Positions 1 through 46,202 of a stretch of DNA of 46,202 nucleotides are shown piece after piece. The stretch is taken from positions 1-46,202 of the forward strand of contig CACJFE010000007.1 in the NCBI GenBank assembly GCA_902592655.1. Direction: 5' to 3'. How positions within the stretch are numbered: position 1 is the stretch's first letter; every line of letters starts with the position of its first letter. Source of the stretch: an uncultured Pelagibacteraceae bacterium (GTDB taxonomy: Bacteria > Pseudomonadota > Alphaproteobacteria > Pelagibacterales > Pelagibacteraceae). Below the pieces are notes generated by a model. That model was not told where the DNA came from and made no database searches. It saw nothing but the letters and a program-made list of their open reading frames with translations. Made by a program: the position numbers and the translations under genes.

Positions 1-213
1 ATGAAAAAATTGTTTAGCTCTAACTTGCCCCAAAACAACAGGATTGACAGCTTCTAGGTGGGAAGGGTTGTCTGTAAGACTGATATGAACAACGTTTCCA
101 TCAAATTCTCTATTTGATGAAGCTCCTAAATGATACTTCACATCTCCCTCGAAATCTTTACTCGCACTCACTGACTTTCCAAAAAATTCACTGAAAATTG
201 CTCTATATGGTTT
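1..213 (-). CDS. sucA: sucA internal fragment, inverted against the rest of sucA
   Basis: Read on the minus strand from 213 to 1 this is an open 71-codon frame with no start or stop. It carries unmistakable E1 2-oxoglutarate dehydrogenase sequence: [13 protein letters not shown], then GDVKYHLGASSNREFDGN, then SLTDNPSHLEAVNPVVLG. These belong to the N-terminal catalytic half of SucA, well upstream of the part that follows on the plus strand. The frame stops looking like SucA just before the KPY codons (a Val codon stands where family members have Gly), so the join lies at about 205-213. A gene cannot run in both directions like this, so I read the block as the product of an inverted chimera at a contig end. 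A true genomic inversion breaking sucA is possible but would destroy an essential-type enzyme. Confidence 0.85.
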
Positions 214-1461
214 GACGGCGTATGGTCTAGATTTAAACCTGGGTTAGGAAAAGATAAACGAGGAAAAAGTGGAGTTGAAAAAAAAGTTTTATCTAAAATT
301 GGAGATCAAATATTTAGAATTCCTGAAGATTTTAATGCTCATAAAACTCTTAAAAGAGTATTTGAAGTAAAAAGTAAAATGTTTCAAACAGGTGAGATTG
401 ATTGGTCATCAGCCGAATCATTAGCCTTTGGAACGTTATTAACTGAGGGATTTTCAGTCAGGTTATCTGGCCAAGATTCTGGAAGAGGTACATTTAGCCA
501 AAGACATGCAGTTTTAAGAAATCAAGACAATCATGATCGTTATTTACCTTTAAACAATATTCAAGTTGGACAAAAGAAATTTGAAATAATTGATAGCTTA
601 TTGTCAGAATTAGCAGTGCTTGGGTTTGAATATGGTTACTCTCTATCAGAACCAGAGACTTTAGTTATATGGGAAGCTCAATTCGGTGACTTTGCGAATG
701 GAGCACAAGTTATTATAGATCAGTTTATTACTTCTTCCGAATCTAAGTGGGGTAGAGCAAGCGGCCTCGTGATGTTGCTACCCCATGGTTATGAAGGCCA
801 AGGACCTGAACACTCTTCTGCAAGATTAGAAAGATTTTTACAATTGTGTGCTGGAGAAAACATTCAAGTAGTGAATTGTACTACTCCTTCTAATTATTTT
901 CATGTTTTAAGAAGGCAAATGCATAGAGAGTTTAGAAAACCTTTAATTGTAATGACGCCAAAGTCTTTACTAAGACATAAGCGCTGTATTTCTAATATTA
1001 ACGAATTCGTTTCAAAAAGTTCATTTCATAGAGTTCTGGAAGACGATGCCTACGAAAAAAGAAATAATTTGATTTCATTAAAAAAAGATAATCAAATAAA
1101 AAAAGTAGTTATGTGTTCTGGTAAAATCTACTATGATTTAATTGAAGAAAGAGAAAAGACAAAAAAAAATGATATTGTTTTTGTTCGAATAGAGCAGCTT
1201 TATCCTTTTCCTGCAAAGACGCTAGCTAAAGTGCTGAAGAAGTATAAAAAGGCTAAATTTATATGGTGTCAGGAGGAGCCTAAAAATATGGGCGCCTGGA
1301 ATACAGCAAGAAATTACATTGAAAGAACTTTGGAAATGATAAATTTCAAGGATATTAACATAAAATTTGTTGGCAGATCAGCCTCTTCAACCACTGCGAC
1401 TGGAAATGCTAACAAACATCTTGCACAACAAAAAGAAATATTAGAAAAGATACTTAAATAA
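205..1461 (+). CDS. sucA: 2-oxoglutarate dehydrogenase E1 component, C-terminal part
   Basis: E1 of the 2-oxoglutarate dehydrogenase complex decarboxylates 2-oxoglutarate with thiamine diphosphate and passes the succinyl group to the E2 lipoyl arm. Only the C-terminal ~418 residues are present. The frame is open from about 205 ([12 protein letters not shown]) through conserved blocks [49 protein letters not shown] and [12 protein letters not shown] to the stop at 1459-1461. The first in-frame ATG (379) is internal and is not the start. The true start lies outside the window, cut off by the inverted join. sucB begins 2 bases after the stop, so sucA, sucB and lpd form one operon. Confidence 0.95.
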
Positions 1462-1463
1462 GT

Positions 1464-2798
1464 ATGTCAGAAAAAATAACAGTTCCTACTTTAGGTGAGT
1501 CAGTCACTGAGGCAACAGTATCGAAATGGTTAAAATCTCAAGGTGAAAAAGTAGTTGTAGATGAACCTATTGTCGAACTAGAAACTGATAAAGTTAATGT
1601 AGAGGTGCCCGCACCATCTAATGGTTTTCTTGGAACTATAGACGTCAAGGAAGGTGAGACAGTCAACGTTGGGTCAATATTAGGAACTATTAACGACAAC
1701 TCAAAAAATAATGATACTATTGAGCCAAAAGAGGTAAAATCTTACAGCCCTCCAAAAAAACAACCTAAATTATTCGAAGAAAAAAAAGAGAGTGTTGCAC
1801 ATAAGAAAAAAACTATTAAACCAAAAGTGACTGAACAAATTTTAACTTTAGATACTGAAAAGGTAGAGGATGAGCCTTTGATTCTAGAAGAGGTTCATGA
1901 GGAGAAGAAGATTTTAAAACAGCCTCTAAAAATAAAAAAAGAAACTAAAGTTTCACCAGCAGCAAGAAAAATGGCCAATGAGGCAAAGATCGATTTAGAC
2001 CAAGTAAAAGGGACTGGAAAAAATGGAATAATTTTAAAAGAAGACATAATGGAACTTATGGGTTCTAAACCTTCACCTTCTGAAAGAAAGATTAAACATG
2101 GCCCAGAAGAAAGAGTAAAAATGACAAGGCTGAGATTGACTATAGCTAAGAGATTAAAAGAAGCTCAGGAAAATGCGGCAATGCTAACAACTTTCAATGA
2201 GGTGGATATGAGTGAAGTAATATCAATGCGAAATGAATACAAAGAGGAGTTTCAGAAAAACTATGGAGTTAAACTAGGTTTTATGTCTTTTTTTGTAAAA
2301 GCTTGCGTAATTGGTTTAAAAAATTTTCCTGCCATTAACTCAGAAATACAAGGAGAAGAGATAGTATACAAAAATTACTATAATATCAGTATTGCTGTTG
2401 GCACAGACAGAGGTTTAGTAGTGCCAGTCTTAAGAGAAACTGACGAAATGTCTTTTGCTGACATCGAAAAAAACATTGCTGAACTTGGCTCAAAAGCAAG
2501 AGACGGTAAGATAACTATTGAAGATCTTCAAGGAGGGACATTTACAATTACAAATGGTGGAATTTATGGATCAATGTTGTCTACACCAATTTTAAATCCT
2601 CCACAATCTGCCGTATTAGGTATGCACAACATTGTACAAAGACCTGTAGTTGTTAATGGAACTGTAGAAGCAAGGCCAATTATGTATTTAGCTTTGTCCT
2701 ATGATCATAGAATTGTAGATGGTAAAGAAGCCGTTTCTTTCTTAAAAATTGTAAAAGAATGTTTAGAACAGCCAAAAAGATTGTTTTTAAATATATAG
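1464..2798 (+). CDS. sucB: 2-oxoglutarate dehydrogenase E2, dihydrolipoyl succinyltransferase
   Basis: E2 forms the core of the 2-oxoglutarate dehydrogenase complex and transfers succinyl from lipoamide to CoA. At 444 residues it has family length. Residues 1-80 are a lipoyl domain with the lipoylated Lys43 in [10 protein letters not shown]. Residues ~85-160 are a Lys/Glu-rich flexible linker, ~163-199 the E1/E3-binding domain ([27 protein letters not shown]), and the rest is the catalytic acyltransferase domain ending with SYDHRIVDG (His415, Asp419). The position between sucA and lpd, with 2-base and 1-base gaps, separates it from the pyruvate dehydrogenase E2, whose gene end lies at the right edge of the window. 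Confidence 0.97.
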
Positions 2799-2799
2799 T

Positions 2800-4200
2800 A
2801 TGGATAGTTTTGATTTAGTAGTTATTGGTGGCGGACCGGGCGGGTATGTGTGTGCGATTAGAGCAGCACAACTTGGTTTGAAAACTGCATGTGTAGAGTC
2901 AAGAGGAACTCTTGGAGGTACATGCCTTAATGTTGGTTGTATTCCCTCTAAGAGTTTATTAAATCTTTCAGAAAATTTTCATAAAGCTAAAAAAGATTTT
3001 AATAATCAGGGTATTGAAGTTGAAGGTGTAAAATTAAATATCGAAAAAATGATGTCTAATAAAAATAGATCAGTACAAGTTTTAACAAAGGGAGTAGAGT
3101 TTTTATTCAAAAAGAATAAAGTAACTTACATAAAAGGAAAAGGTGTCCTTTTTTCAAAAAATGATATAGTCGTTTATGACAATGATAAGAAATCAAATTA
3201 TAGTGCAAAAAATATAGTTATAGCAACTGGATCATCAGTTGCCTCATTGCCAGGCATAGAAATAGATGAAAAAAACGTGATTTCATCAACCGGCGCTTTG
3301 TCTTTAAATAGTGTTCCTAAAAAATTAGCAATTATAGGTGGAGGTTATATAGGTTTAGAAATGGGCTCAGTTTGGTCTAGACTAGGATCAGAGGTAACAG
3401 TTATAGAATATCTCGATCATATTACACCAGGCATGGATAGAGAAATTTCAACTGAATTTAAGAAAATTTTAACTAAACAAGGGATTAAATTTAAAATGAG
3501 TTCAAAAGTCAATAAAGTAAGTTCTTCAAGCTCAAGTGTTTCAATACATTTCACAGACTTAAAAAGTTCAAAAGATGAAACTTTAGCATTTGATAAAGTC
3601 CTCGTATCAGTTGGTCGAAAACCTTATACTGAAGGCCTTAATTTAACAAAAATAGGAGTTAAAAAAGATAATAAAGGAAGAATTGAGGTTAATTCAAAAT
3701 TACAAACTTCAATTAACAACATTTATGCAATTGGTGATGTTATAAAAGGTCCAATGCTAGCTCACAAAGCCGAAGAGGAAGGTATTGCTGTAGCCGAAAT
3801 ACTAGCAGGACAAGCAGGTCACGTAAATTACGATGTAATTCCTGGTGTGATATATACTTCACCTGAAGTAGCAACAGTTGGTAAAACCGAAGAGCAGCTA
3901 AAAAAAAATAACGTATCTTATAAGGTTGGAAAATTTCCATTTCTAGCTAATTCAAGAGCAAAAGTTAACAATGAAACAGAGGGTTTTGTGAAGATTTTAG
4001 CTGATAGTAAAACTGATAAAGTTTTAGGAGTGCATATTATCGGCCCTCATTGTGGTGATATGATTGCAGAAATGGCATTGGCGATGGAATTTGGAGCTAG
4101 CGCAGAGGATATTGCTAGAACGTGCCACGCCCATCCAACTCACACAGAGGCAATAAAAGAAGCAGCATTAGCTGTTGATAAAAGACCAATTCATTTTTAA
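2800..4200 (+). CDS. lpd: Dihydrolipoyl dehydrogenase (E3)
   Basis: E3 is the FAD flavoprotein that reoxidises dihydrolipoamide on E2 and reduces NAD+. The 466-residue protein starts with the FAD-binding GGGPGGYVCAIRAAQLG. It has the redox-active disulfide in GGTCLNVGCIPSKSLL (Cys42, Cys47), the NAD-binding GGGYIGLEMGSVWSRLG, the second FAD site AIGDVIKGPMLAHKAEEEG, and the C-terminal dimer-interface catalytic HAHPTHTEAIKEA. It starts 1 base after the sucB stop, so it is the third gene of the sucAB-lpd operon. It may also serve other 2-oxoacid dehydrogenases, because a pyruvate dehydrogenase E2 gene lies at the far end of the window. Confidence 0.97.
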   Translation: MDSFDLVVIGGGPGGYVCAIRAAQLGLKTACVESRGTLGGTCLNVGCIPSKSLLNLSENFHKAKKDFNNQGIEVEGVKLNIEKMMSNKNRSVQVLTKGVEFLFKKNKVTYIKGKGVLFSKNDIVVYDNDKKSNYSAKNIVIATGSSVASLPGIEIDEKNVISSTGALSLNSVPKKLAIIGGGYIGLEMGSVWSRLGSEVTVIEYLDHITPGMDREISTEFKKILTKQGIKFKMSSKVNKVSSSSSSVSIHFTDLKSSKDETLAFDKVLVSVGRKPYTEGLNLTKIGVKKDNKGRIEVNSKLQTSINNIYAIGDVIKGPMLAHKAEEEGIAVAEILAGQAGHVNYDVIPGVIYTSPEVATVGKTEEQLKKNNVSYKVGKFPFLANSRAKVNNETEGFVKILADSKTDKVLGVHIIGPHCGDMIAEMALAMEFGASAEDIARTCHAHPTHTEAIKEAALAVDKRPIHF

Positions 4201-4228
4201 TTAAGAATATTTACAATACTATTATCTA

Positions 4229-6172
4229 ATGAAAGTGCAAGTATTGTTGCCAAAAGTTTTTAATTTTCCTTTTACTTATAACTGCAAGGATGAGAGTAAA
4301 ATTGGAGATTTAGTGGAAGTTCCATTTGGTACAAAAAACGAAATTGGAGTGATTTGGAAAAATAAATATACAGAGCCAAAAGATATAAAAATTAAAGATA
4401 TAAAAAGGAATACAGGGTATTCAATCAATAGTAAATTAATCGATTTTATAGAATGGTTTTCATCATACAACATGGTACCGATTGGTTTAGTTTTAAAGAT
4501 GGTAATTGGAGGCACTGATAGGCTTAAAATAAATAAAAATGATTTAATTAAAGTAAAAAAAACTCAAATAAAAGAATTTAAGCTTAATTTAGAACAAATA
4601 AATGCTTTAAAGTTTCTTGGAAAAATAAAAAATAAATTTGATGTATCTGTTTTACAAGGAACTACAGGATCAGGAAAGACTCTTGTATATTTCGAGAGAA
4701 TAAAAGAAATTATAAAAAAAAATAATCAAGCCCTGATTTTATTGCCAGAAATATTCTTGACTAACGATTTTAAATCAAGATTTGAGGACTTTTTTGGTTT
4801 TGAACCTGCAATCTGGCATTCAAAAATCACACCAAAAAAAAAGAGGATAATCTGGAATGGGTTAATTAAAAATAAAATAAAAATTTTAATTGGTGCAAGA
4901 TCAGCATTATTATTACCTTTTAAAAATTTGGGAATTATTATTGTAGATGAAGAACATGATACATCTTATAAACAAGATGAAGGTGTTATTTACAATGCTC
5001 GAGATATGGCAATTTCAAGGGCTAATTTTGAAAAAATTCCAATACACTTAGTTACTTCTGTGCCTTCAATAGAAACATACAATAATATTTGTAAAAAAAA
5101 GTTTAGGCATTTTAAAATTGTAAAAAGGTTTAATGACTATCCTCTTCCAGGTACCAAAATTATAAATTTAAATATCAGTAAAATGAAAGACAAGTTTATT
5201 TCAAAAGAAACAATAGGAATAGTAAAAACCTACCTTCAAAAAGGAGATCAGATTTTATTTTTTATAAATAGAAGAGGTTTTGCTCCCTACTTAATTTGTA
5301 AAAAATGTGGGTATAAAGAATGTTGTCCTAATTGTTCACTGTATTTAACATTTCACAAATTAATTAATAAAGCTATTTGTCACCATTGTTCCTTTAAAAA
5401 AGGGGTAAAAACCAAATGTAAAATTGAGGGAAATTGTAAATTTGTGATGTACGGCCCAGGTGTAGAAAAAATATATGAGGAAGCAAAAGAGATATTTCCG
5501 AATAAAAAAATTGGTATATTTTCAAGTGACTATCTAAAAACAAAAAAAAAAACTAAAAAATTTTTTAAAGAAATTAACGATAATAAAATAGATATTTTGA
5601 TTGGCACTCAAATGATATCTAAAGGTTTTAACTTTCCCAAATTAAATTGTATTATCGTTATCGATGCCGATTTCTCGGGCAGAGGCTATGATTTAAGAAC
5701 AACTGAAAAAAATATTCAATTATATCATCAGTTAAGCGGTAGAGCAGGAAGATTTAGTTCAGACTCTTTAATTATATATCAAACATTAACTCCTCAAGAC
5801 ATAACTCTGAATGAATTAATTAAAAATAATTCAGAAAAACTTCTAAGAAATGAACTTTCAATAAGGGAAAAAAATAAATTACCTCCTTTTATAAGACTAG
5901 TTGCAATAATTATATCATCAAAGGAACCAAGTTTAAGTTTACAAGGCGCAACAGAAATTAAGAATAAATTAAGTAATATGAAAGATCTTGAAGTATTAGG
6001 GCCAGTTGAATCCCCGTTGTTTAAAATCAAAAAAAATTTTAGATCTAGGCTACTAATAAGGTTTAATAGCCGTTTTTTGATGCAGAAAGAAATCATAAAA
6101 GTCTTAAATGGGCTTAAAATCTCATCAAAAATAAAACTTACGGTTGATGTTGATCCTGTCAATTTTGCTTAA
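4229..6172 (+). CDS. priA: Primosomal replication restart helicase PriA
   Basis: PriA recognises stalled replication forks and reloads the replisome. The 647-residue protein is shorter than the ~730-residue E. coli form. It has an N-terminal DNA-binding region (MKVQVLLPKVFNFPFTY), Walker A GTTGSGKT at 144-151, a DEEH Walker B box at 240-243, the SFII motifs GTQMISKGFNFPKL and HQLSGRAGR, and a cysteine-rich zinc-binding block between (CKKCGYKECCPNC, CHHCSFKKG). It follows lpd by 28 bases in the same direction and precedes the ATP synthase genes, an order I associate with alphaproteobacteria. The start at 4229 gives the conserved N-terminus. Confidence 0.95.
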   Translation: MKVQVLLPKVFNFPFTYNCKDESKIGDLVEVPFGTKNEIGVIWKNKYTEPKDIKIKDIKRNTGYSINSKLIDFIEWFSSYNMVPIGLVLKMVIGGTDRLKINKNDLIKVKKTQIKEFKLNLEQINALKFLGKIKNKFDVSVLQGTTGSGKTLVYFERIKEIIKKNNQALILLPEIFLTNDFKSRFEDFFGFEPAIWHSKITPKKKRIIWNGLIKNKIKILIGARSALLLPFKNLGIIIVDEEHDTSYKQDEGVIYNARDMAISRANFEKIPIHLVTSVPSIETYNNICKKKFRHFKIVKRFNDYPLPGTKIINLNISKMKDKFISKETIGIVKTYLQKGDQILFFINRRGFAPYLICKKCGYKECCPNCSLYLTFHKLINKAICHHCSFKKGVKTKCKIEGNCKFVMYGPGVEKIYEEAKEIFPNKKIGIFSSDYLKTKKKTKKFFKEINDNKIDILIGTQMISKGFNFPKLNCIIVIDADFSGRGYDLRTTEKNIQLYHQLSGRAGRFSSDSLIIYQTLTPQDITLNELIKNNSEKLLRNELSIREKNKLPPFIRLVAIIISSKEPSLSLQGATEIKNKLSNMKDLEVLGPVESPLFKIKKNFRSRLLIRFNSRFLMQKEIIKVLNGLKISSKIKLTVDVDPVNFA

Positions 6173-6195
6173 GTCCAAAATTGGCAACTTGAACA

Positions 6196-6204
6196 TGATA
6201 TACT
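6196..6204 (+). promoter_or_regulatory. Possible extended -10 promoter for the atp operon
   Basis: The 81-base gap between priA and atpH contains TGATATACT, an extended -10 pattern (TG, one base, TATACT). No good -35 hexamer stands at the matching distance. The site would start transcription about 45 bases before atpH. This is a pattern match in AT-rich DNA and is weak alone. Confidence 0.3.
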
Positions 6205-6253
6205 CTTATGATACGACCAACGCATATTTCACAATAAATTCTAACAACAAAAA

Positions 6254-6811
6254 ATGAGCACAAACAAATCTTTCTCAACTGAAACTTCAGAAAGGTATTC
6301 TCGCGCTTTATTTGAAGTTTCCAAAGAGTCATCTGAACTTGATAAGGCTGAGGACAATATAAAAAATTTTCAAATTTTATTTAATTCTAGCCCGGAGATT
6401 AAAAATTTTTTAAAGAATCCTACTCAGAGCATTAACAAACAAAAAGAAGTAATTAATTTATTGTCAGATAAATTGGAATTTTCGAAGAATTTAAAAAACT
6501 TCTTTTTGCTATTAATTGAAAAAAGAAGAATTTTTTTTGTACAAAAAATCTCAGAAAGTTTCTTAAAGTTATGCTCAAAAAAAAGAGGAGAAATAAAGGC
6601 TTCATTAATTTCTTCAAAAGAGCTTTCTAAATCTGAGCTCGATGAAATAAGTAAAGATTTATCAGTTGCAATGGGATCAACATTAAAATTTGACTATAAA
6701 GTAGATAAAGAACTAATTGGAGGTCTAAAATTGCAATTAGGAAGTTTTATGATTGATACATCAATTAAAAGTAAATTGAAAAAATATGAACAAGTAATGT
6801 TAGAAAGTTAA
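6254..6811 (+). CDS. atpH: ATP synthase F1 subunit delta
   Basis: The delta subunit links the F1 head to the peripheral stalk of F0. The 185-residue protein has the usual OSCP/delta layout: an N-terminal helical domain with [14 protein letters not shown] at residues 10-23 and a C-terminal beta part with [22 protein letters not shown]. It is first in an atpH-atpA-atpG-atpD-atpC run in the canonical F1 order. The F0 genes (a, b, c) are not in the window, which agrees with the split F0/F1 loci of alphaproteobacteria. The stop is 1 base from atpA. Confidence 0.94.
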
Positions 6812-6812
6812 A

Positions 6813-8339
6813 ATGACAATTAATCCTTCAGAAGTAACAAAATTATTAAAAGATCAAATAAAAAACTTTGGTGAAAAAGCAGAAATTTCTGAGATAGGAA
6901 AGGTTTTGTCAGTAGGAGATGGTATAGCACGTGTTTATGGTTTAGATAATGTGCAGGCTGGAGAAATGGTTGAATTTGAAGATGGTTCTAAAGGAATGGC
7001 GCTAAATTTAGAAAATGATAATGTTGGTGTTGTAATCTTTGGTGACGATAGAAATATTAAGGAGGGAGATACCATAAAAAGGACTAATGCAATTGTAGAT
7101 GTTCCAGTTGGTAAAGAACTTCTAGGAAGAGTGGTAGATGGACTAGGAAATCCTATCGATGGAAAAGGTCCACTCTCGGTTAAAAATAGAAAACGTGTAG
7201 AAGTAAAAGCTCCTGGTATTATTCCAAGGCAATCAGTTAATGAACCAATGCAAACAGGATTAAAATCAATTGACTCTTTAATACCTATCGGCAGAGGTCA
7301 AAGAGAGTTAATAATTGGAGACAGGCAAACAGGAAAAACTGCAGTAGCTATTGATGCTATTATTAATCAAAAAAAGATAAATGAGTCTTCAGACGAGAAA
7401 AAAAAATTATATTGTGTTTACGTGGCTATAGGTCAAAAACGCTCAACAGTTGCTCAGATAACAAAAACTTTAGAAGAAGCAGGTGCTCTTAAATATACAA
7501 CAATTGTTGCAGCTACTGCCTCAGACTCGGCTCCATTACAGTTTTTAGCTCCTTATACTGGATGCACAATTGGTGAATTCTTTAGAGATAACGGTATGCA
7601 TGCATTAATAGTATACGATGATTTGTCAAAACAAGCTGTAGCTTATAGACAAATGTCTTTACTATTGAGAAGACCGCCTGGTAGAGAAGCCTATCCTGGA
7701 GATGTATTTTACTTACACAGTAGATTATTAGAACGAGCAGCTAAATTGAGTGATAAAAGCGGAGGGGGATCTCTAACAGCCTTACCTATTATTGAAACGC
7801 AGGCAGGAGACGTCTCTGCTTATATTCCGACTAATGTAATCTCTATAACTGATGGACAGATATTTTTAGAAACCGAATTATTTAATCAGGGAATAAGACC
7901 AGCAGTTAATGTTGGATTATCTGTATCTAGAGTAGGATCTGCTGCTCAAACAAAAGCTATGAAAAAAGTAGCTGGATCAATTAAATTAGAACTAGCTCAA
8001 TATAGGGAAATGGCAGCTTTTGCACAATTTGGCTCTGATTTAGATGCTTCCACTCAACAACTTTTAAATCGTGGCTCGAAATTAACAGAGCTATTAAAAC
8101 AAGATCAATACTCACCGATGACTGTTGCAGAACAAGTCATATCAGTTTTCACTGGAGTTAAAGGATATTTGGATGATCTAGATCTAGGGAAAATAAAAAA
8201 ATTTGAAAAAGATGTTATAGATAAAATTAAATCCGATAAGCCTGAAATTATAGAAGCAATACAGTCATCAGGTAAACTCGAAGAAAATACTGAAGAACTT
8301 TTGGTTCAAGCCATTGAGGAATATAAAAAAGGAAATTAA
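6813..8339 (+). CDS. atpA: ATP synthase F1 subunit alpha
   Basis: The alpha subunit forms the non-catalytic nucleotide sites of the F1 hexamer. At 508 residues it has normal length. It shows the N-terminal beta-barrel region ([20 protein letters not shown]), Walker A GDRQTGKT at 169-176, and the conserved block [20 protein letters not shown] followed by [20 protein letters not shown]. It lies 1 base after atpH and 2 bases before atpG, so it is co-transcribed with them. Confidence 0.98.
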
Positions 8340-8341
8340 TT

Positions 8342-10638
<2,297 letters not shown>

Positions 10639-10644
10639 ATTATA

Positions 10645-11031
10645 ATGTCAAATTTCACTGTTGAAATATTATCTCCCGCGAAATCAATTTTAAAGATAGA
10701 GGCACATGAGGTGATTTTACCCTCATTTGAAGGCGAAATTGGAATTTTGAAAGACCACATCCCTATTATTACTTTTTTGAGACCAGGAATAATTAAAATT
10801 TTAAGTGACGCTGACCAAGAATTTTTTGTTGAGGATGGAACAGTCGAATTTGTGAATAACAATCTACTAGTATTAACTTCAACTGCTCGAAAATTATCAG
10901 ATCTGAAGAAAGAAAATTTAGATTTAATTATAACTGAAACAAAAAAAGCAATTGATAAAGATTCTTTAAAAGATAAAGAAAAATATTTGTTAACTTATAA
11001 GTTGGAAACATTAAAAAATATTATCCAATAA
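10645..11031 (+). CDS. atpC: ATP synthase F1 subunit epsilon
   Basis: Epsilon sits on the rotor and regulates ATP hydrolysis. The 128-residue protein has the N-terminal beta-sandwich motifs VEILSPAKSIL, LPSFEGEIGILKDHIPIIT and FVEDGTVEFVNNNLLVL, then a short helical tail. It is the last gene of the F1 operon. Its last 11 bases overlap the 3' end of the convergent rppH gene and no terminator hairpin is visible between the two operons. Confidence 0.93.
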   Translation: MSNFTVEILSPAKSILKIEAHEVILPSFEGEIGILKDHIPIITFLRPGIIKILSDADQEFFVEDGTVEFVNNNLLVLTSTARKLSDLKKENLDLIITETKKAIDKDSLKDKEKYLLTYKLETLKNIIQ

Positions 11032-11491
11032 ATTCTTTTATCTCTTTTAAGAGCTCTAAATACATTTCCTTTTTAAAATTTACAATAACCTCAGGAAGCT
11101 TGCTAGGAACAATCCATTTCCAGTCTATAAATTCTGGGCTTTTTGTATTCAAATTAATTTCTTTTTCTTCACCGATAAATTTTACTATAAACCATTTTTG
11201 TCTTTGACCTCTAAATTTACCTTTCCAAATAATACCGATTAATTTTTTAGGAAGCTCATATTCATATAGACCCTTTATTTCTCTCAAAATTTGTATATTT
11301 TTTATACCAGTTTCTTCATAAAGCTCACGTTTCATCGCAGAGATGTAATCTTCTCCTTTATCGACACCACCTTGTGGCATTTGCCACTTATCAACTGGGT
11401 TGTCTTTTCTTTTACCTACGAAAACTTTGTTTTCATTATTTAAAATAATCACTCCCACCCCAGATCGCATAGGAAGTTTTTTTTTCAACAT
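11021..11491 (-). CDS. rppH: RNA pyrophosphohydrolase RppH (Nudix)
   Basis: RppH removes pyrophosphate from mRNA 5' ends and so starts decay. The 156-residue protein begins MLKKKLPMRSGVGVIILNNE and has WQMPQGGVDKGED running into the Nudix box REL-EE-TG at about 41-64. The alphaproteobacterial form also hydrolyses dinucleoside polyphosphates (family knowledge). It starts 4 bases after the ctpA stop and is the last gene of the rplU-to-rppH run. Confidence 0.92.
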   Translation of the reverse strand: MLKKKLPMRSGVGVIILNNENKVFVGKRKDNPVDKWQMPQGGVDKGEDYISAMKRELYEETGIKNIQILREIKGLYEYELPKKLIGIIWKGKFRGQRQKWFIVKFIGEEKEINLNTKSPEFIDWKWIVPSKLPEVIVNFKKEMYLELLKEIKEFIG

Positions 11492-11495
11492 GTTA

Positions 11496-12632
11496 TTAAG
11501 AATTAAAAAGTTTTATTGCGTAATTTAATTGATTATCTTTGTCCGAACTTATTTGGAAATCATTATCTTCTTCCTCCACAAGGATATCAGGTGTTACACC
11601 TACTTCTGAGATTGATTTTCCTGATGGAAGATAATATTTTGAAATAGTGAGTCTCATACCTCCACCGTTCCCTAAAGGAATAATTGATTGAACAGAACCT
11701 TTTCCAAAAGAATTTTCTCCAACTATTATAGCCCTTTTGTGATCTTTTAAAGCTCCTGCAAATATTTCTGAAGCTGAAGCCGATCCATTATTTATCAGAA
11801 CAATAATTGGTTTGCCCTTAATTTCATCTCCTTTTCTAGCAAAAAATTTTCTAGTTTCTGAAACTTTTCTTCCTTTTGTAGAAACAATTTCACCATCTTC
11901 AAGAAAAAAATCAGTTATATTGATAGCTTGAGTTAATAAGCCTCCGGGATTATTTCTCAAATCAAGCACATATCCTTTTACCTTAAATTTTTTCTCAAGA
12001 TTTTTTACTGATTCTAAAAACTGCTTATCACTGTTTTCATTAAATGATTTTAGTCTTATGTAGCCTAAGTCTTTTTTTTTTCCAATAGTTTTTGAACTTA
12101 CAGATCGCACCTCAATTATTTGCCTTACTATTCGGAATTCCAGAGGTTTTTTTATTTTTTTTCTCATAACAGTTAAATCAATGTATGTTCCTACAGGACC
12201 TCGCATTAATTTAACCGCCTCAATTAAGGATTTGCCTTGGACTTGTTCCCCGCCTATTTTAACAATGTAATCACCTGCTTTAATACCAGCTTTTGCTGCG
12301 GGGGTGTCATCAATAGGTGAAATTACTTTAATAACACCGGACTCCATTCCTATTTCAATTCCTAGACCACCAAATTCTCCTCTAGTATCAGTCTGCATTT
12401 CTTTGAAAAGTTCTGGGCTCATATATGCCGAGTAAGGGTCAAGAGATTGAAGGACACCATTTATAGCTGCGTCCATTACCTCTACTTGATCAACTTCATC
12501 TACATATTCTTTCTTAATATTTTCTAATACTTCTCCAAAAAGATCTATCTTTTCAAACAATTCATTTTTTGCTTTTACATCTGTGTTAGCAAAACTGGAT
12601 AATAAAAAAAGCAAGGCCAAAACTATTCTCAT
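11496..12632 (-). CDS. ctpA: S41 family C-terminal processing peptidase
   Basis: CtpA-type proteases act in the periplasm and trim or degrade envelope proteins. The 378-residue protein has an N-terminal signal sequence (MRIVLALLFLLSSFA), a PDZ domain around 85-160 (GGLGIEIGMESGVIKVISPI, AGIKAGDYIVKIGG), and the catalytic S41 core. The Ser is in NNGSASASEI (about Ser286) and the Lys in ENSFGKGS (Lys311). The start overlaps the rsfS stop as ATGA, which suggests translational coupling. In many alphaproteobacteria rlmH lies between rsfS and this gene; it is absent here. Confidence 0.93.
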   Translation of the reverse strand: MRIVLALLFLLSSFANTDVKAKNELFEKIDLFGEVLENIKKEYVDEVDQVEVMDAAINGVLQSLDPYSAYMSPELFKEMQTDTRGEFGGLGIEIGMESGVIKVISPIDDTPAAKAGIKAGDYIVKIGGEQVQGKSLIEAVKLMRGPVGTYIDLTVMRKKIKKPLEFRIVRQIIEVRSVSSKTIGKKKDLGYIRLKSFNENSDKQFLESVKNLEKKFKVKGYVLDLRNNPGGLLTQAINITDFFLEDGEIVSTKGRKVSETRKFFARKGDEIKGKPIIVLINNGSASASEIFAGALKDHKRAIIVGENSFGKGSVQSIIPLGNGGGMRLTISKYYLPSGKSISEVGVTPDILVEEEDNDFQISSDKDNQLNYAIKLFNS

Positions 12633-12976
12633 ATCATCGCTCTTTCCATTGGATTTTCCTCAGACCACATATTTTCCAAATCATAAAACTCCCTTTTTTC
12701 TGGGTGAAAAATATGTACAATAATATCTTGAGTATCAACCAATTTCCAATCTTTACTATCTTTACCTTCTATTTTACAATTATTCATTCCAAGTTTTTTT
12801 AATTCGGCAACTAAAATTTCAGACAAAGCTTGTAAATGTCTTGAGGAAGTTCCAGACGCTATTACCATATAATCTGCAATATAAGATTTATTTTTTAGAT
12901 TAATCGTGGTTATATTTTTTGCTTTATTATCATCTAAAATTTGTTCAATTGTATTTTTAATTTCTTTGACTTGCAT
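12629..12976 (-). CDS. rsfS: Ribosomal silencing factor RsfS
   Basis: RsfS binds ribosomal protein uL14 and blocks subunit joining in starvation. The 115-residue protein carries the family block YIADYMVIASGTSSRHLQAL and later EGKDSKDWKLVDTQDIIVHI. The start shares one base with the nadD stop (TAATG) and its end overlaps ctpA by 4 bases, so it is tightly coupled inside the operon. Confidence 0.93.
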   Translation of the reverse strand: MQVKEIKNTIEQILDDNKAKNITTINLKNKSYIADYMVIASGTSSRHLQALSEILVAELKKLGMNNCKIEGKDSKDWKLVDTQDIIVHIFHPEKREFYDLENMWSEENPMERAMI

Positions 12977-13509
12977 TAATTAGTCTTTTTCTTTCTTAAA
13001 AATGTCGATGATATTTGTATAGGTTTATTTTTAATGAATATAATATTCTTTTTTTTTAAATGTTTTACCACTGTTGAACCTTTACTCTTATTATCATATC
13101 CTAAACGAGAAAAAACAACTAATTTTGTTAATTTTACTATTTTTTTCCAACTTTTCCATTTGTGAAGTTCAGATAAAATATCCGAACCTATTAAAAAATA
13201 CAGATTTTTTGGTTTTTTCTTTTTTAAGATATACTTCACCACATCTATAGATCTAGATGATCTAATAATACCGTCTAGGTATAAAACCTCTATAATTTTA
13301 GACTTGCCTACCAATTTTTTTATTTTAGTTAATCTTTGTTTTAAAGAAAAAAAAGGTTTTTTTTTAAATGGATTTTTTTTTGTAACGACCCAATAAATTT
13401 TTTTTAGTTTAATTTTTTTAATTGCAATTTTTGAAATTTGCAGATGTCCATTATGAGCAGGATCAAAGCTTCCACCAAGAATTCCAATTTCATTTTTAGA
13501 ACTCACCAT
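12976..13509 (-). CDS. nadD: Nicotinate-nucleotide adenylyltransferase
   Basis: NadD makes deamido-NAD from nicotinate mononucleotide and ATP. The 177-residue protein has the nucleotidyltransferase signature GGSFDPAHNGH at residues 12-22, YFLIGSDILSELHKWKSW in the middle and the C-terminal ISSTFLR motif. It is short and very Lys-rich compared with typical ~200-residue members. It lies 3 bases downstream of proA, and rsfS overlaps its stop codon. Confidence 0.92.
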   Translation of the reverse strand: MVSSKNEIGILGGSFDPAHNGHLQISKIAIKKIKLKKIYWVVTKKNPFKKKPFFSLKQRLTKIKKLVGKSKIIEVLYLDGIIRSSRSIDVVKYILKKKKPKNLYFLIGSDILSELHKWKSWKKIVKLTKLVVFSRLGYDNKSKGSTVVKHLKKKNIIFIKNKPIQISSTFLRKKKTN

Positions 13510-13512
13510 TAA

Positions 13513-14754
13513 TTATGTTCTTATAATTCCTTTTCCTGAGACTACGTATTTGTAAGAGGTTAATTGATTTATGCCTACAGGCCCTCTCGGCGGAAGTTTA
13601 TTCGTTGATATTCCGATTTCTCCACCAAAACCAAACTCTCCTCCATCTGCAAATTGAGTAGACACATTATGCATTGCAATTGAGCTATTAACCCCATCTA
13701 AGAAAATTTCTGCTTTTCTAGCATTATTTGTAATTATACTATCTGTATGCATGGTTCCATATTTCAAAATATGATTTATACCGTCGTTAATATTTTTCAC
13801 ACTTTTAATAGATATTATGGCATCAAGATATTCTGTTCTCCAATCTTTCTCTTTAGCAATAGTTAATTTGTTTTTAAATAATTTATTAATTTTTTTATCT
13901 ACTCGCACTTCACATCCTGACTCCTTTAGTGAGTCAATTATTTCTATTCCATGAGATTTAATTGCGTTTTCTTCAATCAAAAGTGTTTCAACCGCTCCGC
14001 AAATACTTGTTCTTCTCATTTTTGCATTGATTATAATTTTTTTAGCCACTTCTAAATTTACAGTGTTATCAACGTAAATATGGCATAAACCCTCTAGGTG
14101 ACCAATTACGTGAACATTAGAAAATTTTTGAACTTTAGAAACTAAACCTTTACCACCTCTTGGAACAATGACATCAATATATTTACTCATTTTTGAAAGC
14201 ATATTGTCCACTATTTTCCTGTCTTTTCTATCTATAAACTGAACACAATTTTTATTTATTTTGTTTTTTTGTAGGACGTATCTAAAAAGATCTGCTAATA
14301 GTTTGTTTGAGTTAAATGCTTCAGAACCACCTCTTAAAATTGAGCAGTTACCAGATTTTAAACTTAAAGATGCAACATCGGCAGTCACGTTTGGCCTACT
14401 TTCATAAATTACACCAATTACTCCAATCGGTGTAGAAACTTTTTTAATATTTAATTTATTTGGTCTTGTCCACTTTTCTAAAACTTTTCCTAAAGGATTA
14501 TTAAACTTAGAAATTTCATTAATCGAGTGTCTAATATTATCAATTCTTTTATCATTTAAAATTAGTCTGTCGACTAAATTTTTCCGTTTTACATTTTTAA
14601 CATCTTTTAAATTTTTTTTAATAAGTATACTTTTATTATTTAGAATTTCCTTACTGTAATTATCTAAAACTTTCTTAATCTTATTATGCTTTACATCTTT
14701 TAAGTCTTCAAAAGCTTTTCTTGCATTTTTTCCAATTTTTTCTAAATACTGCAT
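13513..14754 (-). CDS. proA: Glutamate-5-semialdehyde dehydrogenase (gamma-glutamyl phosphate reductase)
   Basis: ProA reduces gamma-glutamyl phosphate to glutamate semialdehyde with NADPH, the second step of proline synthesis. The 413-residue protein has PIGVIGVIYESRPNVTADVA, LRGGSEAFNSN, IVPRGGKGLV, and the catalytic Cys region RRTSICGAVETLLIEE. The C-terminal FGFGGEIGISTNKLPPRGPV is the family signature. It begins directly after proB with no gap, so ProB and ProA, which channel an unstable intermediate, are made together. Confidence 0.96.
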   Translation of the reverse strand: MQYLEKIGKNARKAFEDLKDVKHNKIKKVLDNYSKEILNNKSILIKKNLKDVKNVKRKNLVDRLILNDKRIDNIRHSINEISKFNNPLGKVLEKWTRPNKLNIKKVSTPIGVIGVIYESRPNVTADVASLSLKSGNCSILRGGSEAFNSNKLLADLFRYVLQKNKINKNCVQFIDRKDRKIVDNMLSKMSKYIDVIVPRGGKGLVSKVQKFSNVHVIGHLEGLCHIYVDNTVNLEVAKKIIINAKMRRTSICGAVETLLIEENAIKSHGIEIIDSLKESGCEVRVDKKINKLFKNKLTIAKEKDWRTEYLDAIISIKSVKNINDGINHILKYGTMHTDSIITNNARKAEIFLDGVNSSIAMHNVSTQFADGGEFGFGGEIGISTNKLPPRGPVGINQLTSYKYVVSGKGIIRT

Positions 14755-16819
<2,065 letters not shown>

Positions 16820-16824
16820 TTATA

Positions 16825-16850
16825 ATATAAATAACAGAAGTTATTTATAT
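16825..16850 (-). promoter_or_regulatory. Perfect 11-bp hairpin between rpmA and obgE
   Basis: On the minus strand ATATAAATAAC, a 4-base loop TTCT, and GTTATTTATAT form a perfect 11-bp stem in the 41-base gap between the rpmA stop and the obgE start. No U-tract follows, so it is not a standard terminator. It could be an mRNA processing or stability site that separates ribosomal protein message from the downstream genes. Confidence 0.55.
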
Positions 16851-16854
16851 AGAT

Positions 16855-17109
16855 TTAGTTTGGGATTACAGAAACAAAAGTTCTGTTTAATTTTGACTTT
16901 TTAAATTTTACTTTTCCTTTAATTAAGGAAAATATTGAGTGATCTTTACCCATACCAACGTTTTCACCAGGGTGAATTTTAGTTCCTCTCTGTCTGACAA
17001 TTATATTTCCAGGTATAACTAATTGGTCTCCGAAAATTTTAACACCTAGACGTCTTCCTTTACTATCTCGGCCGTTTTTTGAAGATCCACCTGCTTTCTT
17101 TGTTGCCAT
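16855..17109 (-). CDS. rpmA: 50S ribosomal protein L27
   Basis: L27 (bL27) reaches toward the peptidyl transferase centre. The 84-residue protein starts [20 protein letters not shown] and has the conserved [20 protein letters not shown] and [18 protein letters not shown]. Length and sequence are standard. It starts 11 bases after rplU and belongs to the rplU-rpmA-obgE set. Confidence 0.97.
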
Positions 17110-17120
17110 GTGTTATCCTA

Positions 17121-17525
17121 TTATTTTGCTTCCTTTTTTAAAACTTTTTTTTCAACTTTAACAGTCTTCTTTTTTTCAATAATTTTTGCCTCATCTATAA
17201 TTTTTCCACCTTTTGCAAGTATCTTAGTAATCTGTATTTTAGAATGACGTTGTCTATGACCATTTTTTTTTCTAGAATGTTTTCTTCTTCTTTTGTGAAA
17301 AACTAATATCGTACGGTCCTTAATGTTATCTAAAAGCTTAGCTTCCACGGTAGCTCCATCGATACTTGGATTACCAATTTCAGTGACCTTATCATGATTT
17401 AAAAGTAAAACATTTTTAAACTTTATAGTTTCACCTATCTTAGCATTAAGTTTTTCAATCTCTATAATTTTACTTGTAGAAACCTTGTACTGTTTTCCAC
17501 CTGTTTCAATAATTGCAAACGACAT
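17121..17525 (-). CDS. rplU: 50S ribosomal protein L21
   Basis: L21 (bL21) binds 23S rRNA. The 134-residue protein has the canonical N-terminus MSFAIIETGGKQYKVSTSKI and the RNA-binding block FHKRRRKHSRKKNGHRQRHS followed by KIQITKI. A Lys/Glu-rich tail of about 30 residues extends past the core (KKTVKVEKKVLKKEAK at the end), longer than in E. coli. It is the first gene of the operon that runs down to rppH and has a good promoter just upstream. Confidence 0.96.
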   Translation of the reverse strand: MSFAIIETGGKQYKVSTSKIIEIEKLNAKIGETIKFKNVLLLNHDKVTEIGNPSIDGATVEAKLLDNIKDRTILVFHKRRRKHSRKKNGHRQRHSKIQITKILAKGGKIIDEAKIIEKKKTVKVEKKVLKKEAK

Positions 17526-17549
17526 AATTTTTTTTTTAGGTTTTGAGGC

Positions 17550-17577
17550 AATATAGCCTTAAGTACTAACAAGTCAA
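17550..17577 (-). promoter_or_regulatory. Promoter of the rplU-rpmA-obgE operon
   Basis: On the minus strand TTGACT (17577-17572), a 16-base spacer and TATATT (17555-17550) match the sigma-70 consensus at 5 of 6 bases each. The site lies in the short gap between the divergently placed gloB end and rplU and would start transcription about 20 bases before the rplU ATG. Confidence 0.6.
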
Positions 17578-17588
17578 GATTATTGAGA

Positions 17589-18347
17589 CTAAAAATTGTC
17601 TTTTAAATCTCTTAATTTTGAAAAAACCTCATCTTCAGAAGAGTTATTTAGATTTAATGATCTTTTTATAATTGGGTCATCACATCTCAAAAATATATTA
17701 GTTTTAATTTCCTCTCTAATAGTTGTAGGAACAGTTGGCTGACTATCTTTTAATTTAGTTTTAATTTTTAACATCTTCTCTTTTAAAAAAAAATTTTTTG
17801 AGTCGTATTTTAGGCAAAAGTCTAAATTTGATTTTGTATATTCATGACCACAATAAATTTTTGTCTCAGAAGGCAGATTTTTAATTTTATTAAGCGACTT
17901 ATACATTTCCTTTTTAGTACCTTCAAAAATTCTTCCGCATCCCAGAGAAAATAAAGTATCTCCGGTAAAAACAACTTTTTCTTTAGGAAAAAAAAAAGCG
18001 ATATGACCTTTGGTGTGACCAGGTGTAAAGATTACCTTAAACTCTAAATTTCCAATTTTTTCCGTTTGGTTTTCTTTAAGAATAATATCAATTCCGGGAA
18101 TTCTATCTTTATCTAAATCAAAACCTATAATTTTTGAATTATATTTTTCTTTGAGTTTTAAATTACCGTCTACGTGATCGGCATGGTGATGAGTATTCAA
18201 TATATAATCTAACTTATTATATTTTTTAATTATTCTGTCACAATTATTAAACTCTGAAGGATCAATTATTGAAACAGTATTTGTTTCTTTATCAAATATC
18301 AAGTAACTATAATTATCATTTAAACATGGAATTATTTCTATAATCAT
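17589..18347 (-). CDS. gloB: Hydroxyacylglutathione hydrolase (glyoxalase II)
   Basis: GloB hydrolyses S-lactoylglutathione and completes methylglyoxal detoxification. The 252-residue protein is a metallo-beta-lactamase fold with the metal motif THHHADH at 52-58, FTPGHTKGH, FTGDTLFSLGCGRIFEGT, and CGHEYTKSN. The C-terminal helical half fits the glyoxalase II substrate domain. It starts 1 base after metW, so it is the last gene of a metX-metW-gloB operon and should fall under the SAM-II riboswitch. Confidence 0.92.
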   Translation of the reverse strand: MIIEIIPCLNDNYSYLIFDKETNTVSIIDPSEFNNCDRIIKKYNKLDYILNTHHHADHVDGNLKLKEKYNSKIIGFDLDKDRIPGIDIILKENQTEKIGNLEFKVIFTPGHTKGHIAFFFPKEKVVFTGDTLFSLGCGRIFEGTKKEMYKSLNKIKNLPSETKIYCGHEYTKSNLDFCLKYDSKNFFLKEKMLKIKTKLKDSQPTVPTTIREEIKTNIFLRCDDPIIKRSLNLNNSSEDEVFSKLRDLKDNF

Positions 18348-18348
18348 T

Positions 18349-18957
18349 TTATCCTATTAAAAAAATACCTAGTTTTGAAAAAAGATTTTTTATCTCTAAG
18401 TTACTTCTTTTTATTAGTGAAGTTTTATCTTCATTAACACCAATTGCTTTTTTAATATTCATATTTTTCTCATCGCAAAAATTAAATAAATCTTTAATTG
18501 TACACATATGTAAATTAGGCGTATTATACCAAGTATTTGGTAGGGTTTTTGTGACCGGCATTTCGCCAAAAAATAAAAGTTTTGTTCTTACTTTCCAATA
18601 ACCAAAATTTGGAATTGAAATGACTACGGACTTTCCTATTCGTAAAAGTTCTTTCAAAACTTTTTCAGGCTCATAAAATGCTTGAAGCGTCTGACTTAGA
18701 ATTACATAATCAAAAGATTGATTTGGGAATTGGTGTAATTCTGTTTCAGCGTTACCTTGTATAACTGGTAACCCTTTATTAATACATTGTTGAACATTAT
18801 CTTGATTAAGTTCCAGACCTCTTACCTCTATATTCTTGTCTCTGTTAAGTAGATTCATTAAAGATCCATCACCACAACCTACATCTAGGACTCTAGTATT
18901 GTTTTTTAATAAATCTGCAATTACTTTAAATTCTTTTTTCATTTTTAAATTTTTCAT
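18349..18957 (-). CDS. metW: Methionine biosynthesis protein MetW
   Basis: MetW is a methyltransferase-fold protein that partners MetX in proteobacteria; published work on the family links it to MetX activity. The 202-residue protein has the SAM-binding motif I VLDVGCGDGSLMNLL and the MetW signature FDYVILSQTLQAFYEPEKVL. The first ATG (18957) lies inside the metX 3' end, giving a 32-base overlap. A second ATG at 18942 gives MKKEFKVIADLL and fits the usual family length better, so the start is uncertain. Confidence 0.92.
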   Translation of the reverse strand: MKNLKMKKEFKVIADLLKNNTRVLDVGCGDGSLMNLLNRDKNIEVRGLELNQDNVQQCINKGLPVIQGNAETELHQFPNQSFDYVILSQTLQAFYEPEKVLKELLRIGKSVVISIPNFGYWKVRTKLLFFGEMPVTKTLPNTWYNTPNLHMCTIKDLFNFCDEKNMNIKKAIGVNEDKTSLIKRSNLEIKNLFSKLGIFLIG

Positions 18958-20065
18958 ACATAGTGTTAATAAAACCTTTTAAAGTCTTTAAAAATTCCGG
19001 CTCGTTAAGCAAAAAAGAGTCATGTCCTTTATCAGTTATTATTTCAGAATATGAAACATCTGCACCCGAGGCGTTTAATGCTATTACAATATCTTTATTG
19101 TCTTTTGTTGTGTAAAGCCAATCAGAGGAAAACGATATAATTAAAAACTTTGTTTTTTGATTTTTAAAAGCTTCTACGAGACCACCTTTAAATTGTTTAG
19201 AAAGGTCAAAATAGTCCATAGCTCTAGTTATATAAAGTATTGAGTTCGCATCAAACCTTTCGACAAAAGCATAACCCTGATGTCTCAAGTAACTTTCAAC
19301 TTGAAAGTCCGCATTAAAACTAAATTCATAATCTGCTTTTTCTTGTAATTTTCTACCAAATTTCTCTTGCATCCCTTTCTCAGATAAATAACTGATATGC
19401 CCCACCATTCTCGCTACCGCTAATCCATTTTTTGGCTGCACATTTTTTAAAGCGTATTTTCCATTATCCCAAACTGGATCTGCCATGATTGCTTGTCTAG
19501 CTAATTCATTTAAAGCTATATTTTGTGCACTATGACTTGAACTACAAGCAATCGGAATAGCTGAAAAAGTTTTATCTGGAAATGTTGCGCAAAATTGTAG
19601 TAGCTGCATTCCTCCCATAGAGCCCCCTGTTGCGCATAAAAGTTTTTTAATTCCAAAATGATCTAGTAATGATTGCTGTGCACGGACCATATCTTTAATT
19701 GTTATAACTGGAAACTCTAATCCATAAGGCTTATTTGTATCAGGATTTATATTTCTTGGTCCAAGTGATCCCATACAACCGCCAATTACATTGGCACATA
19801 TTACAAAATATTTATTAGTATCTATGGCTTTGCCGGGACCAACTGCAGTTACCCACCAACCCTCTTTATTAGTTATAGGATTAATACCAGTTACAAATTG
19901 ATCCCCTGTTAGTGCATGGAATACTAAGATCGCATTATCTTTATTATCATTTAGAGCACCATAGGTTTCATATGCTAATGGGAAATTACTAATTGTCTTT
20001 CCACAATCAAGTTTTAGTGGTTCAGAAACGTCAAGTCTCTTAATATTTTCAAGTTTTGCACTCAT
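18926..20065 (-). CDS. metX: Homoserine O-acyltransferase MetX
   Basis: MetX acylates homoserine (acetyl, or succinyl in some members) at the start of methionine synthesis. From the ATG at 20065 the protein has 379 residues. It is an alpha/beta hydrolase fold with AYETYGALND, FHALTGDQFV, the nucleophile in GGSMGGMQ (about Ser149), and a C-terminal Asp-His region (SFSSDWLYTT, DKGHDSFL). An in-frame ATG at 20095 would add ten residues encoded by the terminator hairpin. I prefer 20065 because the family N-terminus starts there, but neither start has a well-spaced ribosome site. Expression is controlled by the SAM-II element upstream. Confidence 0.93.
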   Translation of the reverse strand: MSAKLENIKRLDVSEPLKLDCGKTISNFPLAYETYGALNDNKDNAILVFHALTGDQFVTGINPITNKEGWWVTAVGPGKAIDTNKYFVICANVIGGCMGSLGPRNINPDTNKPYGLEFPVITIKDMVRAQQSLLDHFGIKKLLCATGGSMGGMQLLQFCATFPDKTFSAIPIACSSSHSAQNIALNELARQAIMADPVWDNGKYALKNVQPKNGLAVARMVGHISYLSEKGMQEKFGRKLQEKADYEFSFNADFQVESYLRHQGYAFVERFDANSILYITRAMDYFDLSKQFKGGLVEAFKNQKTKFLIISFSSDWLYTTKDNKDIVIALNASGADVSYSEIITDKGHDSFLLNEPEFLKTLKGFINTMYEKFKNEKRI

Positions 20066-20067
20066 CC

Positions 20068-20093
20068 AAAAAAAAAGCCCAGCTAAACTGGGC
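20068..20093 (-). terminator. Intrinsic terminator between the SAM-II aptamer and metX
   Basis: On the minus strand GCCCAG, a 5-base loop TTTAG and CTGGGC are followed by nine T residues, a textbook intrinsic terminator. It lies between the aptamer and the 20065 start codon, so terminated transcripts would not contain metX. Seven bases (TTTAGCT) of the loop and 3' arm are complementary to AGCTAAA of the aptamer, which gives a plausible antiterminator. Confidence 0.8.
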
Positions 20094-20095
20094 AT

Positions 20096-20148
20096 CCCCT
20101 TTTTAGCTACATTTATTATGCGCTTGCAATATGGTTAAATCAGCGCGA
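20096..20148 (-). ncRNA. SAM-II riboswitch upstream of metX
   Basis: The minus strand has the SAM-II consensus in order: GCGCT opening the P1 stem, loop GATTTAACC, TTGCAAGCGC closing P1, an A/T-rich linker with AATAAATG, then GTAGCTAAAAAGG, whose GCTAA can pair with TTGC to form the pseudoknot with one bulged U. From memory it differs at only a few positions from the crystallised marine metX SAM-II RNA. SAM-II binds S-adenosylmethionine and lowers expression of methionine genes in alphaproteobacteria. Here it heads metX-metW-gloB. Confidence 0.93.
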
Positions 20149-20152
20149 TTAG

Positions 20153-20181
20153 TGTTTACTAAATCAACACAAACTTGTCAA
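20153..20181 (-). promoter_or_regulatory. Promoter of the SAM-II/metX transcript
   Basis: On the minus strand a perfect TTGACA (20181-20176) is followed by a 17-base spacer and TAAACA (20158-20153, a weak -10). The predicted transcription start falls just before the first base of the SAM-II aptamer, as expected for a riboswitch leader. Confidence 0.55.
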
Positions 20182-20239
20182 TTTTATAAAGGATAAAGAC
20201 ATATAGAAAAACTATGAAAATTTGGATAATACTTTAAAA

Positions 20240-21322
20240 ATGAGACTTCCTAAACCAAATAAAATTATATCTGAAAAATATGTTGCAGGATTAAGCCTAT
20301 TCAAGGGAAAACAATCGAAAATAAAACTCTCCGCTAACGAGTCTGCTCTAGGGCCAAGTCCAAAGGCAATTAAAGAATATTTAAAAGTTTCAAAAAATTT
20401 TAAAAGATATCCTGACTCAGATGGAACTTTTCTCAAAAAAATTTTATCTAAAAAATTTAAGTTAGACGCAGATAGAATAATTTTAGGGTCAGGATCTGAT
20501 CAAATTTTTGAATTAATATGTAAAGCTTTTTTAAAAAAAGGGGATGAAGTTATAGTTCCAGAATATAGTTTTATCATCTATAGGATCTATAGCAAAATGT
20601 GTGGTGCAAAAATAATTTATGCTAAAGAAAATCATTTTACTATTTCAATTGAAAATATTTTAAGGAAGGTAACAAGTAAAACAAAGATTGTTTTTTTGGC
20701 AAATCCAAATAATCCAACTGGAACATTTGTAACGAAAAAACAGATTATAAAACTTAGAAAAAAATTGAGAAGCAATATTCTTTTAGTAGTAGATGACGCG
20801 TATTATGAGTATGTTAAATTAAAGAACTATTCGCCTGGACTTAATTTATTCAAGAATTATAAAAATGTAGTTATGACTAGAACCTTTTCTAAAATTTATG
20901 GTTTAGCTGGATTGAGGATTGGCTGGGGATATTCATCTAAGAATATAATAAATGCTCTTAATAAAATAAAACCTCCTTTTAATGTAGGGCGACCAGCTTT
21001 ATTCGCTGCGTCAGCGGCCGTGCGCGATAGTGTTTGGCTCAATAAAGAAATAAAACACGTAAATAGATGGAATAATATATTTTTCAAAGAGTTTGAAAAG
21101 ATGGGAATAAATACGAATAAAACTTACGCAAATTTTGTACTCCTTAATTTTGATAAAGTTAAAATTAATTCTAAAAAAGTTTTCAACTCTTTAGCCAATT
21201 CAGGAATTCTAGTTAGAAGAATGGACCCATATGGAATAAAAAATTCTTTAAGAGTAACTATTGGAAAAAATAACGAAAATAAAAAATTTATTTCCAAGAT
21301 GAGGAATATTTTTAATGTTTAA
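20240..21322 (+). CDS. hisC: Histidinol-phosphate aminotransferase
   Basis: HisC transaminates imidazole acetol phosphate in histidine synthesis; enzymes of this type often also act on phenylpyruvate and hydroxyphenylpyruvate, which would fit the tyrA neighbour. From the ATG at 20240 it has 360 residues. It shows KLSANESALGPSPKAI, GSGSDQIFELICKAF, NPNNPTGTF, DDAYYEYV and the PLP lysine in RTFSKIYGLAGLRIGW. A TTG codon at 20222 in frame could start it six codons earlier. It overlaps tyrA by 8 bases. It is divergent from the metX riboswitch unit. Confidence 0.92.
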   Translation: MRLPKPNKIISEKYVAGLSLFKGKQSKIKLSANESALGPSPKAIKEYLKVSKNFKRYPDSDGTFLKKILSKKFKLDADRIILGSGSDQIFELICKAFLKKGDEVIVPEYSFIIYRIYSKMCGAKIIYAKENHFTISIENILRKVTSKTKIVFLANPNNPTGTFVTKKQIIKLRKKLRSNILLVVDDAYYEYVKLKNYSPGLNLFKNYKNVVMTRTFSKIYGLAGLRIGWGYSSKNIINALNKIKPPFNVGRPALFAASAAVRDSVWLNKEIKHVNRWNNIFFKEFEKMGINTNKTYANFVLLNFDKVKINSKKVFNSLANSGILVRRMDPYGIKNSLRVTIGKNNENKKFISKMRNIFNV

Positions 21323-22211
21323 CGCAATTACAGTCATTGGTTGTGGTTTAATTGGATCATCTCTTTTAAGAGCTATTGATAAAAATAATTTAGCAAATCA
21401 AATAAAAACTTTTGATAAATCAAAGTCGGTAAGTACTTATTTATCAAAAAATTTTTCTTTCAAAGTATGTGATAGTATCTCCGAATCGGTAAAAGACTCT
21501 GATCTAGTAATTATATCAACCCCATTAAGTAGTTACAAAGAAGTCTTAAAAGAAATAAAATCTAATTTAAAAAAAGATGCTATACTAACTGACACTGGCT
21601 CAGTAAAAAAACCAATCAATAAAGAAGTTTTAGATTTAAAACTTAAAGACATAAATTGGATATCATCACACCCAATAGCCGGAACAGAATATAGTGGTCC
21701 CGAACATGGTTTTTCTGAACTGTTCAAAGATAGATGGTGTATAGTATCATTTGAAGAAAACATTCCTCATGATAAAATTCAGAAACTAAAAAATTTTTGG
21801 CTTAAGTTGGGTTGTAAGGTAAAAGAAATGACTTTTGAGGATCATGATTATGTTTTATCTCTAACAAGCCACTTACCCCACGCAATAGCTTACAGCATTG
21901 TGAGAACTTCAGTGAGTAATGAGAAAAAATTTAAGAAAGACGTAATTCAATACAGCGCTGGTGGATTGAGAGACTTTACAAGAATTGCAGCATCTGATCC
22001 ATTAATGTGGAAGGATATATTCATAGATAATAGTGAGAATTTGTTAAAAGCAATAGACAACTATACTGAAAATCTAAATGATTTAAAAAAAGCTATTAAA
22101 AATAAAGATACTAAAAAACTTTTAAAAATATTTTCATCAACCAAAGATGTACGTAAAGAAATTATCGAAGCAGGCCAAGACACTGAAAAACCAGATTTTG
22201 GTAGAAAATAA
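21315..22211 (+). CDS. tyrA: Prephenate/arogenate dehydrogenase TyrA
   Basis: TyrA oxidatively decarboxylates prephenate (or arogenate) for tyrosine synthesis. The 298-residue protein has an N-terminal Rossmann motif GCGLIGSSLLRAI, then DTGSVKKPI, SSHPIAGTEYSGPEHG, and a helical C-terminal dimerisation domain with LTSHLPHAIAYSIV and GGLRDFTRIAASDPLMWKDI. No ACT domain is present. The gene overlaps hisC by 8 bases and its stop abuts the stop of the convergent plsC with no base between. Confidence 0.94.
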   Translation: MFNAITVIGCGLIGSSLLRAIDKNNLANQIKTFDKSKSVSTYLSKNFSFKVCDSISESVKDSDLVIISTPLSSYKEVLKEIKSNLKKDAILTDTGSVKKPINKEVLDLKLKDINWISSHPIAGTEYSGPEHGFSELFKDRWCIVSFEENIPHDKIQKLKNFWLKLGCKVKEMTFEDHDYVLSLTSHLPHAIAYSIVRTSVSNEKKFKKDVIQYSAGGLRDFTRIAASDPLMWKDIFIDNSENLLKAIDNYTENLNDLKKAIKNKDTKKLLKIFSSTKDVRKEIIEAGQDTEKPDFGRK

Positions 22212-22919
22212 TTAATAATATTTTTTTATTTCTTTATAAATCTTGTTCTCAATTTCTGTTGTAAATTCATCGTTGCCCTTACCTGGCATTATGGGCTCTA
22301 GAAATGAAATATGAATATCTCCAGAAAATTTCATAAAACTATTTTTTGGCCAGACTTTTCCTGTATTTAATGCGACTGGGATACAGGGTAAATTCAACGC
22401 CTTATAAATTCGACCAACTCCTTTTTTAAAAGGTGGCTGCTCGTCTAATTTTACTCGAGTTCCTTGAGGAAATATTAAAAGTGGTCTTTTACTTTCTTCT
22501 AATTTTTGTTTTATTTTATCAAAAAAATTTAAGTTTTCTTTAGTAGTTGTCTCTCTTATGATTGCTATAGAACCAATCTTTCTCAAATACCAACCAAATA
22601 GAGGTATATTTAAAAGCTCTTTTTTTAAAATAAATATTGGACCATCCAAAGGAATTTGTAACGCAAAGGTTTCAAACATCGATTGGTGCGCTGAAGCAAC
22701 AAAAAAACGATCAACTTTTTTCAAGTTTTCCTCTCCGTGAAAAATTACTTTAGTATTCATTACAAGTTTTAAAATCAAAACAATGTATTTTGCTGATAAT
22801 CTACCAAAAAAAATTGTATATTTATCAGGTAAAACTAAAGTTGGTATCGCTAATATGAATATCAAAATAAGTCCTGAGTAAATAAAAATATTAAAAATTA
22901 AAGACTTGATAAATTGCAT
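22212..22919 (-). CDS. plsC: 1-acyl-sn-glycerol-3-phosphate acyltransferase
   Basis: PlsC makes phosphatidic acid from lysophosphatidic acid at the inner membrane. The 235-residue protein has one or two N-terminal membrane segments (residues ~8-28), the acyltransferase motif SAHQSMFETF in HX4E form, which is common in proteobacteria, and the second motif LLIFPQGTRVKLDEQPPFKK. The start shares one base with the lysA stop (TAATG), so it is the last, coupled gene of the argH-lptM-lysA-plsC run. Confidence 0.9.
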   Translation of the reverse strand: MQFIKSLIFNIFIYSGLILIFILAIPTLVLPDKYTIFFGRLSAKYIVLILKLVMNTKVIFHGEENLKKVDRFFVASAHQSMFETFALQIPLDGPIFILKKELLNIPLFGWYLRKIGSIAIIRETTTKENLNFFDKIKQKLEESKRPLLIFPQGTRVKLDEQPPFKKGVGRIYKALNLPCIPVALNTGKVWPKNSFMKFSGDIHISFLEPIMPGKGNDEFTTEIENKIYKEIKKYY

Positions 22920-24148
22920 TAAGAATTAATCAATTTTTTTAAATTTTGTTTTTTTCTTATATATTTAGATTTATTTTTATTGATTAAAATTTCTGCAATT
23001 AAAGGTCTCGTGTTATAATTTGAAGATAGTGAAGAGCCATAAGCCCCAACATTTGTAATTGCAACAAAGTCATTTTCTTTTATTTTTTGATATTTCTTGT
23101 AAACTCCGAATTTACAAGTGCTTTCACAAATTGGACCAACAAATTCTATTGTACTTTTCATTATGGATGAGTTTTTGGTTATAGGTATAATTTTATGAAA
23201 TGCATCATATAAAGCTGGTCGCATAAAATCATTCATACCGGCATCTAAGATTACAAAGTTTTTATTAAGTCCTCTTTTTATATAATGGATTTTACTGACA
23301 AGTAAGCCTGTATTTCCAATCAAAGATCTACCTGGCTCGAAAATTATTTGACATTTAAGTTTTCTTGCAAAATTATTTACTAATTTTGCGTACATACTTA
23401 AGTTAATCGGTTTTTCTTTATCACTATAATTGATTCCAAAACCTCCGCCCAAATCTACATATTTAATATTCAATTTTAATTCTTTAATTAAATTTTTCAT
23501 TATATTAAGTGTTTTTTTGAATGGTCCGTCATTTAAAATTTGACTCCCTATATGAACACTTAATGCCTCTAGTTTAATATTCTTAAATTTATCCATTTCC
23601 TTAAGAAAAGATTTAAAATTTTTTATTGATAAACCGAACTTGTTATCTGCTTTTCCTGTTGATATATTTTTATGCGTTTTTGCATCTACATTTGGATTTA
23701 GTCTAAAACCTATATCAACTTTTTTCCTTAATCTTTTTGCTAAAGTATTAATTAACTTCGCTTCGCTTTCAGACTCACAGTTTATTAATAAAATTTTTTT
23801 ATTAATTGCAATTTTTAACTCTTCTTCCGATTTGCCTACACCTGAAAAAACAATTTTTTTTGGTTTAATACCAGCTTTCAGAGCTTTTAAAAGTTCTCCA
23901 CCTGATACAACATCAGCTCCAGCTCCAAGTTTTCCTAAAACTCTCAAAATATGTGTATTGCTATTAGATTTTGCAGCAAAACAAACTAAAGGATTAGTCT
24001 TTTTAAAAGTTTTAACAAAATTAGAGTAGTTAGAAATAATTTGATTTTCTGAATAAATATAGAAAGGAGTTTTATTTTTTCTTAAAAAATTTTGTATTGA
24101 TACTCTTTCTAGAAATAAATTTTTGCCTACGTACTTTAAATTTTGCAT
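22919..24148 (-). CDS. lysA: Diaminopimelate decarboxylase
   Basis: LysA decarboxylates meso-diaminopimelate to lysine. The 409-residue fold-III PLP enzyme has Lys60 in CFAAKSNSN for PLP, VVSGGELLKALKAG, LSVHIGSQI, VDLGGGFGINY, EPGRSLIGNTG and the active-site Cys region GPICESTCKFG. It follows the small lipoprotein gene by 4 bases and overlaps plsC by 1. The lptM-lysA pairing is conserved across many proteobacteria. Confidence 0.95.
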   Translation of the reverse strand: MQNLKYVGKNLFLERVSIQNFLRKNKTPFYIYSENQIISNYSNFVKTFKKTNPLVCFAAKSNSNTHILRVLGKLGAGADVVSGGELLKALKAGIKPKKIVFSGVGKSEEELKIAINKKILLINCESESEAKLINTLAKRLRKKVDIGFRLNPNVDAKTHKNISTGKADNKFGLSIKNFKSFLKEMDKFKNIKLEALSVHIGSQILNDGPFKKTLNIMKNLIKELKLNIKYVDLGGGFGINYSDKEKPINLSMYAKLVNNFARKLKCQIIFEPGRSLIGNTGLLVSKIHYIKRGLNKNFVILDAGMNDFMRPALYDAFHKIIPITKNSSIMKSTIEFVGPICESTCKFGVYKKYQKIKENDFVAITNVGAYGSSLSSNYNTRPLIAEILINKNKSKYIRKKQNLKKLINS

Positions 24149-24152
24149 AAAA

Positions 24153-24263
24153 TTATAATACTACTTTTGTCTGATTAAATTTTCCTTGATATTTAGGTTC
24201 TGATTTCTTCCCACATCCTGACAGCAATAAAATTATTATACAGATTGGTACTAATATTTTCAT
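24153..24263 (-). CDS. lptM: Tiny lipoprotein, LptM/LppL-like
   Basis: This 36-residue gene starts at 24263 with an ATGA overlap with the argH stop and ends 4 bases before lysA. It encodes MKILVPICIIILLLSGCGKK and a 16-residue polar tail. The lipobox is L-S-G-C with the lipidated Cys17. In many proteobacteria a small lipoprotein (LptM, formerly YifL; LppL in Pseudomonas) sits directly before lysA, and in E. coli LptM helps mature the LPS translocon LptD. Position and size fit that family. The usual glycine-leucine-proline stretch after the Cys is not conserved here, so the function is inferred from context. Confidence 0.82.
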   Translation of the reverse strand: MKILVPICIIILLLSGCGKKSEPKYQGKFNQTKVVL

Positions 24264-25642
24264 TTCATTTCCTTTTTATATTTTCTAATCATCATTTTAA
24301 CATTTGCAATAGAAGTGCCCCCATATGATCTTTTTGAGTTCATTGAATTGTTTACGTCAAATATCTTTAATACTTTCTTATCTATATTTTTGTAAATTTT
24401 CATAATTTCTTTCAAAGATAAATCAATTAACAATTTATTTTTTTTTTCAGCATAATTTACTAATTTTGCTGAAATTACATAAGCCTCTCTAAAGGTAAGC
24501 TTTTTTTCTTTTACAAGATAATCAGCAAAATCAGTAGCCGTTGTATAACCCTCATTAGCCATCTTCAGCATACTTTTCTTATTCGGTTTGACTGAATTGA
24601 TCAATTCAATGCTTAAAATTAACGAATCATTTAAAGCGTCATATCCATCGAAGACAAGTTTTTTGTCATCTTGAAGATCTTTAAAATAGGACATTGGAAG
24701 TCCTTTCATTATGGTAAGTATTGAATTTAGATTACCGTAGTTTAAACTAACTCTACCCCTGATTAATTCGGCGGGATCGGGATTTTTTTTTTGTGGCATA
24801 ATTGATGAGCCTGTTAACATGCTGTCGTCAAATGAAATCAAATTAAATGCGTTTGAATTATAAATTATAAAATCTTCGGCTAGTCTTGATAAATGCATTG
24901 CACATAAAGCAGAAGCATATAAAAAATCTACTGCAAAATCTCTGTCGGCAACCGAGTCTATTGAATTATTAGTTGGTTTTTTAAAACCAAGTTGTTTTGA
25001 AGTATAATTTCTATCTATTTTATAAGAAGTACCAGCAAGTGCAGCTGAACCTAACGGGCACTCATCTAAAAGTTTAATGTTATTTTCAAATCTTTTTATG
25101 TCTCTTTTAAACATTTCAAAATAAGAGAGCAAATAATGTGCAAATGAAATAGGTTGGGCGTTTTTAAGATGTGTTAAGCCAGGCATTACAGTATCAACAT
25201 TTTTCTCTGCTTTTTTTAACAAAATTTTCATCAAAGAAATAATGTTACCAATAGTTTCTCTTGATGATTTTTTTATCCATAGTTTGAAATCTGTAACGAC
25301 TTGATCATTTCTTGATCTGGCTGTGTGTAAAAAGCCTGCCGTGGGACCAATTAATTCGTATAATTTTTTTTCTATATTTAAATGAATATCCTCAAATTTA
25401 TCTTGAAATTTAAAATTTCCTTTCTCAATCTGCGATTTTATTTTTTTAAGCCCATTGATAATTTTAGCTCCTTCGTTACTAGATATTATTTTTTGTTTAA
25501 CTAACATTTTGGTATGTACAATAGACGCAGTTATGTCTTGCTCATATAGTCTTTTATCTACACCAATAGATGAGCCTATTTTTTGAAAAGAGACTGATGT
25601 CTTTTCTTTAAGTCTATTTGCCCAAACAGTTTTATTTTTCAT
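24260..25642 (-). CDS. argH: Argininosuccinate lyase
   Basis: ArgH splits argininosuccinate into arginine and fumarate. The 460-residue protein belongs to the fumarase/aspartase superfamily with HTARSRNDQVVTDFKLW, GLTHLKNAQPISFAHYLLSY, and the superfamily signature GSSIMPQKKNPDPAEL. It is the first gene of a four-gene run and is divergent from the TlpA-like gene with only 30 bases between start codons. The tlpA/argH-lptM-lysA layout is a known alphaproteobacterial order. Confidence 0.96.
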   Translation of the reverse strand: MKNKTVWANRLKEKTSVSFQKIGSSIGVDKRLYEQDITASIVHTKMLVKQKIISSNEGAKIINGLKKIKSQIEKGNFKFQDKFEDIHLNIEKKLYELIGPTAGFLHTARSRNDQVVTDFKLWIKKSSRETIGNIISLMKILLKKAEKNVDTVMPGLTHLKNAQPISFAHYLLSYFEMFKRDIKRFENNIKLLDECPLGSAALAGTSYKIDRNYTSKQLGFKKPTNNSIDSVADRDFAVDFLYASALCAMHLSRLAEDFIIYNSNAFNLISFDDSMLTGSSIMPQKKNPDPAELIRGRVSLNYGNLNSILTIMKGLPMSYFKDLQDDKKLVFDGYDALNDSLILSIELINSVKPNKKSMLKMANEGYTTATDFADYLVKEKKLTFREAYVISAKLVNYAEKKNKLLIDLSLKEIMKIYKNIDKKVLKIFDVNNSMNSKRSYGGTSIANVKMMIRKYKKEMK

Positions 25643-25672
25643 TTTACTATGTTATTTACAATTTAAATTAAT

Positions 25673-26200
25673 ATGAAAATTAGTAAATCTTTTAAAATCT
25701 ATATTCACATAATAGTTTTATCTCTCCTTAGTCAAAATCTAATTGGAGCCGAAGATTTTTCAAAAAACGTTGTTATCCATGAAAAACCTGTAATTATTAG
25801 CGAACTAAAATTTAAAGACGCAAATCTTCAAGATGTTGATTTAAGCAACAAAAGAGGCAAGATAATGATAATAAATTTCTGGGCTACTTGGTGTGCGCCA
25901 TGTAAAAAAGAAATGCCTTCTTTAGAGAAACTAAGCGTTATGTTGCCAGAAATTGATATTTTTGCAGTAAACATGGAAAAGCCAAATAATTTAAAAATAG
26001 ATAAATTCTTAAAAGATATTGGAGTAAAAAAATTGAAAACTTACTATGATCCAGAATTAAGATTAGTTAAAGAATTCAGATTAAGAGGTTTACCCACAAG
26101 TATACTTATTGATAAAGAGGGAAAAGAATTTGGAAAAGTTATTGGTGAAATAAATTTTGCTAGTGATGAATTTATAAATTTATTAAAAAAATATATTTAG
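25673..26200 (+). CDS. TlpA/CcmG-like thiol:disulfide oxidoreductase
   Basis: The 175-residue protein has an N-terminal hydrophobic signal or anchor (IYIHIIVLSLLSQNLIGAED) and a thioredoxin fold with the active site FWATWCAPCKKEMPSL (Cys74, Cys77), the cis-proline region LRGLPTSILIDKEG and a C-terminal helix. TlpA and CcmG proteins reduce periplasmic thiols for cytochrome oxidase or cytochrome c assembly. The tlpA-argH divergent pairing supports a TlpA role. The last 4 bases overlap the convergent HIG1 gene. Confidence 0.9.
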   Translation: MKISKSFKIYIHIIVLSLLSQNLIGAEDFSKNVVIHEKPVIISELKFKDANLQDVDLSNKRGKIMIINFWATWCAPCKKEMPSLEKLSVMLPEIDIFAVNMEKPNNLKIDKFLKDIGVKKLKTYYDPELRLVKEFRLRGLPTSILIDKEGKEFGKVIGEINFASDEFINLLKKYI

Positions 26201-26397
26201 TCTTTAAAAAAATAAGCAAGTAAAACTAAAACTATAATAGCAATAAACTGCAATAAGACCCTTAACTGCATCAGTTTATTTGAATATTTTTTACTAGTAC
26301 TTCCACCCTTAAATAAAGTATAAATACCCAGAATCAAAACTATGGCTACTGCACCTAATAAAGAAAATCCAATAAAGTTAAATAAAATCTCTGACAT
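26197..26397 (-). CDS. HIG1-domain two-helix membrane protein
   Basis: The 66-residue protein has two membrane helices (about residues 7-27 and 46-64) joined by a basic loop with SKKYSNKLMQLRVLLQ. The arrangement and the RVLLQ part of the loop-helix junction match the HIG1 family, which associates with cytochrome oxidase and respiratory supercomplexes in mitochondria and alphaproteobacteria. It stands convergent to the TlpA-like gene, whose family serves oxidase assembly. Only 15 bases separate its start from the divergent hydrolase start. Family call is by pattern, not by search. Confidence 0.72.
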   Translation of the reverse strand: MSEILFNFIGFSLLGAVAIVLILGIYTLFKGGSTSKKYSNKLMQLRVLLQFIAIIVLVLLAYFFKD

Positions 26398-26412
26398 TAA
26401 TAATTTCTGTAT

Positions 26413-27069
26413 ATGACCTTTTCGTTAAATACAATTATTTTAGATCCACTATCTAAAGAAAAACCTAAAAACGCTGTAATACTTTGCCACGGATATGGTG
26501 GAGATGGAAAAGATATATCAATTTTAGCAAGTTATTGGAGAGCGCACTTGCCTGAAACAGTATTTATATGTCCGGATGCACCAGAAAAATGTGCAGCAAG
26601 TCCTACAGGCTATCAATGGTTTGATTTAATGGATCAAACTCCGGAGCAAATATTATCCAAATCTTTGGTAGCTGAGAATAAATTAAATAAATTAATAGAT
26701 GAGGTTAAAGAAAAATTCAAAATAAAAGCTGAAGAAATTATAATTGGAGGTTTTAGTCAAGGTTGTATGATTACATTGCAAACTGGAATAAAAAGAAAAG
26801 ACAGCATCAATTCTATTATCGGTTACTCGGGAAGAATAATTAATACAGATCACTTATCAAAAAATATTGCATCAAAACCTAATATAATCTTGATGCATGG
26901 AGATTTAGATCAAGTAGTTACTATCGAGTCGTATTTGGAAGCTAAAGAGTTTTTTAACAAAAATAATTACCATATTGAAAGTAAAATTTTTAAAAATTGT
27001 GAACATCGTATTCCTACAGAAGGGTCAAGTTTGGGCCTACAATTCATAAAAAAACATTTTAATTTATAA
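26413..27069 (+). CDS. Carboxylesterase/phospholipase family hydrolase
   Basis: This 218-residue alpha/beta hydrolase resembles the phospholipase/carboxylesterase group (YpfH/acyl-protein thioesterase-like). Nucleophile Ser115 is in GGFSQGCM, Asp166 in HGDLDQVV and His198 in CEHRIP. The N-terminal AVILCHGYGGDGKDI forms the oxyanion region. No signal peptide is seen, so it should be cytoplasmic. The substrate cannot be read from the sequence. Confidence 0.88.
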   Translation: MTFSLNTIILDPLSKEKPKNAVILCHGYGGDGKDISILASYWRAHLPETVFICPDAPEKCAASPTGYQWFDLMDQTPEQILSKSLVAENKLNKLIDEVKEKFKIKAEEIIIGGFSQGCMITLQTGIKRKDSINSIIGYSGRIINTDHLSKNIASKPNIILMHGDLDQVVTIESYLEAKEFFNKNNYHIESKIFKNCEHRIPTEGSSLGLQFIKKHFNL

Positions 27070-27130
27070 ATATTATAGCTGCAACATAATTATAACTTGA
27101 TAAAATTTTTTGTATCAGTTAGCTTTAAGT

Positions 27131-27700
27131 ATGATTATATCTTCAGCTGACAAAGTACCGCTAGAAAAATGTCCAGCATTAGTTCTTAATGCAGACTTTA
27201 GACCACTTAGCTACTACCCTTTATCAATTTGGTGTTGGCAAGATGCAGTCAAATCCGTTTTTTTAGACAGAGTAAGCATAGTATCAAACTATAAAAGAAA
27301 AATTAGAAGTCCATCTTTTGAAATGAATTTACCGAGCGTAATTGCTTTAAAAAATTTTATACAACCATCAAAAAATCCAAATTTCACAAGATTTAATGTT
27401 TTTTTAAGAGACAAGTTCACTTGTCAGTACTGCGGAGATAAAAAAGATTTAACTTTTGATCACCTTCTTCCAAAATCCAAAGGCGGTCTAACAGATTGGA
27501 ATAACGTAGTAACAGCTTGCTCAAGTTGTAATGTTAAAAAGGGTGGAAAACTTTATAAGGACTGCGACTTAAGATTGGCTAATAAACCTTACGCCCCAAC
27601 CGTAGAAGACTTACACAGAAATGGTAGAAATTTTCCACCTAATTTTTTACACGAAAGCTGGATGGATTATTTATATTGGGATATCGAATTAGAACCGTAA
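27131..27700 (+). CDS. HNH endonuclease family protein
   Basis: From the ATG at 27131 this is a 189-residue protein with an HNH core: Cys98-x2-Cys101 (FTCQYCG), FDHLLPKSKGG with Asp110-His111, WNNVV, and a second zinc pair at Cys130/Cys133 (TACSSCNVKKG). The N-terminal region (ALVLNADFRPLSYYPLSIW, WQDAVKSVFLDRV) is typical of a widespread stand-alone HNH family in proteobacteria. A TTG at 27110 could add 7 residues. It is chromosomal and flanked by housekeeping genes, with no sign of an intron or mobile element. The biological role is unknown. Confidence 0.88.
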   Translation: MIISSADKVPLEKCPALVLNADFRPLSYYPLSIWCWQDAVKSVFLDRVSIVSNYKRKIRSPSFEMNLPSVIALKNFIQPSKNPNFTRFNVFLRDKFTCQYCGDKKDLTFDHLLPKSKGGLTDWNNVVTACSSCNVKKGGKLYKDCDLRLANKPYAPTVEDLHRNGRNFPPNFLHESWMDYLYWDIELEP

Positions 27701-28234
27701 TTAAATTTTTTCAGAAATAGTGATAGCTATTCTTGATGAAGTTTTGATAACTTTATCTAATACTCCAAATAAACCTTTTTTTGTTGCACCATTGTCATAA
27801 GCGATATCTTTATGATCGAGTTCATCCTGTCTAAATTTCATAATTTTCTTTTTTAACTCTTCCTCATCTTTTCCAAGTTTATATGTTTGGTCTTTGTAAT
27901 GGCCATCGATTACCTCTTCAACTGAAGCAGTACATAACATAGCCGCTTTCTCACCGAGCATCGCTGTTCCAAAACCTAAAGTAACTCCCATTAAATCCCA
28001 TAGAGGCAAAAGTTTAGTTGGTTGAATATTTCTCTTTCTAATTTCGTTGTCAAAGTATTCGTAATGCTCTCTTTCATGCTCCTTCATTTCTTCAATCTTT
28101 CTTTTTAAAGAAGCATTTTGTTTGAAAGTCTTTAGAGCAAGTAGCTGACCTTCGTAAATTTTAATAGCACCGCGTTCTCCAGCATGATCTACTCTTATAA
28201 TTTCTTCTAAAGTTTTTTTATTAGTTTTTTCCAT
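27701..28234 (-). CDS. coq7: Demethoxyubiquinone hydroxylase Coq7
   Basis: Coq7 is the diiron monooxygenase for the penultimate step of ubiquinone synthesis. The 177-residue protein has the two duplicated metal-binding repeats: RVDHAGERGAIKIYEGQL and MKEHEREHYEYFD, then ASVEEVIDGHYKDQ and FRQDELDHKDIA, with the Glu/His ligands visible. It overlaps the dsbB end by 14 bases, and its stop abuts that of the convergent HNH gene. Confidence 0.94.
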   Translation of the reverse strand: MEKTNKKTLEEIIRVDHAGERGAIKIYEGQLLALKTFKQNASLKRKIEEMKEHEREHYEYFDNEIRKRNIQPTKLLPLWDLMGVTLGFGTAMLGEKAAMLCTASVEEVIDGHYKDQTYKLGKDEEELKKKIMKFRQDELDHKDIAYDNGATKKGLFGVLDKVIKTSSRIAITISEKI

Positions 28235-28703
28235 AATTTTTAATTACTTTAATCATAATACCACTTAACAATATCGATATAAGTGTATTTATTGTAGCAA
28301 GGGAAAGTCCTAAAAACGTAAAAGTCACATCTTTACAGCTGATTGGAGTTTTATTTTGTAGTTGTTTTAATAAATCTTCTTTAGACATATCCCCATTAGA
28401 TGAACCCAAATCGCATACAAAAGACTCACTAAAAAAACCTTGTTCAATCCCTACATGGTAAAAAGAAACTGCAAAACCAAAAATAAAAAACAATAGTACA
28501 ATACCAGCAATCAATTTTTCAAATTTATTAATTATAAATATTAACGAGATAAGTATTAAAGACGCTAAATAAGGAATTCTCTCAATCAGGCATAAATTAC
28601 AAGGTTCATGTCCTAAAATATATTGAATGAAATAAGCTATAGCCAAAGATAAAAAACTTAAAACTAATATACTGTTTAAAATTAACTTATTATTACTCAA
28701 CAT
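28221..28703 (-). CDS. dsbB: Disulfide bond formation protein DsbB family
   Basis: DsbB reoxidises DsbA with quinone. From the ATG at 28703 the protein has 160 residues and four membrane helices. The first periplasmic loop has EPCNLCLIERIPY (Cys35, Cys38). The second has Cys97 (SFVCDLG) and Cys123 (PISCKD). The start is set by the TAATG overlap with the upstream YqaA-type gene; a longer frame to 28769 would lie inside that gene. The neighbouring coq7 gene makes the quinone pool it would use. Confidence 0.88.
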   Translation of the reverse strand: MLSNNKLILNSILVLSFLSLAIAYFIQYILGHEPCNLCLIERIPYLASLILISLIFIINKFEKLIAGIVLLFFIFGFAVSFYHVGIEQGFFSESFVCDLGSSNGDMSKEDLLKQLQNKTPISCKDVTFTFLGLSLATINTLISILLSGIMIKVIKNYGKN

Positions 28704-29302
28704 TAGGTGAAAATTATATAAAGGACGACGGCTAAAACCACAATAAAAATTCCAGTTAAAGTAAACCATAGCGCACCTTTTTTCTCGATGAAATCACCAA
28801 ATTTTTTCCCAAAAAGAAATGTTAAATAAGAGACTAAGAAAAATCTTAGTCCTCTAGTAAATAAACATATAAAGAAAAATACTGGAAGATTATAGGCGAT
28901 CACTCCACTGGTAATAGTAAAAACTTTAAAAGGAAGAGGGGTAAAACCAGCTAAGAACATAATTCCAAGCCAAGCTAAAAAACCACCTTTTGTAGACATC
29001 TTATCTTGCATCTCAAAAACTTTTTCTTCGTATCCATAAAATTCAATGATGACCATCGAAGCATCTAAAAAGAAAACCCCTAACATATATCCAAATAATC
29101 CACCTAAAACAGAGCCGGTCGTAGCGATAAGAAATATCTTAAGATAATCTTCTCTTTTTGCTACTACCATTGGAACAATCATTAAATCAGGTGGGACTGG
29201 AAAAAAGAAACTTTCGATAAATGCTACAAAACCTAATAAAGGCTTTGAAAATTTATGTCTAGCAAGCTCAACACATCTATCGTATAATTTTTTTAAAATC
29301 AT
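28703..29302 (-). CDS. YqaA-type DedA/SNARE-associated membrane protein
   Basis: The protein from ATG 29302 has 199 residues, beginning MILKKLYDRCVELARHKFSK. Membrane segments include FVAFIESFFFPVPPDLMIVP and FLAWLGIMFLAGFTPLPFKV, with a final C-terminal helix. The E-x-FFFPVPPD motif and the F-TPLP-K-F motif mark the DedA/VTT (SNARE-associated) superfamily, YqaA branch, thought to scramble or move lipids or ions. A longer frame reaches 29362 but its extra 20 residues look unlike the family. Its start codon overlaps the start codon of the plus-strand gene at 29301. Confidence 0.85.
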   Translation of the reverse strand: MILKKLYDRCVELARHKFSKPLLGFVAFIESFFFPVPPDLMIVPMVVAKREDYLKIFLIATTGSVLGGLFGYMLGVFFLDASMVIIEFYGYEEKVFEMQDKMSTKGGFLAWLGIMFLAGFTPLPFKVFTITSGVIAYNLPVFFFICLFTRGLRFFLVSYLTFLFGKKFGDFIEKKGALWFTLTGIFIVVLAVVLYIIFT

Positions 29303-29486
29303 GAATTTAAAATGCACAATCCTAAGGTATCTGGCAAGTTTAATATTATCTACAGTTGCCATTTATTCAATCGTTATAGTTGCAGGAATTTTTGGTGCTG
29401 ATTACGGATTTTCGCCGGAAGGAACATTTATTATTTGGATATTAATGGCTATCTTAATTAATCAAAGTGTAACCTGGAAAAAGTAA
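29301..29486 (+). CDS. Small two-helix membrane protein, unknown
   Basis: This 61-residue frame has a short basic start (MNLKCTILRYLAS), a helix around LILSTVAIYSIVIVAGIFGA and a second helix at about residues 42-56 (TFIIWILMAILINQSV), ending in WKK. It ends directly against the start of the winged-helix gene with no base between, which supports it as real. Its ATG overlaps the divergent YqaA-type start as CATG. I do not recognise the family. Confidence 0.6.
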   Translation: MNLKCTILRYLASLILSTVAIYSIVIVAGIFGADYGFSPEGTFIIWILMAILINQSVTWKK

Positions 29487-30536
29487 ATGTCTAAGCCAGT
29501 AGATCTAAAAACTGTAAACATTTTCGAGCCTTTAAAAAAAAAACCGTCTTTTGAAAACAAAATTTTTAATACATTAAATTCTGACCAAGTTTACGACGTC
29601 TTATCTAAAAATTCTAATGAAACAGTATCTTTGTGGTTCAAGTTACAGCAATCATGGTGCAATAATGCTTATAGTACCTTTAAAGATTACGATAGTTATT
29701 TAGTTTTAGTTTATTTAGTAAATCAAGTATTTCAAAAATATTCAGATCGTTTTCAATATCTTTCATTTCAGGAATTTTATGAAAAAAACGAATTAAATAT
29801 TGATAAGATTAACCTAATTGAGATTTCAAAAGAGCTTAATATTCCTAAAGAAACAATAAGAAGAAAAGTTAATTTTTTGCAAAGTCAAAATATAATTTTT
29901 AGAAAAGGGAAAACTATTATTTTTAATAACTCAATAAATCGAGTGCAAAAACCATCTAATTCAAAAATAATGATGGCGAATTTCCTAGAAAAAACCAGCA
30001 CCATCCTTGGGAAAGAAGACTGGTTTGGAAGATCATTCACAAAAGAAGAAATTGAGAAATTTATAGACACTTACTTTACTATATGTTGGCAACATTGGCT
30101 AAGGCTTCAGATTCCCTTTTTAGTAAGACACAGAACTTTTTTTGGTGATTTAGAAACGTGGAATGTTTGGGGTGCTATTGGTATCTCACAATTTACCGAT
30201 TATTCAAAACAAGTAAAAGGCAGAGTTGTTGAAGATCCGAGAACTTACGCTGACTTATATTTGCATCTTTTAAGGCATACTCCCAAAAATGGAATAAACG
30301 CCTCTTCTATTTCAGAAATTTCAACAATACCAAGAGCCACAGTCATTAGAAAATTAAAGTATCTTACAAAAGAAAAGTTAGTAACGAAAAATAAAAAGCT
30401 AGAATATATACTTTTACCATCTCCCAAAAATATCAAATCTTTTGAAGAAAACTACATGCATAATCAAAAGCATAAAGCTGTTTTCGTAACTACAATTTTC
30501 GACCTCATGAAAAACTCTCCCTTTAAAGTAGAATAG
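29487..30536 (+). CDS. Tandem winged-helix DNA-binding protein, unknown regulator
   Basis: The 349-residue protein has two candidate winged-helix units. Unit one, about 107-147, reads LIEISKELNIPKETIRRKVN with a following wing (NIIFRKGKTIIF). Unit two, about 265-312, reads SSISEISTIPRATVIRKLKY then a wing (LVTKNKKLEYILL). Both have the helix-turn-helix spacing and end the recognition helix with RRKV or IRKL. The middle part (about 180-255) is rich in aromatic residues (WFGRSF, ICWQHWLRLQIP, ETWNVWGAIG) and may bind a ligand or act in dimerisation. It stands 14 bases before the BASS transporter. No named family is recognised. Confidence 0.72.
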   Translation: MSKPVDLKTVNIFEPLKKKPSFENKIFNTLNSDQVYDVLSKNSNETVSLWFKLQQSWCNNAYSTFKDYDSYLVLVYLVNQVFQKYSDRFQYLSFQEFYEKNELNIDKINLIEISKELNIPKETIRRKVNFLQSQNIIFRKGKTIIFNNSINRVQKPSNSKIMMANFLEKTSTILGKEDWFGRSFTKEEIEKFIDTYFTICWQHWLRLQIPFLVRHRTFFGDLETWNVWGAIGISQFTDYSKQVKGRVVEDPRTYADLYLHLLRHTPKNGINASSISEISTIPRATVIRKLKYLTKEKLVTKNKKLEYILLPSPKNIKSFEENYMHNQKHKAVFVTTIFDLMKNSPFKVE

Positions 30537-30550
30537 GAACTTATAAAATT

Positions 30551-31396
30551 ATGGAAATCGTAACTACAATTGCACCCGTATGCCTTGCCATAATAATGTT
30601 CGGTTTAGGTCTTGGCTTAACGATAGGGGATTTTACAAGGGTCTTAAAAAATCCAAGAGACTTCCTAGTGGGTTTTTTTTGTCAGGTTATTTTGCTTCCA
30701 ATAATTGCTTTTATTTTAATTAATATTATTTCACTTCCACCAGAAATAGCTTTAGGAGTTATGGTAATAGCTGCAGCACCAGGAGGAGTAACCTCAAATA
30801 TTCTTACTAAGTTTGCCGATGGAGATGTTGCTCTATCAGTCAGTTTGACAGCGATTGTCAGTTTATTAAGTATTTTGATTGTTCCATTTATAGTCTTTAA
30901 TTCAGCTGCATTTTTAGGGATTGAAACAGCAAAAAATATATCAATGCTTAATATAGCATTGAAAATGTTTTTTGTAGTAACTGTTCCTGTTATTTTTGGA
31001 ATGATTGTTAGAAGTCTAATGACTAATTTTATTATTTCTAAAACACTTATTATCCAAAGATTATCAGTAATTTTATTCTTAATAGTATTTATTGCAATTT
31101 GGGTAGAGGAATGGGACAGAATTATTTCTTACATTGCCAGAGCAGGTTTAATAGCTTTCATTTTGAATATGACTATGATTTTTGTTGGATATTATATTGC
31201 AAAATTCTGGACATCAGGAATTGCGCAAAGAAAATGCATTTCATTGGAATGTGGCTTACAAAACGGAACTTTAGCAGTGTTTGTTACAACACAATTATTT
31301 GATGACATTGTGTTTATGGTACCAACAGCGGCCTATGCACTAATTATGTTTTGCACCTCAATTATTTTTGTTCTCATAGTAAGAAAAATCAATTAG
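30551..31396 (+). CDS. Bile acid:sodium symporter (BASS) family transporter
   Basis: This 281-residue inner-membrane protein has about nine hydrophobic helices. It carries the BASS-family blocks MFGLGLGLTIGDFTRVLKNP, VMVIAAAPGGVTSNILTKFA, and LECGLQNGTLAVFV with the substrate and sodium-binding LECG-QN stretch. Bacterial members move organic acids, pantoate or related compounds with sodium. The substrate is not readable here. It follows a tandem winged-helix gene and precedes tRNA-Leu. Confidence 0.9.
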   Translation: MEIVTTIAPVCLAIIMFGLGLGLTIGDFTRVLKNPRDFLVGFFCQVILLPIIAFILINIISLPPEIALGVMVIAAAPGGVTSNILTKFADGDVALSVSLTAIVSLLSILIVPFIVFNSAAFLGIETAKNISMLNIALKMFFVVTVPVIFGMIVRSLMTNFIISKTLIIQRLSVILFLIVFIAIWVEEWDRIISYIARAGLIAFILNMTMIFVGYYIAKFWTSGIAQRKCISLECGLQNGTLAVFVTTQLFDDIVFMVPTAAYALIMFCTSIIFVLIVRKIN

Positions 31397-31410
31397 ATTA
31401 TCCTGAAAAA

Positions 31411-31497
31411 GGGCGAATGGTGGAACTGGTAGACGCGCCGGACTCAAAATCCGGTGGTAGCAATACCTTGAGAGTTCGAGTCTCTCTTCGCCCACCA
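31411..31497 (+). tRNA. tRNA-Leu (CAA)
   Basis: Acceptor arms GGGCGAA (31411-31417) and TTCGCCC (31487-31493) pair perfectly and are followed by discriminator A and an encoded CCA. The anticodon stem CCGGA/TCCGG closes the loop CTCAAAA with anticodon CAA, reading UUG. The T loop is GTTCGAGTC-like. A long variable arm with CAATACCTTG gives the 87-base class II length expected of tRNA-Leu. It starts 15 bases after the BASS gene and ends 4 bases before the acyl-CoA ligase ATG. Confidence 0.97.
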
Positions 31498-31501
31498 AGT
31501 T

Positions 31502-33178
31502 ATGGATATAAGTAAATTAAATAGTTTAGTTGAACTATATTTTAAAAAAAAAGAAGAAGTAGAGGGTAAAAGACCATTTTTGAAATGGCTAAAACCTGAC
31601 AAAAAAACTTATAATTGGGAAGAAGTAACTAAAAAAATTTATAAATTAACTGCAAAAATAAAATCACTAATAAAACAAGGTGACAGATGTTTAATCCTTT
31701 CTGAGAACAGACCTTATTGGTTAATGACCGATATTGCTATTATGAACGCAGGCGGTATTTCAGTTCCTATTTTTACAACTTATTCTGCAAACGATTATGA
31801 ATATATTTTAAATGATTGTAAGCCTTCGTTAATATTTGTATCAAATCAAGATCAATTCAATAAAATTAAAAAATTTATAAATAGCGATGTCAAAAAAATA
31901 ATATCTTTTGAAAAAATAGATACTGATAGTTTGTTAATAAAAAAAATTATGGACGAAGAAATAAATGAAAAAATAGTAAATAACAATTTAAAAAGGAATG
32001 AGCCTGCTTGTATAATCTATACATCTGGTACATCTGGAAATCCTAAAGGAGTTGTTTTAAGTCATGGTGGTATTCTGTCTAACTGCGAAGGTGCAGTTGA
32101 GTTACTTGAAACTTTAACAAAAAAAAAAGATCCAGTGTTTTTAACTTGGTTACCTTTATCACATTCTTATGAACACACAGTTCAATTTATACAAATTATA
32201 GTTGGGGCAAAAGTTTTTTACGCTGAAAGTTTAGAAAAACTAATTTCTAATATGGGAGTTGCAAAACCTACAATCATGACAGCCGTTCCTAGATTCTATC
32301 AAAATCTTTACACAAAAATAAATATGAATTTTGAGAAGCAATCTGGATTAAAGAGAAAACTTATAAACCAGACTTTAAATTTAGGTGTAAAAATACTTAA
32401 AAAAGAGGAATTAAAATTAAGTGACCGAATTATAAATTTCTTGTGCGAAAAATTAGTAAGAAAAAAAATAAGAAATCAATTTGGTGGTAATCTCCAGGCT
32501 TTCGTATCTGGGGGAGGGGCTTTAGATCAAAATATTGGAGAATTTTTAAATGCTGTTGGCCTACCCACACTACAAGGATACGGTCTAACAGAAGCTTCTC
32601 CAGTTGTGAGCTGTAATTTGCCAGATCTAGTCAAGGTCGAATCTGTAGGACCACCATTTAGGACTAATAAAGTTATAATAGCAGAAGATGGAGAAATTCT
32701 AATTAAGGGTGAAAACGTTATGCTGGGATATTGGAATTTGAAAGAGGAAACAGAAAAAGTAATTAAAGATGGATGGCTTCATACTGGTGACATAGGAGAA
32801 CTTGATAATAATAACTATTTAAAAATTACAGATAGAAAAAAAGATATCATTGTAAATCTTGGTGGAGATAATATTTCTCCGAGCAAAGTAGAAAATATTT
32901 TATGCTTAAATGAAAACATTAAACAATCTTTTGTTTATGGAGATAAAAAAAATTATTTAGTTGCTTTAATTGTTAGCGAAAAAGAAGTTAATAAAGAAAA
33001 AATTAAACTTATAATTGAAAATATAAATAAGAATTTAACATTAATAGAAAAAATTAAAAAATTTGTCTTAATTCACGAGGAATTCTCAATTGAAAACGGA
33101 ATGCTAACACCAACTTTAAAGTTAAAAAGAAAAGAAATAATTAAAAATTATAAACAACAACTTGAAAATCTTTATTAA
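31502..33178 (+). CDS. AMP-dependent synthetase, long-chain acyl-CoA ligase type
   Basis: The 558-residue protein activates a carboxylic acid through an acyl-adenylate and joins it to CoA. The phosphate-binding motif IIYTSGTSGNPKGVVLSH is at about 171-188. Later motifs are WLPLSHSYEH, GYGLTEASPVVS, GYWNLKEETEKVI, DGWLHTGDIGEL and ITDRKKDIIVNLGGDNISP. The form with TWLPLSHSYEH and FVSGGGALD fits long-chain fatty acid:CoA ligases of the short FadD15-like group. The C-terminal domain keeps a Lys near its end (TPTLKLKRKEI). Only 4 bases separate it from the tRNA-Leu 3' end. Confidence 0.92.
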   Translation: MDISKLNSLVELYFKKKEEVEGKRPFLKWLKPDKKTYNWEEVTKKIYKLTAKIKSLIKQGDRCLILSENRPYWLMTDIAIMNAGGISVPIFTTYSANDYEYILNDCKPSLIFVSNQDQFNKIKKFINSDVKKIISFEKIDTDSLLIKKIMDEEINEKIVNNNLKRNEPACIIYTSGTSGNPKGVVLSHGGILSNCEGAVELLETLTKKKDPVFLTWLPLSHSYEHTVQFIQIIVGAKVFYAESLEKLISNMGVAKPTIMTAVPRFYQNLYTKINMNFEKQSGLKRKLINQTLNLGVKILKKEELKLSDRIINFLCEKLVRKKIRNQFGGNLQAFVSGGGALDQNIGEFLNAVGLPTLQGYGLTEASPVVSCNLPDLVKVESVGPPFRTNKVIIAEDGEILIKGENVMLGYWNLKEETEKVIKDGWLHTGDIGELDNNNYLKITDRKKDIIVNLGGDNISPSKVENILCLNENIKQSFVYGDKKNYLVALIVSEKEVNKEKIKLIIENINKNLTLIEKIKKFVLIHEEFSIENGMLTPTLKLKRKEIIKNYKQQLENLY

Positions 33179-33278
33179 AAATTAAATTAAAATTAATTTA
33201 ATTTGCTTAAAAAAACATTGATATTGCTAACTTTTTTTAATTTTATTAATAGTTAAAAAAATAATTAATAAAATTAAA
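33179..33278. repeat. Two AT-only inverted repeats after the acyl-CoA ligase
   Basis: 33179-33204 is a palindrome of 12-base arms (AAATTAAATTAA / TTAATTTAATTT) with a 2-base centre. 33236-33250 and 33264-33278 are perfect 15-base arms (TTTAATTTTATTAAT and its complement) with a 13-base loop. No G or C lies in either stem. They occupy most of the first half of the largest intergenic gap (33179-33388). They may end acyl-CoA ligase transcription or be protein sites, although AT-rich DNA makes such repeats easier by chance. Confidence 0.6.
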
Positions 33279-33309
33279 TTTTGAATCAAATTTGCAAATT
33301 AATTTATGT

Positions 33310-33379
33310 TTGACATGAATTTTTAATTAATTAATGTAATTATTAACAAACGAATCACTAAGATTTGTTTACAAACAAG
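33310..33379 (+). promoter_or_regulatory. Candidate promoter and operator region for the Lys/Arg mini-protein
   Basis: TTGACA at 33310-33315 matches a -35 perfectly, with a weak TAATGT 16 bases later. A palindrome TTGTTT-AC-AAACAA stands at 33365-33378, directly before the ribosome site AAGGGAG. A protein bound at the palindrome could repress the small gene. The -10 is poor, so the promoter call is tentative. Confidence 0.4.
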
Positions 33380-33388
33380 GGAGAAAAG

Positions 33389-33460
33389 ATGGCTAAAAGA
33401 AGAAAAAAAGCTAAAAAGAAAACTAAAAAGAAAGCAAAAAAGAGAAGAAGAAGAAGATAG
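33389..33460 (+). CDS. 23-residue Lys/Arg polycation protein
   Basis: The frame ATG-GCT-AAA to TAG encodes 23 residues: MAKRRKKAKKKTKKKAKK followed by five Arg. Eighteen of 23 residues are Lys or Arg, with three Ala, one Thr and no acidic residue. A strong ribosome site (AAGGGAG) ends 6 bases before the ATG, and a GC-rich intrinsic terminator follows 12 bases after the stop, so it looks like a separate transcription unit. The product resembles the basic tails of histone H1-like bacterial proteins or very small ribosomal proteins, but it is not bTHX by sequence. A nucleic-acid-binding role is inferred only from charge. Confidence 0.75.
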   Translation: MAKRRKKAKKKTKKKAKKRRRRR

Positions 33461-33473
33461 TTTTCTCTTTAAC

Positions 33474-33507
33474 TAAACGCCCTTTTTATTCTGTAAAGAG
33501 GGCGTTT
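33474..33507 (+). terminator. Intrinsic terminator after the polycation gene
   Basis: ACGCCCTTT and AAAGAGGGCGT pair across a short loop with one bulged base, followed by TTTTTTATT. It ends the plus-strand mini-gene unit and lies immediately before the convergent carD stop. In the carD direction the trailing T-run is poor, so it is mainly a plus-strand terminator. Confidence 0.8.
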
Positions 33508-33508
33508 T

Positions 33509-34168
33509 TTATTGGGCCTCAGATAAATTAGCTCTTCCTAGTGCTTTGTCCATTTTCTTTTGAGCTTCATCAGCACTAACTTTCAAAACAGCCTCAAATT
33601 CTGATTTTAGTCTTTCATATGCTTTTTCAAATAACTGTCTTTCAGAGTAGGATTGATCAGCGATAATATCTGTATTTTTATTCAAGTCTTTGACCACTTC
33701 AGCTAATTCATAAATTTTTCCAGAATTTATCTTTTGATCATATTCTTGAGCCCTTCTGCTCCACATAGTTCTTTTAATTTTGGGTTTCGATTTTAAAATT
33801 GCTACGCATTTATTTATTTGATTAATAGTTGCTATGGGCCTTAATTTCGATTGTTGATTTATAGGTACTGTCAGAACTAGTTTTTCTTTTTCAACTAAAA
33901 TTTTATAAAATTGGATGTCAATCTCACCTATTGTAGCTTTTTCGATAGATGTAATTTTACCAACTCCATGTTTTGGATAAACAACATAATCTTTTAAATT
34001 ATAAACTCGCTTTTCTGTAGCCTGTTTCTTTATTTTCTTTATTTCTGGTTTTTCATCCGGACCAGTTATTGAAGTTTTTTTATCATCGACTTTAGCAGTG
34101 GATTTAAGTTTAACCTTTTTTATAATTTTCTTTTTTTTTCTTTTTTTAACTTTTTTCTTTTTCGGCAT
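33509..34168 (-). CDS. carD: CarD family transcriptional regulator
   Basis: CarD-type proteins bind RNA polymerase beta and stabilise open promoters. The 219-residue protein has a Lys-rich N-terminal tail (residues 1-25, with runs of KKKK), then the Tudor-like RNA-polymerase-interacting domain from about residue 54 (YNLKDYVVYPKHGVGKITSI) and a helical C-terminal DNA-binding domain (KIKRTMWSRRAQEYDQKI, YSERQLFEKAYERL). Its position after fdxA is a standard alphaproteobacterial pair. The basic tail of about 50 residues is an addition to the core family. Confidence 0.93.
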   Translation of the reverse strand: MPKKKKVKKRKKKKIIKKVKLKSTAKVDDKKTSITGPDEKPEIKKIKKQATEKRVYNLKDYVVYPKHGVGKITSIEKATIGEIDIQFYKILVEKEKLVLTVPINQQSKLRPIATINQINKCVAILKSKPKIKRTMWSRRAQEYDQKINSGKIYELAEVVKDLNKNTDIIADQSYSERQLFEKAYERLKSEFEAVLKVSADEAQKKMDKALGRANLSEAQ

Positions 34169-34170
34169 AT

Positions 34171-34512
34171 TTACTTACCTGGTTTTTCTGAAAAATGTTC
34201 ATTATATTTTTCCTTAATATTTTTGTATTTTTCGTGATTTTCCATAGGCTCTTTCTTTTTTGAAATATTAGGCCATATTGCAGAAAACTTTTTATTAAGC
34301 AACAACCATTTTTCTTTATCTTTTACATTTTCATCTGTATCAGCTTTTATAGCGTCAATCGGGCACTCTGGCTCGCAAACCCCACAATCTATACATTCGT
34401 CTGGATTAATAACCAACATATTTTCACCTTCATAAAAACAGTCTACGGGACATACTTCGACACAATCAGTTAATTTGCATTTAATACATTCGTCTTTAAC
34501 AATATAAGTCAT
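34171..34512 (-). CDS. fdxA: 7Fe ferredoxin FdxA
   Basis: The 113-residue protein carries a 3Fe-4S and a 4Fe-4S site. Cysteines 9, 12, 17, 21, 25 lie in [18 protein letters not shown] and 40, 43, 46, 50 in [15 protein letters not shown]. By comparison with Azotobacter ferredoxin I, Cys9/17/50 would hold the 3Fe cluster and Cys21/40/43/46 the 4Fe cluster. The C-terminal extension with [20 protein letters not shown] is typical of the alphaproteobacterial form. It overlaps the TerB-like gene by 4 bases and sits 2 bases before carD. Confidence 0.94.
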
Positions 34513-34898
34513 TTTAAATTTAATAATTTTAATTTTATCTCAGCGCACTCTTTATCAGGAAAATAAATCAAACCACAAATTCTTCTCATTAAATTAGCTT
34601 CATATTGATCTACAGAATTATCCGATATAATGACTTTCCACAAATGCTCAATAATGTCTTTTTTTACATCTAAAGTATTCTGCTTAATAATATTTGTATA
34701 ATTAAGTAATTGATTAGAATTTTTTTCAAGTAATTCGGCCTCTTTCAAGATTTCATTAGTGTCAACATTATTTAAATAAGATTTTATAAAGTCTTTAACC
34801 AAATTTTTTTCATGATCTGAGTATATCTCATCTATATTAGCAGCATGCACTAATAAAGCTGATATACCAATAACACTGTCTCTATTCAATTTGTTCAT
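34509..34898 (-). CDS. TerB-like helical protein
   Basis: This 129-residue all-helical protein begins [20 protein letters not shown] and has repeated acidic/hydrophobic helices: [19 protein letters not shown] and [19 protein letters not shown] then RRICGLIYF. The two-repeat pattern with an Asp-rich turn ([11 protein letters not shown]) matches the TerB/DjlA-like family of metal-binding helical domains. It fits exactly between the helicase stop and fdxA, where many alphaproteobacteria have an S4 RNA-binding gene. No tellurite genes are nearby, so the role here is unknown. Confidence 0.75.
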
Positions 34899-37364
34899 TT
34901 ATTTAATATTTAAAGAAAGAAGTTTATTAAATGGATTTTCTTTTTTGTCAAATCGTATTATTTTCTTTTTTATCCTTTTCTCACCTTTAAATATATAAGT
35001 ATCCACTGCTTTATCCTTTTTATAATTCATATAAATCATTAATTTATAAAAATTCTCTTTAGTGCATCCCAATAAGTTCATCATCTCAGAATTAACTTTA
35101 AACTTTTTATTTTTAGTATTCTCAATGATTTTAAGAAACAATTTCTCTAAAATATCTATCCTTACATAGAATTCTTTAAAATTTTCAAAACCACATAACA
35201 ATAAGAAGTTTTTTTCAAAATTAGAATTTACTAGGAAATTTAATCCTGATTTAGGTATCTCATTGTTATTTGTTATGCCATAAAATATATTCCATAAACT
35301 TATGCGAAATTCTACGGCTTTAGGTTTTAACATTTTTGGTAAGTATATATGATACCTTCCAATTTTAACTCCCATGCCCCACAATTTTCTTCTTTCTTCT
35401 GCAGGAATTAGTTTAACAACTCTGTCTACATCTTCTCTTTTTACAACTCCATTGCTTTCGTATAGTTGGAAAACTAAACCTCTAAGATACTGATTAGAAA
35501 TTTTATGCTTTGTTAATCTAATTAAGTCACCTAAAAGTTCATCTATAAATTTGGATAACCAATTATTTAGAAATGAGACTAATTTTGTTTTACTCTCAGT
35601 ATTTAAAGAGTCATCTGCAATTAAATCTATTTCTGGACTTAGATAATCATTCCCTTTTCTCAGCCTTGCTATTGGATTATTTTTCCAAGTTATTTCACTA
35701 ATATTATTTAGAGATATTTCTCTATCTGATATTATTTTTTTAACTCTATCTACTAATTCTTTTTCCACTCCTTTTCTCGCGGCTTTTTTTATAGATTTGA
35801 TATCAGTATCAAGAGTTTTTGGTGTAATTTCTATTACAAATTTTAGTCCCTTTAATTCACCTATTAACTGTCCATCTATATAAATTTTATTTTGCTCATT
35901 TATTTCGGTATTTAACACCAGATCCTGTTTTAAACTCCTTGAAAGTATACTTATTTTTTTATCAATAAAACTTTTTGTCAATTCGTCATGTAATTTATCA
36001 GATAACTTATCTTCGATATTTTTTGTTAGCTGAATCCAGTAATCAGAATTTTCAACCCAATTTTTTTTATTTGAAACATATGACCAGGTTCTAACGTTTG
36101 ATAATCTATGTGAGAGTAAATCTACATTACCGTGATCTTTATCTAAACCTTTAAGTTGATCTTTCATAAAAGCGCTAGGTATCTTTTTCTTTCTGGTAGA
36201 CAAAAACTGAAAAACTTTATCAATAATATTAATATGTTGTCCGTATGCTCTCTTTTCAAAATCTGGTATTTGGCAACATTCCCAAAGTAGTTCTAGGTTT
36301 TTGTGGTAAATTATATTGTTTGCCCCCTTTTTTAAAAAAAATCTTAGTACACTTTCATCAAGAGAGTCATTAGTTCTTAATAAATTTTTTTTGTTAGGTT
36401 TTAGCTCTAAAGATGTAATTAGTTTTTCAGGATTTGTAAAATCCAAATGAGGATTTCTCCAATAAATCATTTTAGTATCTGGAAGATGATGTTTTTCAAT
36501 TTTTTCTATTTCGTCCGAATTAAGTGTCTCACAATCCCCTGTCGTACCAAATCCTCCGTCATTTTTGTATCTACCAGCTCTTCCAGCAATTTGAGACATT
36601 TCTACAAGATTTAATCTTCTAGTTTTCTTTCCATCAAATTTTTTAAGATTTGAAAAATATATTTCATTGATATCCATGTTTAGGCCCATTCCAATTGCGT
36701 CAGTAGCAATTAAATAATCAACATCACCTGACTGGTATAAACCAACTTGTGAGTTTCTTGTCTTTGGACTTAAGGACCCCATGATAACAGCGGCACCCCC
36801 TTTTTGCCTTCTAACTAATTCAGCAATTGCGTAAACTTCCTCAATTGAAAATGCAATTATTGCTACTTTTCTATCTAATCTCGAAATTTTTTTAATTCCA
36901 CTATAACTTAATTTAGAGAATCGCTCTTTTTTTTCAAATTCAACATCTTTAACAAGATCGCGAATTATGTTTTCCATAATTTGCGAACCTAAAAACATCG
37001 TCATTTTTGATCCACGCATCTCTAATAATCTCTCGGTGAAAATGTGTCCTCTTTCTCTATCAGCGCACATCTGAATCTCATCTATTGCAACAAACTCTAC
37101 TTTTTTGTCTTTAGGCATAGACTCGACAGTACAAATAAAATAATTTGCAGTGCTTGGAATGATTTTTTCTTCTCCTGTGATTAGAGCAACTTTCTTTACT
37201 CCAACTTTTTTAACACATTTATCGTAAACCTCTCTGGCCAAAAGTCTTAAAGGTAAACCAAAGATACCAGTCTCGTAATCTAACATTTTTTCTATTGCTA
37301 TGTACGTCTTGCCTGTATTCGTGGGTCCCAATAAAGAGATTATTCTTTGATATTGATTTTCCAT
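34899..37364 (-). CDS. SUV3-like ATP-dependent RNA helicase
   Basis: The 821-residue superfamily 2 helicase has Walker A GPTNTGKT at 13-20, DEIQ at 95-98 (VAIDEIQMCADRERGHIFTE), a second RecA domain with TDAIGMGLNMDINEI, and motif VI QIAGRAGRY from 258. The motif set is that of mitochondrial SUV3 and its alphaproteobacterial relatives, which act in RNA turnover. The C-terminal 400 residues are a helical extension with the family block FRISLWNIFYG near the end. It heads the helicase-terB-fdxA-carD run and has a strong promoter upstream. Confidence 0.9.
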   Translation of the reverse strand: MENQYQRIISLLGPTNTGKTYIAIEKMLDYETGIFGLPLRLLAREVYDKCVKKVGVKKVALITGEEKIIPSTANYFICTVESMPKDKKVEFVAIDEIQMCADRERGHIFTERLLEMRGSKMTMFLGSQIMENIIRDLVKDVEFEKKERFSKLSYSGIKKISRLDRKVAIIAFSIEEVYAIAELVRRQKGGAAVIMGSLSPKTRNSQVGLYQSGDVDYLIATDAIGMGLNMDINEIYFSNLKKFDGKKTRRLNLVEMSQIAGRAGRYKNDGGFGTTGDCETLNSDEIEKIEKHHLPDTKMIYWRNPHLDFTNPEKLITSLELKPNKKNLLRTNDSLDESVLRFFLKKGANNIIYHKNLELLWECCQIPDFEKRAYGQHINIIDKVFQFLSTRKKKIPSAFMKDQLKGLDKDHGNVDLLSHRLSNVRTWSYVSNKKNWVENSDYWIQLTKNIEDKLSDKLHDELTKSFIDKKISILSRSLKQDLVLNTEINEQNKIYIDGQLIGELKGLKFVIEITPKTLDTDIKSIKKAARKGVEKELVDRVKKIISDREISLNNISEITWKNNPIARLRKGNDYLSPEIDLIADDSLNTESKTKLVSFLNNWLSKFIDELLGDLIRLTKHKISNQYLRGLVFQLYESNGVVKREDVDRVVKLIPAEERRKLWGMGVKIGRYHIYLPKMLKPKAVEFRISLWNIFYGITNNNEIPKSGLNFLVNSNFEKNFLLLCGFENFKEFYVRIDILEKLFLKIIENTKNKKFKVNSEMMNLLGCTKENFYKLMIYMNYKKDKAVDTYIFKGEKRIKKKIIRFDKKENPFNKLLSLNIK

Positions 37365-37423
37365 TTTTGTGTTAAATAATTTTTTTTATACTATATGTAG
37401 ATCAAAGTTGAGAACAAAATAAG

Positions 37424-37452
37424 ATTAAAACATGACCGAATCAATTTGTCAA
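37424..37452 (-). promoter_or_regulatory. Promoter of the helicase-terB-fdxA-carD operon
   Basis: On the minus strand a perfect TTGACA (37452-37447), a 17-base spacer and TTTAAT (37429-37424, 5 of 6) form a good sigma-70 promoter. The start would be about 50 bases before the helicase ATG. It is the best match in the 154-base divergent gap 37365-37518, whose plus-strand side (TTGACT at 37476 with TATAGG at 37500) is weaker. Confidence 0.6.
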
Positions 37453-37518
37453 ATGTTCCATTTTTAATATTTAAATTGACTTATAACAGTTACTCCCCGT
37501 ATAGGTAAATCTACTAAA

Positions 37519-38757
37519 ATGATACCTCGAATAAAAAAAAATATTTTAAAATTAAAAGAATCTTCAACTTTAGCTATTAATGAAAAATCTAAGAGACTTA
37601 TAAAAGAAGGTAAAAAAATTTATCAATTTGGATTTGGACAATCACCATTTCAAATTCCTAATAAAATTATTCAAACTTTAAAAGATAATGCACATAGAAA
37701 AGAATATTTACCAATTCAGGGTTTACCAAAACTTAGAGATAAAATTTCAAAATATTTACTATCAAGAACTGGTATTAAATATTCTAAAGAAAATATACTA
37801 ATAACACCAGGCTCCAAAGAGGCGATGCTATTGATGCACGTAACATTTAATGGTGAAATTATTTTGCCTGCCCCTAGTTGGGTTTCATACGAACCTCAAG
37901 CAGAGATAGGTTACAACAAAGTACACTGGCTTGAAACATTACAAATGAATAATTGGTTTCCAACTGCTCAGGAGCTTGAAAAAAAGATTAAAAAAATTGG
38001 TAAAAATAAAAAATTAATATTAATTCTTAATTCACCTAATAATCCATCTGGTGCCATTTGTAATAATTTAAAAGACTTAGCAAAGGTAGCAAAAAAATAT
38101 AAGTTGATAGTTTTATCAGACGAAATTTATACAGATCTTTCATTTGATAATAGTTACAAATCAATTTCTGAATTTTACCCAGAAGCAACATGTATAAGTG
38201 GGGGGTTAAGTAAATGGTGTGGCGCAGGTGGATGGAGACTAGGTTTTTTAGCTGTTCCAGATGGATTAAAAGAATTTATGAATAGCTTAAAATCTCTAGC
38301 GAGCGAGTCTTACTCAACAGTTAACACACCTACACAATTTGCTGCTGTTGAAGCATATGACGGTGATTATAAAGATTATAAATTAAAGGTTACAAGTATT
38401 TTAAACGCAGTAGGTACATTTGTTTATAACAATTTAAAATCTAATAAAATTTTAATTAACCCACCTCAAGGAGCATTTTATCTGATGCCAGAATTTAAAA
38501 ATAAGAAATATAAAAATTCAGCTAAACTTTGTGATGCTATATTAAGTGAAACTGGTGTAGCTTTGTTACCTGGATCAGATTTCGGTTTTAAACCAAATAA
38601 AATGTTGGCACGATTAAGTTATACTGATTTTGATGGTGTTGAATTCTTTGATAACGTTAAAGATTGTAACTCTATAGACGATGATATGGTTAAAAAGTAC
38701 GCTCCAAATGTAGTAGAAGGAGTTTTTAAATTATCAAATTGGGCCAAAAATTTATAA
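37519..38757 (+). CDS. Class I/II aminotransferase
   Basis: The 412-residue fold-I PLP enzyme has the substrate-loop region FGFGQSPFQIP, GSKEAMLLMHVTF, NSPNNPSGAICNN, SDEIYTDLSF and the PLP lysine Lys232 in SGGLSKWCGAGGWRLGF with Arg240 following. It resembles aspartate/aromatic aminotransferases of the MalY-AAT group, but the amino donor cannot be set. It stands upstream of a TAXI-TRAP transporter in the same direction, which suggests, without proving, that the imported compound is transaminated. Confidence 0.88.
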   Translation: MIPRIKKNILKLKESSTLAINEKSKRLIKEGKKIYQFGFGQSPFQIPNKIIQTLKDNAHRKEYLPIQGLPKLRDKISKYLLSRTGIKYSKENILITPGSKEAMLLMHVTFNGEIILPAPSWVSYEPQAEIGYNKVHWLETLQMNNWFPTAQELEKKIKKIGKNKKLILILNSPNNPSGAICNNLKDLAKVAKKYKLIVLSDEIYTDLSFDNSYKSISEFYPEATCISGGLSKWCGAGGWRLGFLAVPDGLKEFMNSLKSLASESYSTVNTPTQFAAVEAYDGDYKDYKLKVTSILNAVGTFVYNNLKSNKILINPPQGAFYLMPEFKNKKYKNSAKLCDAILSETGVALLPGSDFGFKPNKMLARLSYTDFDGVEFFDNVKDCNSIDDDMVKKYAPNVVEGVFKLSNWAKNL

Positions 38758-38765
38758 GATTCTCT

Positions 38766-38794
38766 TTGACGTCTATTCAATAACATAGTTAAAT
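38766..38794 (+). promoter_or_regulatory. Promoter and strong ribosome site of the TAXI binding protein
   Basis: TTGACG (38766-38771), a 17-base spacer and TTAAAT (38789-38794) fit sigma-70. A strong Shine-Dalgarno AGAGGAG at 38809-38815 precedes the ATG at 38821. Most genes in this window lack such a clear ribosome site, so this one is set for high expression. Confidence 0.55.
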
Positions 38795-38820
38795 TAATCA
38801 TTATAACAAGAGGAGTACAC

Positions 38821-39825
38821 ATGAGAAAAATAATGTCATTGATTTCAGCGGTACTAGTAATGTTTGCTTTTTCAAGCCCTATTACTTCAATCGCAAAATC
38901 AGCAGAGTTCTTTACAATAGGAACAGGCGGACCAACTGGGGTATATTTCCAAACAGGTAACGCAATCTGTAAAATGTTACATAAGTCAGCAATCAGTGCT
39001 GATCACGGTAGAAAAAAAGGTACAGCGAAAGCTTACAGATGTACTGCACCTTCAACAGGTGGTTCCAACTATAATATTGGACAAATCAAAGATGGTGAGT
39101 TTCAATTTGGTGTTGCCCAGTCAGACTGGCAGTATCATGCTTACAATGGTTCTAGTAAATGGGAAGGAAAACAGTTTAGCGACCTAAGAGCTGTTTTTTC
39201 AGTTCATAATGAACCTTTCCAAATTTGGGCTAGTAAAAAATCTGGAATTAAAAATTTCAAGGGCCTAAAAGGAAAAACAGTAAACATCGGTAACCCGGGT
39301 TCTGGTCAAAGAGGAACTATGGAAGAATTAATGAAAGCTATGGGAGCAGATATGAGTATGTTTAAAGCAACTACTGAACTTACTTCTTCTGAACAAGTAA
39401 AAGCTCTTTGTGACGGTAAAATAGATGCATTTGGATATTCAGTAGGATTTCCAAATGGTGCTATGGAGCAAGCAGCAACTTGTAAAGCTAAAGCAAGCCC
39501 AATCAATTTAACTGGTGCGCCAGTACAAGGCTTAATTGATGGTGCTGACTACTATGCAAAAGCTGTAATTCCAAAAGGAACTTATTCTAATCAGAAAAAA
39601 GACGCTACAACGTTTGGTGTAAAAGCTACTGTTGTTACAAGCGCTAATGTTTCTGAAGAGCTTGTATACTTAGTAACAAAAGCGGTAATGGAAAACTTTG
39701 ATGATTTCAGAGCTCAACACCCTGCTTTTGGACCTCTGGAAAAGAAAAATATGATAGCTGATGGTTTATCAGCTCCGTTACATCCAGGTGCAATTAAGTA
39801 CTACAAAGAAGCTGGATTAATGTAA
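38821..39825 (+). CDS. TAXI-family TRAP transporter solute-binding protein
   Basis: The 334-residue protein has a signal peptide (residues 1 to about 28, ending ITSIAKSA) and the TAXI motif FFTIGTGGPTGVYFQTGNAI that names the family. It continues with GGSNYNIGQIKDGEFQFGVA, VNIGNPGSGQRGTMEELM and HPGAIKYYKEAGL. TAXI proteins deliver substrates such as glutamate or other organic acids to a fused TRAP permease; the ligand here is not readable. It has its own promoter and terminator. Confidence 0.95.
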   Translation: MRKIMSLISAVLVMFAFSSPITSIAKSAEFFTIGTGGPTGVYFQTGNAICKMLHKSAISADHGRKKGTAKAYRCTAPSTGGSNYNIGQIKDGEFQFGVAQSDWQYHAYNGSSKWEGKQFSDLRAVFSVHNEPFQIWASKKSGIKNFKGLKGKTVNIGNPGSGQRGTMEELMKAMGADMSMFKATTELTSSEQVKALCDGKIDAFGYSVGFPNGAMEQAATCKAKASPINLTGAPVQGLIDGADYYAKAVIPKGTYSNQKKDATTFGVKATVVTSANVSEELVYLVTKAVMENFDDFRAQHPAFGPLEKKNMIADGLSAPLHPGAIKYYKEAGLM

Positions 39826-39850
39826 TCTAACTTTTTAGTTTACTAAAAAA

Positions 39851-39879
39851 GGCCCAATATTTCTTGGGCCTTTTTTTTT
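39851..39879 (+). terminator. Intrinsic terminator between TAXI binding protein and permease
   Basis: GGCCCAA (39851-39857), a 6-base loop and TTGGGCC (39864-39870) are followed by nine T residues. It is a strong terminator 25 bases after the binding-protein stop and 23 bases before the permease start. Partial read-through would give much more binding protein than permease. Confidence 0.92.
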
Positions 39880-39901
39880 AGAATAAGGTATCCTAGCTAA
39901 A

Positions 39902-42238
39902 ATGAATCAAAACATTCAAAGTAAGATAAAAGATAAAATACAAGAAGATATTTCTCCAACTCGAAATTTATCAGGTATCCATTTAAAAATAGTTTTTGGT
40001 ATAGCAATACTCTGGACCTTTTTCCAACTTTGGTATGCCTCTCCTTTTCCTTTTTGGTTTAATTTTGGAATGTTCAAAGGATTGCCTGCTAGAGCCATTC
40101 ATTTAGGTTTTGCTTTAACTTTAGCTTTTTTAATTTTCCCAGCAGCTAGAGGAAAAAAGATTTCAATAATTGATATTATTATTAGTATTACCGGGGCATT
40201 AAGTTGTTTATATATTTATTTTTTCTATGATGATTTGGTAAACAGAGGCGGTATTCTTTTAGTAAAAGAAATATTTGGTTTTAAAGTTCCAGTTGAACTT
40301 ATAATTGGGGCCATAGGTATATTAATTTTATTAGAAGCAACTAGACGAGCCATAGGCTTACCTTTAGTAATTATTGCAGTCTGTTTCCTCTTATTTTCTT
40401 ATTTTGGAAAATATGCACCTGATATTATTTCTCACGGCGGACTTTCTGTAAAAAGACTAGTAGGGTTTCAATGGTTTGATCAAGAAGCAATATTTGGAAT
40501 ACCAATTGGAGTTTCAGTAGATTTCATTTTTTTATTTGTATTATTTGGAGCCTTATTAGAAACCGCTGGAGGCGGAAAGTATTTTTTAGATTTAGCTTTT
40601 GCGATGGTTGGCAAAATGAGGGGAGGTCCAGCTAAAGCAGCAATATTAGGATCTGGAATGACTGGTATGATTTCAGGTTCCTCAATTGCAAATACTGTAA
40701 CAACTGGAACTTTTACAATCCCAATAATGAAAAAAACAGGTTTCTCTCAAGAGAAAGCAGGAGCTATTGAAGTTTCGTCATCTGTTAATGGACAAATAAT
40801 GCCTCCAGTTATGGGAGCCGCTGCATTTGTAATGGCAAGTTTTATAGGTGTTACTTATTTTGAAGTTGTAAAACATGCTTTTTTACCAGCTATCATTTCA
40901 TACATTGCTTTATTTTATATATCTCACTTAGAGGCTCTTAAATTAGGATTAAAAGGGATGGATGACGCTGATGTTCCGCATCTCAAGAAAACTTTTTTAT
41001 CTGGACTGCATTTTTTAATACCTATTTTTGTTTTAATTTTTTTACTTGTTTATATGAGATACACAGCAGGTTTTTCTATCTTCTACGCAACTTTATCTTT
41101 AGTAATAGTAAACTTAGTAAGTCGTATAATTAAAAATCAAGATTTTAAAACTGGTTTAATAGATTGGTACAATCAGACAATAGTTGGTCTTCAAAAAGGT
41201 GCAATTAACATGGTAGGGGTAGGAATCGCAATCGCCACAGCAGGGATAATTGTTGGTGCAGTCGGATCTACAGGTCTAAGTACAAATTTAATCATAGTGA
41301 TTGAGACAATTGCAAGAGACAATGTAATTATATTAATTTTATTAACTATTATACTTTGCTTGTTACTTGGTATGGGCCTTCCTACAACTGCAAACTATGT
41401 AGTAGTAGCCTCTCTAATGGCTACAGTTTTAGTTGATGTTGGAAATGCTTCGGGATTTATTTTTCCATTAATTGCTGTTCACCTATTCGTATTTTATTTT
41501 GGGTTGATGGCCGATGTAACACCCCCTGTTGGTTTGGCATCTTATGCAGCAGCTGCAATTTCTGGAGGGGATCCTTTAAGGACGGGACTTCAAGCTATTT
41601 GGTATAGTTTAAGAACCGGAATTTTACCGATTGTCTTTTTGTTTAATCACGAACTGTTATTAATTGGAGTAGATAGTATCTGGCAAGCTTTATTAGTTAT
41701 AGTAACTTCATTGATTGGAATTTTAGTTTTTACAGCTGCTACTCAACAATGGTTCATAAATCGTTTAAGATGGTATGAAATTATAGCATTTTTAATTATT
41801 TCTTTGTCTTTTTTAGCTCCTGATTATGTTTTGGGTAAATTCTACCCAAAATTTAATGAACAAAAACTTTCAGCAGAAAGTATTCAAAATTTATCTTTTG
41901 ACCCATCAAAAGAAGTTCATATAAAAGTTACAAGAGTTACTGAGTATGGAGAAAGATATAAATTATTTGTGATCGATAAAGGAAAATTTGAAAATAATTA
42001 TGACTTAGAAGAATATGGCGTAACTTTAAGTAATCAAAACAATCAATTGACCGTCGATAAATTAAATTGGAAAGGGGAGGCTAAAAAATCTGGTATACAA
42101 ATGGGCGATATCATTAGTAATTTTAAAATTGAAAATCCAGAAAGACCTAATAAAGCCATTGTTTATCCTATAGCTTTTTTACTTCTAATAATTTTTGGTT
42201 ATATTAATTACAGAAACAAGTCTTCCCCAGCAACATAA
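39902..42238 (+). CDS. TRAP transporter fused 4TM/12TM permease
   Basis: This 778-residue inner-membrane protein fuses the small (DctQ-like) and large (DctM-like) TRAP subunits, usual for TAXI systems. Large-subunit motifs include SGMTGMISGSSIANTVTTGT, GQIMPPVMGAAAFVMA, GMGLPTTANYVVVASL and ADVTPPVGLASYAAAA. After the last DctM helix a soluble segment at about 655-745 contains KGEAKKSGIQMGDIISNFKI, a PDZ-like pattern found in the DUF3394 tail of such permeases, then a final helix (YPIAFLLLIIFGYINY). It works with the binding protein just upstream. Confidence 0.94.
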   Translation: MNQNIQSKIKDKIQEDISPTRNLSGIHLKIVFGIAILWTFFQLWYASPFPFWFNFGMFKGLPARAIHLGFALTLAFLIFPAARGKKISIIDIIISITGALSCLYIYFFYDDLVNRGGILLVKEIFGFKVPVELIIGAIGILILLEATRRAIGLPLVIIAVCFLLFSYFGKYAPDIISHGGLSVKRLVGFQWFDQEAIFGIPIGVSVDFIFLFVLFGALLETAGGGKYFLDLAFAMVGKMRGGPAKAAILGSGMTGMISGSSIANTVTTGTFTIPIMKKTGFSQEKAGAIEVSSSVNGQIMPPVMGAAAFVMASFIGVTYFEVVKHAFLPAIISYIALFYISHLEALKLGLKGMDDADVPHLKKTFLSGLHFLIPIFVLIFLLVYMRYTAGFSIFYATLSLVIVNLVSRIIKNQDFKTGLIDWYNQTIVGLQKGAINMVGVGIAIATAGIIVGAVGSTGLSTNLIIVIETIARDNVIILILLTIILCLLLGMGLPTTANYVVVASLMATVLVDVGNASGFIFPLIAVHLFVFYFGLMADVTPPVGLASYAAAAISGGDPLRTGLQAIWYSLRTGILPIVFLFNHELLLIGVDSIWQALLVIVTSLIGILVFTAATQQWFINRLRWYEIIAFLIISLSFLAPDYVLGKFYPKFNEQKLSAESIQNLSFDPSKEVHIKVTRVTEYGERYKLFVIDKGKFENNYDLEEYGVTLSNQNNQLTVDKLNWKGEAKKSGIQMGDIISNFKIENPERPNKAIVYPIAFLLLIIFGYINYRNKSSPAT

Positions 42239-42254
42239 AAGCGCAGTGCTTTTA
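42236..42254 (+). terminator. Weak hairpin after the TRAP permease
   Basis: TAAAAGC and GCTTTTA form a 7-bp stem with a 5-base loop, beginning in the permease stop codon. Only a short, mixed T-tract follows, so termination would be weak and the next gene at 42280 may be read through. Confidence 0.35.
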
Positions 42255-42279
42255 TCTTAAAATCTATTTAAATATTAAA

Positions 42280-42978
42280 ATGAAAATTTTTTTAAAAACT
42301 CTAGTTTTTAGTATATTCTTAAATGCAATTAGTTTTGCTGAAGTTAATTTTCAGCAAAAAAAATTTTATTACGAAAACCTCGTCAAAAATTGGTCTAAAA
42401 TATTTCCAGATAGCAACAGGAATGCTGCAGGTCCAAGGTTTTTCAAATATTTAATAGATCAAGACTTAACTTATGAAGAGTTTAAAGAATATAATAAATT
42501 TTATTGCCCTGTTTCAGGTTCTTTAATCAATCCAGGAGAAAAACCTGATTATATCTATGTTAAGGAGTTAAGAACGCAAAAAAATATTTGTGGTGAGCTT
42601 TATAGATGTTGCTGGCCCTGTTCTTGTGATCTAATGAATTATACAAAAGTTAAAAAAATTAAACACAATTTTAAAGACGGTCCTAAAAAAATTGATGTTT
42701 TACTAATTAACAATCCTTGTTCAAAAAAAGATTTTCCTGAGGAAGTAAATAGAAATTATTTTTGTAAAAATCAAAGACTAAATGATGATGAAGTATTTGT
42801 AGTCGACGGTAAGCTTGTGATAGGCCTTTTCTATGAAGCTAAAAAATGTCAAAAAGCCGATATCAAAAAGATAGAAGCCAATGAAATTACAGGAAGATTT
42901 TGTGCTTTTAAAAACGATATTCCGCTAGATGAAATGAATATTGGTATGGGTGATATTTTTATTAGGATGGCGAGATAG
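42280..42978 (+). CDS. Secreted ten-cysteine protein, unknown
   Basis: The 232-residue protein has a signal peptide (LKTLVFSIFLNAISFA, likely cut after Ala20) and ten cysteines in the mature part at 76, 104, 110, 111, 114, 116, 147, 162, 190 and 208. The central cluster is CGELYRCCWPCSCDLMNY. Other blocks are FYCPVSGSLINPGEKPDYIY and VFVVDGKLVIGLFYEAKKC. The even count suggests disulfides or metal binding in the periplasm. It starts 41 bases after the TRAP permease, in the same direction, and its last 17 bases overlap the convergent FG-GAP gene. No family is recognised. Confidence 0.82.
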   Translation: MKIFLKTLVFSIFLNAISFAEVNFQQKKFYYENLVKNWSKIFPDSNRNAAGPRFFKYLIDQDLTYEEFKEYNKFYCPVSGSLINPGEKPDYIYVKELRTQKNICGELYRCCWPCSCDLMNYTKVKKIKHNFKDGPKKIDVLLINNPCSKKDFPEEVNRNYFCKNQRLNDDEVFVVDGKLVIGLFYEAKKCQKADIKKIEANEITGRFCAFKNDIPLDEMNIGMGDIFIRMAR

Positions 42979-44413
42979 TCATATTGCTTTGTTTGAAAAT
43001 ATAAGTCTTCCCTGTTTCTTTTATTTTATAATTATTTGTTTTTCCGTTTGTCCATTTAATTTGTACTTCAAAGTCTTTTTCACCATTTCTAATTCCATAA
43101 TGGGCAACAGGTTCCATTTGGCATAGATATCCTGAACCAGAGTCTATTGTTTTAGAGTGTTTTCTTAAATTGGATGTTAGTGTCACCGTTGCTCCTCTAG
43201 CTGGAGCTCCATTTTTATTCAAAGCTTTTATTCTTAAATAATTCTTATCTTTTTTTACGTTTGCTTTGTAAAGTGTAAGTATTTGATTTCCTGTTTCTCC
43301 GTGGGCAATCAATAATTCTAAAATTCCGTCTTTATCAATGTCCGCTACAGCAGCACCAGTTCCAAGACCATTTGCTTCAGAGTTTAAACTGATATCTATC
43401 TCCTCTAATTTCCCATTTTCCTTAATTTTAAATAATTTATTTGCTTCGCCGATATTATTAAGAAATATTTCATCATATCCATCATTATCAAAATCAGCTG
43501 AGATAACCGTTCGAATTTTTGATGGCCTTTTAAAATTAATATCGGCAATGTCTTTAAAAGAGTTTTCTTTCTTTATAAAAATACGGTGTTCTCCATCCCA
43601 ATTTCCACTAACAATATCTAATTGACCTCTGTACAAAATATCACTTAACGTAGTGCCCCTTCCATTTTGGTAAGGGTCTAAAACATTGTACCCTGATGCC
43701 ACATCATAAAAAGTACCATCAACGTTTTTGTACAAAAAGTTAACACCTCTTTCATTAGCTGCAAAAATATCAATATTGTTAGACAGTATGTGTCCAGCAA
43801 CAACCGCTCTTCCTCCGGTTATTTTATCCAAGCCAAACTCTGCTGCCCTATCTTTTATTCTTCCCTTAAACTTTTCATAAAATCTTGTTGGACCGCCATA
43901 ATTAGCAACATAAATACCATATTTTCCATTCCCTTTTCTATCTACACAAACAACGGAACGACCAGCTGTAAAGTTTAAATCTATTTGATTCCTCTTTTGT
44001 TCAAAAATATCAAAAAATTTATTATTTTTTAAATCTATTAAACGATCAGAATATTTCTTTTCACCGCTGTAAGTATCAGTATTTAAAAAATAAATTTCTT
44101 CGTACCCGTCTAAGTCGATATCGCAAGCAGCTACACCAATGGTAAAACTCCTTCTATCTGTAAACTTAGTATCATCCACAATATTTATTAGTTTATTATT
44201 TTTGTATGACAAAGCTAAATTTTCACTCCCAAAACCAGCTACTATAAATTCATAAGTGCCATCATTATCAACATCAGCCACAGAAATACCATATCTAAGA
44301 CTTTCGTAGTTATTTTCTATTAAATCTGTAATGTTCTTAAAGAAATTTGCAGACGCACTTTTAATTGAAATAAAAATGAATAATAGCGAAACGAAGACAG
44401 TTTTTGATTTCAT
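42962..44413 (-). CDS. Secreted FG-GAP/ASPIC (CRTAC-type) beta-propeller protein
   Basis: The 483-residue protein has a signal peptide (residues 1 to about 22, MKSKTVFVSLLFIFISIKSA). Several FG-GAP/VCBS blades carry calcium-type loops: DVDNDG at 47-52, DIDLDG at 98-103, DFDNDGYDE and DIDKDGILE. A C-terminal ASPIC/UnbV domain follows (GAPARGATVTLTS, VAHYGIRNGEKDFEVQIKWT). The layout is that of CRTAC1-like proteins. It should act outside the cytoplasm, but its ligand and role are unknown. It is the last gene of the minus-strand group from the E2 gene and is not tightly coupled to it. Confidence 0.88.
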   Translation of the reverse strand: MKSKTVFVSLLFIFISIKSASANFFKNITDLIENNYESLRYGISVADVDNDGTYEFIVAGFGSENLALSYKNNKLINIVDDTKFTDRRSFTIGVAACDIDLDGYEEIYFLNTDTYSGEKKYSDRLIDLKNNKFFDIFEQKRNQIDLNFTAGRSVVCVDRKGNGKYGIYVANYGGPTRFYEKFKGRIKDRAAEFGLDKITGGRAVVAGHILSNNIDIFAANERGVNFLYKNVDGTFYDVASGYNVLDPYQNGRGTTLSDILYRGQLDIVSGNWDGEHRIFIKKENSFKDIADINFKRPSKIRTVISADFDNDGYDEIFLNNIGEANKLFKIKENGKLEEIDISLNSEANGLGTGAAVADIDKDGILELLIAHGETGNQILTLYKANVKKDKNYLRIKALNKNGAPARGATVTLTSNLRKHSKTIDSGSGYLCQMEPVAHYGIRNGEKDFEVQIKWTNGKTNNYKIKETGKTYIFKQSNMTISPS

Positions 44414-44419
44414 TAAATA

Positions 44420-44812
44420 CTATTGTAGTATTTTCCAAGTACCACTTGCAGAGGCAACTATGTCGCTTGAATTGGAAATTTCACAAGAAATAAAAACTAG
44501 TGTTTTAGTTTTTTTTAATATATTTACTTTTCCAACAAGTTTATCGCCAAGTTGGCCTACTGAGATAAATTTCATATCTAAATTAATAGTCACACATCTC
44601 TTGTCCCCAGCAACTCTATGTGCAGCAGTGCCCATGCCGGTGTCAGCAATAGTAGAGAGGAATCCACCATGTGCAATTTTACCAGTGTTTAAATGAACTT
44701 CTTTAACCTCTGCAGTAAACTCATATTGAGTCTCGCTAATTTTTTTTAGCTCTAACCCGCCTAGATGTTTCATAAATCCTTTATTAGATTCGTCCATAAT
44801 TTTTTTTACCAT
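44420..44812 (-). CDS. PaaI-type hotdog thioesterase
   Basis: The 130-residue protein is a single hotdog domain. It has NTGKIAHGGFLSTIADTGMG with HGG at 48-50 and the catalytic Asp57, then CVTINLDMKFISVGQLGDKL. PaaI-like enzymes hydrolyse acyl-CoA thioesters; the substrate is unknown. The first ATG overlaps the EamA gene end by 29 bases. A second ATG at 44797 would begin MDESNKGF and fits the usual family start. It stands 6 bases upstream of the FG-GAP gene. Confidence 0.88.
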   Translation of the reverse strand: MVKKIMDESNKGFMKHLGGLELKKISETQYEFTAEVKEVHLNTGKIAHGGFLSTIADTGMGTAAHRVAGDKRCVTINLDMKFISVGQLGDKLVGKVNILKKTKTLVFISCEISNSSDIVASASGTWKILQ

Positions 44813-45686
44813 AAATTGGTATCAATTGTGAAAATATTACTGCTAATAAAATAATCATTATACCAAACACTTTTATTTCACTTAAAAACTGATCTAAAAG
44901 TATCCATCCAAAAATTGAAGCAAACACTCCCTCAAGAGAAAATATAATTGCTACAGATGCAGGAGATAAAACTCTTTGAGCATATGCTTGAAGCATAAAA
45001 GCAACTCCACTAGATAAAATTCCAGCGTAAAGTAATTCTGTAATTTCTTTTGAAATTAAATTGATTGTCACTGTCTCAAAAGCTAAAGCAGGTAAAGAAC
45101 AAAATATACCTGCAACTAAACATTGAAACGTTGCGATTGCTATTGGAAAATTAAAAATTTTTAAAACTTTATAAATAAAGATTATGTGAAAAGCCCAAAA
45201 AAAAGCTCCTATGATGACTAGCATATCACCAAATCTTACATCATAATTTTTAATTTCACTTAAAAGCAATCCACCTATTAAACAAAGCGTAACGGAAGGC
45301 CAGATAGATGGGTGAATTTTTATTGAAAAAATAAAATATGAAATTAACGGGACAATGACAACATAAAGAACAGTAAAGACTGCAGAGTTAGCAATGTCCG
45401 TATAAAGAAGCGAGACTTGCTGAAGTATATTTGCCATTCCAAATATTGAGCCTAGTATTAATGTAAAGAAAAAGACTTTTCTAAAATTAAAATTGATCTT
45501 TTTAATTTCGTTTAATTCAAAATATATGAAAAAAGGTAGTAATCCCAAAAATCCTAAAAATAATCTTACAGCACAAAATGTATAAGGTCCAATGAAGTCC
45601 ATTCCTGTGTCTTGAGCAACAAAAGTTGTACCCCAAAGAAACGAACACGCAAGAGCACAAGATATAGGGATCAAATTATTCTTCAT
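44784..45686 (-). CDS. EamA/DMT-family permease
   Basis: From the ATG at 45686 this is a 300-residue, ten-helix drug/metabolite transporter with two EamA repeats. Repeat one begins ALACSFLWGTTFVAQDTG. Repeat two has a helix pair around FGDMLVIIGAFFWAFHIIFI and ends with the block RVLSPASVAIIFSLEGVFAS. The ribosome site AAGGG is just before this ATG. A longer frame to 45749 would run into the E2 gene and is not used. The substrate is unknown; many members export amino acids or metabolites. Confidence 0.88.
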   Translation of the reverse strand: MKNNLIPISCALACSFLWGTTFVAQDTGMDFIGPYTFCAVRLFLGFLGLLPFFIYFELNEIKKINFNFRKVFFFTLILGSIFGMANILQQVSLLYTDIANSAVFTVLYVVIVPLISYFIFSIKIHPSIWPSVTLCLIGGLLLSEIKNYDVRFGDMLVIIGAFFWAFHIIFIYKVLKIFNFPIAIATFQCLVAGIFCSLPALAFETVTINLISKEITELLYAGILSSGVAFMLQAYAQRVLSPASVAIIFSLEGVFASIFGWILLDQFLSEIKVFGIMIILLAVIFSQLIPIYGKKNYGRI

Positions 45687-45709
45687 GACCCTTACTAATT
45701 TAATTTGAT

Positions 45710-46202
45710 CTATACAGCAAGCTTGAAAGCAAAGTCTTTGCCAAGGCATTTTCCTAGATAAACGCAGAACCTAGCGCCTTCTGCTCCGTCAATTATTCTA
45801 TGGTCGTATGAAAGTGAAATTGGTAAAATTTTTCTTGAAACAAATTTGTCATTTACTTTTACTAATCTATCAAAACTTTTTCCAACTCCAAGTATCGCTA
45901 CTTCAGGAGGATTTATTATTGGGGTAAAGAAAGTACCTCCAATACCACCCAAGCTTGATATCGTCATTGAGCCACCAAAAAATTCCTTCTTATCAATTTT
46001 TAAATCTCTGCAAAGCCTACTTGTTTTTCTTAAAGCACTTCCAATTTCTTTTATACTCATTTGATCAACATCTCTTATTTTAGGCACCATTAATCCATGA
46101 GGGGTATCTACTGCAAAACCAAGGTGAAAATATTTTTTATAAATAATTTTATCGTTAGCACTGTCAATCGAAGAATTAAAATTTGGAAATTTCTTCAAAG
46201 CA
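45710..46202 (-). CDS. aceF: Pyruvate dehydrogenase-type dihydrolipoyl acetyltransferase E2, C-terminal part
   Basis: The reading frame is open at the right edge and ends at 45710, so only the last ~164 residues of the catalytic domain are present. Motifs are ALKKFPNFNSSI, HLGFAVDTPHGLMVPKIRDV, TISSLGGIGGTFFTPIINPP, and the active site LSLSYDHRIIDGAEGARF-like run (ISLSYDHRIIDGAEGARF). It differs clearly from SucB at 1464-2798. The VDTPHGLMVP form points to pyruvate or branched-chain E2; pyruvate is my first choice. The lipoyl domains lie outside the window. Confidence 0.87.
   Translation of the reverse strand, partial: ALKKFPNFNSSIDSANDKIIYKKYFHLGFAVDTPHGLMVPKIRDVDQMSIKEIGSALRKTSRLCRDLKIDKKEFFGGSMTISSLGGIGGTFFTPIINPPEVAILGVGKSFDRLVKVNDKFVSRKILPISLSYDHRIIDGAEGARFCVYLGKCLGKDFAFKLAV

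Follow-up and report, generated by a model that had tools for sequence, protein, structure and literature searches.

We consider it quite probable that a SAM-II riboswitch in the metX leader of the DNA analysed here (a stretch of 46,202 nucleotides, below called the window) controls the gene through transcription attenuation. The leader consists of an aptamer, an intrinsic terminator and, overlapping both, an antiterminator; terminator and antiterminator are two mutually exclusive folds with predicted energies, and both folds are conserved among relatives. In the proposed mechanism, RNA polymerase would begin transcription beside the aptamer. With SAM bound at the time GCUAAAAAGGG leaves the polymerase, this nascent strand would be locked in the pseudoknot, the GCCCAG...CUGGGC terminator would form, and the polymerase would halt in the U9 tract (OFF), 2-10 nt short of the start codon of metX. 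In the absence of SAM, UAGCUAAA would instead pair with UUUAGCUG around a GGG/CCC helix, both terminator arms would be taken apart, and metX-metW-gloB would be transcribed (ON). A reading made from the letters of the window without database searches (the sequence-only reading) had suggested such a switch. The mechanism fits the fold energies and the comparative data described below, and its predicted parts are SAM binding by this copy, termination in response to SAM, the promoter and transcription of the three genes as an operon.

All features of the leader are on the minus strand. A -35 promoter hexamer, TTGACA (20176-20181), is followed after a 17-nt spacer by a putative -10 element, TAAACA (20153-20158), which would put the RNA start at the edge of the aptamer. 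The hexamer is found shortly upstream of the aptamer in 93/93 SAM-II metX leaders of the family; the TAAACA element is not among the 60 matches listed by a promoter scan. The 52-nt aptamer (20097-20148) contains the P1 stem GCGCU/AGCGC with its loop (20120-20146) and, at 20097-20099, a GGG that is part of a Shine-Dalgarno (SD)-like AAGGGG. Three nucleotides (G-AT) separate it from the intrinsic terminator hairpin GCCCAGU-UUA-GCUGGGC (20077-20093), whose arms are GCCCAG (20093-20088) and CTGGGC (20082-20077) and which runs into a U9 tract (20068-20076). The hairpin and the aptamer are thus where the sequence-only reading had placed them, at 20068-20148. Only GG stands between the T9 and an ATG at 20065-20063 (AUG2), so that the hairpin ends 11 nt 5' of this codon, and there is no SD directly 5' of it. 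A translational reading would call for initiation at another ATG (AUG1, 20093-20095), 30 nt before AUG2. We place the start of metX (homoserine O-acetyltransferase; 18926-20065; NF001209, 508 bits against a cut-off of 331) at AUG2 from sequence comparison. The gene is followed by metW (18349-18957; TIGR02081, 233 bits, cut-off 189.5) and gloB (hydroxyacylglutathione hydrolase; 17589-18347; TIGR03413, 293 bits, cut-off 200.8). Because metX and metW overlap and the gap between metW and gloB is 1 nt, the three genes likely form an operon.

The identity of the aptamer rests on several observations. With cmscan, positions 1-79 of the Rfam model RF00521 (SAM_alpha) match 20156-20082 with 25.5 bits (E=7e-4, 351 bases searched), and the P1 stem, the GAUUU loop block, the UUGCA block and the GCUAAA strand are all present in the order of the consensus. 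The gathering score of the model is 36 bits, which is a curator's threshold rather than a biological trait; a default Rfam scan is silent at the metX leader because its score is lower. None of the RF00521 matches in the genus that we label g1 reaches 36 bits in a search of 61 genomes, and even the two genomes that carry a published SAM-II RNA letter for letter (loci L022 and L023) score 34.1 bits. The leader also belongs to a methionine/SAM gene, metX, with metW next. With three mismatches to a printed 52-mer whose SAM binding is described in the literature, this copy would be expected to bind SAM as well. The minimum free energy (MFE) of the single sequence is not significant (z -1.16).

The two folds compete for the same strands. 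As an isolated hairpin, the terminator has a predicted energy of -10.8 kcal/mol, against -13.0 kcal/mol for the antiterminator. In the latter, UAGCUAAA (20102-20109), which is also the pseudoknot strand of the aptamer, pairs with UUUAGCUG (20080-20087), which comprises the terminator loop and the start of the 3' arm; this outer helix has seven Watson-Crick pairs and one U-G pair. It encloses an inner helix between GGG (20097-20099, part of the SD-like run) and CCC (20090-20092, within the terminator 5' arm), so that 11 pairs in total take up both terminator arms. The complementarity of AGCTAAA and TTTAGCT had been pointed out in the sequence-only reading and is confirmed; the outer helix it described is real, and its antiterminator was incomplete in that the GGG/CCC helix had been missed. 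When the growing leader is folded prefix by prefix, the antiterminator is the MFE structure from an RNA 3' end at 20083 to one at 20069, and once the whole U-tract is out, an extended terminator becomes the predicted minimum. The ON state must therefore be kinetic. This suits a decision made during transcription, yet it is also a weak point of the attenuation model. The decision window would also be very short, because only 3 nt lie between the 52-mer and the hairpin. Holding the aptamer strand single-stranded makes the terminator form in the calculation; this constraint is a proxy for the SAM-bound state, as the folding program does not treat pseudoknots. The leader thus has two of the features expected of an attenuation riboswitch: an intrinsic terminator between aptamer and start codon and, by predicted energies, an exclusive antiterminator that uses an aptamer strand.

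The complementarity between aptamer and terminator at metX is more than chance, as a control on the same genome demonstrates. A strict scan for hairpins followed by a T-run, on both strands of 446,202 bases (47%) of the genome, gave 15 matches. Two of them are in SAM-II leaders, those of metX and metY, and both carry UUUAGC. Among the other 13, some of which are a single hairpin detected on either strand, one (the T-rich match at 33478) reaches a complement of at least 7 to the aptamer strand of the window, and in a mock leader stable pairing with the aptamer core was seen for none. Under relaxed criteria, the matches outside the SAM-II leaders number 31; among these, the complement (to the same strand) is at least 6 in four and at least 7 in two, with stable pairing in one. 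A previous control on 80 metX-centred loci was discarded and replaced by this one, as it sampled one neighbourhood in many genomes. Within the window itself, the other strong hairpin-plus-T terminators are the one at 33478 and one at 39851-39870, the latter read on both strands.

The metY leader (L203 1380-1700; G000:C3, about 137,600-137,950; TIGR01326, 575 bits) is the other SAM-II found in the genome. It is a tandem of SAM-II and SAM-V (72 bits), the known bi-mechanism arrangement of SAR11; tandem leaders of this kind were reportedly described by Poiata in 2009. Like the metX leader, the SAR11 tandems join SAM-II to an intrinsic terminator; unlike them, the metX leader has a single aptamer and no SAM-V. 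The SAM-II terminator of metY is built on a different stem (ACCACCG/CGGUGGU) with CUUUAGC in its loop. Eight tandem relatives reduce to six distinct segments; by sight, seven of the eight precede a metY-like gene and one (L045) a homocysteine-methyltransferase-like fragment. In 6/6 distinct leaders of this metY type, with complementarity scored against the aptamer strand of the window rather than each leader's own, the antiterminator is predicted at -16.0 to -17.4 kcal/mol and the terminator at -7.4 to -10.0 kcal/mol. The outer antiterminator helix has nine pairs in the identical relative L047.

Conservation was examined in sets of leaders collected in different ways. The RF00521 search of 61 genomes (the window's own included), which involved no selection on the downstream part, gave 57 matches. 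Four of these (L050-L053) were left out as not SAM-II by sight; in 53/53 of the rest a hairpin and a T-run come next, and three kinds of stem occur. Scanning named genomes with a sequence pattern gave 115 stretches; the 80 titles listed are all Pelagibacteraceae, Pelagibacterales or Candidatus Pelagibacter, so the window is probably of SAR11 type. A search with the MetX protein found a match in 105 of 118 genomes of the family, and 102 leaders were read; eight match rows were left out of the 102, namely one fragment without its N-terminus and seven distant homologues (32-34% identity). SAM-II with a terminator of the present type occurs in 59/102 leaders (19 in g1, 19 in g281, 16 in g282, 4 in g284 and 1 in g286), and the terminator with T[AG]GCTG is retained in all 59. 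These five genera thus offer no case of what the sequence-only reading had named as refuting it, namely relatives without the terminator and the complementarity; elsewhere, SAM-II stands without such a terminator in 34/102 (8 in g5, 18 in g6, 2 in g285 and 6 in g289). The other 9/102, all in g283, have no SAM-II.

The 59 leaders represent 36 distinct segments. In 36/36, the antiterminator pairs at GCUA are standard. The loop bases U8 and A9 are free in the terminator and paired in the antiterminator; their pairing is kept in 36/36, with U8 always U and A9 an A in 35 and a G in one, where a U-G pair remains. The loop base adjoining them varies (U in 25, C in 8 and A in 3). Energies were calculated for 34 distinct segments; three g281 leaders whose spacer is longer, and which count towards the 36, are not part of this set. 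In 28/34 the antiterminator is the more stable of the two folds, and in 25/34 it is the free minimum; in 6/34 the terminator, taken by itself, equals or exceeds it in stability. Variation in the antiterminator pairs is one-sided (U-G/C-G, U-A/U-G), and compensatory double changes, which the sequence-only reading had proposed to look for in relatives, do not occur in the 36 distinct segments. In the sister family f2, scored against the aptamer strand of the window rather than each leader's own, 9/10 distinct segments have a complement of 7 or more and the MFE structure is the antiterminator in 1/10.

These data also bear on the idea that the terminator simply lowers metX expression whatever the SAM level, the complementarity to UUUAGC being incidental. 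In its favour, terminators in g1 vary very little, 9/34 distinct segments have a free minimum other than the antiterminator, and the terminator of Sinorhizobium meliloti metA strongly limits expression in both media tested (PMC9373788). Incidental complementarity, however, would not account for the loop pairing specific to the antiterminator that every distinct segment keeps, for the same complement on the different stem at metY, or for the lack of such stable pairing at the 13 other strict terminator matches in 446 kb. We hold constitutive attenuation to be highly doubtful.

Another alternative is a translational switch, in which SAM binding would draw the SD-like AAAAAGGGG into the pseudoknot and so prevent initiation, and the hairpin would be only coding sequence or incidental. 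PMC6061858, PMC9373788, PMC10907184 and PMC12434664 treat a near-identical metX RNA in this way. AUG1 is in frame with metX here, in 38/42 near-identical copies (three lack AUG1 and in one it is out of frame) and in 12/19 g1 leaders, so far in accord with this reading, which likely stems from the position of AUG1 just after the G-run. Occlusion of an SD, however, implies a start codon properly spaced after it, and no spacer lies between the G-run and AUG1. An in-frame ATG at this site is present in only 13/59 family leaders with the terminator, and AUG2 is therefore the start that the family can share. A separate set of 36 distinct strings, selected on this terminator and not the same as the 36 distinct segments above, divides as follows: ten have an in-frame ATG, two have GTG or TTG, three have an ATG that is in another frame or is cut off by a stop codon, and the other 21 lack an upstream start. 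Moreover, two of the four g284 leaders have lost the SD-like run (AAATG, AAAGC) and kept the terminator. Judging from the more distant relatives, AUG1 is unlikely to be the metX start despite its frame in the near-identical copies, though it could be used in the closest relatives. A purely translational switch is accordingly improbable in our view.

Attenuation may still be combined with translational control, and a second layer of this kind is possible because the hairpin is 11 nt from the start codon. A precedent is S. meliloti metA, where the parts have the same order as at metX (aptamer, SD-like run, AUG1, terminator, AUG2), and where, according to PMC9373788, AUG2 is used and requires the SD in the aptamer. 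By analogy, the metX leader might add initiation at AUG2 from an SD at a distance to the attenuation proposed here, which would agree with the missing SD directly before AUG2. Against this, the SD-like run is not present in every relative with the terminator, and we think such a dual switch, which overlaps with the attenuation reading, less likely than not. The control logic at metA also differs, because no SAM-II-driven antiterminator could be predicted there, unlike at metX here; S. meliloti metZ resembles metX in its SAM-dependent terminator, which the same source predicts.

Transcriptional SAM-II riboswitches as such are not new, and the novelty that the sequence-only reading saw in a stand-alone one does not hold. 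Corbino 2005 (PMC1273637) already reports many SAM-II with putative intrinsic terminators, Barrick & Breaker 2007 (PMC2258182) links SAM-II to terminators, PMC6061858 regards most SAM-II as transcriptional, PMC9481103 describes SAM-II terminators in tandems, and PMC9373788 predicts the SAM-dependent terminator of S. meliloti metZ and validates a terminator behind the metA aptamer. As in the terminator-linked SAM-II of other Alphaproteobacteria, an intrinsic terminator stands between the pseudoknot and the gene at metX, with OFF logic, and pairing is possible between the P2 strand and the 5' arm of the terminator. The 30 best-scoring loci of the class were compared, of which 26 could be parsed and 18 have a hairpin and T-run; if the first such hairpin is taken, although at some loci another may be the functional terminator, the complement to the P2 strand is at least 6 in 13/18 and that to the core GCUAA is at least 6 in 2/18. 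As modeled, the metX layout is a variant: the P2 strand contributes just the 3-bp GGG/CCC helix, and GCUAAA of the SAM-binding strand forms a further, outer helix with the loop and the 3' arm of the terminator. A related system is the transcriptional preQ1-I riboswitch, in which the 3' strand of a very compact H-type pseudoknot is likewise involved in deciding on termination; the two are alike in how pseudoknot and terminator are used and differ in ligand and sequence.

The variant matters for a much-studied RNA, a relationship that the sequence-only reading, correct on the SAM-II class, had missed. PMC8494917 prints a 52-mer as 'SAM-II-WT-RS', and the aptamer of the window is identical to it at 49/52 nt and belongs to the same gene. 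Among the 169 genomes of the window's genus, the printed 52-mer occurs exactly in two, with the same terminator and AUG2; one is the isolate AG-914-J05 (contig CACIWZ010000003.1). We take the printed 52-mer to be, letter for letter, the RNA of PDB 2QWY, from a Sargasso Sea metagenome. Copies with at most three mismatches are found in 42/169 genomes, one in each, the window's included. In 41/42, GCCC[AG]GTTTAGCTGGGC and T9 or T10 follow, with an ATG downstream; the remaining copy has a single loop change (ATTAG) with the same stem and T9. Where the 52-mer occurs in genomes, AUG1 is one base away from it and the terminator hairpin three. A 46-nt part of the 52-mer had no match in the viral contigs searched. 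PMC12434664 describes PDB 2QWY as a 52-nt SAM-II riboswitch and PMC13226088 as the metX SAM II.

The canonical metX SAM-II RNA is thus mostly treated in the literature as translational, with its SD in the aptamer, whereas its natural genomic context here has a terminator and an antiterminator. By homology, the attenuation reading would apply to it too. We lean, with some reserve, towards the view that the textbook translational SAM-II (metX, PDB 2QWY) is an excised piece of a SAR11 switch that acts by transcription attenuation, and that its partner without SAM is an antiterminator capturing the SAM-binding strand rather than a ribosome on an open SD. PMC5069961 states that SAM-II at bhmT and metX of Candidatus Pelagibacter ubique affects transcription; in the open-licence literature searched, as far as its accessible text extends, we found no publication naming this terminator for the metX SAM-II RNA. 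If this view is right, a model RNA studied by crystallography, smFRET, NMR and simulations has been read with the wrong regulatory output: SAM binding would compete with a specific 11-pair antiterminator, not with access of the ribosome, and the pace of transcription would be the scale against which to judge affinity and kinetics. More generally, the leader would illustrate how SAM-II attenuation may persist in AT-rich SAR11 genomes although the P2 strand is minimal, the strand that binds the ligand being drawn into the antiterminator.

Other arrangements before metX were seen in the same family. The g283 leaders (L255, L269, L281, L282, L284, L287, L289, L291 and L300) lack SAM-II in 9/9, and by sight the upstream sequence of several looks coding, which would fit a move of metX into a different operon. 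The g5 leaders (L257-L259, L266, L270, L275, L286 and L298) and g289 leaders (L249, L262, L272-L274 and L283) have an AT-rich hairpin between the SD-like run and the ATG and no long T-run; by sight, the hairpin looks as if it bridged SD and start codon. In the g6 leaders (L252, L254, L256, L263, L278-L280, L285, L288, L290, L293, L295-L297, L299 and L301-L303), SAM-II is followed in 18/18 by a T-run without a GC hairpin. A box, CTCACAATTC in 15 of them and CTCTCAATTC in three, is complementary to GAATTGCGAG of the aptamer in 18/18 and is possibly an anti-aptamer strand, which would make this a different expression platform.
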